Shown piece by piece: positions 1 to 64,000 of a stretch of DNA of 64,000 bases (the stretch's first letter is position 1; each line of letters begins with the position of its first letter). This stretch comes from an uncultured Bradyrhizobium sp. (GTDB taxonomy: Bacteria > Pseudomonadota > Alphaproteobacteria > Rhizobiales > Xanthobacteraceae). A program made the position numbers and the translations under genes. The DNA is taken from the NCBI RefSeq assembly GCF_947648125.1, contig NZ_CANSMR010000006.1, positions 1 to 64,000 of the forward strand, given 5' to 3'. The notes beneath the pieces are model-generated. The model worked only from the letters and a program-made list of their open reading frames with translations. It was not told the origin of the DNA and did no database searches.

Positions 1-26
1 GCCCAGTCTCGCCGGGGAGAGCACGA

Positions 27-170
27 AGTAAGCCGTAACCCATCGCGCAGGGAAAAGCCGGAGTTCCCGGTTACACCTGTGGTCCTACCTCCCGCGTTTT
101 TTACTACGCGGGACCCATGGGTGCGATCGGCACCCGGCTTTCCCTGCGCCCTCTGCGAGAGGAGAGGGCG
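27..170. repeat. Highly structured dispersed-type repeat (multi-hairpin)
   Basis: Non-coding block built from nested inverted repeats. A 16-bp outer stem pairs 45-61 with 134-149, with one bulged base. Inside it are hairpins at 91-112 (CCCGCG/CGCGGG) and 119-135 (GGGTGC/GCACCC). A last hairpin lies at 147-170 (CGCCCTCT/AGAGGGCG). From memory, near-identical blocks recur downstream of genes in Bradyrhizobium genomes; that is recollection, not a search. It may be the 3' end of a transcript entering from the left. No protein-coding signal was seen. Confidence 0.6.
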
Positions 171-250
171 GAACGAAGAGCAAAGCTCGGGCAATTCATG
201 TCGCGAGAATGCTGACGTATGACTCACGGGCCGCGCCACACACTCACTGT

Positions 251-390
251 CGTCCCGGCCTAGTGCGCAATTGCGCACGGGGGCCGGGACCCATAACCAC
301 AAATGCCGATTGTTGTGCACCGTTGGAACGACGAGTCCCGCCAACTACAGCTGCTGCGGCGTATGGGTCCCGGCTTTCGCCGGGACGACG
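251..390 (+). repeat. Dispersed palindromic repeat, copy 1
   Basis: About 140 bp. The left arm (251-290) contains the perfect 16-bp palindrome GTGCGCAATTGCGCAC inside a GTCCCGGCC/GGCCGGGAC stem. The right arm (365-390) is a second hairpin, TCCCGGC-TTTC-GCCGGGA. The same element lies in the opposite orientation at 61293-61434. Short reading frames across it run through repeat sequence and have no ribosome binding site. The rest of 1-455 holds no recognisable gene. Confidence 0.75.
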
Positions 391-455
391 GATGGGGGCC
401 ATGCATTCCTCGTCGCCAGCCCCCAGCGATTGTTCAATCCTTGCGCAGCTGCATA

Positions 456-743
456 CTATTCCACCGCGGCCCCGACCGGCGGCCCGCCCGGCGGGCGGTG
501 CAGGAAGGTGATCGACGCATAGGCGCCGACCCAGGAACCGGCCGCTGCGAAGCCGACGTAGAGCCAGTTCTCGGTGTAGCTGATCACCGCATAGGAGGAG
601 AGCACGTACCAGACGCTGCTCCAGGTCGCAGCCGGCACGCGCTTGCGCGCCACGACCGCCGAGGTGAACATGACATAGACCGCGTCGGTCGCGGCGGTCG
701 CGAGGAAGACGCCGCCGGCGGTGAGGGGATCGATGGCAGCCAT
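456..743 (-). CDS. Small integral membrane protein, unknown function
   Basis: A 95-residue protein that is mostly hydrophobic. About three membrane segments can be drawn, roughly residues 8-30, 40-60 and 62-82, ending in a short proline/glycine-rich tail. The start is supported by AGGAG six bases before the ATG. It is divergent from the CoA-transferase gene, and the two share about 95 bp of promoter region. I do not recognise a named family. The dense hydrophobic pattern and good ribosome binding site make it a likely real gene, but its role is unknown. Confidence 0.6.
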   Translation of the reverse strand: MAAIDPLTAGGVFLATAATDAVYVMFTSAVVARKRVPAATWSSVWYVLSSYAVISYTENWLYVGFAAAGSWVGAYASITFLHRPPGGPPVGAAVE

Positions 744-838
744 TGCAACTCCTGTTCAGGTCGGTATGACGGTCGGGATCGGGCACCGCCATTCTGTCAT
801 CATGCTCGGGCAGAGAATAATCGCCAACAGGAATGCAC

Positions 839-2245
839 ATGCAGGGCATCCGTGAAATCCTTGCCGATATCTGGATCGGCGTCGGCGGCACACCGTCCGC
901 GCTCGATGCGGTCACGCTGACCGGCAGCGAGCCGCAATTGCCGTCGTCGTTTCGGGTCGCGGCCGCAGCGCAGGCTCCGATCGCCGCCGCCGGCCTTGCG
1001 GCGGCCGAGATCTGGAACGCCCGCACCGGCGAGATGCAGAAGGTCGCGGTCGACATGCGCCATGCCGTCGTCGAATGCCGCAGCGAGCGTTACCTGCGCG
1101 TCGACGACAAGCCGCCGCCGCCGGCCTGGGACAAGATCGCCGGCGTCTACCGTGTCCGCGACAACCGCTTCGTCCGTCTCCACACCAATTTCCCGCATCA
1201 CCGCGACGCCGTCTGCAAGGTGCTTGGCTGCAACGCCGAACGTGACGACGTCCAGGCGGCGCTGCTGCAATGGGACGGCGAGGCGTTCGAGACCACGGCC
1301 TACGCGGCCGGCGGCGTCGTCGCCTTGATGCGCTCTTACGACGAGTGGTCGGCGACGCCCCACGCCAAGGAGCTGGCAAAACTGCCGCTGATCTCGATCG
1401 AGAAGATCGGCGAGGCCGCGCCAAAGCCGTGGCCGGCGGGGAAGCGGCCGCTGGCCGGCATCCGTGTGCTCGACCTGTCGCGCGTGATCGCGGGTCCCGT
1501 CGCCGGCCGCACGCTCGCGGCGCATGGAGCCGATGTGCTCCTGATCTCCGGTCCCGACCTCCCGACGATCCCGTGGCTCACCATCGACACCGGCCGCGGC
1601 AAGCTGACGAGCTTCCTCGACTTGCGGAGCGAGGCGGGGCGGGGCGTGATGCGCGGTCTGGTCGCGCAGGCCGATATTCTCTCCCAGGGCTATCGCCCGC
1701 AGGCGATCGCAGGCCTCGGCTTCTCGGTGGAAGAGGCGGCGCGCATCAATCCCGGGATCGTTTATGTGACACTGTCGGCCTACGGTCATGCCGGATCGTG
1801 GGCCGAGCGCCGCGGCTTCGATTCGCTGGTGCAGACCACGACCGGCTTCAATCATGCCGAAGGGCAGGCGGCGGGTGTCGATGGACCGAAGGAACTGCCG
1901 GCCCAGATGCTCGACCACGCCACCGGATATTTCATGGCGTTCGGCGCAATGATGGCCAAGGCCCGCCAGGCGCGCGAGGGCGGCAGCTGGCACGTCCGGG
2001 TGTCGCTGGCGCAGACCGGGCGCTGGCTGTGGAATCTCGGCCGCCTCGACGGGGGCCTTGCAACCGAGGACCTAAAGGCGGACGCAGTGCGGCCCTTCGT
2101 CGAGCGGGTTCCGTCCGGTTTTGGTACGCTGAGTTCGGTCCAGCATGCGGCCGTTCTGTCGCGAACCCCGGCCTATTGGTCCCGTCCTGCCATGCCGCTT
2201 GGCAGCCATCCCCCGGAGTTTCCTGCCCCGGAGTTTCCCGGGTGA
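839..2245 (+). CDS. Class III (CaiB/BaiF family) CoA-transferase
   Basis: About 468 residues. The canonical CaiB fold signature begins near residue 205 (PLAGIRVLDLSRVIAGP, then AAHGADV), followed by the RRGFDSLVQ motif whose Asp is the expected catalytic residue that carries the CoA-linked anhydride in this family. The first ~200 residues form an extra domain that may be a duplicated or permuted CaiB-like half. CoA donor and acceptor cannot be inferred. The ATG at 839 is preferred to the one at 833, because CAGGA ends six bases before 839. Cytoplasmic, and apparently monocistronic. Confidence 0.8.
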   Translation: MQGIREILADIWIGVGGTPSALDAVTLTGSEPQLPSSFRVAAAAQAPIAAAGLAAAEIWNARTGEMQKVAVDMRHAVVECRSERYLRVDDKPPPPAWDKIAGVYRVRDNRFVRLHTNFPHHRDAVCKVLGCNAERDDVQAALLQWDGEAFETTAYAAGGVVALMRSYDEWSATPHAKELAKLPLISIEKIGEAAPKPWPAGKRPLAGIRVLDLSRVIAGPVAGRTLAAHGADVLLISGPDLPTIPWLTIDTGRGKLTSFLDLRSEAGRGVMRGLVAQADILSQGYRPQAIAGLGFSVEEAARINPGIVYVTLSAYGHAGSWAERRGFDSLVQTTTGFNHAEGQAAGVDGPKELPAQMLDHATGYFMAFGAMMAKARQAREGGSWHVRVSLAQTGRWLWNLGRLDGGLATEDLKADAVRPFVERVPSGFGTLSSVQHAAVLSRTPAYWSRPAMPLGSHPPEFPAPEFPG

Positions 2246-2395
2246 GACATTCTGTCGCCGTTGAGGTCGTCCAAACTTTCACAACAGGTGTTGCCGAAGT
2301 GTGATTTTTAGGTTGTTCGAAACGGCAATTCGGCACTATTAGCGCGCCGCTGGGGCTGCCCCGCCGGAAGCTGCAACATCGACCCGGCGGACCGC

Positions 2396-3643
2396 ATGCT
2401 GAAAGAGTTTACCAAGAGAGTGCAGAGCTTTAGACGCCCGCGTCTGCTCGTCACCGCGGCGGTGCTGGTGGCCGCCTGCGCGGGTGCCTATGGCTACACG
2501 CGTATCGGCGCAGAGAAGCAGAAGCCTTCGGAAGTCTCGAGCCAATCCCGCAAAGGGGGCGCGCGCTACACCCCGTCGGCAGCGGAGTGGGCCAGCCTGA
2601 CCTTCCAGACCGTCACGGAGCACACCTTCCGCTCCGAGCTGGTGACCGAGGGCAAGATCGGGATCGATGAGGACCGCTCGACCCCGGTCTACTCGCCCTA
2701 TACCGGGCGGGTGACCCGTCTGCTGGTGCGGCCGGGCGATGCCGTGGTGAAGGGCCAGCCGCTGTTCGTGATCGAAGCGGCCGACACCGTGCAGGCGCAG
2801 AACGACTACGTCGCCGCGATGACCGGCCTCAACAAGGCGCAGTCGGCGCTCGATCTGGCCCAGATCCAGGAGAAGCGCGCCAAGGATCTGTCTGAAGGCA
2901 AGGCGATCCCGCTGAAGGATTATCAGACTGCGCAGGCCGCGCTGGTGCAGGCGCAGAACGATGCGCGCTCGGCGCAGACGCTGCTCGAAGCCGCGCAGAA
3001 CAAGCTGCACATCCTCGGCTTCGGCGATGACGCCATCACGACGCTGCAGCAGAAGGGCCGCCTCAATCCGGAGACGACGGTGTTCGCGCCGATCGGCGGC
3101 ACCGTGGTCCAGCGCAAGGCCGGCCCCGGCCAGTATGTCTCGACCGGCGCCAGCGACCCGGTCTATGTGATCGGCGATCTCTCGACGGTCTGGCTGATCG
3201 CCTTTGTCCGCGAATCCGATGCCGACAACGTCGCGGTCGGGCAGGACCTCAGCTTCAGCGTGATGGCGCTGCCGGGCAAGGTGCTGAACGCGCGCGTCAA
3301 CTATGTCGCCGCTGCGATCGACGCGACCTCGCGCCGGCTCCTGGTCCGCGCCACCATCGACAACGTCGACAATCGGCTGAAGCCCGAGATGTTCGCCAAT
3401 GTGACACTGTATTCGAAGGGCGACCACCCGGCCGTCGGCGTGCCGAAACAGGCGCTGATCTACGAGGGCGATCAGGTTCGCGTCTGGGTCGCGAAGGCTG
3501 ACGACAAGACCATCGAGCTGCGCCAGATCAAACCCGGCCTCATCAATGGCGACCTCGTCGAGGTCGCCGGTAATCTCAAGCCGGGCGAGCAGATCGTGAC
3601 GAAGGGAAGCCTCTTCATCGACCGCGCCGCATCTGGCACTTAA
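2396..3643 (+). CDS. RND efflux periplasmic adaptor (CusB/CzcB-like membrane fusion protein)
   Basis: A 415-residue adaptor that would bridge the inner-membrane pump encoded next to an outer-membrane TolC-type channel. It has an N-terminal signal-anchor (about residues 18-35), a split lipoyl/barrel-sandwich domain (TGRVTRLLVRPGDAVVKGQPLF and later APIGGTVVQRKAGPGQYV) around an Ala/Gln-rich coiled-coil hairpin (about 135-215), then beta-barrel and membrane-proximal domains. It is 89 bp upstream of the pump gene and surely co-transcribed. No His/Met-rich metal-binding N-terminus is visible, so a metal substrate is not proven. Confidence 0.88.
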   Translation: MLKEFTKRVQSFRRPRLLVTAAVLVAACAGAYGYTRIGAEKQKPSEVSSQSRKGGARYTPSAAEWASLTFQTVTEHTFRSELVTEGKIGIDEDRSTPVYSPYTGRVTRLLVRPGDAVVKGQPLFVIEAADTVQAQNDYVAAMTGLNKAQSALDLAQIQEKRAKDLSEGKAIPLKDYQTAQAALVQAQNDARSAQTLLEAAQNKLHILGFGDDAITTLQQKGRLNPETTVFAPIGGTVVQRKAGPGQYVSTGASDPVYVIGDLSTVWLIAFVRESDADNVAVGQDLSFSVMALPGKVLNARVNYVAAAIDATSRRLLVRATIDNVDNRLKPEMFANVTLYSKGDHPAVGVPKQALIYEGDQVRVWVAKADDKTIELRQIKPGLINGDLVEVAGNLKPGEQIVTKGSLFIDRAASGT

Positions 3644-3650
3644 GACGCAT

Positions 3651-3684
3651 GATCCGGAAAAGGGGGGAACCGGCCTTCCGGATC
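3651..3684. repeat. Small palindrome between adaptor and pump genes
   Basis: GATCCGGA at 3651-3658 pairs with TCCGGATC at 3677-3684 around a GC-rich loop, just after the adaptor stop codon. It resembles a short intergenic palindrome that, from memory, is common in Bradyrhizobium. Its place inside an operon suggests a role in mRNA stability or a chance insertion; there is no T-run, so it is not a classical terminator. Confidence 0.55.
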
Positions 3685-3732
3685 GACCATGCTCATCAAG
3701 AAAAATCCTCACCGTTGAAAGTGCCGATCTGA

Positions 3733-6700
3733 ATGGATCGCCTCGTTGCCCTTGCCGTCAATCGCCGCTACTTGATGGTGGCCATGTTCGTCGCCGTCTT
3801 CATCGGCGGCCTGCTTGCGTTCAAGCAGCTCAACATCGAGGCCTATCCCGATCCGACCCCGCCGATGGTCGACATCGTGACGCAGAGCCCGGGCCTCTCG
3901 GCCGAGGAAATCGAGCGCTACATCACGATCCCGATCGAGACCCAGGTCGCTGGCATCAAGAACCTCAGGACCATCCGCACCATCTCGCTGTACGGCCTGT
4001 CCGACGTCAAGCTGCAGTTCTCCTTCGACTACACCTATGACGAGGCGCTGCAACAGGTGCTCAACCGCCTGTCGCAGCTTGCACCCCTGCCGGGCAATGT
4101 GCAGCCGGGCATCTCGCCAGTCAGTCCGATCGGTGAAATCTTCCGCTACCGGTTGAAAGGCCCGCCGAACTACAGCGTGCTCGACCTCAAGACGTTGCAG
4201 GATTGGGTGCTGCAGCGCCGCTTCCGGGCGGTGCCCGGCGTGATCGACGTCACCGGCTGGGGCGGCAAGACCAAGACCTACGAGATCCAGGTCGACTTCA
4301 ACAAGCTGGTCGCCAATGGCCTGACGCTGCCGCAGGTGCTGCAGGCGGTCTCCAACGCCAACATCAATGTCGGCGGCAACACCGTCAACATCGGCTCGCA
4401 ATCGGCCGTGGTGCGCGGCGTCGGCCTGATCCGCTCGATCGACGATCTCGCCAACACCATGATCTCGCAATCAGGCGGCAATCCGGTGCTGGTCAGGGAC
4501 GTCGGCGCCGTCACCATCGGCGAGAAGCCGCGGCTCGGCATCGCGGGCATCGACAATGACGACGACATCGTGCAGGGCATCGTGCTGATGCGGCGCGGCG
4601 AGCAGAGTTCGCCGACGATCGCCCGCGTCGAGCAGCTCGTCAACCAGATCAACAATTCCTCGGTTCTGCCGCCTGGCGTGAAGATCGAGCGCATCTACGA
4701 CCGCAAGGACCTGATCGATCTCACCACCCACACCGTGCTGCACAACATGGTGGTCGGCATCCTCCTGATCGTGCTGTTGCAATGGATCTTCCTCGGCGAT
4801 CTCCGCAGCGCGCTGATCGTCGGTGCGACGATTCCGTTCGCACTGTTCTTCGCCGTGATCATCCTGGTGCTGCGCGGCGAGTCCGCCAATTTGCTGTCGG
4901 TCGGCGCGATCGATTTCGGCCTGATCGTCGATGCCACCGTGATCATGGTGGAGGCGATCTTCCGCCGGCTCTCGCAGACCACCGCGCTGTCGGAGGCCGA
5001 GCAAAGCCACATCTCCGAAGACACGGTGATGGGCATGAAGAGCCACGCAATTTTGTCGGCCGCGGCTGACGTCTCCCGGTCAATCTTCTTTGCCGCCACC
5101 ATCATCGTCGCCGCGTTCCTGCCGCTGTTCACGCTGGGCGGTGTCGAGGGCAACATCTTCGGGCCGATGGCGCGGACCTATGCCTATGCCCTGGCAGGCG
5201 GACTGCTCGCGACGTTCACGATCACGCCGGCCCTGAGCGCGATCATCCTGCCGGCGCATATCCACGAAACCGAAACCTGGATCGTCAAGAAGCTCGACGC
5301 GATCTACCTGCCGGCGCTGAACTGGGCGATCGCCAATCGCAAGATCGTGATGGCCGGCGCCGCCGGCCTCGTGGTCACCACCATCATTTTCGCGCGCTTC
5401 CTCGGCCTCGAATTCCTGCCCAAGCTGGAAGAAGGCAATCTGTGGATCCGCGCCACGCTGCCGTCGACGATCTCGCTGCAGGAAGGCAATGCCTACGTCA
5501 ACGACATGCGGCGGCTGATCCGCAGCCGTCCCGAGGTGGAATCCGTGGTGTCGCAGCATGGCCGGCCCGACGACGGCACTGACGCCGCAGGCTTCTTCAA
5601 CGCCGAGTTCTTCGCGCCGCTGAAACCGGCCAGCCAATGGCCCGACACGCACGACAAGGAAGAGCTCACCGCGCAATTGCTCGCGCAGTTGCAGGCAAAG
5701 TTCCCCGGGGTCGAATTCAACTTCTCGCAGTACCTGCAGGACAACGTCTCGGAGGCGGTGTCGGGCGTGAAGGGCGAGAACTCGATCAAGCTCTACGGCA
5801 GCGACCTGCAGGCGTTGACCGACACTGCCAACAAGATCAAGGCTGTGCTGTCGACCGTGCAGGGCATCACCGACCTTGCGGTGTTCACCTCGCTTGGCCA
5901 GCCCACCATCCAGATCGACGTCGATCGTGCGCGCGCCGCGCGCTACGGTCTGGCGCCGGGCGATATCAATGCCACCATCAAGGTTGCAGTCGGCGGCGAC
6001 AGCGCCGGCGATCTCTATGAGCCCGGCAGCGACCGGCACTTCCCGATCATCGTCCGTCTCGCGCCGGAATATCGCAAGAGCGCGGAGGCGATCCAGAACT
6101 TGCGGATCGGGGTTGCGAATGCCAATGGCGGCATCACGCAGATCCCGCTGAGCGAAGTCGCCTCGATCAAGCTGATCTCCGGTGCTGCCTACATCTATCG
6201 CGAGCAGCAGGAGCGGTATCTGCCGATCAAGTTCTCGGTGCGTGACCGCGACCTCGGCAGCGCGATCCTGGAAGCGCAGCAGAAGGTCAACGAGCAGGTC
6301 CAGTTGCCGCCCGGCTCGCGTCTCGAATGGGTAGGCGAGTTCGGCAATCTGCAGGACGCCATCAAGCGGCTGTCGATCGTGGTGCCGATCAGCCTCGTGC
6401 TGATCGCGGTGCTGCTGTTCTTCAATTTCGGCTCGATGGTCGACACCATGCTCGCGATGAGCGTGATCCCGATGGCGATCTTCGGCGGCGTGCTCGGGCT
6501 CCTGATCTCGGGTATTCCGTTCAGCGTGTCGGCGGCGATCGGCTTCATCGCGCTGTTCGGCATCGCGGTGATGGACGGCATCATCATCCTGTCGCAGTTC
6601 AACCAGCTGATCGACGAGGGCTATGACCGGATGCGCGCGGTGATCCGCACCGGCGAATTGCAGCTTCGTCCGGTGTTGATGACCTGCGTCGTCGCCGGCA

Positions 6701-6867
6701 TCGGCCTGTTGCCGGCGGCGGTGTCGGAGGGCATCGGCTCGCAGGTGCAGAAGCCGCTCGCCATCGTCGTCGTCACCGGCATGATGCTGGCGCCGCTGGT
6801 GATCCTGATCACGCTGCCGGTCCTGATCTCCTCCTTCTCGCGCCGGCCGAAGGACAACGTTAGGTAA
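3733..6867 (+). CDS. RND efflux pump, CusA/CzcA (HME) family permease
   Basis: A 1044-residue inner-membrane proton/substrate antiporter of full family length. It has TM1 at residues ~12-30, a large periplasmic loop, TM2-6, a second periplasmic loop and TM8-12. The TM4 segment DFGLIVDATVIMVE keeps the two Asp and the Glu that define heavy-metal-type RND pumps, although the usual DGAVV is DATVI. It works with the adaptor gene just upstream and needs an outer-membrane channel; a TolC-like gene lies 1.1 kb further on in the other direction. The final 8 bp overlap the end of the convergent amidohydrolase gene. The substrate cannot be read from sequence. Confidence 0.9.
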   Translation: MDRLVALAVNRRYLMVAMFVAVFIGGLLAFKQLNIEAYPDPTPPMVDIVTQSPGLSAEEIERYITIPIETQVAGIKNLRTIRTISLYGLSDVKLQFSFDYTYDEALQQVLNRLSQLAPLPGNVQPGISPVSPIGEIFRYRLKGPPNYSVLDLKTLQDWVLQRRFRAVPGVIDVTGWGGKTKTYEIQVDFNKLVANGLTLPQVLQAVSNANINVGGNTVNIGSQSAVVRGVGLIRSIDDLANTMISQSGGNPVLVRDVGAVTIGEKPRLGIAGIDNDDDIVQGIVLMRRGEQSSPTIARVEQLVNQINNSSVLPPGVKIERIYDRKDLIDLTTHTVLHNMVVGILLIVLLQWIFLGDLRSALIVGATIPFALFFAVIILVLRGESANLLSVGAIDFGLIVDATVIMVEAIFRRLSQTTALSEAEQSHISEDTVMGMKSHAILSAAADVSRSIFFAATIIVAAFLPLFTLGGVEGNIFGPMARTYAYALAGGLLATFTITPALSAIILPAHIHETETWIVKKLDAIYLPALNWAIANRKIVMAGAAGLVVTTIIFARFLGLEFLPKLEEGNLWIRATLPSTISLQEGNAYVNDMRRLIRSRPEVESVVSQHGRPDDGTDAAGFFNAEFFAPLKPASQWPDTHDKEELTAQLLAQLQAKFPGVEFNFSQYLQDNVSEAVSGVKGENSIKLYGSDLQALTDTANKIKAVLSTVQGITDLAVFTSLGQPTIQIDVDRARAARYGLAPGDINATIKVAVGGDSAGDLYEPGSDRHFPIIVRLAPEYRKSAEAIQNLRIGVANANGGITQIPLSEVASIKLISGAAYIYREQQERYLPIKFSVRDRDLGSAILEAQQKVNEQVQLPPGSRLEWVGEFGNLQDAIKRLSIVVPISLVLIAVLLFFNFGSMVDTMLAMSVIPMAIFGGVLGLLISGIPFSVSAAIGFIALFGIAVMDGIIILSQFNQLIDEGYDRMRAVIRTGELQLRPVLMTCVVAGIGLLPAAVSEGIGSQVQKPLAIVVVTGMMLAPLVILITLPVLISSFSRRPKDNVR

Positions 6868-7828
6868 AGCCGTAGAGCCGTGCGGGATTGTCGACCAGGA
6901 TGGTCTTGCGCACCGCGGCGTCCGGTGCCCAGACCGGAAGCTGGTTGAGGAGGCGGCCGTCGTCGATCTGGTACAGCGGCGTGACGTCGGTGACCCTCTT
7001 GCCTTGGGGTGTCACCGAATCCGGATGCGGCCAGTCGGTGCCCCAGACGATGCGCTCGGCATTGGCCGCGATCAGCGCCTGGGCCAGCGGCGTGGCGTCG
7101 GCATAGTCGGGCGCGAGCCTGGAGGCGCGGTAGGCGCCGGAGATCTTGACATACGCCTTGCCGGATTTGACCAGCGCGAGCAGATCGTCAAAGCCCGGCT
7201 GGCCCGTGCCGAGCGCGGCCTCGGCGCCGCCGAAATGGTCGAACACCACGGGTACCGGCGCTGCCGCGACCAGGTCCTTGATCGCGGAGATCATGGTGAG
7301 GCTGGTGAACAACTGCACGTGCCAGCCGCGCGCCCTCATCCGCTCGATCGCGGCCGAGAAGCGCTGCCGGCCGACATTGGGATCGTTGACGCCGCCGGTC
7401 GCAAGGTTGAGGCGGATGCCGCGGAAGCCGGCCTTCTGCATGGCGTCGAGATCGCTCTCGCTGGTCTTGTCGTCGATCACGGCGACGCCGCGCGCCGTGG
7501 GACCGCGCGCTGTCATGCCGAACAAGGTCGACGAATTGTCGGGGCCGTAGACGCTCGGCGTCACGATCACCACGCGCTCGACATGCAGTGCCTTGTGCAG
7601 CGCGCTCATCTCTTCCGGCGAGGCCGGTTCCGGCGTGTAGAGGCGGCCGGCGAAGAACGGGAATTTCGTGGGGTCGCCATGGATGTGGGTGTGGCAGTCG
7701 CAGGCACCGGCGGGCATGTCGAAGCTTACCGGGGTGGATGGTTGCGATGCCTTGGAAAATGCGTTGCTGCTGGTCATGGTCACTCCCGCTGCGATGGAAG
7801 CCGCCATCATACTGCGTCGCGTCAGCAT
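6860..7828 (-). CDS. Exported amidohydrolase-2 family (LigI-like) metal-dependent hydrolase
   Basis: 322 residues. The N-terminus (MLTRRSMMAASIAAG) reads as a Tat-type signal with an RR pair, implying periplasmic location. The TIM-barrel domain has DCHTHIHG near residue 45, FDHFGG in the middle and GTDWPHPD near residue 265, the metal and catalytic positions of the amidohydrolase-2 family that includes 2-pyrone-4,6-dicarboxylate lactonase. Export is unusual for LigI itself, so the substrate is probably different. The start is supported by GGAGA about six bases upstream. Its stop overlaps the convergent pump gene by 8 bp. Confidence 0.8.
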   Translation of the reverse strand: MLTRRSMMAASIAAGVTMTSSNAFSKASQPSTPVSFDMPAGACDCHTHIHGDPTKFPFFAGRLYTPEPASPEEMSALHKALHVERVVIVTPSVYGPDNSSTLFGMTARGPTARGVAVIDDKTSESDLDAMQKAGFRGIRLNLATGGVNDPNVGRQRFSAAIERMRARGWHVQLFTSLTMISAIKDLVAAAPVPVVFDHFGGAEAALGTGQPGFDDLLALVKSGKAYVKISGAYRASRLAPDYADATPLAQALIAANAERIVWGTDWPHPDSVTPQGKRVTDVTPLYQIDDGRLLNQLPVWAPDAAVRKTILVDNPARLYGFT

Positions 7829-7966
7829 TGGACGTCTCCCTGCGTGCTCGGCTGTTATGCGCGTGATCCGCGCACCGGCATTATTGATGGCCGGCGGGGG
7901 CGGAGGTTATCGGCGGAGAGAGCGGGCGGAAAGGACCGGTTCGCGGTGCGAACAGTTCCGCAACGC

Positions 7967-9385
7967 CTATTGTCCCGACGGCGTGCGCAGGCCGTGCCAG
8001 GCGTCGCGCACCTGATGGTAGTGCACCTCGGGCAGATAGTCGGGCGTCTTGAGATTGAGCGTCTTGACGTCGAGGCGTCCGACCGCGCTGAGCAGCGTGT
8101 AGGACGCGATCACGCGGTCGCGCTGCGCGCCGATCAGCCGGGCCCGCGCCGTGATCAGATCCTGTTGAGAGTTGAGCACGTCGACCGTGGTGCGCTGGCC
8201 GCCGGCAGCTTCCTTCTGCACGCCGGCGAGCGCAACTTCCGCAGCCTTCACCTCGGACTCGGAGGCCGACACCGCGATCTTGGCGCCCTCATTGGCGACC
8301 CAGGCGCTGACCACGGCGGTCTTGGCCTGGTTGCGGACATGGTCCAGCACAAGCCGGCTCTGCGCCGCCACTTCCTTGGCCTGCCGGGTCTGCGAAGCCG
8401 CGGTGCCGCCGTCGTAGATCGGCTGCGTGACCTGGCCGATCACCGAGGCTTGGTCGGTCCCGAACGTACCGAGCGTCTGGTCGCTGTCGCGGCTGCGGCT
8501 GACGCTGCCCTGCAGGGTGACGTTCGGCATCAGGCTGCTCTCGGCGACGCGGATCGAGGTCGAGGCGACGTCGACGTCGTAGCCTGCAGCCATCACGGCC
8601 GGATGCTCGCGCACCGCAAGCGCGATCGAATCCTCGCGGCTGCGCGGCAGCAGCCGGTCGATGGTCTCGGCCGGACGCAATTGCGACGGCGCGCTGCCGA
8701 CCACCTGCGCATAGGTCGCCTGGCTGATCGCGAAGTTGACCTCGGCGGCGTTGAGATCGGACAGGCCGCGGTTGAGCCGGGCCTCCGCCTGCGCCGTATC
8801 GGTCGGCGTGACATCGCCGGCATTGAGGCGGCGCTGGGTGATCGCCTGGGTCTCCTTCAGGAAGGCGACGTTGGCGCGCTGCGCCTCGACCAGGGTCTGG
8901 TTGGCCAGCACGTTGGTGTAGGCGGTGACGGCGTCGAGCAGCACGCCCTGGCCGACATTGCGGAGGGCCTCGCGCCCCGACTGCACCTGCAACTCGGCGA
9001 CGCGGACACTGTTTGCGGTCTTGAAGCCGTTGAACAGGGTCTGGGTCACGGTGACCCCGATCTGCCAGGGCTTCAGCGTCGCGCCCTGGATCACGTTACC
9101 GGGCAGCTGGTCGCGCACGGCCTGCAGGCCGACCGAGAGGCCGGCGATGATCTGGGGCCGGTAACCGGCCAGCGCCTGCGGCACGTTCTCGTCGGTGGCG
9201 CGCTGCCGCGCCCGTTCGGCATTGAGCTGCGGATTGGTCTGATACGCCTTGACCAGGGCCTCCGGCAGGCTCTCGGCGCGGGCTGCGGTGGCAGTCAGCA
9301 GCGCGCATGTCAATGCGCCAAGGCCGATGCCCGACAAAAGCACGCGCCTCGCTACGTCGCCAATATCAGCGGCACGCCCAACCAT
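7967..9385 (-). CDS. TolC-family outer membrane efflux/secretion channel
   Basis: About 472 residues from the ATG at 9385. I chose it because it places a signal peptide (VARRVLLSGIGLGALTCALL ending TAARA) right at the N-terminus; a longer frame upstream adds a low-complexity leader with no signal. The mature protein has the two repeated helical/beta halves of TolC (SLPEALVKAYQTNPQLNAERAR, then a second repeat around SIALAVREHPAVMAAGYDVD). It would provide the outer-membrane exit duct for type I secretion or RND pumps; the RND pair at 2.4-6.9 kb is a candidate partner but is not in the same operon. Confidence 0.85.
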   Translation of the reverse strand: MVGRAADIGDVARRVLLSGIGLGALTCALLTATAARAESLPEALVKAYQTNPQLNAERARQRATDENVPQALAGYRPQIIAGLSVGLQAVRDQLPGNVIQGATLKPWQIGVTVTQTLFNGFKTANSVRVAELQVQSGREALRNVGQGVLLDAVTAYTNVLANQTLVEAQRANVAFLKETQAITQRRLNAGDVTPTDTAQAEARLNRGLSDLNAAEVNFAISQATYAQVVGSAPSQLRPAETIDRLLPRSREDSIALAVREHPAVMAAGYDVDVASTSIRVAESSLMPNVTLQGSVSRSRDSDQTLGTFGTDQASVIGQVTQPIYDGGTAASQTRQAKEVAAQSRLVLDHVRNQAKTAVVSAWVANEGAKIAVSASESEVKAAEVALAGVQKEAAGGQRTTVDVLNSQQDLITARARLIGAQRDRVIASYTLLSAVGRLDVKTLNLKTPDYLPEVHYHQVRDAWHGLRTPSGQ

Positions 9386-9627
9386 GTGATCCCGCAAACC
9401 AAAACCCCGGCAGTCCGCCTCCGCCGACGCCGTCGACACATCTACCTGTTTACGGGGCGGCGCCGCCACAGGCAAACCGCCGCGCCCCATCTGCACATCA
9501 TTTCGGCTGTTGTCTGTTGCCGGTTCGTCACAGGCGAGCGCAACCGTCATATGAAGTATAAGTTCGAACCGCCGGCCGCCGATTCAGCGATGCCGGTCAT
9601 CCACCGCCTTGCCCGGGTTCATCGCAG

Positions 9628-11490
9628 ATGCCAAAAATCTTCACTGACCCCGAGGCGATCGCGGAGCATATCATTCGTGACGTCGGAACCGAGCTCGTGG
9701 TGGGGCTGCCGCTCGGCCTCGGCAAAGCCAACCACATCGTCAATGCACTGTACGCGCGGGCGGTCGCCGATCGCTCGATCAATCTGACGTTGTTCTCGGC
9801 GCTGACGCTGGAAAAGCCGAAGCCGAAGAGCCTGCTCGAACAGCGTTTCATAGGTCCGGTGATCGATCGCCTGTTCGGCGGTTATCCGGATCTCGCCTAT
9901 GCGGAGGCGCTGCATCGCGGCGCGCTTCCGCCCAACATCAAGGTGATCGAGTTTTTCTTCCTCGCCGGGCAATGGCTGCATCAGCCGTTCGCCCAGCAGC
10001 ACTACATTTCCGCAAATTATACCCACGCAGCGTCGTACCTGCTGTCGCGCGGACTGAATGTCGTGCCCCAGCTCGTCGCCACGCGCGTGGTCGATGGCGT
10101 GCCGCGCTACAGCCTGAGCTGCAACACCGATACGACGCTCGACGTGCTGCGCGCCCGCGCGCAGGGGCGCGCGTCATTCAAGCTGATCGGCCAGGTCAAT
10201 TCCGAACTACCGTTCATGCCGGGGCCCGGCGATCTGCCGGCGGATGAATTTGATGCGGTGCTCGACAGTCCCGACACCGATTTCCCGCTGTTCGCGCCGC
10301 CGTCGGAGCCGATCAGCGACACCAAATATGCGATCGGATTGCATGCTGCGGGTCTGGTCCGCGACGGCGGCACGCTGCAGATCGGGATCGGGCAGGTCGG
10401 CGATGCGCTGGCGCAAGGGCTTGTGGTGCGTCACAGCGACAACGCCCAATTCCACGGCATCATGCAGCGCCTTGCGCCCGGTACCGCACAGCTCGCGGCG
10501 GCCGAGACCGGGCCGTTCGAGAAGGGCCTCTATGGCGTCAGCGAGATGCTGTTCGAGGCGTTCCTCGGGCTGATCGACGCCGGCATCCTCAAGCGCGACA
10601 TTGGCGGCGTGATCCTGCACGGCGCATTCTTCCTGGGGCCGCAATCCTTCTATCGGGCGCTGCGCGAGATGACGGGCGAGCAGCTGGCGCGAATCCAGAT
10701 GATGCCGGTGTCCTTCACCAACGAGATATTCGGCGACGAGGACGGCAAGCGCCGCGCCCGCGTCGATGCGCGCTTCGTCAACAACGCGATGATGGCGACG
10801 CTGCTGGGCGCTGCGATCTCCGACGGGCTCGAGAACGGCCAAGTCGTGAGCGGCGTCGGCGGCCAGTACAATTTCGTGGCCCAGGCGTTCGCGCTCGAGG
10901 GCGCCCGCTCGGTGCTGGCGCTGGAGGCGACCCATCCGTCCGGCAAGCAGACGCAGTCGAACATCCGCTGGTCCTACGGTCACGAGACCATTCCGCGCCA
11001 CCTGCGCGATGTTTTCGTCACCGAATACGGCGTCGCCGACGTCAGGGGCAAATCCGATGCCGACGTGATCGCCGCGATGTTGCAGGTGTCGGATTCGCGC
11101 TTCCAGGGCGAGTTGATGCGGCAGGCCAAGGATGCCGGCAAGCTGCCGCGCGGCCATGAAATCCCGGCCGCTCACCGCGAAAATTATCCCGAGCGCATCA
11201 GCAGGGCGCTGAAGCCCGCGCGCGAGGCAGGTCTGTTGCCGTCATTCCCGTTCGGCAGCGACTTCACCGACGTCGAGCAACGGCTGATTCCGGCCCTGCA
11301 GATCTTGCAGCAGGCGCAGCAGACCCCGCTGCAACTCGCCGGCCTGCTGTGGCAGGGGATGCGGCATCCACCTGACGCCGCCGACCGCGAATGCCTGGCG
11401 CGGCTCGGTCTCGACAAGCCGACGCATTTCGCCGAGCGCGCCTATCGCGCGCTCGTGACCGCGGCATTGCAACGAAGCCGCGTGAACTAG
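9628..11490 (+). CDS. Acetyl-CoA hydrolase/transferase family protein
   Basis: 620 residues, similar in plan to class I CoA-transferases of the acetyl-CoA hydrolase/4-hydroxybutyrate CoA-transferase group. The C-terminal half carries the characteristic [27 protein letters not shown] and [10 protein letters not shown] motifs. It is longer than usual (about 430-540), with an expanded N-terminal half and a C-terminal helical extension after residue 540. It would move CoA between short acyl groups in the cytoplasm. The gene is convergent with an enoyl-CoA hydratase gene, and the two stop codons interlock in one CTAG. Confidence 0.78.
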
Positions 11491-12266
11491 CGGTTCTTGT
11501 TGACCGGCTTGCGCTTCTCGATGAAGGCGGCCATGCCCTCGGAGCGATCCTCGAGCGCGAAGGTCGAGTGGAACAGGTTGCGCTCGACATTCATGCCTTC
11601 CGAAAGCGGCGTCTCGAACGCGCGGTTGATGGCTTCCTTGGCCATCGCGGCCGCCGGACGCGACATCGAGGCGATCTTCTCCGCCGCGGCGAGCGCCTCT
11701 TCCAGCAGCTTGTCGGCCGGAACGATCCGCGACACGAGGCCCGAGCGTTCGGCTTCCGCCGCATCCATCATCCGTCCGGTGAGGCAGAGATCCATCGCTT
11801 TCGACTTGCCGATTGCGCGGGTCAGGCGCTGCGTGCCGCCGATGCCCGGGATGGTGCCGAGGGTGATTTCCGGCTGGCCGAACTTGGCAGTGTCGGCGGC
11901 GATGATGATGTCGCACATCATCGCAAGCTCGCAGCCGCCACCGAGTGCATAGCCCGCGACCGCCGCAATGGTCGGCTTGCGGCAACGGGCAACGCGGTCG
12001 CCGCCGATGGCGGTGAAGTCGCTGTTGAACATGTCGATGAAGCCCTTCGGCTGCATCTCCTTGATGTCGGCGCCGGCCGCGAAGGCCTTCTCGCTGCCGG
12101 TGATCAGGATGCAGCCGATCTTGTCGTCGGCCTCGAGATCGTCGACCGCCGCGGCGATCTCGCGGAACACGCCGAACGACAGCGCATTCAGCATTTTGGG
12201 CCGGTTCAGCGTGATGACGCCGACCGGTCCCTTGCTTTCGACGATGATGAATTCGAACGTAGCCAT
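11487..12266 (-). CDS. Enoyl-CoA hydratase (crotonase family)
   Basis: 259 residues starting [10 protein letters not shown]. It hydrates trans-2-enoyl-CoA in beta-oxidation or short-chain acid breakdown. The oxyanion-hole region ([12 protein letters not shown] and [15 protein letters not shown]) and both catalytic Glu residues are present, the first in GGGCELAM and the second in FGQPEITLG, so it should be a true hydratase rather than only a fold relative. The ATG at 12266 has GGGG about eight bases upstream; the open frame continues much further upstream but without crotonase homology. Confidence 0.9.
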
Positions 12267-12394
12267 GACGCAAACCCCGTGCCTGATTTGCTGGGCAATG
12301 TGCCTGCTGGCGGGATGCGCTTCAAGTGGCTGAAACGAGGCTTTGGGCCGCGGCGCGAGGCTGCCCCCGCGCCGCAAGCCGCGAGGATGTCGGC

Positions 12395-13063
12395 CTAGGC
12401 CATGAACATGCGCGCGGCGGAGGCCACCGTGAGCAGGGCGCCGAAGCCGATGAAGATCTTGCCGATCAGCGAGGTCTGGTCCCAGCTCGCGCTGTCGCTG
12501 CTCGCCAGAACCGGGGCCGGCTTGGGCGCCGCTACGGCGGCAGGCGGCGGCGTCGCGGGCGCCTCCTGCTGGGCGGTCTGCGGTTGAACCGGTTGCGGTT
12601 GTTCCGCCGGCGGCTCCTGCTGCAGGGCCCGGTCGAGGTCGTTGAGCTGGTCGGATGCGACCACGCTGCCGTCGGGTTGCGCGTCGCCGGGCTTGTCGGA
12701 GGCGGCCATCACCGGATTGACGGCGGCGGGCGCGGTGCTCGCATTGCCGTCGCCGGACGTCAGCTCCGCATTGGCATTGGCGACCGTGGCGGGCATGCCC
12801 GCCGACGTCACGCTGCCGGCACCGTTCGTGGCCTTCTTGCTCTCGGATTTGTCGGCCGTCTTGGAAGACTGGTGGCGCGCATGGCGCCGGCCATGCCGCG
12901 AACTCTGGTCCGCGGACTTGTCGGTCGAAGCATTGTCGGATTTCGTCGCGGCGGGATCCGAACCGGCCGCATGCGCCGGCAACGGTCCGGCGAGACACAC
13001 ACAAAACGCTGTCAGCCCTGTCGCAACCATCAAGGCCAAGCGCCCGCTGGCTTTGATCTTCAT
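12395..13063 (-). CDS. Exported low-complexity protein with C-terminal membrane anchor
   Basis: 222 residues, unknown function. It has an N-terminal signal peptide (about residues 1-32, ending AHA), then a Ser/Lys/Ala-rich stretch with basic patches (HGRRHARH), a Pro/Gln-rich segment (about 148-185), and a single hydrophobic segment near the C-terminus ([20 protein letters not shown]). This suggests a periplasmic linker held by a C-terminal anchor. GGGAG lies about ten bases before the ATG. No named domain was recognised, and composition alone limits confidence in any role. Confidence 0.6.
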
Positions 13064-13390
13064 TCTGATGATCTCCCCATTTCGCCCGTCCCGAACGCGA
13101 AATGAGACCCCGCGGCGTGTCTACACCGGGGCAAAAAAAGGGAATCTTCGGGCATCAGAGGGCAAAAGCTGGGCAATTTCATCCCGGTGGATCGTCGACG
13201 GCAGCAGCACCGATGCGTGTCGGACCGATCGGTGTTATGAGCCCTTCCGTCTGGAAACCCGCCGGAGCGATTCTTTGAGGCTGATCTTCGGCGCGGCCTT
13301 GCCGGAGGATGCTGGTCACGAATTCGTGATGTCCTTGGCTTGCCGCGTAACAAACTGAAAGATCGGCCGAATTGCAATTCAGGAGCCTGC
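13064..13390. other. Intergenic region (about 330 bp), probable divergent promoters
   Basis: Lies between the exported protein (leftward) and the SigF-like gene (rightward). There is no gene here. GTAACA (13347-13352) followed 15 bases later by CGAATT is loosely like a SigF-type promoter (GTAACC, spacer, CG-rich -10) and would fit autoregulation, but the match is weak and would leave a very short leader before the GTG. Confidence 0.3.
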
Positions 13391-13936
13391 GTGCGCGAAC
13401 GTGAGGATGAATGGACCGACCTGATGCGGTCGGCCATTTCAGGCGATGACGCGGCGTATCATCGCCTGCTCAGGGCCATCACGCCGGTACTCCGTGCCGC
13501 GGCGCGACGCGGCCTGGCGCGCGCGGGACAACCGGTCGATCAGTCCGAGGACATCGTGCAGGACATCTTGTTGGCGGTGCATTTGAAGCGACAGACCTGG
13601 GACACCAGCGCGCCGTTCGCGCCGTGGCTGTTCGCGATCGCACGCAACAAGCTGATCGACGCCCTGCGCCGCCGCGGCAGGCGCATCTTCGTCAATATCG
13701 ATGATTTCGCCGAGACGCTGCCGGGGGAAACACCGGAGCCGACCGCGTCGCCGAGCGAGGTGACCGCCCAGTTGCAGGCGTTGCCCGCGCGGCAGCGTGA
13801 CGTGCTGCAATCGATCGCGGTCGACAGCACCTCGATCAAGGACACCGCGGCGAAATTCGCGATGACCGAGGGCGCGGTACGGGTCGCGCTGCATCGTGGG
13901 CTTGCGAGCCTGACTGCGAAACTACGGGACCGATGA
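13391..13936 (+). CDS. sigF: ECF sigma factor, SigF type
   Basis: 181 residues from a GTG start chosen because AGGAG (13381-13385) sits five bases upstream; an ATG at 13340 in frame has no ribosome binding site. Sigma region 2 spans about residues 15-80 (SEDIVQDILLAVHLKRQTWD, FAPWLFAIARNKLIDALRRR) and region 4 about 115-175 (LQALPARQRDVLQSI, then a helix-turn-helix). The next gene overlaps by 4 bp and encodes an NrsF-type anti-sigma factor, the partner known for Caulobacter SigF, where the pair responds to chromate and cadmium. Assignment to that subgroup rests on this partner. Confidence 0.85.
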   Translation: MREREDEWTDLMRSAISGDDAAYHRLLRAITPVLRAAARRGLARAGQPVDQSEDIVQDILLAVHLKRQTWDTSAPFAPWLFAIARNKLIDALRRRGRRIFVNIDDFAETLPGETPEPTASPSEVTAQLQALPARQRDVLQSIAVDSTSIKDTAAKFAMTEGAVRVALHRGLASLTAKLRDR

Positions 13937-14577
13937 GCATGGACACGGATCAACTCATTCGAACCCTGACCGCCGACAATGCCTATCGGGCTCGCCCGAT
14001 CGGTCTTGCGCTGATGATGGCGCTGCTGGCGGCGGCGCCGGTCTCGCTGCTGATCTTCTTCGCCGAGCTCGGCGTGCGCCCCGACGTGATGACCGCGATG
14101 CATAATCCGTTCTTCGATCTGAAGTTCGCGGTGACGCTGGCGCTCGCCGCCTCGGCGATCGCGGTCAGCCTGCATCTGTCGCGGCCGGAAGCCTCGCTGC
14201 GCAGCTTCGGCTGGTGGCTGCTGATTCCCGCCGGCATCCTCGTCGCCGCGATCAGCGGCGAGATGATGATGCCGCAGCGCACGCCGATGATGACGCGCCT
14301 GATCGGCAAGAACTCGATGGCGTGCATGACCGCGATCCCCGCGATGTCGCTGCCGCTCTTGGTCGGCGCGCTGTACGGGCTGCGGCAGGGCGCGCCGGCG
14401 CGGCCGGCGGTCGCCGGCGCGGTGGCGGGCCTGCTCTCGGCAGGCCTCGCGGCGACCGTCTATGCGTCGCACTGCACCGATGACTCGCCGCTGTTCGTTG
14501 CCACCTGGTACACGCTGGCGACGGCGATCGTCGCAAGCGTCGGCGCGCTGATGGGGAAGCGGGCGTTGCGATACTAG
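13933..14577 (+). CDS. nrsF: NrsF (DUF1109) family membrane anti-sigma factor
   Basis: 214 residues with about six membrane segments (roughly 23-45, 64-82, 92-110, 133-150, 158-176, 188-207). It would hold the SigF-type sigma factor at the inner membrane and release it on stress. Two cysteines sit at residues 131 (NSMACMTAIP) and 181 (SHCTDDSP). From memory, the two conserved signalling cysteines of Caulobacter NrsF have the same numbers, which supports both identity and start. Translation is coupled to the sigma gene through an ATGA overlap. Its stop interlocks with the convergent DUF2336 gene in CTAG. Confidence 0.87.
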   Translation: MSMDTDQLIRTLTADNAYRARPIGLALMMALLAAAPVSLLIFFAELGVRPDVMTAMHNPFFDLKFAVTLALAASAIAVSLHLSRPEASLRSFGWWLLIPAGILVAAISGEMMMPQRTPMMTRLIGKNSMACMTAIPAMSLPLLVGALYGLRQGAPARPAVAGAVAGLLSAGLAATVYASHCTDDSPLFVATWYTLATAIVASVGALMGKRALRY

Positions 14578-15680
14578 GCCGCGGGCGCGGACTGCTGCAT
14601 GCGATGGAAGCGCAGCACCTGCTGCGCGGTGGATGGCCGCAGCCGCTCATAGGTGTCCTTGCAGGCCTGCAGATCGGTCGGTTCACCGCCCGAGATGTCG
14701 TCGCGCAGATTAATGATCGATCGCACTGTCGACCATGACAGGCCCGAGACCTTGGCCAGGATCATCACGCCCTCGGCACGGGTTTCGATCATCATGTTCT
14801 CGGCGATGCTGACCGAGACATTGGCGAGCGCGGCAAGCGAGGCATTGGTCTCGTCGAACTTGCCGGCCTCGGCGAAGGCTGCGAGCTGGAATTCGTCGAG
14901 CCGGCCGTCCTGGTAGAGCGACTTGACCAGCGCATGCGCGATCGTGGTGTCCGGAGTGACGGCGGCGGGCGCCGAGCGCGCGCGTCGCGTCGCCTCCTTT
15001 ACCGCGATCGGAATCTCCTTGGCCTGCTGCGGATTGGCAGCCTCGAGCCGTTGCCTGACCGCGTCCGAGGCCTTGGCGACCAGCTTGAGGTAGAGATGCC
15101 GCGGGATGTTCGGGCGCAGGCCGACACAGGTCGACAGATTGTCGTCGCCCTCGGCGCGGCTGACCAGCCGCGTGAAGCCGCGCTCGGTGAATTCCGCGCC
15201 GGGATTGTTGACCGCGCTCTGGATCACCTCGTCGTTGCCGCGCAGCACCAGCACGTCGGTGACGGCGCCGCTCAGCGTCTTGCGGTTGGAGATCGCGAGC
15301 AGATGCGCCTGGCTCTTGCTGCGCGCGGTCTCGATCAGGGTGTCGTCGTCGAGCCGCGGCGACAATGTCAGCACAGGGCCTGCGACCTCGATTAGGTCGT
15401 CGAATGCAAGGGTACGGATGGTCTGCGACGGCGCGGTGTCGATCGGGGCGAGGCGGTTGGCGAGTAACGCCTTCGCCGAATTTTCGATGTGCTCGAGCAG
15501 GCATTGGAAAACGTCGTCGAACAGCACGATCTGCTCGTCCGAATAGTTGACCGAGCCGTTGATGAAGAGGTCGGTCACGCGGCGCAGCGTCTCGACACGG
15601 CGTGCGACGGTGCCGTGCGCGAGCGTCGTCTGCAGCTCGTCGAGCAGACTTTCGGGGGCGGTCTCGGGCTTCGAACTCAT
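14574..15680 (-). CDS. DUF2336 domain protein
   Basis: 368 residues, predicted soluble and largely helical. The whole length matches the pattern of the alphaproteobacterial DUF2336 family, whose function is not established. The ATG at 15680 is preferred because AGGA lies seven bases upstream and family members begin near here (MSSKPETAPESLLDEL); a longer frame would run almost to the gene upstream. It lies 61 bp behind a diguanylate cyclase gene on the same strand, so the two are probably co-transcribed and may share a signalling role. A paralogue is present at 51213-52184. Confidence 0.75.
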   Translation of the reverse strand: MSSKPETAPESLLDELQTTLAHGTVARRVETLRRVTDLFINGSVNYSDEQIVLFDDVFQCLLEHIENSAKALLANRLAPIDTAPSQTIRTLAFDDLIEVAGPVLTLSPRLDDDTLIETARSKSQAHLLAISNRKTLSGAVTDVLVLRGNDEVIQSAVNNPGAEFTERGFTRLVSRAEGDDNLSTCVGLRPNIPRHLYLKLVAKASDAVRQRLEAANPQQAKEIPIAVKEATRRARSAPAAVTPDTTIAHALVKSLYQDGRLDEFQLAAFAEAGKFDETNASLAALANVSVSIAENMMIETRAEGVMILAKVSGLSWSTVRSIINLRDDISGGEPTDLQACKDTYERLRPSTAQQVLRFHRMQQSAPAA

Positions 15681-15741
15681 GACTCTGTCCTGGAGCGGTG
15701 GCGACGGATTCTCCGGCGCCGAATAGGGAAATGAAAGGATG

Positions 15742-16890
15742 TTAGGCACTGGCGATGCGGTTGCGTCCCCTCGCCTTGGCTGCGTAAAGCGCGCCATCGG
15801 CGCGGGCGAGTAATGTGTCGGAGTTTTCGTGCGGCTTGAGCGTCGTGACGCCTGCGGAGATCGTCACCTGCATGCCGGGCGAGAATGCGCTCCAGTCGAG
15901 ACCCGCGATGATCGCGCGCAGCCGCTCGAGCGCGCGCATCGCCTGATCCTGCGACAGGTCGGGCAGCACCAGCAGGAATTCCTCGCCGCCGTAACGGCCG
16001 AAGCGATCGATGCTGCGGAGATTGGCGAACATGCCGATGGCGAAGGTGCGCAGCGCCTCGTCGCCGATCGGATGGCCGTAGACGTCGTTGATGCGCTTGA
16101 AATGGTCGAGGTCGATCAGCGCCACCGCGCAGGAGCTGCCGTTGCGGGCGCAGCGCGCGATCTCCTCCTCGAGCGTGCGCATGATGCTGCGGCGATTGGA
16201 GGTGCCGGTCAGCTCGTCGAGCTCGGCGAGCTCCTCGATGCGCCGGTAGGCCTCCTTCAGCTTGACGCCGCTCTGATACAGCGATTGCTGCATCGAGCTC
16301 GAGAAGATGCCGAGATACATGCAGCGCCCGATCGTCAACGCGAACACCAGCATGGTGGCGAGGCGGTCGATCCTGGTCCCGGTCGGCATCCCGATCGCCT
16401 TGTCGGTGCCGAGGAACAGCGCGGCGAGGCCCAGCACCATGATGGTCCAGACGACCGCGGTCTGCCGCGCCGAGGTACGCAGCGCACCGAAGCCGAACAC
16501 CACGAACAGGTTGCAGAGGAACAGCACGCCGACTTCCGGCGCGATGTAGGTGAACACGAGCAGGTTCACCATGTTGACGGCCGATTGCGGCGCGACCAGG
16601 TAGTGGTCGCGGAAGCGCTCGTGAAAACCGCGCTCCGAAAGCAGCACATAGATCGCGACGAGGGAGAGGCCAGTCAGGGCATAGCCCGCCGCCACCAGGA
16701 CCGACGTGGTGCCGGCATGCGCGTAGATCAGCAGCACGACGGCATCGAGCACGAAGCAGGCGGCGATCATCGATTGGATCTGGCGGCGCTGCTTGGCCCG
16801 GCGCGCCAGGCGCTCGCGAGTCAGCCTGGGACGGCCGCTTTCCGATGCACCCGCGATCGGGCTGGGAAGTGACGACGCAGCGCTGCCCAT
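15742..16890 (-). CDS. Membrane-bound diguanylate cyclase (GGEEF)
   Basis: 382 residues from ATG 16890; upstream in-frame sequence looks like non-coding leader. The N-terminal half has about six membrane segments (roughly residues 35-190) forming a sensor module. A short coiled coil (LKEAYRRIEELAELDELTG) leads into the GGDEF domain. The active-site loop reads GGEEF at about residue 301, a catalytically competent variant. RSID stands exactly five residues before it, so the RxxD product-inhibition site is also present. It should make c-di-GMP from two GTP at the inner membrane. No EAL domain. Probably in one operon with the DUF2336 gene. Confidence 0.88.
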   Translation of the reverse strand: MGSAASSLPSPIAGASESGRPRLTRERLARRAKQRRQIQSMIAACFVLDAVVLLIYAHAGTTSVLVAAGYALTGLSLVAIYVLLSERGFHERFRDHYLVAPQSAVNMVNLLVFTYIAPEVGVLFLCNLFVVFGFGALRTSARQTAVVWTIMVLGLAALFLGTDKAIGMPTGTRIDRLATMLVFALTIGRCMYLGIFSSSMQQSLYQSGVKLKEAYRRIEELAELDELTGTSNRRSIMRTLEEEIARCARNGSSCAVALIDLDHFKRINDVYGHPIGDEALRTFAIGMFANLRSIDRFGRYGGEEFLLVLPDLSQDQAMRALERLRAIIAGLDWSAFSPGMQVTISAGVTTLKPHENSDTLLARADGALYAAKARGRNRIASA

Positions 16891-17199
16891 GGTCTCGCCA
16901 TTGCTGAAATCCGGCGAAAATCTAAGTGGGAAAGCCTTTAGGTTTGGTATCTTTTGGAACCGAATCTGCTCCGATGAAACCCGGTCATCACCCTTGTTTC
17001 GTAAGGGGAATCCGTTCGCCGAAGCGGGTCGGGAGCGATCGGGGCGGGGGCTTGCGGCGGCGCCCGCTTCGCAACAGCGCTGGCTTGCCGGCAAAGCCTT
17101 GGTATGGTCGCGCCGGATGGTGCGAGTCCGCGAGAGTTTTCACTATTATGATACCGCTTACCGAGTCTCCGGCGATTTTCCCTCATCGGGATCGTCGAC

Positions 17200-17215
17200 T
17201 GTGTCATAGATCACA
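17200..17215. promoter_or_regulatory. CRP/FNR-like binding site
   Basis: TGTGT-CATAGA-TCACA differs by one base from the TGTGA-N6-TCACA consensus of CRP-family regulators. It lies about 95 bp before the second ECF sigma gene and about 310 bp from the divergent cyclase gene, in a 418-bp intergenic region (16891-17308) that otherwise shows no gene. Which family member binds, and whether it activates, cannot be told. Confidence 0.42.
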
Positions 17216-17308
17216 CATGCGGTGCGCACATTGCCGTAATGTGAAGAATCTTGCCTCTCGCGTCGAACCACGCACCACCCCCCTCAGACCAACTTTGCGA
17301 GACGGCCA

Positions 17309-17878
17309 TTGAGCGCGACACAGGCGGCTTCAGACGAGGTTCTGATCGCTCGGATCGCTCAAGGCGACCGGCTCGCCATGCAGGTGTTATACGGACGGCA
17401 TCACGTCAGGGTGTACCGCTTCGGGCTTCGGCTCGTGCGGGACGAACAGGTGGCGGAGGATCTCATTAGCGAGGTCTTTCTGGACGTGTGGCGTCAGGCG
17501 GGCAAATTCGAAGGACGATCCGCCGTTTCGACCTGGCTTCTGGCGATTACCCGGTTCAAGGCGTTGTCTTCGCTGCGGCGAAGGAAGGACGCCGAACTGG
17601 ACGATGAGGCCGCGAACGCGATCGAGGACACGTCCGACGATCCGGAAACGGTGGTGCAGAAGAAGGACACGGGTGACACGCTGCGCAAGTGCCTGACGGG
17701 ACTATCGGCGGAACACCGGGAAATTGTCGATCTTGTCTACTATCACGAGAAATCCGTGGAAGACGTCGCAGAGATCGTCGGGATTCCGGAGAACACCGTG
17801 AAGACGCGCCTGTTCTATGCGCGCAAGAAACTTGCCGAGTTGCTGAAGGCAGCCGGTGTCGAGCGAGGTTGGCCATGA
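17309..17878 (+). CDS. ECF sigma factor with anti-sigma/protease operon
   Basis: 189 residues. Region 2 spans residues ~25-95 (AEDLISEVFLDVWRQAGKFEG, STWLLAITRFKALSSLRRR) and region 4 ~125-180 (LSAEHREIVDLVYYHEKSVEDVAEI, PENTVKTRLFYARKKL). The only start that keeps the full N-terminal helix is TTG at 17309; no ATG or GTG is available until well inside the domain, and the ribosome binding site is weak, so translation may be low. The TGA overlaps the anti-sigma ATG (ATGA). It should redirect RNA polymerase to an envelope-type regulon together with its two downstream genes. Confidence 0.85.
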   Translation: MSATQAASDEVLIARIAQGDRLAMQVLYGRHHVRVYRFGLRLVRDEQVAEDLISEVFLDVWRQAGKFEGRSAVSTWLLAITRFKALSSLRRRKDAELDDEAANAIEDTSDDPETVVQKKDTGDTLRKCLTGLSAEHREIVDLVYYHEKSVEDVAEIVGIPENTVKTRLFYARKKLAELLKAAGVERGWP

Positions 17879-18624
17879 TGGCTGCGAGCAACAAGAAAGT
17901 GCAGGGTCAAGATCCTGACGATGTCGAGATGCTGCTGCCCTGGCACGCGGCCGGCACGCTGAACGCGCGTGACGCGCGCCGCGTCGAGGACGCGCTCGCT
18001 TCCGATCCGGAGCTGGCCAGGCAGTATGCCGTCATCCGCGAGGAATATGCCGAGACGATCGGCCTCAACGAAAGCCTCGGTGCGCCCTCGGCGCGTGCCA
18101 TGCAGAAGCTGTTTGCGGCGATCGATGCCGAGCCGGAGCGCAAGCCGTCGGCGGGCGCGCGGATGTCGGCCTCCGTCTCGGAGTTCTTTTCGAAATTGTC
18201 GCCGCGGACGCTGGCCTGGTCGTCCAGCCTCGGTGCGATCGTGGTGTTGCTACAGGCCGGCGTAATCGGTGCGGTGCTGATGCGCAGCGAGCCAGCCTCA
18301 TTCCAGACCGCCTCGCTCGATGCCGCCGAACAACGCAGCGCGCCCAGCGCACCAAGCGCGGCCGTTGCACCCAGCGCGCCGATCACCCGCGACCTCGGCG
18401 CCAGCGTGGCGGCTGCGCCGACGCGGCTGTTGGTGCGCTTCACGCCGGATGCCCGGATCGCCGACATCACGTCGCTGCTGGACAACTACCAGGGCGCGAT
18501 CGTCGACGGGAAGGGCGGCATGTTCCGGTTGCAGTTCCGCGCGATGGACAAGGACAGCGTCGCGGCGCTGATTGCCCGTTTGCAGAAAGAGAAGATCGTC
18601 AGCCTCGCGGTCGAGACGCCGTAA
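17875..18624 (+). CDS. Single-pass membrane anti-sigma factor
   Basis: 249 residues. The N-terminal cytoplasmic part (about residues 17-75, with LLPWHAAGTLNARDARRVEDAL) fits an anti-sigma domain but has no zinc-binding Cys residues. A membrane segment follows (SSLGAIVVLLQAGVIGAVLM, about 118-138), then an Ala/Ser/Pro-rich linker. The C-terminal periplasmic domain (about 183-249: LLVRFTPDARIADITSLLDN and onward) has a beta-alpha-beta pattern similar to subtilase propeptides. It is translationally coupled to the sigma gene, and the S8 protease gene starts 36 bp downstream. The protease link suggests regulation by processing; this is inference. Confidence 0.8.
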   Translation: MMAASNKKVQGQDPDDVEMLLPWHAAGTLNARDARRVEDALASDPELARQYAVIREEYAETIGLNESLGAPSARAMQKLFAAIDAEPERKPSAGARMSASVSEFFSKLSPRTLAWSSSLGAIVVLLQAGVIGAVLMRSEPASFQTASLDAAEQRSAPSAPSAAVAPSAPITRDLGASVAAAPTRLLVRFTPDARIADITSLLDNYQGAIVDGKGGMFRLQFRAMDKDSVAALIARLQKEKIVSLAVETP

Positions 18625-18660
18625 ACGGCGGCTGACGGTCTGTGCCGAGTTGAGGTCACC

Positions 18661-20337
18661 ATGACCGCCAACGGCCGGACCCGATCGACGAACAGAGCGG
18701 CCATCGCGGCCGCCGTGTTGTTGCTGGTGTCTGTTGCCGGCTCGGCCTACGCCCAGAATTTCATGCGATCACCGATCGGCGGCGGGCCGCAGCTCTCCAT
18801 CGGGCCGCGGGTCAATCCCGGCATCGGCAGGGCCGGTGGCAACGCCGGCGGCGGGCTGGACGGCACGGTCGGCCGCATGCCGCTCCACGGCCCGGCTACG
18901 TCGTGGACCGACGATGGGCCGCGATCGAGCATGCCGCCGCTCCGTGCGCGTGACGCCCCCCGTTTCTCTGCCGATTGCGATGACGGCACGCGCCAATGCT
19001 CCGGCCGGCCGGTCTCCGTCAACGGGGGCGGCAAGGGCGCAGCGCGGAAGGGCAGGGCCGGCAGTGGCGGCAGCAGCCGCGCGCAGGACGTGGCGGCCAC
19101 GCGAACCGTGCCGGACGAACTCGTGGCGGAGATCAACGGCGCATTGACCGAGACCCAGACCGATGCGCTCGCGCGCCGCCATGGTCTGAGCCGGATCGCC
19201 TCGCAGAACATCCCGCTGCTCGGCGCGACCATCGGCCTGTTCCGCACGGCTGGCAATCGCTCCGCCAACGCGGTGGCCCGCGACCTTGCAAGCGACGGCA
19301 GCGTCCGCGCCGTGCAGCCCAACTACCGTTATGCGCTGCAGGACCAGAAGCCGGCAGCGGGCAACAGCGATCCGGCGCAATACGCCCAGACGCAGCTGCA
19401 TCTGCCCGAGGCGCACAGGCTGGCGCGCGGGATGAACGTTACCATTGCCGTCATCGACTCCGGCATTGATGCCGCCCATCCGGAACTGGCCAACACGGTC
19501 GCGGATACGTTCGATGCGCTCGGCAGCAAGGATGGCCCGCATGCCCACGGCACCGCCGTCGCCGGCGTGATCGCGGCGCGCGTCCGGCTGACGGGCAGTG
19601 CGCCGGAAGTACGGATCCTTGCCATCCGCGCCTTCGGTGCGGCCGCCGGCGGCGCCGAGAGTACGTCCTATGTGATCCTCAGGAGTCTCGATTATGCGGT
19701 GGCGCACGGCGCGCAGATCGTGAACATGAGCTTTGCCGGACCGCAGGACGCACTTGTCGCGCGCGCCGTGGCCGCCGCCGCGGCGAGGGACGTCGTGCTG
19801 GTTGCCGCGGCCGGCAATGCCGGCCCGAAATCGCCGCCGCTGTATCCGGCCGCCAATCCCGATGTGATCGCGGTGAGCGGCATCGATGCCGGTGAGCGGC
19901 CGATGGCGGTCTCCAACCGCGGCAGCTACATCGCGTTGGCGGCGCCGGGCGCCGATCTCCTCGTGCCGGTGCCCGACGGCAAGTACCAGCTGATGTCGGG
20001 CACCTCCTTTTCGGCCGCGTTCGTCAGCGGCATCGCGGCGCTGGTGCTGGAGCGCAGTCCGGCATTGAAGCCCGCCGAGGTGCGCAAGGTCCTGACCGGC
20101 ACGGCCCGCGATCTCGGGACACCCGGACGTGACGATCTGTTCGGGGCGGGGGAGGCGGACGCGCTTGCCGCAGTGATGGCGGCGACCAATGCGCCGGTCG
20201 CGGCGACCGCGGACAAACCGTCGCAGCCTGCACCGGAGGCGGACGGCAATAACACTTCCGTGAGCCGCGCGTTGAATGAACCCGCGCCGTCGATCGCATC
20301 GCACGATTCCGCTGTAAATCACCGTGCTGCGCAGTGA
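18661..20337 (+). CDS. Exported subtilisin-like (S8) serine protease
   Basis: 558 residues. A signal peptide (to about residue 31, ending AYA) leads into a Gly/Arg-rich linker, then a propeptide-like region (about 150-222, ending VRAVQPNYRY) and an S8 catalytic domain. The triad is Asp266 (VIDSGID), His296 (HAHGTAVAGV) and Ser449 (SGTSFSAAFVSG), with oxyanion Asn386 (AAAGNAGP). A C-terminal tail after about residue 505 is low complexity. It should act in the periplasm or outside the cell. Its position as third gene behind an ECF sigma and membrane anti-sigma factor suggests it is both a product and a modulator of that circuit. Confidence 0.88.
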   Translation: MTANGRTRSTNRAAIAAAVLLLVSVAGSAYAQNFMRSPIGGGPQLSIGPRVNPGIGRAGGNAGGGLDGTVGRMPLHGPATSWTDDGPRSSMPPLRARDAPRFSADCDDGTRQCSGRPVSVNGGGKGAARKGRAGSGGSSRAQDVAATRTVPDELVAEINGALTETQTDALARRHGLSRIASQNIPLLGATIGLFRTAGNRSANAVARDLASDGSVRAVQPNYRYALQDQKPAAGNSDPAQYAQTQLHLPEAHRLARGMNVTIAVIDSGIDAAHPELANTVADTFDALGSKDGPHAHGTAVAGVIAARVRLTGSAPEVRILAIRAFGAAAGGAESTSYVILRSLDYAVAHGAQIVNMSFAGPQDALVARAVAAAAARDVVLVAAAGNAGPKSPPLYPAANPDVIAVSGIDAGERPMAVSNRGSYIALAAPGADLLVPVPDGKYQLMSGTSFSAAFVSGIAALVLERSPALKPAEVRKVLTGTARDLGTPGRDDLFGAGEADALAAVMAATNAPVAATADKPSQPAPEADGNNTSVSRALNEPAPSIASHDSAVNHRAAQ

Positions 20338-20435
20338 TTTTCCGTGCCGGACACCTGCAATGGTGCGATGGAACCGGGCGGCGAAAAGGTTAAAAAAATA
20401 GCCGGTGATTTGAACGTCCGCCGCCCTCTCACGAC

Positions 20436-20555
20436 TTATGTGTGTGGGAGCGGTTTATCCCTCCCCGGCTGTATCAGGCGCGAGCGCCCATCCACCCCAA
20501 GCGCCCATATGGCTTTGACCCGTCCGGTTGTCCCCCCGGACGGGTCTTTCATTTT
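20436..20555 (+). ncRNA. Candidate structured small RNA or leader ending in a terminator
   Basis: In the 543-bp gap 20338-20880 no protein gene is convincing, but this stretch shows a chain of short hairpins: GGGAG/CTCCC near 20446-20477 and GGCGC-GAG-CGCC near 20477-20488. It ends with a strong terminator at 20517-20555. The terminator is 180 bases beyond the protease stop, so it may end a separate short transcript. No clear promoter was found, so this stays tentative. AT-rich sequence at 20770-20800 probably serves the next gene. Confidence 0.3.
20517..20555 (+). terminator. Rho-independent terminator
   Basis: An 11-bp perfect stem GACCCGTCCGG/CCGGACGGGTC (20517-20527 with 20536-20546), an 8-base loop, then TTTCATTTT. 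It ends either the sigma/anti-sigma/protease transcript or a small RNA. Confidence 0.75.
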
Positions 20556-20880
20556 GGGGGCTGTCTTGCATGACGCACTGGCCGGACGTGATCGCGCTCG
20601 GCGATCGCGACGGGATGCGCGCGATGGCCGCGGCTGTTTGCTGTGGATCGTTCGGCTGCGCGGCGTTCGGAGGCGACGCGCATCGCCACCAAGGCAAGTC
20701 GATGACTTGACGAAGGTTCGGGCAACAAACTCCGTAGTCGAGCGGACTTCTTTCATCGCCCGTCCGCGATTAAGAATTTAGTTAGACTTTATTTACCTTT
20801 TCCACAGAATATCAGTGTCACGTCCAGTTGATTCGGTTCGGTTGCGTCTGCGTCCGTTTCTTTCCCTGCGGGCAACTTCA

Positions 20881-21375
20881 ATGACACATCGGACCGACGT
20901 GGCCAGAGGCCAGGAGATCGTTGCACGCTGGTGCAACCTCGCCGAGCAAAGGCTGGAGCACCTCAACGAGCTGTTCGAAACCGGACGCTGGCGCCGCTAT
21001 CACAGCGAGCAGGCCTTTCTCGAGAACGTCAGGGAAGCACGGGCCGCGGTCGACATCTGGCGGGAATTGCTGACCCGCGAAGCTTCGCTCGACAATTCGC
21101 CGATCGATCTGTCGTGGCTCGGCCGCGGCAAGTCGAAGCTGCCGCCGCGCGATCTTTCGGCGCTGCCAGAGCGCCGCTCGGAGACGGCGACATTGGCAGA
21201 GGCCGCGATGACCGCAGTCGCGGCCGCGCTGGAAACGGCGGCCGAGGTCCTCGAGCAGCCGGCCGTTGTGGCCGACGCGCCGCCGCTGGAGATGCCCCCT
21301 CCGGTGATGCCGCCGCCGGTGCTCGATCTCGACACCATCCAGCGGCGCTATCCGCTGCTGCGCAACGCGCTGTAG
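20881..21375 (+). CDS. TIGR03809-type conserved hypothetical protein
   Basis: 164 residues from ATG 20881 (MTHRTDVARGQEIVARWCNL); a GTG 66 bp upstream is possible, but family members, as I recall them, begin here. The N-terminal ~85 residues are helical and conserved (LAEQRLEHLNELFETGRWRR), followed by a variable Ala/Glu stretch and a Pro-rich segment, ending in DTIQRRYPLLRNAL. TIGR03809 is known only from Bradyrhizobium/Rhodopseudomonas-type genomes and sits beside TIGR03808, as here (8 bp apart, convergent). Function is unknown. Confidence 0.72.
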   Translation: MTHRTDVARGQEIVARWCNLAEQRLEHLNELFETGRWRRYHSEQAFLENVREARAAVDIWRELLTREASLDNSPIDLSWLGRGKSKLPPRDLSALPERRSETATLAEAAMTAVAAALETAAEVLEQPAVVADAPPLEMPPPVMPPPVLDLDTIQRRYPLLRNAL

Positions 21376-21383
21376 GCCGAAGG

Positions 21384-22760
21384 TTAGCGCCGCACCGCGT
21401 TCGCGCCGACCACGAGCTGTGCATATTGCTGGGCGCCGCCCACTGACAGGTCGGTGGTCACAGGGCGGGCGTGGTCGAGCCCGACCACCGCGCCGCGCGG
21501 GGTTTCCGAGATCATGTTGTTGTTGATCAGCGCGGTGCCGGCGCCCGGCACCACCGAGACGCCGATCCCGACGAAAGCCTTGCGCACGACATTGCCTGAG
21601 ATCGCGACGTCGCGCAGATACTTGCCCCAGCCGGCGACGATGCCGAAGGTCGGCGCATTCTCGATCACATTGCCGGTGACGGCGCTGTCGGCCTCGACAT
21701 AGATGCCGATGCCGGCGCCGTCATTCGGGTCGGTGCCGATCGGGCGCTTCGGCAGCAAATTGCGGATGATGTTGCCCTGGACCACCGCGATGCGGCCGCC
21801 TTCGTTGAAATTGCACACGGAGACGCCGATCGCGGCCCCGTCGACGGTGTTGTTGGCGATGACCGCGGCCTCGAACGCGAACTCCGAATAGAGCGCGACC
21901 TCGCGGACATTGCTGACGCTGTTGTCGGTGATGTGGATATTGGAGGCCGAATTGCCGCGCACCGCCGAGAAGTCGCAGTTGCTGATGCGGTTGCCGCGCA
22001 CGATCACATTGCCGGCGCGGAAGGCGTTGATGGCGTTGCCGTACTGTCCGGAGCCGCCGGGACCGGCCTTGATGTCCTCGATGCGGTTGTCGGCGACGAT
22101 CGAACCGTCATCGCCGATCGCGGTGCGCAGGATCTCGATGCCGTTGTCGTTGGTCCCCTTGATCGTGTTGCGCGAGACGAGGAGGCCGAGCGCGTCGAAC
22201 GACACCAGCGCCGTCGACGCGATGCCGGTGAAGATGTTGTTGCTGACGTCGCCCGACATCTGCTCGAACCAGATGCCGGCGCCGCCGCTGCCGGTGAACT
22301 GGCAATCGGTGATGCGGATGTCGCGGCCGGACAGGCAATGCACAAGGCCGCGCCGCGCCGGCAGCGGGACGTTGCCGCCGTCGAGGGACAGGCCCATCAG
22401 GACGATGCCGCCGGCGCCTTCGCCTTCCAGCAGCGAGGCGCCGCCATTGAACACCAGCCGGCTGGCGCCGCGCACGCCGATCAGCTGGCTGCCGGGCGCA
22501 AGCCGCAGCAGGCCGGTGCGGTAGACGCCGGGCGGAAACGCCAGCGGCACCTGCGCGCGCGCGGCATCATCGATCGCGCGCTGCAGATTGCGGGTTTGAT
22601 CGTCGGGGCTGCCGGGGCGCACACCATATTGCGTGACGTCGCGGCCGAGCGAGCCGGCAGATTGCGCGGCGCGCGCAGCATCCGGCGACATCGCAAGCGC
22701 GCCGGCGACGCCGGCGGCGGAGGCTCCGATCAGGTGGCGGCGGTTGACGTCCATGGGCAT
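21384..22760 (-). CDS. TIGR03808-type Tat-exported beta-helix protein
   Basis: About 458 residues. The N-terminus MPMDVNRRHLIGASAAGVAG is a twin-arginine signal ending near AARA. The rest is a right-handed parallel beta-helix made of many ~23-residue turns rich in N-x-I/V (for example SGDVSNNIFTGI, GNVIVRGNRISNC, GRIAVVQGNIIRN), like pectate lyase/AlgG-type folds. GAGGG lies 2 bases before the first ATG (22760) but 8 before the second (22754), so 22754 may be used. It should act in the periplasm, perhaps on a polysaccharide; no catalytic site could be assigned. Confidence 0.82.
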   Translation of the reverse strand: MPMDVNRRHLIGASAAGVAGALAMSPDAARAAQSAGSLGRDVTQYGVRPGSPDDQTRNLQRAIDDAARAQVPLAFPPGVYRTGLLRLAPGSQLIGVRGASRLVFNGGASLLEGEGAGGIVLMGLSLDGGNVPLPARRGLVHCLSGRDIRITDCQFTGSGGAGIWFEQMSGDVSNNIFTGIASTALVSFDALGLLVSRNTIKGTNDNGIEILRTAIGDDGSIVADNRIEDIKAGPGGSGQYGNAINAFRAGNVIVRGNRISNCDFSAVRGNSASNIHITDNSVSNVREVALYSEFAFEAAVIANNTVDGAAIGVSVCNFNEGGRIAVVQGNIIRNLLPKRPIGTDPNDGAGIGIYVEADSAVTGNVIENAPTFGIVAGWGKYLRDVAISGNVVRKAFVGIGVSVVPGAGTALINNNMISETPRGAVVGLDHARPVTTDLSVGGAQQYAQLVVGANAVRR

Positions 22761-22890
22761 GGCCCTCGCTGAAGGCGCGAGCGGTGATCTTCGTTGCCGA
22801 TTAGGTAATGCGAAATGCGCCGCTGCCTGGTGAACATGCCGACGCAGCCGGCTGTTTGTTGGCGGTAGGGTTAATCTCGGGTGCAGCAGG

Positions 22891-23085
22891 TCAGCGCGCG
22901 TCGTTAACGAGAGGTGGCCTGCCTCGTAACTGCGGGTGACGGCGCAGGAACTCCCGGCCGAAGGCGCGCGCTGCCAAAATATCGAAAACAACCCCATGCA
23001 AAGTAGGCTGCGGCTGCCGGCGTTCGACAAGGCAACTTGACACGTCGGGCAACTCAGGGATATTCTTCCAATATTCCGAAATCAT
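22891..23085 (-). CDS. Small hypothetical protein (64 residues)
   Basis: A short frame beginning MISEYWKNIPELPDVSSCLV, supported mainly by a strong GAGGAG exactly five bases before the ATG. It is soluble, with a basic Pro/Arg-rich C-terminus (RRHPQLRGRPPL). It occupies the 400-bp gap between the beta-helix gene and the next gene, divergent from the latter. No family was recognised. The good ribosome binding site is the reason to list it; it could still be chance. Confidence 0.4.
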   Translation of the reverse strand: MISEYWKNIPELPDVSSCLVERRQPQPTLHGVVFDILAARAFGREFLRRHPQLRGRPPLVNDAR

Positions 23086-23164
23086 GCACGCTCCTCACGC
23101 GCGACAGGTTGTGCGTGGAGGTTCTGCTATGCGTTGACGAGGACGCGCAGTTGTCCGCAGCCCC

Positions 23165-23533
23165 ATGAACCACTCGAACGCGGCACCGCTCATATTCCTC
23201 GCTATGATCCCCATGGGCGTGGTTTTGTTTGGAGGCTTGCAGCTCTTTTCCCATTACCTCTGCGAGGTTAGGCTAGGAGCCGCGGCCGTCGAATTTGTGA
23301 TCCTCAAAGGATTTGTTGTTTGGGCGATCCCGCGCGATGAGATCATGAGATTTGAAAAGCTCTCTTTTTGGGAGGCAGCTTTCACCTGGGCCATTAATCT
23401 CGTGAACCGTCCGTTTGGGCCGTATGTTCTCCTTCATCGCGACCGGGGCATTTTTCGGAAAGTCATTGTGACGCCGAGGGATGCGGACGCATTTTGCAAG
23501 GCGTTTAGAGAGCAGTGGGCAACAACAGCCTGA
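23165..23533 (+). CDS. Small membrane protein with possible PH-like domain
   Basis: 122 residues. One strong membrane segment (about residues 8-30, APLIFLAMIPMGVVLFGGL), then a mixed beta region (CEVRLGAAAVEFVILKGFVV, VTPRDADAFCKAFRE) whose layout recalls bacterial PH-like domains: short strands ending in one helix. Base composition is visibly more AT-rich than neighbouring genes, suggesting acquisition or relaxed constraint. No obvious partner. Function unknown. Confidence 0.55.
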   Translation: MNHSNAAPLIFLAMIPMGVVLFGGLQLFSHYLCEVRLGAAAVEFVILKGFVVWAIPRDEIMRFEKLSFWEAAFTWAINLVNRPFGPYVLLHRDRGIFRKVIVTPRDADAFCKAFREQWATTA

Positions 23534-23640
23534 GCCGCGTAGGCGCTTATGGCCCTGTCACTTCGGCACTTCGCAAGGGGGCGCCGGTTACCAATAGCCA
23601 CAATGGTCGCGCGCCTGACCGTCGTGCCGGGAACTCCGAG

Positions 23641-24744
23641 CTAACCCAACGAGCGCTTCTCCAGAGCCACCGCGATCTTCTCCAGGGCGGCGTTCTTGCG
23701 CTGCATTTCGGCGACCTCCTGTTCGCAAATCTCGACCATTGTCCGCCCGGAGAACCGTCCGCGCGCCTGCATGCCTAGTCGGCGACAGAGCCATGCCGCA
23801 GCCGCTAAAAAGACAGCAGTAGCAAGCCATGACGACACCTGACCCGGATCGGAGTCCGCGATGGCATGACGGAAATCGCCCTTGGACCAGTACGCCTTGG
23901 CGCGATTGCTGTGGGCGTCGTTGTCGTTCGGATCGAGCGCGATCATCTGATCGTAGTCGGCGATGGCGCGCTGGAGGTCCCCCTTGGCTTGGTAAGCGTA
24001 GGCGCGGTTATAGTAGGCGTCCCTGTATCTTGGATAGAGAGCGATCGCCCGACTTGAATCGGCGATGGCGCGATCGAGATCACCCTTCACCCGGTATGCA
24101 GTGGCGCGATTGTAGTAGGCGAGCGCATACTTCGGATCGAGCGCGATCGCCTGGTCGTAGTCGGCGATGGCACGATCAAGGTCGCCTTTGGCCCAGTAGG
24201 CGTTGCCGCGCGTGATGAGGGTAGCCTTGTTGTTCGCATCCAGCTGGATACTGCTGGTGTAGTCCGCGATGGCACGGTCGTTGTCCCCTTTGGCCTGATA
24301 GGCATAGCCGCGCTCGCCGTATCCGACCTGCTTTCCATAGTGCGACAGACCGCCTTCGAATGCCTGGTTGGCGTCCGCTATCGCGCGGTCGTAGTCGTGC
24401 CGTTGGTTGTAGATATGCGACCGGTTGAGCAGCGAGTCGGCAGCTTTCGGATCAATCCGGATCGCCTCAGTGTAGTCCTTGAAGGCGCGGTCGACCCGAT
24501 CGGCGTCGTTTGTCCATGACCAGGAGTAACCGCGCTGATGATACAATTTGGATAAGCTCCGGTCACTGTAGTCTCCGCTTTCGATCGCCCGTGTGCAGGC
24601 GGCGATCGTCGCGACAGCGGTCTCCTTCGATCCTTTCAAGCACTCCTGCTGATCATCGGCCGCCGCTGCCCGGCTGACGGCTGCGGCGAGTGCCAGAGCA
24701 ACTATCCAGAGATGCGCAGAGGCCCCCGAGCGCATATCTTTCAT
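23641..24744 (-). CDS. Exported tetratricopeptide-repeat membrane protein
   Basis: 367 residues. A signal peptide (to about residue 28) is followed by a Cys-containing region and about six TPR units between residues ~70 and ~300 (repeating YNRATAYRVKGDLDRAIADS-type units). A membrane segment (WLATAVFLAAAAWLC) follows, then a short cytoplasmic amphipathic tail (EQEVAEMQRKNAALEKIAVA). The TPR array would be periplasmic and mediate protein contacts. The tail closely resembles the C-terminus of the protein encoded immediately upstream (24768-25088), pointing to a common partner. Start may be 24744 or 24735. Confidence 0.75.
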   Translation of the reverse strand: MKDMRSGASAHLWIVALALAAAVSRAAAADDQQECLKGSKETAVATIAACTRAIESGDYSDRSLSKLYHQRGYSWSWTNDADRVDRAFKDYTEAIRIDPKAADSLLNRSHIYNQRHDYDRAIADANQAFEGGLSHYGKQVGYGERGYAYQAKGDNDRAIADYTSSIQLDANNKATLITRGNAYWAKGDLDRAIADYDQAIALDPKYALAYYNRATAYRVKGDLDRAIADSSRAIALYPRYRDAYYNRAYAYQAKGDLQRAIADYDQMIALDPNDNDAHSNRAKAYWSKGDFRHAIADSDPGQVSSWLATAVFLAAAAWLCRRLGMQARGRFSGRTMVEICEQEVAEMQRKNAALEKIAVALEKRSLG

Positions 24745-24767
24745 CCCCCGATGCGCCAGTGTCCGAG

Positions 24768-25088
24768 CTAGCCCGCAGACGGCTTTTCCAGAGCCGTCGC
24801 GATCCTCTCCAACAACGCATTCGTGCGCTGGGATTCTGCGACCTGCTGCTCATAGAGATCGACCCAACTTGTTCCGGATGATGTGCGGTAATTCCTGCGT
24901 GAGATCCACAGCCAGAAGCCCATCAGCACCAGGAACGGCAGCCAGGACACAATCAGACCGATCACCCAAGACGGTGAACCGCCGCCCGGCTTATTCATGA
25001 ACGTGAACCATACGAGGAGAGCACCGACGAGCGCGACCCAGATCGCAACCAACAGAATCCAAGAGCGAGTTTTGGTCGTTCCGGCCAC
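24768..25088 (-). CDS. Small two-TM membrane protein with conserved C-terminal tail
   Basis: 106 residues from GTG 25088, chosen because AAGGGA lies about five bases upstream and the longer frame adds no recognisable sequence. It has two membrane segments (about 9-28 and 43-62) and a cytoplasmic tail (VDLYEQQVAESQRTNALLER and on) predicted to be an amphipathic helix. The tail matches that of the TPR protein encoded 23 bp downstream on the same strand, so the two are likely co-transcribed and work at the same site. No family name is known to me. Confidence 0.6.
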   Translation of the reverse strand: MAGTTKTRSWILLVAIWVALVGALLVWFTFMNKPGGGSPSWVIGLIVSWLPFLVLMGFWLWISRRNYRTSSGTSWVDLYEQQVAESQRTNALLERIATALEKPSAG

Positions 25089-25231
25089 GGCAGTTCCCTT
25101 TGATAGGTCCAACGAGGCGCATGCTATCACTGGTTGATCGACGTTTCCCATGCCTGGCGCGGGCAGCCGTTGCCGTGTGGTTAGCCGTTGGTTGCAAGAT
25201 CGATGAAAAGCTGTTCGAGGTCCGCCCGCGT

Positions 25232-25879
25232 TCACGCGCGCGCGGCTTGCCGGGTCAACTTTACGAGCTTCATGAGCATCGCCTCGCCGGCATCGACAAG
25301 CTGCTCCAGCGTGATGCGTGATTTGCCACGTTCGGCCGTTCCGTCATGCGCGAGCGGCGGCACGTGGACGAACTGCGCCAGGCGGAGGTCATTGTCCTCG
25401 TTGACGGCCTCGATCGCGCGCCAGCTCAGATAGTTGCAGAGATAGCTGCCGGCATCGCGCGACATCCGTGCATCTATGCCGGTGGCCAGCGCGGCGCGCA
25501 GCAGCTTTTCGCTGTGCGGCCCGAACAGCTTCGCATCGGCGCCGCCTTCGATCGATCCCTTGCGCGCGTGCTGGCGGCCGGCATCGGGGAAGCGCGTCGT
25601 TACCGCATTACGGGCGCGGCTTTCGATCCGAAGATATTTGGTGCGACCGGCAAGGCCGAACATCAACAGCGCCTGCGGGCGATGTCGTGTGATCAGCTCG
25701 GGCAAGTCGCGATCGACGGCAGCATAGGTGACGTCGAAGATGTGGCTGGTCAGCGCGACGTTGTCGAAAGCCGGGCGGCGCAGGGCGGTCAGCCGCTTCA
25801 CCAGTGGCATGGTCGGGTTGAACGGCGCACCCGGGAACGGCCCGAAGCCGGTGACGAGGATGCGCAGTTTGCCGCTCAA
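25232..25879 (-). CDS. pcp: Pyroglutamyl-peptidase I (peptidase C15)
   Basis: 215 residues, normal family length. It removes N-terminal pyroglutamate from peptides in the cytoplasm. The catalytic triad is readable: Glu86 (YLRIESRARN), Cys148 (GSYLCNYLSW) and His172 (AQFVHVPPL), close to the canonical 81/144/168 numbering. The N-terminal TGFGPFPGAPFNP motif is also typical. The start is a TTG at 25879 overlapping the stop of meaB (ATTGA), with GGAGA upstream, so translation is coupled to meaB. The operon link between a peptidase and the MeaB GTPase has no obvious metabolic logic. Confidence 0.88.
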   Translation of the reverse strand: MSGKLRILVTGFGPFPGAPFNPTMPLVKRLTALRRPAFDNVALTSHIFDVTYAAVDRDLPELITRHRPQALLMFGLAGRTKYLRIESRARNAVTTRFPDAGRQHARKGSIEGGADAKLFGPHSEKLLRAALATGIDARMSRDAGSYLCNYLSWRAIEAVNEDNDLRLAQFVHVPPLAHDGTAERGKSRITLEQLVDAGEAMLMKLVKLTRQAARA

Positions 25880-26868
25880 TGCAGCATCTCCGCGATCTGC
25901 TCGGCGGCGACCGCGGGCGAGATGCGGCCGCCGGCGACCTCGGCCTCCATCTTCTTCACCTTGGCGCGGATCGCAGCGTCCGAGCGCAGTCGCGCCATCA
26001 TCCGGCCTTCCAGCATCGACCACATCCACTTCACCTGCTGCTCCCTGCGGCGGGCCTCGAATTCGCCCGAGGCGTTCATCGCGGTGCGGTGCTCGAGGAT
26101 TTTTTGCCAGAGCCGGTCGAGCCCGGCGCCGGTCAGCGCCGAATAAGTCTCGACCGGCGGATGCCAGTGCTCGGAGCGCGGCGCCAGGATGTGCAGCGCG
26201 CTGCGATAGTCGGCAGCGGCGAGGTTGGCGCGCTTGAGGTTGTCGCCATCGGCCTTGTTGATCGCGATCATGTCGGCGAGCTCGACAAGGCCCTTCTTGA
26301 TGCCCTGCAATTCGTCCCCGGCGCCCGGCAGCATCAGCGCGAGGAAGAAGTCGGTCATGTCGCAGACCGCGGTCTCGGATTGGCCGATGCCGACAGTCTC
26401 GACCAGCACGACGTCGAAGCCGGCGGCCTCGCACAACAGCATCGCCTCGCGGGTTTTCGCCGCGACGCCGCCGAGCGTGCCCGAGGAGGGCGAGGGGCGG
26501 ATGAAGGCCTGGTCGGAGACGGCGAGCCGCGCCATCCGTGTCTTGTCGCCGAGGATCGAGCCGCCGGTGCGCGCCGAGGAGGGATCGACCGCCAGCACCG
26601 CGACCTTGTGGCCGCGCTCGATCAGGAACATGCCGAGCGCATCGATGGTGGTCGATTTGCCGACGCCGGGCGAGCCGGTGATGCCGACCCGCACCGCCTT
26701 GCCGGTGTCGGGCAGCAGCGCCTGCACCAGCTCGCGCGCCGCCGCCTGGTGATCGCCGCGCCGGCTCTCGACCAGCGTGATCGCCCGCGCCAGCGCGGCG
26801 CGGTGGCCGGCGCGGAGCTCCTTGGCGAGGGCGTGGATGTCGGGAGAGGCGGGCTTCGGCGAGGTCAT
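25876..26868 (-). CDS. meaB: Methylmalonyl-CoA mutase-associated GTPase MeaB
   Basis: 330 residues of the ArgK/MeaB G3E GTPase family. It gates cobalamin loading and protects or reactivates B12-dependent methylmalonyl-CoA mutase. Walker A is GSPGVGKS (residues 65-72); VETVGIGQSE forms the switch region and NKADGDN the base-recognition motif. The C-terminal dimerisation helices (EFEARRREQQVKWMWSMLEG) are present. The mutase subunits it should serve are encoded 1.7-6.2 kb away on the same strand (28542-33052). pcp follows with overlapping stop/start. Confidence 0.93.
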   Translation of the reverse strand: MTSPKPASPDIHALAKELRAGHRAALARAITLVESRRGDHQAAARELVQALLPDTGKAVRVGITGSPGVGKSTTIDALGMFLIERGHKVAVLAVDPSSARTGGSILGDKTRMARLAVSDQAFIRPSPSSGTLGGVAAKTREAMLLCEAAGFDVVLVETVGIGQSETAVCDMTDFFLALMLPGAGDELQGIKKGLVELADMIAINKADGDNLKRANLAAADYRSALHILAPRSEHWHPPVETYSALTGAGLDRLWQKILEHRTAMNASGEFEARRREQQVKWMWSMLEGRMMARLRSDAAIRAKVKKMEAEVAGGRISPAVAAEQIAEMLH

Positions 26869-27026
26869 GGCCTTGGTTTACAACGGCTGCCGGTTGCAGG
26901 CGAGGGCGGAGTCCGCACTCGTCCCCGATCAATCGCGAGATCGGAAATCGGGTGGGCGCGCCCGACGCCATGCGGTTGATCAGGGCGCGTTCCGCATCAC
27001 CGCGGACCGACATTCCGGAGCCTGCC

Positions 27027-27497
27027 ATGACCCGAGCCTATTACAGCACCGTTCTCGACCATCCGCTCGATACCGTGTGGTCGCTGATCCGCGACTTCAA
27101 CAATTACCCCGCCTACATCGAAGGCGTCAGCGAAAGCGTGATCGAGGATGACAAGCGCGGCGACCAGATCGGTGCGGTCAGGCGCTTCTGCTATCTTGGG
27201 CTCTGGGTCAGGCAACGCCTTGCCGGTCACTCCGACACGCAGCATTCGCTGACCTATGCCAGCATCGAGCCGCTGCCGTTCCTGGCGGATGCCGGTTCGG
27301 ACGCGCCGCAGCCGACCCATTACGAGGGCACGATGCATCTGCTGCCGGTCGTCGAGGGCAACCGCACCTTCATCGAATGGTCAGTCAAGCTCGACACCGT
27401 GCCCGGCGATGCCGATCGCTGGCACACTCAGTTCCAGGCGTGGATCCCGGACTGGACCGGCTCCCTGGTCAGAGCGCTGGCGCGCCAGCCAAGCTGA
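27027..27497 (+). CDS. SRPBCC/START-like (polyketide cyclase-type) protein
   Basis: 156 residues from ATG 27027, with GGAG six bases upstream. The pattern STVLDHPLDTVWSLIRDFNN followed by alternating strands and a long C-terminal helix (WIPDWTGSLVRALAR) fits the helix-grip SRPBCC fold, which binds hydrophobic ligands. No catalytic residues can be named. It is divergent from meaB and convergent (15 bp apart) with the next gene. Ligand and pathway unknown. Confidence 0.7.
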   Translation: MTRAYYSTVLDHPLDTVWSLIRDFNNYPAYIEGVSESVIEDDKRGDQIGAVRRFCYLGLWVRQRLAGHSDTQHSLTYASIEPLPFLADAGSDAPQPTHYEGTMHLLPVVEGNRTFIEWSVKLDTVPGDADRWHTQFQAWIPDWTGSLVRALARQPS

Positions 27498-27512
27498 GGC
27501 CCGCTGAAGCAG

Positions 27513-28316
27513 CTATTGTTGCTGGTCGTCGGCGTCGGCCTTCGGCCGCGTCCCGCCGAAGATTTTGGTGCCTTCCGCCGTCAGATACGGCTTCAGCATC
27601 TCCCACGGCACGAAGACGACATACTGGCCTTCGGCGTAGGGGCCGACGGCGTAGGGCGGGTAGTGGAAGGTGAGGCCGGAGCTCTTGCCGGCTTCGGTCG
27701 ACGGCGCCAGCGTCACGGCGCCGATCTTGAGCAAGGTCGGCTTCAGCTCCTTGTACCATTCGGCGGTTGCCGTCTCGCCGGCACCGCGCCGCTTCTTCTC
27801 GGCGTTCAGTGCGCTGACGACGGCCTTGCGCAGCGCCGTCAGGGTTGGGCCGTTGTCGGCTGTCTCGGTGAAGAAGGGACGGATGCTGATGCGCTTCTTC
27901 GCCGCCGTATCCCACAGGATGGTGTTGACGTCGGTGTTCGGATGCGCGCCGAGTGTGTCCATATAGTCGTCGCGCAGCACGCTGACATAGCGGCCGTCGA
28001 CGATCGACCGCACCGTGTATTTGCGCTCGAATGAATAGCCGCCGCGGTCTTTGAAAAGCTCAGGCTCGTCCTTGCGCGCGGAAGCCGCCTCCGCAGCGTT
28101 CTTGTCGATCCACTTCCGGCCCTCGGCGAGGCAATCGGCCGCCAGCGCTGCGTCCGCCTTGATCTTGTCGTCGAGATAGACGTTGGCCTCGACGCTCGCG
28201 TTCTTGATCGTGGCGTCGGGCTTGGGATCGGCGGCGTGCGCCGGCAGCCAGAGGCACGCCAGCATGCCGGCAAGGCCCATGATGCGGGCAGACGTCATCG
28301 AGCGAGCGGCGCGCAT
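27513..28316 (-). CDS. Exported DUF3298 (RsiV C-terminal-like) protein
   Basis: 267 residues with a signal peptide ending AHA near residue 28. The middle (SFERKYTVRSIVDGRYVSVL, GAHPNTDVNTILWD) and C-terminal part (LTFHYPPYAVGPYAEGQYVV) match the DUF4163/DUF3298 layout found in the extracellular domain of RsiV and in stand-alone periplasmic proteins. In RsiV this fold binds lysozyme; here no membrane anchor or sigma partner is present, so its role is open. The start could also be the ATG at 28298. Confidence 0.7.
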   Translation of the reverse strand: MRAARSMTSARIMGLAGMLACLWLPAHAADPKPDATIKNASVEANVYLDDKIKADAALAADCLAEGRKWIDKNAAEAASARKDEPELFKDRGGYSFERKYTVRSIVDGRYVSVLRDDYMDTLGAHPNTDVNTILWDTAAKKRISIRPFFTETADNGPTLTALRKAVVSALNAEKKRRGAGETATAEWYKELKPTLLKIGAVTLAPSTEAGKSSGLTFHYPPYAVGPYAEGQYVVFVPWEMLKPYLTAEGTKIFGGTRPKADADDQQQ

Positions 28317-28384
28317 GGAAAACTCCCATCGGTGGGCAGGAAATTGCGTACGGCGACGAAATTCTTGGCGCTGCCTTTTCCACG

Positions 28385-28475
28385 CTCGTCATGGCCGGGC
28401 TTGTCCCGGCCATCCACGTCTTTCTCGCCTGGAAGCCAAGACGTGGATGCCCGGCACAAGGCCGGGCATGACGAG
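28385..28475. repeat. Long imperfect palindromic repeat
   Basis: Two arms of nearly 40 bases (CTCGTCATGGCCGGGCTTGT... at 28385-28423 and ...CAAGGCCGGGCATGACGAG ending 28475) are imperfect reverse complements, each with its own internal GGCCGGG hairpin. A shorter relative is at 48955-48983. It lies in the gap between the mutB stop and the start of the DUF3298 gene. From memory, this family is abundant in Bradyrhizobium intergenic DNA. Confidence 0.7.
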
Positions 28476-28541
28476 TTTGTGGAGGGATCGAGCGCACCTG
28501 GTATGGCCCTGCTTCGGAGTGGAAGAGGGGACGCGGCAGCG

Positions 28542-30698
<2,157 letters not shown>

Positions 30699-30710
30699 TC
30701 CTTGGCTTCC

Positions 30711-31181
30711 TTAATCATGGTCCGGGTGCTGATGGCTGACGATGGTCGCCATCTTGTCCGGTCCGTAATTCTGCATCGTGGTCTGGCTCGGCAGGTTGGC
30801 GATGCCGACCACCCAGCCGTGGCGGGACTCGGTTCCGAATTGCTGCGTCGGGATCACCCGGTCGGGCCGGTCGAAGGCGCCGGTCATGATCTCGATGCGG
30901 GGACCGTCGATCCGCCGGAAGCTGAGCGGCGTGCCGCAGGCGGCGCAGAAGTCGCGCTCGGCGATCGAGGAGGATTTGAACGCCGCCGGCTTGCCCCGGG
31001 TCCAGGCGAAGTCCTCTTTGTTGATGTCGGCGAAAGAGGCGAACGGCGCACCGGAGGCCTTTTGGCACATCCGGCAGTGACAGATGCTGACGCGGTTGGG
31101 TGCCGCGGACACCGCAAAGCGCACGGCGCCGCACTGGCAGCCGCCGGTCAGAACGGGTTTCGCTGGTGCCTCTGCCGTCAT
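30711..31181 (-). CDS. GFA-family (glutathione-dependent formaldehyde-activating-like) zinc protein
   Basis: 156 residues. The zinc-binding cysteines of the GFA/CENP-V fold are all present: Cys15/17 (GGCQCGAVRF), Cys34/36/39 (CHCRMCQK) and Cys79/82 (FCAACGTPL). Family members are annotated as S-(hydroxymethyl)glutathione synthase-like, but true activity is proven for few, so a thiol-adduct enzyme is only a guess. It is inserted between the two mutase subunit genes: its ATG overlaps the mutA stop (ATGA) and mutB starts 12 bp after its stop, so it is made in step with the mutase. Confidence 0.82.
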   Translation of the reverse strand: MTAEAPAKPVLTGGCQCGAVRFAVSAAPNRVSICHCRMCQKASGAPFASFADINKEDFAWTRGKPAAFKSSSIAERDFCAACGTPLSFRRIDGPRIEIMTGAFDRPDRVIPTQQFGTESRHGWVVGIANLPSQTTMQNYGPDKMATIVSHQHPDHD

Positions 31182-33052
31182 GCCTGCTCCATCCGCCGAT
31201 AGGCGTCGCGCAATGTCGCCAGCGCGTCACCGCCGGAGAAGACGAACTCACCGATGCCGGCCGCCCGCAGCGCCGCTTCCTGGTCGCCGGGCCGCCCTGC
31301 CAGATAGATATGCCTTGCTCCGCCGCCGTGAAGGGCCTTGGCGGCCTCAATGGCGCTGACGGCATAGACCTTGTCAGAGGAACAAATGCACGCCATCGCG
31401 GCGCCCGAGGCCTTGAACGCCGCGGCCAGCGCGGCCGCGTCGGCAAAGCCCTCGCTGTCGATGGCCTCGATCCCGCCGGTCTCGAAGAAGCTTTTTGCAA
31501 ATGTGGCGCGGGCGGTGAAATCCGCCGGCGTGCCTAGGTTTGCGAGGAAGATCCTGGGCCGTGCGCCATGCGCCTTCAGCGCAACGTCCGACTTGTCGCG
31601 CAGCGCCTCGAACGGTTCGGCGAGCCGCATCGGCGCGAGGGCATCGAAGGTGACCTTGGCACCGGCGCTGGACACCGGCGCTGATGGTTTCACATCCAGG
31701 ACCGCGAGGTCGGCCTCGTGCAGGTTCGGGAATTCGCTGGCGCCGGTCAGCACGTCGCGGCGCTTCGCCACGTTGGCTTCGCGCTGCAATCGCGTCGCGG
31801 CGACTTTGTTTTGCAGCAGCCCCTGCTCGAGCGCGACGAAGATGCCACCGGCCTTCTCGGTCTCCTGGAACAGCGCCCACGCCGCCTCGCAAAGCTGCGA
31901 GGTCAAGGTCTCGATGCCGCCGGCGCCTGCCGCGGGATCGGAGACCTTGGCAAGGTTGGATTCATCGAGCAGCACGAGTTGTGTGTTGCGCGCCACGCGG
32001 CGGGCGAAATCGTCCGGCAGGCCGAGTGCCAGCGTGTGCGGCAGCACCGTGATCGCATTGGCGCCGCCGAGCCCGGCGGCAAAGGTCGCGATCGTCGCGC
32101 GCAGCATGTTCACGTTGGGATCGCGCTGGGTCAGCATTCGCCAGGCGGTCTGCGCGTTGACGAAGATCGGCTTCGGCGCGAGGCCGCAGGCTTCTTCGAT
32201 CCTTGCCCACAGGCGGCGCAGCGCGCGGAATTTCGCCATGGTCAGGAACTGGTCGGCATCGGCGCTGAGCCGGAACGACACGGCGCCACGCGCCGCATCG
32301 AGATCGAGTCCTGCGGCTTCCAGCATGCGCAGATAGGCGAGCGCGACCGCGAGCGTGAAGGCGAGTTCCTGCACCTCTGAGCCGCCGGCATCATGCACCG
32401 GCCGGCCATCGGCCAGCACGAACGGTCCCTTGAAGCCGCGCTTGATCAGGCCGTTGACCACCTGGCCGAACGGCTTTGCGTAGTCGGCCCACCTGGCTGC
32501 CGCTGCACCGCGCACGGCAATCGTGCTGAGCGCCTGATAATTGAAATGCAGGTCGAGCTTGGCCGGATCGAGCTTGCGAGCCTCGACCATCTCGGCAAAC
32601 GTCTCGCCGGCATTCTCGCGTCCGATCACCGGGTTGAGCGCGATCATGATGCCGGCATCGAGATGGACGCCGCCGCAGGCCCGCGCCAGCGTCTTCTTGC
32701 TGGCGTCGGTGAGACCGAAGCCGCGCGCGCCGGGACCGCCGGCGAACTCGAATTCGAGGCCGGTCGCTCCGTTCTCGAGATCCTGCAAGGCCTGCGCATT
32801 GGCCGCTGCGGCATCGGGATGGTCGACCCGCTGCAGGATCTGCCAGGGGGTGGCAGCGGCGCGGCCCGGAAGGGGGCTCAGATTGGTGGCGCGACGATAG
32901 ATCGGATCGATCCTCAGGCCATCATAGGTCTTGCCGACCAGCTTCTCGAACGGCGCGCCCTTCAGCACGCCGTCGACCAGCTTGCGCCAGTCGTCATAGG
33001 TCGCCGGTGCAAAATCCGAAGCCAGAGCCAAATCGTCAGTCGAGGTCGTCAT
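31178..33052 (-). CDS. mutA: Methylmalonyl-CoA mutase, small subunit
   Basis: About 624 residues from ATG 33052 (MTTSTDDLALASDF); an upstream ATG at 33115 would add 21 unremarkable residues. The barrel resembles the large subunit, but the C-terminal Rossmann domain lacks the DxHxxG cobalamin ligand (the site reads LANLGTPADFTARATFAKSF), as expected for the structural beta subunit of the heterodimer. It is the first gene of the operon with the GFA gene and mutB. Confidence 0.9.
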   Translation of the reverse strand: MTTSTDDLALASDFAPATYDDWRKLVDGVLKGAPFEKLVGKTYDGLRIDPIYRRATNLSPLPGRAAATPWQILQRVDHPDAAAANAQALQDLENGATGLEFEFAGGPGARGFGLTDASKKTLARACGGVHLDAGIMIALNPVIGRENAGETFAEMVEARKLDPAKLDLHFNYQALSTIAVRGAAAARWADYAKPFGQVVNGLIKRGFKGPFVLADGRPVHDAGGSEVQELAFTLAVALAYLRMLEAAGLDLDAARGAVSFRLSADADQFLTMAKFRALRRLWARIEEACGLAPKPIFVNAQTAWRMLTQRDPNVNMLRATIATFAAGLGGANAITVLPHTLALGLPDDFARRVARNTQLVLLDESNLAKVSDPAAGAGGIETLTSQLCEAAWALFQETEKAGGIFVALEQGLLQNKVAATRLQREANVAKRRDVLTGASEFPNLHEADLAVLDVKPSAPVSSAGAKVTFDALAPMRLAEPFEALRDKSDVALKAHGARPRIFLANLGTPADFTARATFAKSFFETGGIEAIDSEGFADAAALAAAFKASGAAMACICSSDKVYAVSAIEAAKALHGGGARHIYLAGRPGDQEAALRAAGIGEFVFSGGDALATLRDAYRRMEQA

Positions 33053-33159
33053 CCGCCCAAATCGTCCTTCATCGGCCCCGCGAGGGCGCCCCTTGATTTG
33101 GCCGGAAATTGCCACGGGCGGGCGGCCAAGCCAAACGGTTGTTTGCGCTCGTGCGGCTT

Positions 33160-33651
33160 TTAATCGAGGTCCGCTAGACGGAAAATACCGTCCGTCGAGA
33201 CCCCCGCCAGCGCATCCGCGACGCGGCGCCCGGCGATGACGCGGTCGGGAACGATCTCGGCCAGCGGCACCAGCACGAAAGCGCGCTCGAACAGGCGCGG
33301 GTGCGGCAGCGTCAGTTCCGGCTTGTCGAGTGTGACGTCGTCATAGGCGATCAGGTCGAGGTCGAGGGTGCGGGGTCCCCAGCGCTGTTCGTTCTTGCGG
33401 TCGCGGCCGAATTTGGTTTCGATCTTGTGCAGCGTGAACAGCAGCGCGTGCGGATCGAGGCTGGTGTCGATCTCGATGCAGGCATTGACGAAGCTGTCCT
33501 GCTGCGCGTCGCCCCAGGGCGGCGTCGAATAGTCCGACGAGCGCGCCACGAGCGCGGCCTGCGTCATGCCGCAGATATTGGCGATCGCCTTGCGAAACGT
33601 CGTGCGGACGTCGCCGACATTGCCGCCGAGTGCGATCAGGACATCAGCCAT
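33160..33651 (-). CDS. folK: HPPK, 6-hydroxymethyl-dihydropterin pyrophosphokinase
   Basis: 163 residues. It transfers pyrophosphate from ATP to 6-hydroxymethyl-7,8-dihydropterin in folate synthesis. The N-terminal LIALGGNVGD motif and the signature RWGPRTLDLDLIAYDD (about residues 90-105, with the metal-binding Asp pair) are intact, as is LPHPRLFERAFVLVPLAE. Last gene of folP-folB-folK; four bases separate the folB stop from its ATG. Confidence 0.94.
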   Translation of the reverse strand: MADVLIALGGNVGDVRTTFRKAIANICGMTQAALVARSSDYSTPPWGDAQQDSFVNACIEIDTSLDPHALLFTLHKIETKFGRDRKNEQRWGPRTLDLDLIAYDDVTLDKPELTLPHPRLFERAFVLVPLAEIVPDRVIAGRRVADALAGVSTDGIFRLADLD

Positions 33652-33655
33652 CGGT

Positions 33656-34036
33656 TCAACCGTGCGGCGGCGGATGCCGCGAGCGCGTCAGCACCACGCC
33701 GACATCGTCGAAGATCGCGGCGATCGGTGCATGCGGCTTGTGCACGGTGACCTTGACCGCCCTGACACGCGGGAAGCTCGCCAAAATGTCCTCGGCCACC
33801 GCGCCGGCGGCGCGCTCCAGCAACTTGTAATTGGTGTTCTTGAATGCCGAAGTCGCGGTCGCGACCACGTTGGAATAGGACACCGTGTCGGAGAGGCGGT
33901 CGGTGCGCGAGGATTCCGAGAGGTCAGTATAGAGTTCGAGGTCGATCACGAAGCGCTGTCCGACCTCGGTCTCATGTTCCATCACGCCATGACGGGCATG
34001 GATGACGATCCCGGTGATGAAGATCGTGTCGGTCAT
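33656..34036 (-). CDS. folB: Dihydroneopterin aldolase
   Basis: 126 residues, family length. It converts dihydroneopterin to 6-hydroxymethyl-dihydropterin plus glycolaldehyde, the step just before HPPK. HARHGVMEHETEVGQRFVID at the N-terminus holds the conserved Glu region, and the later VSYSNVV and LLERAA motifs, with the conserved Lys in VKVTVHKPHAPI, are present. The ATG overlaps the folP stop by 4 bp. Confidence 0.92.
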   Translation of the reverse strand: MTDTIFITGIVIHARHGVMEHETEVGQRFVIDLELYTDLSESSRTDRLSDTVSYSNVVATATSAFKNTNYKLLERAAGAVAEDILASFPRVRAVKVTVHKPHAPIAAIFDDVGVVLTRSRHPPPHG

Positions 34037-34890
34037 TGCTGTCCCTCGATTGCGGCGGCCACCCGCAGCGCCTGAACGGTTTCGGCGACGTCGTGCGCGC
34101 GGATGATGCGGGCGCCATTCCGCGCGGCGATCAGATGCGCCGCGATCGAGCCGCCGATCCGCTGTTGCGGCTCCGAGGCCACGATCGTGCTGATGAAGCG
34201 CTTGCGCGAGGCGCCGACCAGCACCGGCAGGCGGAACACGTCGAGCTCAGCGAGCCGCGCCAGCGCCATCATGCTCTGCTCTTGCGTCTTGCCGAAGCCG
34301 ATGCCGGGATCGAGCACGATCCGGTCGGACGCAATGCCGGCGCGCGCCGCGATCTCGAGCGAGCGTTCGAAGAAGGCAGTGATGTCCTGCATGATGTCGA
34401 TCGCGGGATCAGCCTGCTCGCGATTGTGCATGACGATCACGGGCACGCTGCGCGCGGCGACGAGCGGCGCCATGCCGGCGTCGCGCTGCAGGCCCCAGAC
34501 GTCATTGGCGATCGCCGCACCCTGGTCGAGCGCCCACGCGACGACCTCCGACTTCATGCTGTCGATCGAGACCGGCACGCCAAGCGCGACCACCTCGGCC
34601 AGCACCGGCTTCAGCCGCGCCATTTCGGCCTCGGCGGTGACCGGCTGCGAGCCATAGGGACGGGTCGATTCCGCGCCGATGTCGATGATATCGGCGCCCT
34701 CGGCGATCAGCCTGCGGGCCTGCGCCAGCGCCTGTTCGGGCGCGATGAACTGGCCGCCGTCGGAGAACGAGTCCGGCGTCACGTTCAGGATGCCCATCAC
34801 CGCCGGGTAGGGCCTCAACAGCAGCGCCGGCAGCACCGCTGATACGGCCGGGCCGGTCACCGCCGATGCTATGGGCCTGGTTGCCATCAT
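34033..34890 (-). CDS. folP: Dihydropteroate synthase
   Basis: About 285 residues from the ATG at 34890 (MMATRPIASAV); an upstream TTG at 34920 would add ten residues. It condenses the HPPK product with p-aminobenzoate and is the sulfonamide target. Motifs: MGILNVTPDSFSDGG (loop 1), GAESTRPYG, DSMKSEV, NDVWGLQRD, GIGFGKTQEQ and VGASRKRF. First gene of the folate operon. Confidence 0.94.
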   Translation of the reverse strand: MMATRPIASAVTGPAVSAVLPALLLRPYPAVMGILNVTPDSFSDGGQFIAPEQALAQARRLIAEGADIIDIGAESTRPYGSQPVTAEAEMARLKPVLAEVVALGVPVSIDSMKSEVVAWALDQGAAIANDVWGLQRDAGMAPLVAARSVPVIVMHNREQADPAIDIMQDITAFFERSLEIAARAGIASDRIVLDPGIGFGKTQEQSMMALARLAELDVFRLPVLVGASRKRFISTIVASEPQQRIGGSIAAHLIAARNGARIIRAHDVAETVQALRVAAAIEGQQ

Positions 34891-34988
34891 GCGGTGGCTT
34901 TGCGCTGACCGCAGCGGCAAGTCAAGGTGCCGCAGCGATGCGTGGCGCCGGCGGCCGCGGGTGCGGTTAAGGCAGGCTAATAGTGATG

Positions 34989-35396
34989 CTAATAGGTGAT
35001 CTTGAGCGGCAGCTTGCGTGCCTGTTCGATCAGCAACTCGACCGATTTCTCTGACGGCATCACGCGGACGAGCTTACGCCGCACATTGGCGTCCTTCATG
35101 CTCTGCGCCAGCCGCGACGGATTGCGCTGTGCGAGCTCCCGCACGGTGGTGACGCCGGCGGCGCGGACCAGCCCGACCTTCGCCTTGCCCATGCCGGGAA
35201 TCCGCATGTAGTCGGAGATGTTGGCCCATTCGAGCAATTGTTGTTCGCTGATCCCGGTCTTGGCGGAGAGCGCTTTGCGTCCCTTGACGGTGCGGGCGGC
35301 TTCAAGCAGTGCGTCGGTCGTGCGGATACCCTGCGATTTCAGTTTGGTGGCGCAATAGGCGGACAGGCCTTCGATCTCGGAGAGGGGGTATGTCAT
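34989..35396 (-). CDS. DUF4332 helix-hairpin-helix protein
   Basis: 135 residues with two helix-hairpin-helix-like halves (LSEIEGLSAYCATKLKSQGI and MRIPGMGKAKVGLVRAAGV), the pattern of DUF4332. Such modules usually contact nucleic acid or proteins without sequence preference. No nuclease or polymerase domain is attached. The gene is alone between folP and a small unknown gene. Confidence 0.75.
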   Translation of the reverse strand: MTYPLSEIEGLSAYCATKLKSQGIRTTDALLEAARTVKGRKALSAKTGISEQQLLEWANISDYMRIPGMGKAKVGLVRAAGVTTVRELAQRNPSRLAQSMKDANVRRKLVRVMPSEKSVELLIEQARKLPLKITY

Positions 35397-35458
35397 GATA
35401 CTCGTATGCAGGTAACAGGTAGAAGGGAGCGCGCGTGCAGGGGCGTTGGAAAAGTGCT

Positions 35459-35824
35459 TCAGGCAAACTGGCTGAGGCCCGGCGTCCCCGAGATGATCTC
35501 GCCCATTTGATCCGCTCCGATTTTGTCGCGGCCGAACCTGAAAAGTTCACGCGCGACGTTCTGAATTTCACCCATGCTCAGGCCAAGCGCCATGAGCCGG
35601 GTGCCGACAGCCATCAGGCCGCCGCCCATCAACCGCGATAGGCCACCGCTGTTGTTGGAGGCGGCGATTGCCGCTTCGGCGCCGGGGATTTGGTCGATCA
35701 GAGCCTGGACTTTGTCGGAAGGTCCCTCGTTACGGAGGAAACCCAGAACGATGCCGATGGTTTTTTCAGCGACAGCGCCGTCGATGCCGGCCTTCGCGGC
35801 CAGCTGTCCAACCAATTCGTCCAT
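35459..35824 (-). CDS. Small hypothetical helical protein
   Basis: 121 residues from ATG 35824 (MDELVGQLAAKAGIDGAVAE); the frame extends further upstream but the conserved part starts here, with a G-rich site before it. The first 50 residues form a helical domain (AEKTIGIVLGFLRNEGPSDK), followed by a Gly/Met-rich hydrophobic hairpin (GGGLMAVGTRLMALGLSMGE) and a helical end. The layout is like DUF2267/DUF2780-type small proteins, but I cannot fix the family. Function unknown. Confidence 0.6.
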   Translation of the reverse strand: MDELVGQLAAKAGIDGAVAEKTIGIVLGFLRNEGPSDKVQALIDQIPGAEAAIAASNNSGGLSRLMGGGLMAVGTRLMALGLSMGEIQNVARELFRFGRDKIGADQMGEIISGTPGLSQFA

Positions 35825-36060
35825 CTTGCCCCGCCTCAACCGGACTTTGCCGGGTCGTTCTTGAAGATTTATCTTGAGCGCCTGTGTCACGAAATACAAG
35901 CGATCCGCGCATTTCAGTTCGTTTTCTTTTTCGATCGCGTCGTGACTGTGGCCTCGCTGCAAGAGTGAGCGGCGGATTCACACCATCTTGTCGCAATGCG
36001 CAATGCCTTTCGTCACTTCGCCGGGAATAAAATATGAGGAACCAGTGGCGCGACAATATA

Positions 36061-36078
36061 CGTCAGCATCTGCTGACG
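36061..36078. promoter_or_regulatory. Perfect short inverted repeat
   Basis: CGTCAGCA-TC-TGCTGACG, an 8-bp perfect inverted repeat with a 2-base centre, about 160 bp before the ATPase start and 45 bp before an iteron array. It may be an operator or a small hairpin. Confidence 0.4.
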
Positions 36079-36124
36079 GTTTCAATCGACCGGCAAGATG
36101 CAATATGATGGCACTGGTTCGGTA

Positions 36125-36209
36125 TCGAGCCGGATACGGACATCGAACCGGGTTCGAGGTTTCGAACCGGGTTCGACGTATCGGACCGGGTGCGATGATC
36201 GAAACGATC
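36125..36209. promoter_or_regulatory. Iteron array, 19-bp period, before HerA/YjgR-like gene
   Basis: The near-palindromic 15-mer TCGAACCGGGTTCGA occurs exactly at 36143-36157 and 36162-36176. A two-mismatch copy is at 36181-36195 and a degenerate copy at 36125-36139, giving starts 18, 19 and 19 bp apart. A fifth palindrome, GATCG-AAA-CGATC, follows at 36197-36209. The array ends 25 bp before the ATG at 36235, in a 410-bp intergenic region (35825-36234) with no other gene. Multi-site operator binding is the simplest reading. Confidence 0.6.
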
Positions 36210-36234
36210 TAAATCTCCGCGAAGAGGCGAAGCG

Positions 36235-37854
<1,620 letters not shown>

Positions 37855-37950
37855 CATCGCGATCATCCGACCGGAACGGGCAGCCGGCTTTGCCTCCGGC
37901 GGCCGGCGCGCTACAACGTCGGCAATGTCCAAACAAAAAGGATATAAGCG

Positions 37951-39351
37951 ATGTCCAACGCCAAGCTGCAGCCCGTGCTCGACCGTATCGACGCCGATTT
38001 CGACAACAGTCTCGAGCGGCTGTTCACGCTGCTGCGGATCAAGTCGATCTCGGCCGATCCGGCCTTTGCCGATGACTGCAAGGCGGCCGCCGATCACCTT
38101 GCCAAGGATATCGCAACCCTCGGCTTCAAGACCGAGGTGCGTCCGACCGCCGGCCATCCGGCCGTGGTCGGCAAGCTGAACGGCGCGACCGACGGGCGTC
38201 CGCATGTGCTGTTCTACGGCCACTATGACGTGCAACCGGTCGATCCGCTGAATCTCTGGCACCGTCCGCCGTTCGAGCCCGTGGTGACCGACCATGCCGA
38301 CGGGCGCAAGATCATCGTCGCGCGCGGGGCCGAGGACGACAAGGGACAGTTGATGACCTTCGTCGAGGCGTGCCGCGCCTGGAAAAATGTGACGGGATCG
38401 TTGCCGATCGACATCACCATCGTCATCGAAGGCGAGGAGGAGATTGGCTCGAAGAATTTCGTGCCGTTCCTCGAGGCGAACAAGGCCGAGCTCAAGGCCG
38501 ACTTCGCACTGGTCTGCGATACCAGCATGTGGGATCCGAACACGCCCGCGATCACGACCTCGCTGCGCGGCCTGGTCTATGACGAGGTCAAGATCAAGGC
38601 CGCCAATCGCGACCTGCATTCCGGTGTGTTCGGCGGCGGCGCGCAGAATCCGATCCGCGTGCTGACGCGGATTCTTGGCGGCCTGCATGACGAGAACGGG
38701 CACATCACCATCCCCGGTTTCTACGACGGCGTGAAGGATCTGCCGCCGGACATCCTGGCGCAGTGGAAGCAGCTCAATCTGACGGCGGACAGCTTCCTCA
38801 AGCCGATCGGCCTCTCGGTGCCGGCCGGCGAGAAGGATCGGCTCCTGATCGAGCAGGTCTCCTCGCGCCCGACCTGCGACATCAACGGCATCGTCGGCGG
38901 CTATACCGGCGAGGGCTCGAAGACGGTGATCCCGGCCGAGGCGTCGGCCAAGGTCTCGTTCCGCCTGGTCGAAGGACAGGACCCCGAGAAGATCCGCCAG
39001 GCGTTCCGCGATTACGTGACGGCGCGCGTGCCGGCGGATTGCAAGGCCGAATTCATCGATCATTCCTCTGCGCCGGCGATCGCGCTCGACTGGAACATGA
39101 AGCCCCTGGCGGCCGCCCGCCGCGCGCTGACCGACGAATGGGGCAAGGAGGCGCTGCTGGTCGGCTCCGGCGCCTCGATCCCGATCGTCGCCGACTTCAA
39201 GCGCGCGCTCGGCCTCGACAGCGTGCTGGTCGGCTTCGGGCTCGACGACGACAACATCCATTCGCCGAACGAGAAGTACGACCTCAAAAGCTACCACAAG
39301 GGCATCCGCTCCTGGGCGCGGATTCTCGCCGCCTTCGCCGACGCCAAATAA
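37951..39351 (+). CDS. M20 family metallopeptidase (dipeptidase type)
   Basis: 466 residues. Metal-site motifs: LFYGHYDVQP, RGAEDDKGQLM and EGEEEIGS (Asp/Glu ligands and catalytic Glu), plus a final His region near YHKGIRSW. The central dimerisation domain (SGVFGGGAQNPIRVLTRILG) is present. The motifs match the dipeptidase/carnosinase-like branch, a cytoplasmic enzyme hydrolysing small peptides. A strong terminator follows 15 bp after the stop. Confidence 0.88.
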   Translation: MSNAKLQPVLDRIDADFDNSLERLFTLLRIKSISADPAFADDCKAAADHLAKDIATLGFKTEVRPTAGHPAVVGKLNGATDGRPHVLFYGHYDVQPVDPLNLWHRPPFEPVVTDHADGRKIIVARGAEDDKGQLMTFVEACRAWKNVTGSLPIDITIVIEGEEEIGSKNFVPFLEANKAELKADFALVCDTSMWDPNTPAITTSLRGLVYDEVKIKAANRDLHSGVFGGGAQNPIRVLTRILGGLHDENGHITIPGFYDGVKDLPPDILAQWKQLNLTADSFLKPIGLSVPAGEKDRLLIEQVSSRPTCDINGIVGGYTGEGSKTVIPAEASAKVSFRLVEGQDPEKIRQAFRDYVTARVPADCKAEFIDHSSAPAIALDWNMKPLAAARRALTDEWGKEALLVGSGASIPIVADFKRALGLDSVLVGFGLDDDNIHSPNEKYDLKSYHKGIRSWARILAAFADAK

Positions 39352-39366
39352 CATGAGACGCTCCAA

Positions 39367-39404
39367 ACGCAAAAACGCCGCCCGGAATTGGGCGGCGTTT
39401 GTTT
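39367..39404 (+). terminator. Terminator of the M20 gene (copy 1)
   Basis: Stem CGCCGCCC-GGAATT-GGGCGGCG with T-runs on the right (GTTTGTTTT) and A-runs on the left, so it can work in both directions. Bases 39367-39400 are repeated without change at 40312-40345, on the other side of the RAYT block. Confidence 0.85.
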
Positions 39405-39409
39405 TGCGC

Positions 39410-39440
39410 GTAGGATGGGTAGAGCGCAGCGAAACCCATC
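39410..39440 (+). repeat. REP palindrome 1 (left of RAYT)
   Basis: GTAGGATGGGTAGAGCG... to ...ACCCATC: the GATGGGT/ACCCATC arms pair. It lies 21 bp before the RAYT start. Opposite orientation to REP 2 and REP 4. Confidence 0.8.
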
Positions 39441-39461
39441 ACTTCTTGATCACGATCAGTC

Positions 39462-39998
39462 ATGGTCACTTATCGTCGTAACTTCATTGCTGGAGGCAGC
39501 TTCTTCTTCACGGTCAACTTGGAGGACCGGCGGCGGCGATTGCTGACCGAGTACGTCGATCGCCTACGCGCCGCTTTTCGCGAAACGCGCGAACGGCATC
39601 CGTTCACGACCGAGGCGATCGTCGTTCTGCCCGACCACCTCCATGCGGTCTGGAGCTTGCCGGAAGGTGACACCGACTATGCGACGCGGTGGCGGCAAAT
39701 AAAGTCGGCGTTCTCGCGAAGCCTTCCGGCCGGCGAGATCGTTTCGACCAGCCGCGCTGCCAAACGAGAGCGCGGGATTTGGCAGCGCCGCTACTGGGAG
39801 CACACGATCCGGAACGAGGATGATTTCGCTCGTCACATTGACTACGTGCACATCAATCCCCTCAAGCACGGTTTGGTAAAACGAGTGAAGGATTGGCCGT
39901 ATTCGTCGTTCCATCGCATGGTCAACCTTGGCCTGTACCCTGAGGATTGGGCTGGTGACGGGGAGAGGGTGGATGGGGTATTCGGCGAGCGGTCTTGA
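39462..39998 (+). mobile_element. REP-associated tyrosine transposase (RAYT)
   Basis: An intact 178-residue single-strand transposase of the IS200/IS605-like Y1 HUH family. The HUH motif is PDHLHAVW (His59, His61); the likely catalytic Tyr is Tyr128 in DYVHINPLKHGLV, with conserved WQRRYWEHTIRNEDD before it. It would nick and rejoin REP hairpins as DNA. REP palindromes flank it in inverted orientation at 39410 and 40011, and a deleted copy follows at 40102-40291. The element lies between two convergent chromosomal genes, a typical site for such domesticated transposases. Confidence 0.92.
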
Positions 39999-40010
39999 TG
40001 CGGGTCCATG

Positions 40011-40042
40011 ATGGGTTTCGCTGCGCTCTACCCATCCTACGT
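40011..40042 (-). repeat. REP palindrome 2 (right of RAYT)
   Basis: GATGGGTTTCGCTGCGCTCT... to ...ACCCATCCTACG, the inverse of REP 1. It is part of a 59-bp stretch (39984-40042) repeated exactly at 40233-40291, which includes the last codons of the transposase gene. Confidence 0.82.
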
Positions 40043-40043
40043 T

Positions 40044-40098
40044 TTCGCCGGGTCCACGAACGCAAAAGCGCGGCCCAGGGCGCGCGGCGTGTTGATTT
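40044..40098. repeat. Degenerate copy of the flanking terminator
   Basis: CGCCGGGTCCACGAACGCAAAA then GCGCGGCCC...CGCGCGGCGTGTTGATTT aligns with 40298-40350 (CGCCGGGTCCCCGCACGCAAAA, then the terminator stem). The stem is corrupted, so it is probably no longer functional. It shows that REP and terminator sequence were duplicated together. Confidence 0.6.
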
Positions 40099-40101
40099 GG
40101 A

Positions 40102-40133
40102 CGTAGGATGGGTAGAGCGAAGCGAAACCCATC
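40102..40133 (+). repeat. REP palindrome 3
   Basis: CGTAGGATGGGTAGAGCGAA... to ...ACCCATC, same orientation as REP 1 with one base change (GAAGCG for GCAGCG). Confidence 0.8.
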
Positions 40134-40259
40134 GCTTCTTCGCTGCGATCGGCATGGTGACCCATCGTCGCGCTTTCATTGAATCCATCCCGCGGACTGG
40201 GCTGGCGATCGAACGAAATTGGATGGAATGTCCGGCGAGCGGTCTTGATGCGGGTCCAT

Positions 40260-40291
40260 GATGGGTTTCGCTGCGCTCTACCCATCCTACG
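40260..40291 (-). repeat. REP palindrome 4
   Basis: Identical to REP 2, and part of the 59-bp exact duplicate 40233-40291. Confidence 0.82.
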
Positions 40292-40311
40292 GTTTTCCGC
40301 CGGGTCCCCGC

Positions 40312-40350
40312 ACGCAAAAACGCCGCCCGGAATTGGGCGGCGTTTTGATT
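40312..40350 (-). terminator. Terminator of the class II aldolase gene (copy 2)
   Basis: An exact repeat of the terminator at 39367-39400. Read leftward from the aldolase gene, whose stop is at 40402, the stem GCCGCCC/GGGCGGC is followed by TTTTTGCG, so it can end that transcript. Confidence 0.8.
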
Positions 40351-40401
40351 CAGGTCGTGTAGAGGGTGTTGGCGGCTAGCTTACTCGAAGATTGTGAAAT
40401 T

Positions 40402-41181
40402 TCAATCACGGTAGCCGGGATTGACGCGGTCGAGCTTGCGCAGCAGCGGCGGCCAGACCAGCTGGGTCGAGCGCAGCTCGGCGCGATCGGGGTTCGACAG
40501 CAGCTCGGTGTTCTTGTCGATCGCGTGCTGGTCGACCGGATAGACGCTCCCGCCGAGCGCGCGGGTCGCCACCTGCATCGAGCAGGCGCGCTCCAGATGG
40601 TACATCCGCTCGAAGGCGGATGCGACCGAGCGGCCGACCGTCAGCGTGCCGTGATTGCGCAGCAGCATGTGGTTTTTGGTGCCGAGATCGCGCTGCAGGC
40701 GCGGGCGCTCGTCATGATCGAGCGCGATGCCTTCATAGTCGTGATAGGCGAGGTCGTGGGTAACGAGCTGCGCGGTCTGGTTCAGCGGCAGCAATCCATC
40801 GGGGCCGCTCGACACCGCGGTGCCGTCGACCGTGTGCAGATGGAGCACGCAGCCGGCGTCCTCGCGCACCTCGTGGATCGCCGAATGGATGGTGAAGCCG
40901 GCCGGGTTGATGCTGTAGTCGCTCTTCGAGAGCTGGTTGCCGTCGAGGTCGACCTTGACCAGGCTCGATGCGGTGATCTCGTCGAACATCAACCCGTACG
41001 GATTGATCAGGAAGTGATGCTCGGGTCCCGGCACGCGCGCTGAGATGTGGGTGTCGACCAGATCGTCCCAGCCATAGAGCGCGACCAGCCGGTAGCAGGC
41101 AGCCAGATTGATCCGCTGCTCCCATTCCGCCGCACTGATATCCGACGGCACTTCCTTCAGGCGCGCTTCCGCTGGCGACAT
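40402..41181 (-). CDS. Class II aldolase/adducin family protein
   Basis: 259 residues from ATG 41181, preferred because GGAG lies nine bases upstream; an ATG 15 bp earlier has none. Metal-ligand motifs of the family are present: LHLHTVDGTAV and LLRNHGTLTVG. The fold covers fuculose-phosphate-type aldolases, sugar epimerases and decarboxylases, so the substrate is open. It is cytoplasmic, soluble and alone on its transcript. Confidence 0.82.
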   Translation of the reverse strand: MSPAEARLKEVPSDISAAEWEQRINLAACYRLVALYGWDDLVDTHISARVPGPEHHFLINPYGLMFDEITASSLVKVDLDGNQLSKSDYSINPAGFTIHSAIHEVREDAGCVLHLHTVDGTAVSSGPDGLLPLNQTAQLVTHDLAYHDYEGIALDHDERPRLQRDLGTKNHMLLRNHGTLTVGRSVASAFERMYHLERACSMQVATRALGGSVYPVDQHAIDKNTELLSNPDRAELRSTQLVWPPLLRKLDRVNPGYRD

Positions 41182-41406
41182 GGCCGATTGCTCCATTGAT
41201 GACTGTTACTTGACGCGAGCCTAGCGTTGCGGCCCGACCTCAGCAAGGCAGCGTAACGGCGTGACAGACATGCCGGCATGCGGCCCACGATCCGAATGGC
41301 GACGGTCAGTGGGCAACCGCAGGATGGATATTCCAAGGCCGCGATCGGCGAGAGCATTTTCGGTTCTGATTGATGCGAACCGGCGTCTACTTCGTTCGAA
41401 AACGCC

Positions 41407-43056
41407 TTAGGGCGCCGGGATCGCGAGCAGGCTCGAGATGCTGCGGCCGCGGATATCGTAGACGCGGGCGAACACGACGTCGTCGCGCTTGATCTCGACC
41501 ATCACGGGGGCGGCCAGGCCCTTGCAGTAGAACTCGCCGAGCGTCATCGCGAAGTCGGCGGCATGGCTATCCCAGCCGATCGTGAAGTCGGGCCCGAGCG
41601 CGACCTGCGCGGGGCGCTGCGGTCCGCACACCGCGACCTTCCACTTGCGGTGCTGCGGCGGCACTTCCTGCCGCTCCGCCAGCTGCTCGCGCAGCCCGTC
41701 GGATGCCTGCTTCAGCGCCAGGCCCCAATAGTCCAGCATGAAGAAATTGTCGGCGGTCCGCACCGTGCCGGCAATGTGGTTGAAGTGCGTGTACTGGTAG
41801 GGATGCAGCCGGATCATTTCGCTGAGCGGCAGCAGCAGGCCGAACGCGAACACGGCGAGCGCCGCGGGCTGCCAGGCGCGGCGGTTCTCGCCGAGCCAGT
41901 CCATGCCGCGGGCGAAGGCGACGCCGCCAAGCACCGCCATCGGCGGGATCACGAAGATGAAGTGGCGGATGCCGTTGTAGAGCGCCGGCCGCTTCACCAT
42001 TGCGATCACCAGCGGCAGCGTCGCCGCCAGCGTCAGCATCAGCATGATCGACTTGCGCTTCGCCGTCACATCGATCCGCGACAGCGACGTGAAGGTGGCG
42101 ATGACGGCCGCGGTCAGCAGCACCAGCAGCACTTCGGGAAGCTGCAGCGCGAACAGCGTCGGCAAATAGGACCACGGCATGTCCGGCACCGAGACCAGCG
42201 CGCCGTCGAACATCTCCTTCCACGGCTTCTCGAAGAAGTGCGAGAAATAGGTCACCGCTTCCAGCGGATGGCCGGGCTCCATGATCGACCACGGCCAGAT
42301 CAGGCCCATCACGAGATAGCCGAGCGCGAGCCCCGGCAGCAGCACATAGACGACATGGGCAAAGCGATGGGTCGCCTCGCGCGGGCCCTGCTTGCGGAAT
42401 TCGGCGATCCAGAGCGGGATGAAGCCGACCACTGCGTAGATCAGGGCGAGCCCGCCAAGGACGCGGCAGCCGATCGACAGGCCGGCCCCTAAGCCCACGA
42501 TCAGGATCGTGCGCGGCGAGGGCGCCGGATACTCCTCGATCAGGCGGACGAGGCCCATGATCAGGACGATCATCGCCACGGCGAATGGCGCGTCCTTCGG
42601 GTTCATGAACATGTGGCCGTAGAAGGTCGGGCACAGCGCGAGCAGCAGCAGGGCCGCCAGTCCCGCCAGCGGGCCACCGACGCGGCGCGCCAGGCGCCAG
42701 GTCACGGCAAGCCCGATCACGCCGACGATCGCGCCAAGCAGTCGGCGCGTCTCGAACAATTCGAGCGGGATGACCTTGTGCAGCAGCGCCGCGGCCATAT
42801 CGAACCCGCCGCCGTACATATAGAGATTGGCGAACGAGAGCGCGCCGGTGTCCTTGAAACCGGACCCGTACATACGCAGCAACAAATCGGCGTATTCAGC
42901 GTGGGTGTAATCGTCCCAGCCCAGACCGTAATCGCGGAATGTGAGGCCGGCGACCACGGCGACCACGCCGAGGACGAGGAATGCGAGATCGTCGCAGGTC
43001 TTCTCCACCGAGCGCCGTGCAGGCGCCTCGAGGGCAGACGTCGTAATCGATGACAT
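41407..43056 (-). CDS. GT39/PMT-like polytopic glycosyltransferase
   Basis: 549 residues with about ten membrane segments. The first periplasmic loop holds DYGLGWDDYTHAEYADLLLR, an acidic motif placed where GT-C enzymes (ArnT, protein mannosyltransferases) bind the lipid-linked sugar donor. A soluble C-terminal domain (about residues 440-549) follows the last segment. It probably transfers a sugar from a polyprenyl phosphate to an envelope acceptor. No neighbouring polysaccharide genes give context. Confidence 0.72.
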   Translation of the reverse strand: MSSITTSALEAPARRSVEKTCDDLAFLVLGVVAVVAGLTFRDYGLGWDDYTHAEYADLLLRMYGSGFKDTGALSFANLYMYGGGFDMAAALLHKVIPLELFETRRLLGAIVGVIGLAVTWRLARRVGGPLAGLAALLLLALCPTFYGHMFMNPKDAPFAVAMIVLIMGLVRLIEEYPAPSPRTILIVGLGAGLSIGCRVLGGLALIYAVVGFIPLWIAEFRKQGPREATHRFAHVVYVLLPGLALGYLVMGLIWPWSIMEPGHPLEAVTYFSHFFEKPWKEMFDGALVSVPDMPWSYLPTLFALQLPEVLLVLLTAAVIATFTSLSRIDVTAKRKSIMLMLTLAATLPLVIAMVKRPALYNGIRHFIFVIPPMAVLGGVAFARGMDWLGENRRAWQPAALAVFAFGLLLPLSEMIRLHPYQYTHFNHIAGTVRTADNFFMLDYWGLALKQASDGLREQLAERQEVPPQHRKWKVAVCGPQRPAQVALGPDFTIGWDSHAADFAMTLGEFYCKGLAAPVMVEIKRDDVVFARVYDIRGRSISSLLAIPAP

Positions 43057-43394
43057 AGCTAGTGATACCGGCGTGCCTGTGGCCCAGTTTGGCGCTTTAG
43101 GGCCTCATTCCCCGGCATCCATAGCGCAGTTCCGTTTCCAAGTAATTGGTAATTGTGGCGTAATTTCCCAGACGCATTGCAATATATTGGCAGCAATTCG
43201 TAGCCAGTAAATCTACGGGAGGCGGTTTCCTGACCGTGGCTGCAGCCGCGATCGAGAAGCGCATCAGGCCCTGTTAAGCGGGATTTTAGGGAACTCCGTC
43301 TACAATTGGCGGTTGGCGGTGTGGGCAATATGACGGTATCGTGGCGTTGGTGGCCGGCGCCGATTTTCGGTCGGATCTCCCGGGGGTTAGTTCG
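43057..43394. other. Intergenic region (about 340 bp), no gene seen
   Basis: The divergent promoter region between the GT39-like gene and the next gene. It is more AT-rich (AATTGGTAATTGTGG, CAATATATTGG near 43140-43190). CAATATATTG at 43182-43191 is a perfect palindrome and may be a MucR-like AT-rich site or a -10 region. Nothing firmer can be stated. Confidence 0.35.
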
Positions 43395-44288
43395 ATGATG
43401 GTTGGTCTGTTGGTCGTCGGCGTGGGCCTGGTTGTGGCGGGCTTGGCGGCGATCGGCTTGGGAATCCCCTACAAGGAATTCAGCGTCGGCGGCGCGTTGA
43501 TCACGACAGGCGTGACCGGCGTCTGCACCGGCGCGATCGTGCTGGCGCTCGCCGCCATCCTTCGGGAACTCCAGGTCATCGCCAGGCGGCTCGATCCCGT
43601 TGCCGCGGGCGCCCGGGCCGAGGTTCCGCTGCCGTCTGCAACTTCCCCGCGCAATGCCCCCGACGATCCTGTTTTCCCGCCGCCGCGTGAGCCAAAGGTT
43701 GCCGCGCCTCCGCCGCTGGCCCCGCCCGTCTCGCCATCCGCGTCCGCGGCGCCGCCGCCCTGGCACGACGAAATTTCCCCACGTGGCGCGTCAGGCGAGG
43801 CGCCGCCGCCGGTGCCGGGTGGAGCGCCCCCCGGGGGCGAAGCCGCGCCCAAGCGGCGCAACCTGTTGTTTTCGTCCTCGCGGAAGGAACGCGAGCGGGC
43901 CCAGAGCCGTACGGCCGAGCCGCTGACGCCGGATCTGCTGTCGCCGGAGCTGCGTCCTGATCCGGCCGCAGCGGCAGAGCCCGCACCGGCAACGTTCGAC
44001 GATGCCTGGCCGAAGGCCGGGCGGCCGCGGTCGGTCGATGTCGCGCCACGGCGCACGCCCCGGCGATCGACCTTCGGCGAGACCCAGTCAGCCGGCGCGG
44101 CACCGTCATCGGGCCACCCGCCGCCGCCCCAGGAGCAGCCGCCGGTGACCGTGCTCAAATCGGGCGTCGTCGACGGCATGGCCTATTCGCTGTATTCGGA
44201 CGGATCGATCGAGGCGCAGATGCCGGAGGGCATGATGCGGTTTGCCTCGATCGACGAGCTCAGGTCGCATCTGGAGCAGCGGCCCTAA
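43395..44288 (+). CDS. Two-TM membrane protein with proline-rich linker
   Basis: About 297 residues from ATG 43395 (or 43398), with GGGGG upstream. Two N-terminal membrane segments (about 3-22 and 29-52) are followed by a ~190-residue Pro/Ala/Arg-rich disordered region. A compact C-terminal motif (LKSGVVDGMAYSLYSDGSIE, EGMMRFASIDELRSHLEQ) ends the protein; this recurs, as I recall, in other Rhizobiales membrane proteins but has no assigned role. Probably an inner-membrane scaffold. Function unknown. Confidence 0.62.
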   Translation: MMVGLLVVGVGLVVAGLAAIGLGIPYKEFSVGGALITTGVTGVCTGAIVLALAAILRELQVIARRLDPVAAGARAEVPLPSATSPRNAPDDPVFPPPREPKVAAPPPLAPPVSPSASAAPPPWHDEISPRGASGEAPPPVPGGAPPGGEAAPKRRNLLFSSSRKERERAQSRTAEPLTPDLLSPELRPDPAAAAEPAPATFDDAWPKAGRPRSVDVAPRRTPRRSTFGETQSAGAAPSSGHPPPPQEQPPVTVLKSGVVDGMAYSLYSDGSIEAQMPEGMMRFASIDELRSHLEQRP

Positions 44289-44466
44289 GTCGGCGTCAAT
44301 ACTTGCGAGTGGCTGGTTCGAGGCCGGAAAAATACGGCCGTTCTTGTCAGATTTGCTGCAATCCGCTCATATTCGCAAAGTAGTACGCGATTCCATTGAT
44401 GTATTGCTGCACGTGGATACTGTCCGGTGGGCGCCGGGCCGTCGATAGCACGGGGAAGATTGAGCC

Positions 44467-44880
44467 ATGTCCGATACGTCAGGCAAAACGCCGGTCGAGC
44501 TGACCGCAAACATCGTTTCGGCCTATCTCAGCAACAATCCGACGCCGGCCTCGGATATTCCGAGCCTGATCAGCCAGGTCCACGCGGCGCTGCTGCGGGT
44601 GTCGAGCGGCCGCGCCGACACGCCGAGCGAGCCGGCCAAGCCGGCGGTGTCGATGAAGAAGTCGATCACGCCGGAATATCTGGTGTGTCTCGAGGACGGC
44701 AAGCGCTTCAAGTCGCTCAAGCGCCATCTGCGCACGCAATACAACATGACGCCGGAGCAATATCGCGACAAATGGGGCTTGCCGGCCGACTATCCGATGG
44801 TGGCGCCGAACTATGCGGTGGCGCGATCGCAGCTCGCCAAGAAAATGGGGCTTGGCCAGCAGGCGCGGAAGCGGAAGTAG
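44467..44880 (+). CDS. mucR: MucR/Ros family transcriptional regulator
   Basis: 137 residues. The N-terminal half (about 8-45) is the oligomerisation helix region; the C-terminal half is the Ros-type zinc-finger domain (YLVCLEDGKRFKSLKRHLRT, then PEQYRDKWGLPADYPM). Members bind AT-rich DNA in many promoters and behave like nucleoid proteins. Ligand positions read Cys74, Asp77 (usually Cys), His87, then Gln91/Tyr92 where Ros has His, so the zinc site looks incomplete, as reported for some Mesorhizobium homologues. The AT-rich upstream gap (44289-44466) would suit autoregulation. Confidence 0.88.
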   Translation: MSDTSGKTPVELTANIVSAYLSNNPTPASDIPSLISQVHAALLRVSSGRADTPSEPAKPAVSMKKSITPEYLVCLEDGKRFKSLKRHLRTQYNMTPEQYRDKWGLPADYPMVAPNYAVARSQLAKKMGLGQQARKRK

Positions 44881-44883
44881 AGG

Positions 44884-44985
44884 CTCAGAGCATTTTCGAG
44901 CGAAGTGGATACCGGTTCGCGTGAAGAAAATGCGTCAAACAAGAATCTGGAGCCCCGTTCCGATTCTATCGGAACGGAAATGGCT
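44884..44985 (+). repeat. Dispersed repeat, left of sufE (copy 1)
   Basis: AGAGCATTTTCGAGCGAAGT... continuing ACCGGTTCGCGTGAAGAAAATGCGTCAAAC, then a perfect 9-bp hairpin CCGTTCCGA-TTCTA-TCGGAACGG (44955-44977). An inverted, diverged copy lies on the other side of sufE at 45474-45550. From memory, this is one of the commonest intergenic repeats in Bradyrhizobium. It fills the gap between convergent mucR and sufE. Confidence 0.72.
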
Positions 44986-45414
44986 CTAGGCGGACGCCAG
45001 CGCCTCGCGGGCATCGTTGCGGATGCGATCGACCATCGAGCGGAGGCCGTTGGATCGCTGCGGCGTCAGATGGTCGCGGAAGCCGAACTCGTCGAACAGC
45101 GCAAGCGCATCGGTGGCCAGGATATCCTTCGGCGTGTGCCCGGAAAACAGCGTCAGCACGATCGCGACCAGGCCGCGCACGATGTGGGCGTCGCTGTCGC
45201 CGACATAGTTCAGGCGCGGTTCGCCCTTGGCATCGCGATCGATCCGCTTCGACAGCCAGACCTGGCTGACGCAACCCTGCACCTTGTTTTCGGCCGAGTG
45301 CTCCGCCTCCGACAACGGCTCCAGCGTGCGGCCGAGCTCGATGACATAGCGGTAACGGTCGTCCCACTCGTCCAGCAGCGCAAAATTGTCCCTGATTTCG
45401 TCGATCGTCGTCAT
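44986..45414 (-). CDS. sufE: SufE family sulfur-acceptor protein
   Basis: 142 residues, full family length. It accepts persulfide sulfur from the SufS desulfurase for Fe-S cluster building. The active Cys48 lies in NKVQGCVSQVW, matching the conserved loop, and the helical C-terminus (PQRSNGLRSMVDRIRNDA) is typical. The remaining suf genes are not in the window, so sufE is detached from its usual operon; dispersed repeats flank it on both sides. Confidence 0.92.
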   Translation of the reverse strand: MTTIDEIRDNFALLDEWDDRYRYVIELGRTLEPLSEAEHSAENKVQGCVSQVWLSKRIDRDAKGEPRLNYVGDSDAHIVRGLVAIVLTLFSGHTPKDILATDALALFDEFGFRDHLTPQRSNGLRSMVDRIRNDAREALASA

Positions 45415-45473
45415 CGTGGCCCGCGTCCTATTCTCAACGGCTTATATAGGAAGGCGGGCCGCGAAAGCGACGA

Positions 45474-45550
45474 AAATGGAACCGGTTCCCGGTTGTTTTG
45501 GCGCGTTTTCTGCACGCGAGCCGGCAGCCGCCTCACGCGAAAGCGCTCTA
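45474..45550 (-). repeat. Dispersed repeat, right of sufE (copy 2, inverted)
   Basis: Read on the minus strand: AGAGCGCTTTCGCGTGAGG... GCCGGCTCGCGTGCAGAAAACGCGCCAAAACAA, aligning along its length with 44884-44945. It has no terminal hairpin like copy 1. Confidence 0.65.
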
Positions 45551-45557
45551 TTGGCGC

Positions 45558-45935
45558 TTACGGCATCGGCGGCAGGCGGAATTCAATCATCTGATCGTCC
45601 GCCGTCAGCGTGTCGCGGGACGCGCCCGGATCGGTATCGTCCCTGCCGATCGAGCCGGTGTGGTCGGGCGGCTTCTTGTCGGTGATGATCTGGTAGAGCT
45701 TGCGCGCGCCATCGGTCGCGCGCTGGCCGATCGCGGTCGCGGCCTGGCCGCCGACTTCGCAGGCGGAAGGCTGGCGCTTGCAGAACTGACCCATGTCGTT
45801 GATCGTCGCGGTCGCAGCCGATACCGCGTCCGATGCGCTGATCTGCGGCGTCTTGTCCGCTTCAGGTGTTTTGTCTCTCGGCAGCAGCACGAGCACAAGC
45901 CCGAGCCAGAATGCCAAACGCAGCAGGAAGAACAT
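45558..45935 (-). CDS. DUF5330-type small membrane protein
   Basis: 125 residues from ATG 45935 (MFFLLRLAFWLGLVLVLLPR), with GGGA about seven bases upstream; the frame is open further upstream but without protein-like sequence. One N-terminal membrane segment is followed by a conserved soluble part with two Cys (FCKRQPSACEVG) and a C-terminal hydrophobic motif (MIEFRLPPMP). The Cys pair may form a disulfide if the domain is periplasmic. Function unknown. Confidence 0.65.
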   Translation of the reverse strand: MFFLLRLAFWLGLVLVLLPRDKTPEADKTPQISASDAVSAATATINDMGQFCKRQPSACEVGGQAATAIGQRATDGARKLYQIITDKKPPDHTGSIGRDDTDPGASRDTLTADDQMIEFRLPPMP

Positions 45936-46271
45936 GGCGCGATCCCGGTCGTCTATCTTGTCTTTTGCTTCTTGCGCGGTCGATGCCGCTCTTGCCCTCA
46001 CGGTTAGCATCGGTCGATAAATCGGAAGTATCTGCATTGAAGTAAATCCGCCGAAAAATCGCGGAAAATTCGCCTGAATTGATTCGCCGTAAATTTTCGA
46101 TTGATGGCCGCTGACGGGTGCCAAATCCGCAGGCTGCGCCGCGTCCACCATTTCGAAACCATAGATTGTCGCACCCGGAAACCAGCCGTTCACCATCCCC
46201 GACAAATGACCGGTGAATGACAGCGTCGCAGCCTCGCCAATGCACGGTGTTTGGCAGCAGGCCGCCCCGCC

Positions 46272-46286
46272 TTAGCGTTCGCTTAA
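46272..46286. promoter_or_regulatory. Near-consensus CtrA box before the histidine kinase gene
   Basis: TTAG-CGTTCGC-TTAA matches TTAA-N7-TTAA with one mismatch and lies about 85 bp before the kinase start. The rest of the 434-bp gap 45936-46369 shows no gene. Binding is unproven. Confidence 0.4.
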
Positions 46287-46369
46287 GTTCGCTCTGACAC
46301 GTTGGCCTGCAATCACAAAGGAGGCGTTCCGGCGCGTCTGTCTGACGATGAAGCCGAAGCGCGAGTGCT

Positions 46370-48173
<1,804 letters not shown>

Positions 48174-48181
<8 letters not shown>

Positions 48182-48941
48182 ACAGACTTTGGATGACGAC
48201 GAAACGCCGCGCCGTCGCCGCGGCGCCAAGGCAGTGGCCATCGCGGCCGAGGAGGAACGCGGCCTCGTCCTGCGCCTGCTGCTGCATAGTCCGAAGGATC
48301 TGGTTGCGGGCGTGCTGGCAACGTCTGCCATTGTTGCGATCCTGATCAATGCGCTGTTCTTGCAGGCTGGCCGTCATCCGTCGCCGATGTTCGGCGGTTC
48401 GGTGGTGACGCTGCCGCCGCCAGCCCCGGCTGCCGCGGCCACCAGCCCGCTGCCGCGCCCGCGTCCTGCCGAGGCCGCCGCCCGATCGGTCGAGCCCGCC
48501 ATCGTGGAGCCGACCAAGCCGGTCGACGTGAAGCCGGTGGAGACCAAGCCGGCCGAGTCCAGATCCGTTGAAGCCAAGCCGGTGGAGCCCAAATCGGTTG
48601 AAGCGAAGCCGGTCGATCCGATGGCCAGCCTGGTGATGAAGTCGACCGCCGCGCCGCCGGCCGCCGCATCGTCCCCTGCCGCCGCGCCGTCCGGCGTCAT
48701 TCGTCCGCCGGCGCCGATCCCGACACAGCATCTGAGCCCGGCCGGCAAGCGCATCGCAGCGGTCCAGCGTACGCTGACCGAATATGGCTACGGCCAGCTC
48801 AAGCCGACCGGCACGATCGGCGCCGATACCCAGCACGCGATCGCGAAATTCGAGCGCGCGCGCAAGCTGCCGGTGACCGGGCAGATGTCCGATCGCCTGG
48901 TGCGCGAGCTCAGCGCGATGATCGGGCATTCGATCGACTAG
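48174..48941 (+). CDS. Single-TM protein with PG-binding-1 domain
   Basis: 255 residues from a GTG that overlaps the kinase stop. A basic cytoplasmic N-terminus, one membrane segment (about 42-65, DLVAGVLATSAIVAILINAL), and a periplasmic Pro/Ala-rich linker with about six KPVE/KPVD-type repeats (residues ~115-150). It ends in a PG_binding_1 domain (AAVQRTLTEYGYGQLKPTGT, DTQHAIAKFERARKLPVTG) that should contact peptidoglycan. Its overlap with the kinase suggests a joint role in sensing or responding to the cell wall. Confidence 0.82.
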
Positions 48942-48954
48942 GTCTTGTCCTCTC

Positions 48955-48983
48955 GTCATGGCCGGGTGTCATCCGGCCATGAC
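48955..48983. repeat. Palindromic repeat between convergent genes
   Basis: GTCATGGCCGG-GTGTCAT-CCGGCCATGAC: an 11-bp perfect stem, a short relative of the repeat at 28385-28475. It lies between the convergent ends of the PG-binding and ankyrin genes and may act as a transcription or mRNA end. Confidence 0.7.
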
Positions 48984-49001
48984 GTCTCTCCCCGACCCCC
49001 G

Positions 49002-50645
49002 TCAGACAGCTTCGCCCAGCAGAACGTCCCTGACCTCGTCAGAGAACAGCTTCCTGCGGCCGGCCAGCAGCACCCATTCCGGATCGTCGCGATCGGGAAT
49101 GGCGCGCGGCATGCCGTGATCGAGCAGGGCCTGCGCGCAGCCCACCCAATCACCGCCGCTAACCGGTTCGTTGCAGGACGCCCACGACAGGGTGCCGGAC
49201 ACGTTGTCGCCGAAGCCGTGCTGCTCGGTCCAGTCAGCACCGTGCTCGAGCAGGAAGCGTGTCAGCGCGGCATCGCCGCGGAACACCGCATGATTGAGAG
49301 CCGACGCATCCCAATCGCCACCGCGCACCGTGATGGGCCAGCCCAGCTTGACCATCAGCCGCACCGCATCGTCGCCGCCTGCCGCGGCGAGCTCGGGAAG
49401 TAGTCGCAACTGCTGCGGTGAAAGCGAGCCAGGTAGATCGGGACGGCCGGCCTGGATCTGCCGTGCTTCGTCCTCGTTGCCGCTGCTGCACGCCGCGACG
49501 AAGCGCTCATCATCGGCAAGCGTCTCGTCGCCGGTACGCTGCCGCAGCAGCTCGGCGACCTCGGTCAGTCCAAACTGCAAAGCGTAGCGGTAGGCGCTGA
49601 GACCGTTCGGTGTCGTGATGCGCGGGTCTGCGCCGGCGTCGAGCAAGATCGCGATGCAGGTCCGCGAGCGCCGCCGCCGGATCGCCCACATCAGCGGCGA
49701 TCCGCAATCCGTCAACGGCGCGTTGCGGGCCGGCTCGTTCGGATCGCCGCCGTGCCGCAGCAGCAATTCGAGCGCCGCCACGTTCTCGTCGTCGAGCACC
49801 TTGTACATCGCGTTGGTGCCGGTGATCCGCGCGCCGTGCTCGAGCAGCAGGCCTGTGGTCACCGAGCCTTCGAGCGAGTGGTACAGCGATTCATTGTCGT
49901 TCGGATTGGCGCCTGCCTCGAGCAACAGCCTGGTCAGCGCGAGATCGTGGTTGCATCCGGCGGCGCCATACAGCGCTGACAGCGGATTGCTGTCATCGGG
50001 CGCGTCGAGCGATTCGGGTGGCCAGCGGCTGCCGATGTGCTGATCGGGATCGGCGCCGGCCTGCAGTAGCAGGCGCGCGCAGCGATGCAGCCGTGCTTGA
50101 AATTCCGGAATCTGAAGCAGGCTCGAATGCGTCACCGCGACCAGCGGCGGCAGTTTCAACGGACCGCCGGGACGGTTGACCCATGCGGGATCATCGGCTG
50201 CGGCGCGTTTTACCGTCTCCTCGTCGCCAATGGTGCAAGCGAGATAGGGATCGTCGGCCACAAGATCGGGATCCTCGGTGAGCATCCGCACCGCGACGCG
50301 CGGATGGGCGCGATCGGTGGTGCCGTCGACGTCTGCGGCATAGACCAGTTGCAGCCATCGCCGCACGCGATCGTCCCGGCTCTTGCCTGGCGGCAATTGG
50401 GCTTCGACATAGCGCCGCAGGTCCGGCCATGAGGCGAAGCCGAGATCGCGCGCCACGCAGGACTGCGCATCGTGGAGCCGCAGATCAAGCGCTGCGATTT
50501 GCGCGTCGCTGCGTCCGGCCGCAGTCGGCAGTGCCTGTCGGAAGCGTGCGTAAGCCTCGGGGGCCTGCCGCCGGTAAAGGCGAATGAGCTCCTTGGCCTG
50601 CTTCTTCAGATGTTCGAGATTCAATCGCGCGGGCGATCGGTTCAT
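49002..50645 (-). CDS. Ankyrin-repeat protein
   Basis: 547 residues. The N-terminal ~90 residues are a separate helical region (LEHLKKQAKELIRLYRRQ), followed by about eight ankyrin-like units (for example LTRLLLEAGANPNDN, LELLLRHGGDPNEP, AILLDAGADPRITTPNGL, ALTRFLLEHGADWTE). No signal or membrane segment, so it is probably a cytoplasmic protein-protein adaptor. GGAGGT four bases before the ATG is a strong start. Not linked to a secretion system here. Confidence 0.82.
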   Translation of the reverse strand: MNRSPARLNLEHLKKQAKELIRLYRRQAPEAYARFRQALPTAAGRSDAQIAALDLRLHDAQSCVARDLGFASWPDLRRYVEAQLPPGKSRDDRVRRWLQLVYAADVDGTTDRAHPRVAVRMLTEDPDLVADDPYLACTIGDEETVKRAAADDPAWVNRPGGPLKLPPLVAVTHSSLLQIPEFQARLHRCARLLLQAGADPDQHIGSRWPPESLDAPDDSNPLSALYGAAGCNHDLALTRLLLEAGANPNDNESLYHSLEGSVTTGLLLEHGARITGTNAMYKVLDDENVAALELLLRHGGDPNEPARNAPLTDCGSPLMWAIRRRRSRTCIAILLDAGADPRITTPNGLSAYRYALQFGLTEVAELLRQRTGDETLADDERFVAACSSGNEDEARQIQAGRPDLPGSLSPQQLRLLPELAAAGGDDAVRLMVKLGWPITVRGGDWDASALNHAVFRGDAALTRFLLEHGADWTEQHGFGDNVSGTLSWASCNEPVSGGDWVGCAQALLDHGMPRAIPDRDDPEWVLLAGRRKLFSDEVRDVLLGEAV

Positions 50646-50871
50646 GGAAACCTCCGTGCATCAATCGCCGATGGTCCACAAAACCGGCTGCACAAAGGCT
50701 TGGTTCGCCGCATATCAGATGCAAGTGGGTTCAACCCTTCCCGTGGACCCGGGCGCGGCTTGCACCGCAGATGCAAGGATATGAGTGACGTTTGGTTCGG
50801 TCAACCCGCCGGTACGTGATGTCATCTGTGACAATTGGACGTGGCTGCGCCGCTAGCTTATAGGTCGGCGC

Positions 50872-51216
50872 ATGCGATTGAAAACCAGCATATGGGTCGC
50901 GGCGTATCTGCGCCGTTGCCAGACCGAAGGCGTGTTCGGCGCGATCCGCAAGAAGGGCGCGGAGGAAGCCGGCGCCGTGTTCGTCAAGGTGGCGCTGATG
51001 GACGGCAACGCGATGCTGTATGCGCCCGCACCGCAGACGGTCTATGACGACAGCCGTCCGGCAGAGCGGCTGTTCGTGCCGATGGCGCAACAACCGGTGT
51101 CCGAGCCGTCAATCGAGGAGCGATTGACCAAGGAGCTCCGCTTCGATCCCGATGCCTGGATCGTCGAGACCGAAGATCGCGCCGGACGGCACTTTCTCGA
51201 TCTGGCGAAAAGCTAA
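50872..51216 (+). CDS. DUF1491 family protein
   Basis: 114 residues matching the DUF1491 pattern (VAAYLRRCQTEGVFGAIRKK, GAVFVKVALMDGNAMLYAPA, RLTKELRFDPDAWIVETEDR). Small cytoplasmic alphaproteobacterial protein of unknown role. Its stop interlocks with that of the convergent DUF2336 gene (CTAA). Confidence 0.8.
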   Translation: MRLKTSIWVAAYLRRCQTEGVFGAIRKKGAEEAGAVFVKVALMDGNAMLYAPAPQTVYDDSRPAERLFVPMAQQPVSEPSIEERLTKELRFDPDAWIVETEDRAGRHFLDLAKS

Positions 51217-52184
51217 TTACCAGACTTCTGGTTGCGAATGCCGGGCGCGCTGCCGGGCTGCACGACGGGTCGTGTCTGTGACGGCGTCGCGCGCACGCGA
51301 TGGCGCTCGTCGTCATAAAGGGACGAGCGGTACTTGGCACGGGCCACCGCCATGGTCGAGCCGCGCCACGCCGCCAGCATCACCAGCGCGGAGCGCTCGC
51401 TGAGGCGATCGTAGAGCCGCGACAGCCGATAAACATAGTTGACCGACGAGCCGGCTTCCGGATTGAGGAACATCAGGATCCGCTGGAACGCGGCGCTCGA
51501 GACGTCAAGCGCCCGCATCGCGCAGGCGAGCGGCTCGCCGCCGGGATCGTTGGCGACCTCCGCCGAGATCCGCGACGGCAGGATCAGTGCTTCGCCAAGT
51601 TCGAGCGCGAAGTTATCGAGGTCCTCGGCAAACGCCGCCATCTCCAGGATATGGATCGCGCGCGCGGCGCGCGCGGCCGGGATCCGTGCCGCGGCCTTCA
51701 GCGGCGACTCCTGCAGATTGTGCAGGATCTGTGCGCGTTCCTTGGCGCTGGCGGCAAAGAACATGTCGGAGATTTCGGCGGCATCGTTTGGCCGCATCGC
51801 AAGGCTCGCGGCCATCCGCAGCTCTGCCTCGGTCGGAATCCTGGCGGGCAGCATCGACGGTGCGGACGCAGGAACTGGCGCGGCAGCCGCCGTCGGCTGC
51901 TCCGGTCCGGCGCGGCGCAGCCCGAGCTTGTCGATGATCCGGGCCGGCGTCGCCGGATAGATCGCGAGCCGCGCGCGGACGGCGGCGCGGGTCGCATCGT
52001 CGACCTCGTCGATCAGGCGCGACGTCAGCTCGACGAACTGGCGTTCTTCATCGGCGGAGTGTGCGCTCGCCTGCACATACAGGTCGGTCAAGACGCGCAG
52101 CAAAGTGGGGCGGATGTCGACGCCCTCGCGGCGGGAGAGCGTCATCAGCCCATCGAAACCAGGAAATAGCGGAACTGCGCTCAT
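51213..52184 (-). CDS. DUF2336-type protein (second copy)
   Basis: 323 residues, soluble and helical, with the general DUF2336 pattern; it is a diverged relative of the protein at 14574-15680. The C-terminal ~120 residues include a conserved core (MRALDVSSAAFQRILMFLNP, VYRLSRLYDRLSERSALVML). The gene points away from a 256-bp region that carries CtrA-like boxes shared with the next gene. Function not established. Confidence 0.68.
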   Translation of the reverse strand: MSAVPLFPGFDGLMTLSRREGVDIRPTLLRVLTDLYVQASAHSADEERQFVELTSRLIDEVDDATRAAVRARLAIYPATPARIIDKLGLRRAGPEQPTAAAAPVPASAPSMLPARIPTEAELRMAASLAMRPNDAAEISDMFFAASAKERAQILHNLQESPLKAAARIPAARAARAIHILEMAAFAEDLDNFALELGEALILPSRISAEVANDPGGEPLACAMRALDVSSAAFQRILMFLNPEAGSSVNYVYRLSRLYDRLSERSALVMLAAWRGSTMAVARAKYRSSLYDDERHRVRATPSQTRPVVQPGSAPGIRNQKSGN

Positions 52185-52357
52185 CTCGGGCGTACGCGAC
52201 TAGCCAATCAGACTCGGTTTGAAAACCTTCCGAGAGCGAGCCTACGCAGGCTGTTTTAAGACGCAGTTAAGGAAAACAAGCCGTGAAGGCGAACGTTCGA
52301 ATTTGCGCGTGTCCATTAAGGCACAGCGACACATCCGTAACCGTCCGTATCGGCAGT

Positions 52358-52373
52358 TTAAGATGTCGTTAAC
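52358..52373. promoter_or_regulatory. CtrA-type binding box
   Basis: TTAA-GATGTCG-TTAAC is a perfect match to the CtrA consensus TTAA-N7-TTAAC. Further single TTAA half-sites lie at 52267, 52316 and 52385. The region 52185-52440 is the shared promoter of the DUF2336 gene (leftward) and the small protein/lipoprotein pair (rightward). Confidence 0.55.
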
Positions 52374-52440
52374 CATACGCGTTCTTAACTCGGCGTGCGC
52401 GGGGCAAATCATGTCCGTGCGGGGCCAGAGAGAACGGAAC

Positions 52441-52635
52441 ATGGGCACCATCGTTGAGTTTCCGGCGGATGCGGCTGCACGGCGGCCGAGCATGGTCGGT
52501 GCTGCCGGCGAAGGCATGGGGACCGTACTGATCCTTCCCGTCGTGCGGATCGAGCGAACGACGGAGGAGACCGGCGGTGGGCGCGGACCGGAGCAGGGCA
52601 CTGCGCAGGGCCGCCGACGCCGACGCCGCTCCTGA
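52441..52635 (+). CDS. Small conserved hypothetical protein (64 residues)
   Basis: Begins MGTIVEFPADAAARRPSMVG and ends in a basic RRRRRR tail; an in-frame ATG at 52411 is an alternative start. The N-terminal motif recurs, to my recollection, in Bradyrhizobium genomes. It lies 16 bp before the lipoprotein gene, so the pair is probably one transcript. No domain recognised. The polyarginine end might bind nucleic acid, but that is speculation. Confidence 0.5.
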   Translation: MGTIVEFPADAAARRPSMVGAAGEGMGTVLILPVVRIERTTEETGGGRGPEQGTAQGRRRRRRS

Positions 52636-52651
52636 TCGCGGACATCGTGCA

Positions 52652-53419
52652 ATGTCGCAGCTTGCGCAGCGGACCGCCGCTCGGCGGTCACTCCCGGCGC
52701 TGATCCTGCTGTTGGCGGGCGCAGCGCTCGCGGGCTGCAGCGGCGGCGATTTCGGGCGCACCCGCGCCGACTTCCGCAACGACGACATGCATCGCTGGAT
52801 GGGTGCCGAAGCGACCGGCAGCGTCGGCAAGAACGCCTCGCAATTCCAGCTCACCGAACACGAACGTCAGCTGCGCGATCTCGCTTATCAGTTCATCGAG
52901 CCGCCGCTGTCGCGGCCGGCCTGGAAGAGCGTGTATGGCGACTATCAGCCGCTGCCTTCGCCGTGGCGGCAGAAGGTCGTGTTCGATCGCACGGCGTATG
53001 GTCGCAATTTGATCGACGAGCCACATCGCTCGTTCGCCTCGCGCTATTCGCTGCTGATCGACCAGGTCCGCGACGACATCACGCGCTTCGAGCCGTTCTT
53101 CGCCACCGCGATCCAGGTGATCGAACTCGACCGCAAGCGCAATGCCAGCCTCAACATGATCGCCGACGTGTCGCCGCGCGAGCGGGCCGACGCGGTGGCG
53201 CGGATGGAAGAGAACACGCTGATCGTGCAATGGGTCCAGCAGAGCCTGGAGCGGCGGATCTCGTCCTATCGCTGGGCGCTGGAGCGGCTGGTGATCCAGG
53301 CACCTGACGGCATGGCGGCTGACGCCGAACGCCAGATCAACGAACTTGCCCGGCTCACCGCCAATGCACCGCTGGTCTCAGGACCGGCCACGGGCCATGC
53401 CGTCGTGACGAAGGGCTAG
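52652..53419 (+). CDS. Lipoprotein of unknown function
   Basis: About 255 residues from ATG 52652. The signal sequence SLPALILLLAGAALAGCSGG has a clear LAGC lipobox, so the mature protein is lipid-anchored at the new N-terminal Cys. The remainder is predicted largely helical (LTEHERQLRDLAYQFIEPPL, ENTLIVQWVQQSLERRISSY), suggesting a periplasmic coiled structure. No enzyme motif. Its stop interlocks with the convergent LysR gene in CTAG. A longer GTG start at 52577 would overlap the small gene. Confidence 0.72.
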   Translation: MSQLAQRTAARRSLPALILLLAGAALAGCSGGDFGRTRADFRNDDMHRWMGAEATGSVGKNASQFQLTEHERQLRDLAYQFIEPPLSRPAWKSVYGDYQPLPSPWRQKVVFDRTAYGRNLIDEPHRSFASRYSLLIDQVRDDITRFEPFFATAIQVIELDRKRNASLNMIADVSPRERADAVARMEENTLIVQWVQQSLERRISSYRWALERLVIQAPDGMAADAERQINELARLTANAPLVSGPATGHAVVTKG

Positions 53420-54273
53420 GCCCGCTTCGCTTTCCGCGCTGGTTTGACCCCGCGGCTGCTCGCTTGCCGCGGCAGGCTCGCAATGAACTCCTTCAGCGCG
53501 TCGGAGGGCGGGTGAGCCGAGGGGTAGGCGAGGCCGACCTGGCGCGTCACGTCGATCTCGATCGCACGCACCGCCACATCCGGATTGCCGCGCGCCACGC
53601 CTTCGGGAACGATCGCAACGCCGACCCCGGCCGCGACCAGCGCCATCGCCCATTCCTCCGATTCCGCGATCGCCACCGGCTTGCGCGGCGGCGCGGTGCG
53701 TTTGAAGAATTCCTGCTGCTCGCAATGACAGCGATCGATCATCGGAACGCCAGCGAAGTCGGTGGTCCGGAGCGTCTCCTTCAGGGTGAGGGGATGCGAC
53801 GGCGGCAATGCCGCGACGTAGCGCTCGCTCCAGAGCGGGATGAAGTGTTCGCCGGCGTTGATCATGGTCTTTGCGACGATCCGCGCGTCGGCCTTCTCAT
53901 TGGCGCCGACCAGCCGAAGCGCGAGATCGGCGTTGGCCGTCAGCGGCTTCAGCAGCGCGATCGTCCGGGCCTGATCGAGCGTGCGCAACAGGCCAAGCGT
54001 CAGCGCCTGCCTTGTCGCCGGTTTGCGAAACAGGTTTCGCGCCGCGTCCGCCTCGTCGATGATCCTGCGGGCGATGCCGTGAAACTGCGCGGCGGATTCC
54101 GTCGGCGCCATACCCTTCTTGTGCCGGATGAACAGCGTGGTGCCGAGCTCGGCCTCGAGATTGGTGATCGCCGCCGAGATCGACGGCTGCGAGATGAAAC
54201 AGCGCTTCGCCGCAGCGGTCAGGTTGCGCTCGCGGTAGACCGCGGCGAAATAGCGGAGTTCGCGGATATCCAT
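53416..54273 (-). CDS. LysR-type transcriptional regulator
   Basis: 285 residues. The winged helix-turn-helix is residues 1-60 (ELRYFAAVYRERNLTAAAKR, SQPSISAAITNLEAELGTTL), followed by the two-lobe effector domain. The hinge and C-terminal part are normal except for a basic Lys/Arg tail. AGGA seven bases before the ATG supports the start. It is divergent from a metallo-hydrolase gene, its probable target, across 91 bp with a dyad operator. Confidence 0.88.
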   Translation of the reverse strand: MDIRELRYFAAVYRERNLTAAAKRCFISQPSISAAITNLEAELGTTLFIRHKKGMAPTESAAQFHGIARRIIDEADAARNLFRKPATRQALTLGLLRTLDQARTIALLKPLTANADLALRLVGANEKADARIVAKTMINAGEHFIPLWSERYVAALPPSHPLTLKETLRTTDFAGVPMIDRCHCEQQEFFKRTAPPRKPVAIAESEEWAMALVAAGVGVAIVPEGVARGNPDVAVRAIEIDVTRQVGLAYPSAHPPSDALKEFIASLPRQASSRGVKPARKAKRA

Positions 54274-54282
54274 AGGTCTGTC

Positions 54283-54297
54283 CTATCGTATAGATAG
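54283..54297. promoter_or_regulatory. LysR-type operator (T-N11-A dyad)
   Basis: CTATC-GTATA-GATAG is a perfect 5+5 dyad and fits the T-N11-A LysR box. It is flanked symmetrically by a second inverted repeat, CCATAGG (54270-54276) and CCTATGG (54313-54319), the first overlapping the LysR start codon. This would allow autorepression and control of the divergent hydrolase. Confidence 0.6.
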
Positions 54298-54364
54298 AAA
54301 GACAATATTTTACCTATGGAAAGGCGGGTGGCAAGTCTGCGCTGAATTCAGCGGAGGACTGGTC

Positions 54365-55207
54365 ATGCGCATCCACCATCTCAACACCGGCACCATGTGC
54401 CCGATCGGCAAGCGGCTCGTGAACGGCAGCGGCAGCATCTTCCAGCGGGCGCGGATGGTCTGTCACTGCCTGCTGGTCGAGAGCAATGACGGCCTCGTGC
54501 TGGTCGACACCGGCATCGGGCTCGACGACATCGGCGACCCGCCGCGGCTCGGGCGCAAATGGGTCCGGCAGACCACGCCGCGGCTTGATCCGGCCGAGAC
54601 GGCCGTCCGCCAGGTGAAGGCGCTCGGCTTCTCGCCCGATGACGTACGGCATCTGCTGCTGACGCATCTCGATCGCGACCATGCGGGCGGCGTGCCGGAC
54701 TTTCCAAAGGCCAAGGTACATGTCCATCGCAAGGAATTCGACATGGCGGTGACGCATCAGGTCGTGCCGCCGGAAGGACGCTACATCACGGCGCAGTGGA
54801 AGCACGGGCCGGATTGGGCGTTCTACGGCGCCGGCGGCGAGGACTGGTTCGGCTTCAAGGGCGTGCGCGCGCTCGGCGACCGCGAGCCGGACATTCTGAT
54901 GATCCCGCTGCCGGGCCACACGCTCGGCCATTGCGGGATCGCGGTGCGCGACAAGGACAGATGGCTGCTGCACGCCGGCGATGCCTATTTTCACCACGCG
55001 CAGCTCGATGCCCGGCCGCGGATCCCGCTGGTGCTCGGCATGTTCCAGCGCCGCGCCGACATGGATCGCGCGACGCGCATCCAGAACCAGGAGCGGCTGC
55101 GCCAGTTGAAGGCGGCGCATAGCGACAGCGTCACGATCGTCAACAGCCACGATCCCGTCGATTACGAGACTTGCCGTTGCGGCCGCCACGCGCTGGCTGC
55201 GAGCTAG
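54365..55207 (+). CDS. Metallo-beta-lactamase fold hydrolase (AHL-lactonase-like)
   Basis: 280 residues, cytoplasmic. The metal motif reads THLDRDHAGG (His101, Asp103, Asp105, His106), so the second His of HxHxDH is Asp. The later LPGHTLGHCG and HAGDAYFHH motifs supply the other ligands, and HDPVDY near the C-terminus resembles the lactonase group. Substrate may be a lactone or thioester; quorum quenching is possible but not shown. GGAGG seven bases before the ATG. Divergent from its likely LysR regulator. Confidence 0.8.
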   Translation: MRIHHLNTGTMCPIGKRLVNGSGSIFQRARMVCHCLLVESNDGLVLVDTGIGLDDIGDPPRLGRKWVRQTTPRLDPAETAVRQVKALGFSPDDVRHLLLTHLDRDHAGGVPDFPKAKVHVHRKEFDMAVTHQVVPPEGRYITAQWKHGPDWAFYGAGGEDWFGFKGVRALGDREPDILMIPLPGHTLGHCGIAVRDKDRWLLHAGDAYFHHAQLDARPRIPLVLGMFQRRADMDRATRIQNQERLRQLKAAHSDSVTIVNSHDPVDYETCRCGRHALAAS

Positions 55208-55827
55208 CGCTTGTTGCGCGCCGCGGGCGGCGGGGCGGGAGCGGGGAGCGGTGGCGGCGCTTCCTGCTTGGCTGCGACCGGCTCGGCCTGCAGCTTGCAG
55301 GACGAGGCCGCGAGCGAGGCCTGTGCCTGCGGCATCAGGCCGGGCTCCGGCGCCAGCGCCTTCAGCAGGATCAGGCCGGTCGAGGTCGGCGAGTCGATGA
55401 TCAGCCGGTCGGCGGCGGTGACTTCCTCGTCCTCGGGCAGCTCGTTGTGCTGCGCTTCCGTCATCAGATCGAGCTCGATCACCTTCTTGCCGGCGGAGCG
55501 GTCGTTGATCGCGTAATAGGCGACCTCGTTGCGGGTGTAGAACGACACCGACGTGTAGGCCTGGCTGACCGGCACGGTGAGCTTGAGTGGCCCGGAGGAG
55601 AGATCGTAGCGGCAGATCGCCACCGCGAAGGCCGGATCCATCAGCGGCATCGGCGAGTTGCTCGGGTCGGCCAGCGGCAGCTGCGTCACCTCGTTGAGCT
55701 TGGTCATCGGCGTCAGCCGCGAATAGGCGTCCTGCGAGGCGATGCGCGGCAGCGCCAGCACGCTGACGAGATGCACCACGCCGCCGAGCAGCACGCCTGC
55801 GAGGATTGTGAACAGCACGCGGATCAT
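55204..55827 (-). CDS. DUF1254-type single-TM protein
   Basis: 207 residues. One N-terminal membrane segment (about 4-25, FTILAGVLLGGVVHLVSVLA), then a periplasmic domain with the pattern of a shortened DUF1254 (DPAFAVAICRYDLSSGPLKL, AYTSVSFYTRNEVAYYAIND) and a Pro-rich tail. DUF1254 and DUF1214 are usually two halves of one protein; here they are encoded by separate, overlapping genes (4 bp). Its stop interlocks with the convergent hydrolase gene in CTAG. Role unknown. Confidence 0.7.
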   Translation of the reverse strand: MIRVLFTILAGVLLGGVVHLVSVLALPRIASQDAYSRLTPMTKLNEVTQLPLADPSNSPMPLMDPAFAVAICRYDLSSGPLKLTVPVSQAYTSVSFYTRNEVAYYAINDRSAGKKVIELDLMTEAQHNELPEDEEVTAADRLIIDSPTSTGLILLKALAPEPGLMPQAQASLAASSCKLQAEPVAAKQEAPPPLPAPAPPPAARNKR

Positions 55828-56402
55828 GGGCAGCCCGTCGTTGCGATCGAGGGCATCGGCGCGTCGCGCTGGGTGCGGGTCGCGACCCCGACCGGCGTGT
55901 CGTAGAGGCGCAGCATCAGCGCGTAGCGCTCGATGCCGCCGGTCGGCAGCCAGTTGCCGGCGCGCGAGCGCGAGGCGATGTGGATCTCGAACGTGCCGTC
56001 GGAGGCGCGCATGATCTCCTGGCTGGTGAAGCCGTAGCGCTGCAGCGAATTCGCGACGAGGTGGCCCTTGCGGTCGAACAGCGTCAGCGTCCAGAACCGC
56101 GCCGCCGGCGTCACGCCGCTGACCACGATATCGCAGCGGCCGTCGAGCGGCTTGTTCTTGTCGTCGGTAGTTGCCGAGAACGCGATGCCGTCGCCGGTGC
56201 CGATCGGCAGCTCGCCGCTGCGCGCGATGGTGGCGCGCGAATAGGGGTCGACGTCGGAGGTGCCGTTCTTCGGCCGCGCGGTCCAGGCGCCGATCTTCAG
56301 CGTGCCGAGATCGGTGCCGCGCGTCGCCGTCGCGTAGGTCAGGCCGAGGCCAACGGCCGTGGCGATGACGAGTGCCAGCAAGGTGGTGAGGAGGAGCCGC
56401 AC
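55824..56402 (-). CDS. DUF1214-type single-TM protein
   Basis: 192 residues from GTG 56402, one base after the PBP1a stop, which indicates coupled translation. A membrane segment (about 2-22, LLLTTLLALVIATAVGLGLT) is followed by a DUF1214 domain (FWTLTLFDRKGHLVANSLQR, GNWLPTGGIERYALMLRLYD). The domain occurs with DUF1254 in envelope proteins of unknown activity. The operon PBP1a-DUF1214-DUF1254 suggests a periplasmic or cell-wall related role. Confidence 0.78.
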   Translation of the reverse strand: MRLLLTTLLALVIATAVGLGLTYATATRGTDLGTLKIGAWTARPKNGTSDVDPYSRATIARSGELPIGTGDGIAFSATTDDKNKPLDGRCDIVVSGVTPAARFWTLTLFDRKGHLVANSLQRYGFTSQEIMRASDGTFEIHIASRSRAGNWLPTGGIERYALMLRLYDTPVGVATRTQRDAPMPSIATTGCP

Positions 56403-56403
56403 G

Positions 56404-58740
56404 TCAGTTCTTGCGTGGCGCAGGGGCTGTCGTGCCGTCCGGCCCGGCCGCGGCAACGTAGTTTTCGGGGAACGCCAGCGCGCTCGAGGATTCCGGCTTG
56501 CCGGCCTTCGAGGGCTCGTTCAGCGTGGTCTTGTTGGCGGTCTTGGCGGCGTCGTCGAGCAGCTTCTCGACCCGCACCAGGATATCGGCGCCGCGCTTGG
56601 TCAAAACCGGCGGCGGACCCGGCTTGGTCTCCAGGATACGCGGCGCTGCGTTGGCCTGGGCATTGGCCTGCGCCGGCTGCGGCGGCAGCTTCTGGCCCAT
56701 GCCGACGCCGTTGAGTTCTTTCACCTCAACACCCTGATGCGCTGCGACCATGATGTCGTGCCAGGTCTGCGCCGGCAGCGAGCCGCCGGTCATGCGGTTG
56801 GTCGGCGAATAGTCGTCATTGCCGTACCAGACCGCGCAGGTGAAGTTGCCGGTGTAGCCAACGAACCAGGCGTCGCGATAGGCGTTTGTGGTGCCGGTCT
56901 TGCCCGCGGTCGGAATACCGTCGAGCGCGGCGCGGCGCGCGGTGCCTTCGCTGACCACGTGGCTCATCATGCCGGCCATGTCCGCGGCGATGTTCGGCGG
57001 AATGGCTTGCCGCGGCTTCGGGCCGTCGCGGTCCCACCGCCACACCAGGTCGCCGGCGCCGGTGCGCACTTCGAGCACCGAATGCGGCGTCACCGCCTTG
57101 CCGCGGTTCGGGAAGGTCGCATAGGCCACCGCATGCTCGATCACCGTGACTTCGTCGGAGCCGATCGGCAGCGACGGCGTATCGGGCAGCGGCGCCTTGA
57201 TACCAAAGCGGCGTGCGACCTCGATGATCTTGGCGCGGCCGGCCTTCGGGCCGCCAATGTTCTTGCCGAGCTCGATCGAAAGCTTGACCGGCACCACGTT
57301 GATCGAACGGGTGATCGCCTGGGTCAGCGTCACCTGACCCGAATAGGAATGGCCATAGTTCTGCGGGCACCAATTGCCGATGCAGACCGGGCCGTCGACC
57401 ACCTTCGAGTTCGGCGTGAAGCCGTTCAGCAGCGCCGTCGTATAGACGTAGGGCTTGAACGACGAGCCGGGCTGCCGGTAGGCGTCGGTGGCGCGGTTGA
57501 ACTGGCTGGCGCCGTAGTCGCGGCCGCCGACCATGGCGCGGATGCCGCCGTCGAGATCGGACACCACGGTCGCGGCCTGCGTCGCGTGATAATCGCGCCC
57601 GAACTGGCGGAGCTGGTTCTCGATCGCTTCCTCGGCCGCCTTCTGCACGTTCATGTCGATCGCGGTGCGGACCACGAAGACGCGCTCGGTGTAGGATTTC
57701 GGGAAGGTGTCGACCAGCTTGCGCATCTCGTCGAAGGCGTAGTCGAGATAATAATTCGGCGAGTTCTCGTCGCGCCGGTCGACCGCGACCGCCGGATTGC
57801 GGCGGGCGCCGAATACCTGGCCCTCGGTCATGAAGCCGGCATCGACCAGGTTGTCGAGCACGACGTTGGCGCGGGCGCGCGCTGCGGGCAGGTTGATGTG
57901 CGGGGCGTATTTGGTCGGCGCCTTGAACAGGCCGGCGAGCATCGCGGCTTCCGCGAGGTTCACGTCGCGCACCGACTTGTTGAAATAGAAGTGCGCCGCG
58001 CCGTCGACGCCGAAAGTGCCGCCGCCCATATAGGCGCGGTCGAGATAGAGCTTCAGGATCTCGTTCTTGGTGAGCCGCGTCTCCAGCCAGATCGCAAGGA
58101 AGGCTTCCTTCACCTTGCGCTCGATGGTGCGCTCATTGTTCAGGAACAGGTTCTTGGCGAGCTGCTGGGTGATCGACGAACCGCCCTGGCGGACGCCGCC
58201 GGCCTGCGCGTTGGTGACGAGCGCGCGGGCGAGGCCCGGAACGTCGATGCCGAAATGGTCGTAGAAGCGGCGGTCTTCGGTCGCGAGCGTCGCCTTGATC
58301 AGGTTGTCCGGAAAGTCTTCCAGCGGGATCGAGTCATTATGCTTGATGCCGCGGCTGCCGATCGGGTTGCCGTAACGGTCGAGGAAGGTCACCGCGAGGT
58401 CGGACTTCTTCAACCAGTCTTCGTCGGCGGTCTCGCGGAAGGCGGGGATCGCGAGCGTCAGCATCAGGATCATGCCGCCGAGCCCGATGGTTGCGGCCTC
58501 CGACAGCGGCTCGATGAACACCCAGCGCTTCCAGCGGCCGACATAGAAGCGGTCCATGAAGGTGGAATAGCGCTCGTAGAGTTCGCGCAGGCCCTTGCCC
58601 GACGAGAACAGCGTCGAGTCGATACGCGCATCGAGGTCCAGGAAGAAATTCCGGACCTTCTGTTTCCAATGCGACGGCATGATCTGAAGGACCGGACCCT
58701 TGATCAGTTCGACAGCGCTGCGGGCGCCCGAAATGGGCAC
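56404..58740 (-). CDS. mrcA: Penicillin-binding protein 1A (bifunctional)
   Basis: 778 residues. Cytoplasmic N-terminus, one membrane segment (about 85-102), a GT51 glycosyltransferase domain (ATEDRRFYDHFGID with catalytic Glu, GGSSITQQLAKNLFL) and a transpeptidase domain with PGSSFKPY (SxxK), RSIN (SxN) and AGKTGTTNAYRDAWFVGYT (KTG). It polymerises and cross-links peptidoglycan. The start is unsure: GTG 58740 or ATG 58680, neither with a clear ribosome site. A low-complexity C-terminal tail follows. Confidence 0.92.
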   Translation of the reverse strand: MPISGARSAVELIKGPVLQIMPSHWKQKVRNFFLDLDARIDSTLFSSGKGLRELYERYSTFMDRFYVGRWKRWVFIEPLSEAATIGLGGMILMLTLAIPAFRETADEDWLKKSDLAVTFLDRYGNPIGSRGIKHNDSIPLEDFPDNLIKATLATEDRRFYDHFGIDVPGLARALVTNAQAGGVRQGGSSITQQLAKNLFLNNERTIERKVKEAFLAIWLETRLTKNEILKLYLDRAYMGGGTFGVDGAAHFYFNKSVRDVNLAEAAMLAGLFKAPTKYAPHINLPAARARANVVLDNLVDAGFMTEGQVFGARRNPAVAVDRRDENSPNYYLDYAFDEMRKLVDTFPKSYTERVFVVRTAIDMNVQKAAEEAIENQLRQFGRDYHATQAATVVSDLDGGIRAMVGGRDYGASQFNRATDAYRQPGSSFKPYVYTTALLNGFTPNSKVVDGPVCIGNWCPQNYGHSYSGQVTLTQAITRSINVVPVKLSIELGKNIGGPKAGRAKIIEVARRFGIKAPLPDTPSLPIGSDEVTVIEHAVAYATFPNRGKAVTPHSVLEVRTGAGDLVWRWDRDGPKPRQAIPPNIAADMAGMMSHVVSEGTARRAALDGIPTAGKTGTTNAYRDAWFVGYTGNFTCAVWYGNDDYSPTNRMTGGSLPAQTWHDIMVAAHQGVEVKELNGVGMGQKLPPQPAQANAQANAAPRILETKPGPPPVLTKRGADILVRVEKLLDDAAKTANKTTLNEPSKAGKPESSSALAFPENYVAAAGPDGTTAPAPRKN

Positions 58741-58967
58741 AGGCCAGCGTCTTGCTTCGATGTTGCGGCAATCCCAAGGCGCTTTTGCGTCGTTGGGGAC
58801 TCGTTCGTTGTTCTATCCGAGCGCCAGCCATAAACCAATGGCGCGGCTGGTGAATTTAATGAAAGCCCTAACGCTGCCCACCGGCTTTTTCGACCCCGCA
58901 ATATCACCCCCTTGCGAAGCCGGCGCCGGCGTCCCAAGAAGAGCCTTACCACCATGTCAGGGATATC

Positions 58968-59489
58968 ATGACCGCACCGCCCAAGCGCCCGTCGGGCCAG
59001 GAGGGATTCTTCTGGAAAACCAAGACGTTGGAAGAGATGTCCAACGCCGAATGGGAAAGCCTGTGTGACGGCTGCGCACGTTGCTGCCTGGAGAAGCTCG
59101 AGGACGAGGACACCGGAAAAATCTACTTCACCCATATCTCCTGCAAGCTGCTCGATTCCGGCCTGTGCACCTGCAAGGACTATCCGAACCGCTCCGACCA
59201 GGTTCCGGATTGCGTCCGCCTGACGCCGGAAAACGTCAGGACGCTGAACTGGCTGCCGCCGAGCTGCGGCTACCGGCTCGTGGCCGAGGGGCGGGACCTT
59301 TACTGGTGGCATCCCCTGATCTCCGGCGATCCCAACACCGTGCATGAAGCCGGGGTCTCGGTGCGCGGGCGGGTGGAGGGCACCGAACTCGACGTCAACG
59401 ACGCCGATCTCGAGGATCACATCGTGCGCTGGCCGGCCTTGCTGCCGAAACGGGCACAATTGAAGAAGCGGCCGAAGGTCTCCAAGTAG
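58968..59489 (+). CDS. ycgN: YcgN/UPF0260 cysteine-cluster protein
   Basis: 173 residues. Nine Cys, including CDGCARCC (33-40), Cys59, CTCK (67-69), Cys82 and Cys100, in the order typical of the YcgN family, which is suggested to bind zinc or an Fe-S cluster. Function is not established. Cytoplasmic, single gene between PBP1a (divergent) and an MFS exporter. Confidence 0.88.
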
Positions 59490-59681
59490 ATTTCCAAGAC
59501 GTGACGCTGACGGCGCGAGAGCTGGCGCCGGTGCTGCCGCGATCACGTCACCGCGAGAACAGTGCGGTGGGATGCACCCATGCGCTGAGGTGCCTGCCTC
59601 AGCAGCGAATTGCTGCATAAATTGCGGATCAGAGAATGATTCCATCGCGGCCCGCGCCCGCGCAGCAGCATTACGCCCCAA

Positions 59682-61274
59682 ATGAACAAGTATGAACGGC
59701 AGAGCCGTTTTCCTGCCGAGCAAGAGACATTGCCTGACGACATTGCCGCAGAGCTGTCTCACCTCCCGAGCGAGGTGATCGAACTCAGCGACGCGCCGCC
59801 GCTGGCGCCGCCGGCCCCGCTCAATCCCGACGAAGTCCGCACCATCGTGATCAGCCTGATGCTGACGATGTTCCTGGCCGCGCTTGACCAGACCATCGTC
59901 GCGACCGCGCTGCCGACGATCGGGCGCCAGTTTCACGACGTTACCAACCTGTCCTGGGTGATCACGGCCTATCTGCTCGCCTCCACCGCGGTGGCGCCGG
60001 TGTTCGGCACGCTGAGCGACATCTATGGCCGCCGCGTCATGATCATCACCTCGCTCAGCCTGTTCGTGGTCGGCTCGGTGCTGTGCGCGATCGCGCCCAG
60101 CATGACCATGCTGATCATTGCCCGCGGCCTGCAGGGACTCGGCGGCGGCGGCATCATGCCCGTGGTGCAGACCGTGATCTCCGACGTGGTCACCCCGCGC
60201 GAGCGTGGCCGCTACCAGGCTTATTTCTCCAGCGTCTGGATGGCCGGCGGCATTCTCGGCCCGGTGGTCGGCGGCGTGTTCGCCGAGCATCTGCACTGGT
60301 CGATGATCTTCTGGATCAACCTGCCGCTCGCCGCGGCGGCGCTGGCGCTGCTGCTGCCGAAGATGAGCAAGATCCCGGTGTTCCACCGCAAGCGCAAGGT
60401 CGACTGGCACGGCGGCGTGCTGCTGATGGCCTCGGCCGTCGTGCTGATGCTGGTGCTGACCTGGGGCGGCACGCGTCTCTCCTGGCTGTCGCCGACCATT
60501 ACCGCGATGGTCGGCGCCTCGATCGCGCTCGCCGGCGCCTTCGTCTGGCACGCCCGCCGCGCCGACGAGCCGTTCCTGCCGCTGTCGCTGCTCGGCGGTT
60601 CGGTGGTGCCGTTCGCAATGGGCGCCGGCGGCTGCGCGCTCGGCGCCATGGTCGGGCTCACCGTGCACCTGCCGCTCTATTACGAGGTGGTCTATCACCT
60701 CACCGCCAGCGAGGCCGGCCTTGCGCTGATCCCGCTCGCGGCGATCTCGACCTTCGGCGCGGCGATCGCCGGCCGGACCATGGCGAAGGCCAAGCACTAC
60801 AAGCGTGTCGCAATCGTCGGCACCTCGGTGGCTGCGATCTGCGCCGTCGGCATGGCCGTGACGACGCTGCCGTTGTGGGGATTGCTGCTGTTGATGAGCG
60901 TGTTCGCGCTCGGGCTCGGCACCACATTCCCGATCAGCGTGGTTTCGCTGCAGAACGCGGTGGCGCGTCCGCAGGTCGGCACCGTGACCGGCGCGATGAA
61001 CTTCTTCCGTGCCATGATGGCCTCCTTCACGGTCGCCGCCTTCACCACCATCCTGCTGATGACGCTCGGGACCGACATCTCGCTCGCCGGCGAGCACCAT
61101 GCCGCTTCGGCCAGCACCGTCGGCGCGATCCCGATGGCCGACATGATCACCGCGTTCCGCTACGTGTTCGGCGCCGCCGCCGTGTTGCTGACCACCGCGT
61201 CGATCTGCATGATCACGATGGAAGAGCGCCCGCTCGCCGGTCCCGCCGCGCAGCCGGTGGAGATGGCGGAGTAG
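59682..61274 (+). CDS. MFS drug exporter, DHA2/EmrB family
   Basis: 530 residues with 14 predicted membrane segments after a 50-residue cytoplasmic N-terminus. Motifs: LDQTIVATALPTIG in TM1 (DHA2 Asp), GTLSDIYGRRVMI (motif A), and WMAGGILGPVVGGVFAEHLH (motif C of antiporters). It should expel hydrophobic compounds with proton exchange. No EmrA-like adaptor or regulator is adjacent, so it may work alone; substrate unknown. Confidence 0.88.
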   Translation: MNKYERQSRFPAEQETLPDDIAAELSHLPSEVIELSDAPPLAPPAPLNPDEVRTIVISLMLTMFLAALDQTIVATALPTIGRQFHDVTNLSWVITAYLLASTAVAPVFGTLSDIYGRRVMIITSLSLFVVGSVLCAIAPSMTMLIIARGLQGLGGGGIMPVVQTVISDVVTPRERGRYQAYFSSVWMAGGILGPVVGGVFAEHLHWSMIFWINLPLAAAALALLLPKMSKIPVFHRKRKVDWHGGVLLMASAVVLMLVLTWGGTRLSWLSPTITAMVGASIALAGAFVWHARRADEPFLPLSLLGGSVVPFAMGAGGCALGAMVGLTVHLPLYYEVVYHLTASEAGLALIPLAAISTFGAAIAGRTMAKAKHYKRVAIVGTSVAAICAVGMAVTTLPLWGLLLLMSVFALGLGTTFPISVVSLQNAVARPQVGTVTGAMNFFRAMMASFTVAAFTTILLMTLGTDISLAGEHHAASASTVGAIPMADMITAFRYVFGAAAVLLTTASICMITMEERPLAGPAAQPVEMAE

Positions 61275-61292
61275 GGGCGGATTCACCCCTGA

Positions 61293-61434
61293 CGTCGTCC
61301 TGGCGAAAGCCAGGACCCATAACCACCGCATTTGATGATGGATGGGATCGCGGCCCCAGCATCGCGCAACAATTCTCATTTGGGGTAATAGGCCCTGGCT
61401 CCCCGTGCGCAATTGCGCACTAGGCCAGGACGAC
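61293..61434 (-). repeat. Dispersed palindromic repeat, copy 2 (inverted)
   Basis: The reverse complement aligns along its whole length with 251-390, including the exact GTGCGCAATTGCGCAC palindrome (61405-61420) and the outer hairpin TCCTGGC-GAAA-GCCAGGA. It occupies most of the 445-bp gap before the ABC transporter gene; a promoter follows. Confidence 0.75.
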
Positions 61435-61642
61435 ACCGAATGTGTTGGACCATTTGTGATTCATACTTCGGCGTTCTCGCGACATGATTTGTCCGAGTCT
61501 TGCATCTCGTTCCGCCCTCCCACTTGGAAGGGGCGCGGGACCGCGCTTTTATTCCCGCGCTGCCTCAAATTTATTCAGCCGGCGAGTGGCGACCCAATAC
61601 TTTAGTTGTCGTCCGCGCATGGCGATCTGCGCGCAGTTTCAC

Positions 61643-61670
61643 TTGCTGCGCGTTTTGTCGCAGCTATAGT
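61643..61670 (+). promoter_or_regulatory. Candidate sigma-70-type promoter
   Basis: TTGCTG (61643-61648), a 16-base spacer, TATAGT (61665-61670). It would start transcription about 43 bases before the substrate-binding protein gene. Good agreement with the -10 consensus. Confidence 0.45.
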
Positions 61671-61719
61671 CCGGCCCCAAGAGCTCGAAGCAGCCGAACA
61701 AAAAGAGGAGAGAAACAGG

Positions 61720-62976
61720 GTGAAAAGAACATCGCGACTGCCTGTTCATGCGATGCAGCAACTTGCCGGAGTGGCCGTGTTGGGCCTTTTGGCAGCCAGC
61801 CCCAGCGGCGCGCTGGCGGCTGACACCCTCAAGATCGGCGTGATCGCCGAAGCGCAGGCGATTGCCGGGGCGTCGATCCCGCAGGCGGCGCAACTCGCCG
61901 CCGACGAGATCAACGCCAAGGGCGGCATCGACGGCCGCAAGATCGAAATCGTCTCCTACGACAATCACTCGTCCTCGGCGGACTCGGTGCGGGCATTCCA
62001 GCGCGCGGTCAACGAAGACAAGGTCAACGTCGTCATCTCGAGCTATATCAGCGAAGTGGTGCTGGCGCTCGAGCCCTGGGCGTCGCGCCTGAAGACGCCG
62101 TTCGTCACGCCCGGCGCGGCCTCCAACGAGATCAGCAAGAGCGTCCACGCCGACTACGAGAAGAACAAGTACACCTTCCACGGCTATCTGACCTCGGCGG
62201 CGCTGGCGCTGTCGGTGTGCGATGCCGCCAAGGAGCTCCTGGTCGATCAGAAGCACATGAAGACCGCGGTCATCATGAGCGAGGACGCGGCCTGGACCAA
62301 GCCGCTCGACGTCGGCTACGAGGAGTGCCTGCCGAAGATCGGGCTCAAGGTCGTCGACCATATCCGTTTCTCGCCCGACACCACTGACTTCACGCCGATC
62401 TTCAACAAAGTCGAAGCCGCCAAGCCCGACGTGATCATCACGGGCATCTCGCATGTCGGCGTGCAGCCGACCGTGCAGTGGAAGAACCAGCAGGTGCCGA
62501 TCCCGATGTTCGGCATTTCCTCGCAGGCGACCAACGAGACCTTCGGCAAGGACACCAACGATGCGGCGGAAGGCGTGCTGTATCAGGGCGTGTCGGGCCC
62601 GAACGTCGCGGTGACCCCGAAGTCGGTGCCGTTCGCGGAAGGCTTCAAGAAGCGTTACGGCAACTATCCGTCCTATGCGGGCTACACCGCCTATGACGAG
62701 GTCTACTACATCGCGGATGCGGTGAAGCGCGCCGGCTCGGTCGAGGCCGACAAGATGGTCGATGCGCTGGAGAAGACCGATTGGGAAGGCACCATCGGGC
62801 GCGTCCAGTTCTACGGCAAGGACGATCCGTTCACCCATTCGATCAAGTACGGCAAGGGCCTGATCACCGGACTGATGCTGCAGTGGCAGGGCGGCAAGCA
62901 GGTCGCGGTCTGGCCGAAGGAGGTCGCCAAGAGCGATCTCAAGTTCCCGAGCTTCATCAAGCTCACCACCAACTGA
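61720..62976 (+). CDS. ABC transporter periplasmic binding protein, Leu/Ile/Val-type
   Basis: 418 residues from GTG 61720, chosen because GAGGAG lies about nine bases upstream. The signal peptide ends ALA near residue 34. The mature part has the type I periplasmic binding fold (LKIGVIAEAQAIAGASIPQA, KGGIDGRKIEIVSYDNHSSS). Family ligands include branched amino acids, amides and aromatic acids; the true ligand cannot be read. It is the first gene of an operon with the livH-like permease. Confidence 0.88.
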   Translation: MKRTSRLPVHAMQQLAGVAVLGLLAASPSGALAADTLKIGVIAEAQAIAGASIPQAAQLAADEINAKGGIDGRKIEIVSYDNHSSSADSVRAFQRAVNEDKVNVVISSYISEVVLALEPWASRLKTPFVTPGAASNEISKSVHADYEKNKYTFHGYLTSAALALSVCDAAKELLVDQKHMKTAVIMSEDAAWTKPLDVGYEECLPKIGLKVVDHIRFSPDTTDFTPIFNKVEAAKPDVIITGISHVGVQPTVQWKNQQVPIPMFGISSQATNETFGKDTNDAAEGVLYQGVSGPNVAVTPKSVPFAEGFKKRYGNYPSYAGYTAYDEVYYIADAVKRAGSVEADKMVDALEKTDWEGTIGRVQFYGKDDPFTHSIKYGKGLITGLMLQWQGGKQVAVWPKEVAKSDLKFPSFIKLTTN

Positions 62977-62985
62977 CTGATGATC

Positions 62986-63012
62986 ATGCTCCCGGGCCGG
63001 TCCCGGGAGCAT
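62986..63012 (+). other. Stem-loop between binding-protein and permease genes
   Basis: ATGCTCCCGGG/CCCGGGAGCAT, an 11-bp perfect stem without a T-run, just after the stop codon. Such hairpins commonly protect the binding-protein mRNA or cause partial stops, so the binding protein is made in excess of the permease. Confidence 0.65.
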
Positions 63013-63070
63013 CCGTATTCAGTTCCGCATCCTCCACAACAGGCAGCCTTGCTGCCGCGGCCGATTTGAG

Positions 63071-63946
63071 ATGCTTGCCTTACAAATCCTGATCGATGGC
63101 TTTGCCATCAGTGCGCTCTATGCGCTCGGCGCGACCGGCTTCACCCTGATCTTCGGCGTCTCCGGCGTTCTCAACCTCTCCCACGGCGCCATCATGGTGG
63201 CCGCAGCGGTCGCGGCCTGGGCTGCGGCGAGCGTGCTGCACCTCGACATCTACTCCGGCGCGCTGTTCGGTGTCGGTGTGGCGCTGATCATGGCGTTCGC
63301 GACCTACTTCGCGGTCGTGAAGCCGATCCAGAATTCCAGGCGGATCCCCAACGAGGAGAAGGAAATCTTCGTCCTCACCGGCACGCTGCTGTGGGGCATC
63401 ATGATTCAGGAGCTGATCGCCTATTTCTTCACCAACAACGCCAAGACGGTGCTGCCGATCGTTGAGGGCGTCGTCGATATCTTCGGCAACCGCACGCCGC
63501 GCAACAATATCTTCACCGCGCTGGTTTGCTGCCTCGTGATCGGTCTGCTGTGGCTCTTGGTGAACCGTACCCGCACCGGCAAGGCGGTGCTGGCGGCCTC
63601 GATGAACCCGCGCGGCGTCACCTTGCTCGGGCTCGAGCTCACCCAGATCTACATCGTGGTGTGGGGCATCTACGGCATCCTCGCCGGTATCGCCGGCGTG
63701 CTGCTCGGCATGTTCCTCGGCGTCAGCTCCTACAGCGTCGGGCCGTTGACCGCGAGCGCGTTCTCGATCGTGGTGCTCGGCGGCCTCGGCAGCGTCTCGG
63801 GCTCGCTGATCGCGGCCTTCGTCGTCGGCTATCTCGAGACCATCACGGCCTACATGATCTCGCCGGCCTACCGCACCATTCCGGCGCTGCTGCTTCTGGT
63901 GTTCGTGATGTATATCCGGCCCCAGGGCCTCTTGGGGAGGCGCTGA
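63071..63946 (+). CDS. livH: Branched-chain amino acid-type ABC permease (LivH family)
   Basis: 291 residues with about eight membrane segments. Conserved LivH segments are present: GFTLIFGVSGVLNLSHGAIM near the N-terminus, and FSIVVLGGLGSVSGSLIAAF plus YIRPQGLLGRR at the C-terminus. It forms one of the two membrane channels of the importer. The next permease gene starts one base after its stop. Confidence 0.92.
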   Translation: MLALQILIDGFAISALYALGATGFTLIFGVSGVLNLSHGAIMVAAAVAAWAAASVLHLDIYSGALFGVGVALIMAFATYFAVVKPIQNSRRIPNEEKEIFVLTGTLLWGIMIQELIAYFFTNNAKTVLPIVEGVVDIFGNRTPRNNIFTALVCCLVIGLLWLLVNRTRTGKAVLAASMNPRGVTLLGLELTQIYIVVWGIYGILAGIAGVLLGMFLGVSSYSVGPLTASAFSIVVLGGLGSVSGSLIAAFVVGYLETITAYMISPAYRTIPALLLLVFVMYIRPQGLLGRR

Positions 63947-63947
63947 G

Positions 63948-64000
63948 ATGGCCAACTTCTTTACCTCGCGCCTGTTCTTCATTTCGCTGGTCTGCGTGGT
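63948..64000 (+). CDS. Second ABC permease (LivM-like), 5' end only
   Basis: Starts ATG at 63948 (MANFFTSRLFFISLVCVV) one base after the livH stop, with GAGGCGCTGAG upstream, and runs off the window. Only 17 codons are visible. Identification as LivM rests on position and the hydrophobic N-terminus. Confidence 0.7.
   Translation, partial: MANFFTSRLFFISLVCV

Follow-up and report, generated by a model that had tools for sequence, protein, structure and literature searches.

MITEs and other internally deleted derivatives of IS200/IS605 elements are recognized by the ends that they keep and the transposase core that is gone. In the literature on REPs, a RAYT (TnpAREP) gene flanked by REPs is termed a REPtron (PMC3733652; PMC6006769), while the REPIN is defined as a REP doublet (PMC3116915). 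The clusters of REPINs that lie beside RAYTs in P. fluorescens SBW25, among them tandem REPIN clusters that include flanking sequence, are described in the same paper, where Bertels and Rainey name, as a possible origin of REPINs, the palindromes that flanked an ancestral IS200-like element (PMC3116915). A description of coreless REP-bounded RAYT copies was not found in searches of the open-access literature on REPINs and RAYTs. RAYT copies that are bounded by REPs and still hold measurable remnants of coding sequence are intermediates of the type required by the idea of descent from IS200 palindromes.

The window analysed here is a stretch of 64,000 nucleotides from an uncultured Bradyrhizobium sp. 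(genome G000). Its RAYT resembles a REPtron in being a TnpAREP-type gene between GTAG REPs of inverted orientation, but differs in that a second REP-bounded unit composed of RAYT ends only, hereafter the short unit, is located with it inside a duplicated hairpin termed T. The short unit is REPIN-like in that two inverted REPs surround a spacer and can fold as one hairpin, whereas its spacer is made of 126 bases of RAYT coding remnants and it is present in a single copy. It also shares with the MITEs of the IS200/IS605 family the possession of ends without a transposase core, yet it bears no sign of transposition and its flank is common to its neighbour. As in SBW25, REP pairs adjoin a RAYT and are repeated together with flanking DNA; the difference is that REP doublets are described for that strain, while the repeat in the window holds remnants of the RAYT gene (PMC3116915).

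The two REP-bounded units

Two REP-bounded units in the same orientation are situated between convergent genes for an M20 peptidase (37951-39351, + strand) and a class II aldolase (40402-41196, - strand). The first contains an intact RAYT of 178 aa (39462-39998, + strand), which matches the NCBIfam model NF047646 (REP_Tyr_transpos) with 203.3 bits against a cutoff of 80 (E 1.5e-60) and Pfam Y1_Tnp at E 1.8e-05, and which aligns over 2-167 with the solved E. coli TnpAREP chain 4er8_A (E 3.9e-52), HLH standing against HMH and DYVHINP against DYIYINP. The HLH segment presumably carries the HUH catalytic residues, and the DYVHINP segment the catalytic tyrosine. The REP upstream of the gene (39409-39441, + strand) is a 33-bp arm that is 100% complementary to its inverted partner, the REP that closes the unit (40009-40041, - strand), and 39462-39998 joins the transposase sequence to the inverted flanking REPs by which a RAYT/TnpAREP is defined. 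Four REPs were recognized in the window; they are not due to chance, because none was obtained in any of 100 shuffles.

The short unit measures 190 bp from REP to REP (40102-40291), reads MVTHRRAFIESI, aligns to both ends of the RAYT and is devoid of about 440 bp of the RAYT coding core. It is composed, in order, of an opening REP (40102-40133, + strand; 97% complementary to 40260-40291), a leader and a start codon with the first 29 RAYT coding bases (40134-40182, + strand; ATG at 40154), the last 68 coding bases with the stop TGA (40246-40248) followed by the 3' leader (40181-40258, + strand), and a closing REP (40259-40291, - strand; 97% complementary over 32 bp). Identity reaches 90% between 40092-40140 and 39399-39447 and 84% between 40189-40295 and 39939-40045. 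When the REPs were left out, the inside of the unit scored 18 against the RAYT 5' end and 39 against the 3' end, the best of 1000 shuffles being 15 and 16, respectively. The longest exact stretch between the two units comprises 59 bp (39983-40041 versus 40233-40291) and spans a REP and the conserved coding tail. The deletion joins the first 29 coding bases to the last 68 at ATTG|AATC, where the shared sequence amounts to at most a base or two, and the retained 5' and 3' coding frames, read from the sequence, disagree. Folding of the unit as single-stranded DNA gave a single strong hairpin built on the REP arms (z -8.0).

Judged by its sequence, the short unit is a RAYT copy from which the core is gone and in which the REPs, the leader, the start and the 3' end are kept. 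A sequence-only reading of this stretch had proposed just this: an intact RAYT between REP palindromes and an adjoining copy that keeps the REP, leader, start, 3' end and closing REP without the core, with 59 bp identical between them. That description is correct, and the ends of the deletion can be mapped. The same reading also credited the copy with potential mobility, for which no backing was obtained. Besides the neighbouring RAYT, the genome contains the inside of the short unit once, with all 27 candidates scored, and no copy was seen among the three best candidates scored in each of 264 other genomes of the genus, a search that did not pick up the unit of G139 described below and may miss distant or short relatives. 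Other matches at E 1e-4 or better were the RAYT 3' ends at the same site (G121, G139, G174, G175 and G233) and one in G226, which was taken as chance since it covers 27 bases in seemingly thiolase-like coding sequence.

The two inverted, hairpin-forming REPs of 40102-40291, with their 97% complementary arms, are those of a REPIN, while the dispersed multi-copy population of REPINs is lacking, with one copy here and none seen among the three best candidates of each of the 264 other genomes. The 20 other REP pairs read in the genome have spacers of 15-23 nt against 126 in the short unit, which is ruled out as an ordinary REPIN by spacer length and copy number; the spacers of the ordinary REPINs were compared with the RAYT ends by eye only. 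In the manner of a MITE, the short unit has parental ends without a transposase, the parent not being the present neighbour. Movement as a unit left no trace: the flank is common to the neighbour, and no other copy was seen in the genome or among the three best candidates scored in each of the 264 others.

Age and descent of the short unit

Descent was compared over the 128 non-REP columns that are kept by the short unit, which fills 22% of the tree columns. The short unit agrees with the neighbouring RAYT in 91/128 columns (71%), and with the RAYTs of other species at the same site in 93/128 (G121), 96/128 (G139), 96/127 (G174) and 98/127 (G175); G233 gave 79/128 and five others lower values. 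The neighbouring RAYT itself agrees with that of G121 in 112/128. A tree in which the short unit is the sister of its neighbour was 16.0 log units worse than the best and was rejected (p-AU 0.0026), while a tree grouping it with G000 and G121 was not rejected (p-AU 0.186). The best tree joins it to G175 and G174 with weak support (66/58). The proposal that a derivative is now forming beside its source is contradicted by these comparisons.

Distances alone overstate the age of the short unit, because a functionless copy gathers changes faster than a gene, a problem from which the shared changes are free. After polarisation by the majority of nine other RAYTs from the window site, nine changes were found common to G000 and G121 and absent from the short unit, two were common to the short unit and G000 alone, two to the short unit and G121 alone, 14 to all three, and 12 were confined to the short unit. 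It appears to stand not far outside the G000/G121 lineage, because 14 changes are common to the three. The right flank of the short unit (40292-40311, + strand) adjoins the closing REP, and G121 (Bradyrhizobium sp. C9) has at the same place an exact match of 69 bp to the short unit and this flank (40233-40301), by which the 59-bp identity was ruled out as a sign of youth. Neither adjacency nor an extended stretch of identity is proof of recent birth, and the comparison shows that the short unit can be dated against related species.

The affinities change along its length. In the leader and 5' piece (40134-40182), 33/49 columns equal the neighbour and 36/49 equal G139. Within 40181-40232, 41/52 columns equal G175 and as many equal G174, versus 31/52 for the neighbour. 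As for the lineage-diagnostic columns, the leader and 5' piece have four in the G175/G174 state, three in the G000/G121 state and one in neither; 40181-40232 has five, one and one; and the last 27 bases (40233-40259) have none in the G175/G174 state and four in the G000/G121 state. The right flank is likewise of the G000/G121 kind. The short unit thus reads as a mixture between two RAYT lineages, albeit in small numbers of columns.

The hairpin T and the site in related genomes

An exact 34-bp direct repeat, T (ACGCAAAAACGCCGCCCGGAATTGGGCGGCGTTT), stands on either side of the pair of units, at 39367-39400 after the peptidase gene and at 40312-40345 before the aldolase gene (34/34 bp identical; neither copy is assigned to a strand). 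A third, badly decayed copy lies between the units at about 40060-40098. The joint between the units (40042-40098, + strand) consists of the shared right flank (GTTTTCGCCGGGTCC) and this decayed copy, and includes one arm of the direct repeat D4 (40042-40076 versus 40294-40328, 86%). Common to both units beyond the closing REP are GTTTTC-GCCGGGTCC and the start of T. The flanking T pair, the decayed third copy and the sequence shared outside the closing REPs had been overlooked in the sequence-only reading. The 26-base core of T occurs at two places only in the 8.57-Mb genome, with up to two mismatches allowed, which rules out a common genomic hairpin. Lying between convergent genes, T looks like a terminator; the left copy passed a terminator scan on the - strand, the right copy did not, and the four sites found in the stretch were not far above the 1.5 found in shuffles.

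An aldolase search of 265 genomes of the genus gave 32 close matches (E <= 1e-165, the window included), and the site was read in all of them. A RAYT is present in six (G000, G121, G139, G174, G175 and G233); 17 hold only a single T, in 109-128 bp; and nine have no RAYT but other insertions, some of them REP-like pairs, with one T in seven and two T in two. Empty sites, for which a search had been proposed in the sequence-only reading, do exist in 17 of the 32 genomes, but these lack the RAYT and the short unit alike. In G121, G175 and G174 the arrangement is T-RAYT-T without the short unit, and in G149 and G192, the two insertion-bearing genomes with two T copies, these surround a leftover left REP. 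The T variants, compared by eye, agree within G175 and within G174. Fourteen more distant genomes were also read at the site, an unfair sample since five had been chosen for a nearby RAYT match; five have a RAYT, eight do not and one (G072) is cut by a contig end. The five more distant RAYT carriers (G081, G159, G053, G170 and G028), as well as G139 and G233, hold T on the right only, and relative to these the left T of the window is extra.

Fourfold differences between G000 and G121 amount to 13/86 in the RAYT and 23/194 in the peptidase, and those between G174 and G175 to 9/56 (last 357 bases of the RAYT) and 35/224; between G000 and G175 they are 35/75 and 32/227. These sequence comparisons suggest two RAYT lineages at the site, each keeping pace with its hosts, the two pairs being far too distant from each other. 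Such a pattern fits differential loss from an array of two RAYTs, and is equally what a single old interspecies exchange would produce. An apparent small indel divides the RAYT of G174 between two reading frames, and this gene may be in the course of being lost.

G139 may provide a second case at this site, since its RAYT is preceded by a unit of 121 bp from REP to REP (L079). The 3' part of this unit matches the RAYT 3' end weakly (34 bases, 79%, E 0.002), and a resemblance to the RAYT extends to the closing REP and the right flank. Judged by eye, a T copy that stood between this unit and the RAYT may have been deleted. In nine relatives the site has gained other inverted-repeat units, such as those with CCCGGATGGAGCG arms and the CCCGTCATCCTGAGG units (L074, L072, L073, L080, L078, L081, L085, L082 and L205), in every case between the peptidase gene and the right-hand T.

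With a probability of about 0.7, the pair is the remnant of an ancient local array in which RAYT units bounded by REPs lay between T copies, downstream of the M20 peptidase gene, generated by local tandem duplication with later loss of a core. In this model, a RAYT unit would have been doubled in tandem along with T and the flank to its right, unequal exchange between copies of T being the simplest route, and tandem duplication is favoured over a REP-to-REP landing because the repeated block comprises unit, flank and T. The two RAYTs would then have diverged, and the second, being redundant, would have lost most of its coding sequence by internal deletion and decayed, whereas the REPs, the leader and the 3' end stayed; the duplication may have preceded the deletion. 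Slippage in the hairpin loop during replication would spare the REP arms, because the single-stranded unit folds upon them. Unequal exchange between T copies may have made and unmade RAYT units at this site, which would account for one unit or none in close relatives. The array model also requires a subsequent conversion or exchange close to the closing REP, because the 3' coding piece is G175/G174-like while the last 27 bases and the right flank are G000/G121-like. Directly observed are the ends and the outside flank common to both units, the repeats of T, the divergence of the short unit from the neighbouring RAYT, and relatives with one unit or an empty site; exchange between T copies as the cause, and the order of duplication and deletion, are inferred. 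Against the array model stand the weak position in the tree with G175 and G174, the grouping with G000 and G121 that the data allow, the 14 changes common to the short unit, G000 and G121, the badly decayed middle T, and the left T, which is extra relative to G139, G233 and the more distant carriers. Target duplication upon insertion of the RAYT was considered as the source of two T copies; the agreement of the T variants within G175 and within G174 points to it, while the similar junction in both RAYT lineages and the carriers elsewhere with one T weigh the other way.

In the interpretation of the sequence-only reading, the short unit is a MITE-like element caught at birth, a recent internal deletion in a fresh copy of the neighbouring RAYT. 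The same REPs, ends and start, the 59 identical bases and the strict adjacency are what such an event would leave, but an identity of 71% to the neighbour outside the REPs, the rejection of the sister tree (p-AU 0.0026), the longer identical tract (69 bp) with another species and the nine G000/G121 changes that the short unit does not have make it highly improbable. The mixed affinities could alternatively point to the remnant of a RAYT of the G175/G174 kind, acquired from a related strain by recombination rather than by duplication of a resident gene. The best tree (66/58) and the 41/52 matching columns in the 3' coding piece are in its favour; the support of that tree is weak, however, and the last 27 bases and the right flank side with G000/G121, and we consider this origin quite unlikely.

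It is also unlikely that the short unit is a REP-bounded, non-autonomous element that was moved by the RAYT to its place beside it. The strong hairpin of the single-stranded unit (z -8.0) would suit such movement, and the purD-xseA units of another RAYT, discussed below, have mostly unrelated flanks. DNA beyond the closing REP is not expected to travel with a unit that transposes from REP to REP, and yet the homology runs past that REP into T; the unit is represented by one copy in the genome (27/27 candidates scored), with none seen in 264 others (three best each); and the units of the other RAYT have their strong matches in one interval in nine of nine genomes and were found nowhere else in the six that were scored more deeply. 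The feature noticed in the sequence-only reading is thus real, its age was misjudged, its route was probably misjudged as well, and as a decayed duplicate of the array it is probably ordinary. The site provides a locus at which RAYT units can be traced from species to species as they are gained and lost.

Partial RAYT copies elsewhere in the genus

A census of 101 distinct RAYT loci out of 126 given, mostly from this genus, compared each RAYT with its own flanks; most of the distant loci (L148-L202, except L187) and some further RAYT matches lay outside it. Flank matches at E 0.01 or better were found at 14 of the 101 loci, and five were accepted as nearby partial RAYT copies (G000, G139, G085, G095 and G016). 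The remaining nine comprise L233 and L257, which were read, and seven set aside by match length alone (16-30 bases). A looser census with two end probes returned L031, L043 and L139 only and missed those of G139 and G016. The copy of G085 is a 5' end only: at L043 (reverse complement, about 2135-2225), the intact RAYT is followed by a REP, a leader and some 35 bases of coding sequence from a second RAYT, after which unrelated sequence begins.

In G095 (Bradyrhizobium sp. DOA9), a REP-bounded unit about 0.9 kb upstream of the RAYT joins the first 13 coding bases to roughly the last 195 at a shared TACC. A search with this unit led to 12 regions that were read, seven of which are, by eye, RAYT copies with a REP at either end and an internal loss (G262, G248, two in G255, G036, G246 and G230); those of G164, G210, G070, G002 and G078 are more decayed or miss one of the two REPs within the stretch read. 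When the G246 unit was used as the query, nine genomes were found to hold a family whose members measure about 160-180 bp (E 1e-11 or better), two or three best candidates per genome being scored in both searches. Units near the 190 bp looked for in relatives do exist, but they derive from another RAYT and occupy one chromosomal interval. Coreless REP-bounded RAYT copies thus have some support as a recurrent companion of RAYTs in the genus, a wider pattern that is worth following.

The strong matches of the G246 family lie in the purD-xseA interval in all nine genomes. Conserved blocks border them on either side in seven genomes; in G040 and G079, where the contig ends in this region and includes the xseA side only, such blocks are present on the right alone. 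Related intact RAYTs are found in the same interval in G095, G021, G062, G092, G107 and G262. Sixteen units from 11 genomes were measured in it, 14 of them 157-178 bp long and 15 with both REPs recognized; the G141 unit, whose right end reads N, was left out. Among the 120 pairs of these units, the outside flank was common on the left in none and on the right in six (score > 25; shuffled maximum 13). The flanks change near the REP borders, either by local hopping of the units or by gain of DNA beside the REPs. No copy was detected outside the interval in six of the nine genomes (38-40 candidates scored in each), and a family of genome-wide MITEs was not borne out, the strong matches of all nine genomes lying in that interval.

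It could be imagined that RAYT loci of the genus repeatedly shed coreless REP-bounded copies which move over short range under a resident RAYT, as the 16 units of the purD-xseA interval may suggest; these would represent the missing step from RAYT to REPIN, and the unit in the window an old stranded example. We regard this as doubtful. The purD-xseA interval is itself hypervariable, with same-orientation REP-bounded RAYTs and coreless units separated by differing DNA in the 11 genomes (L324, L325, L326, L327, L328, L329, L330, L331, L333, L339 and L282).
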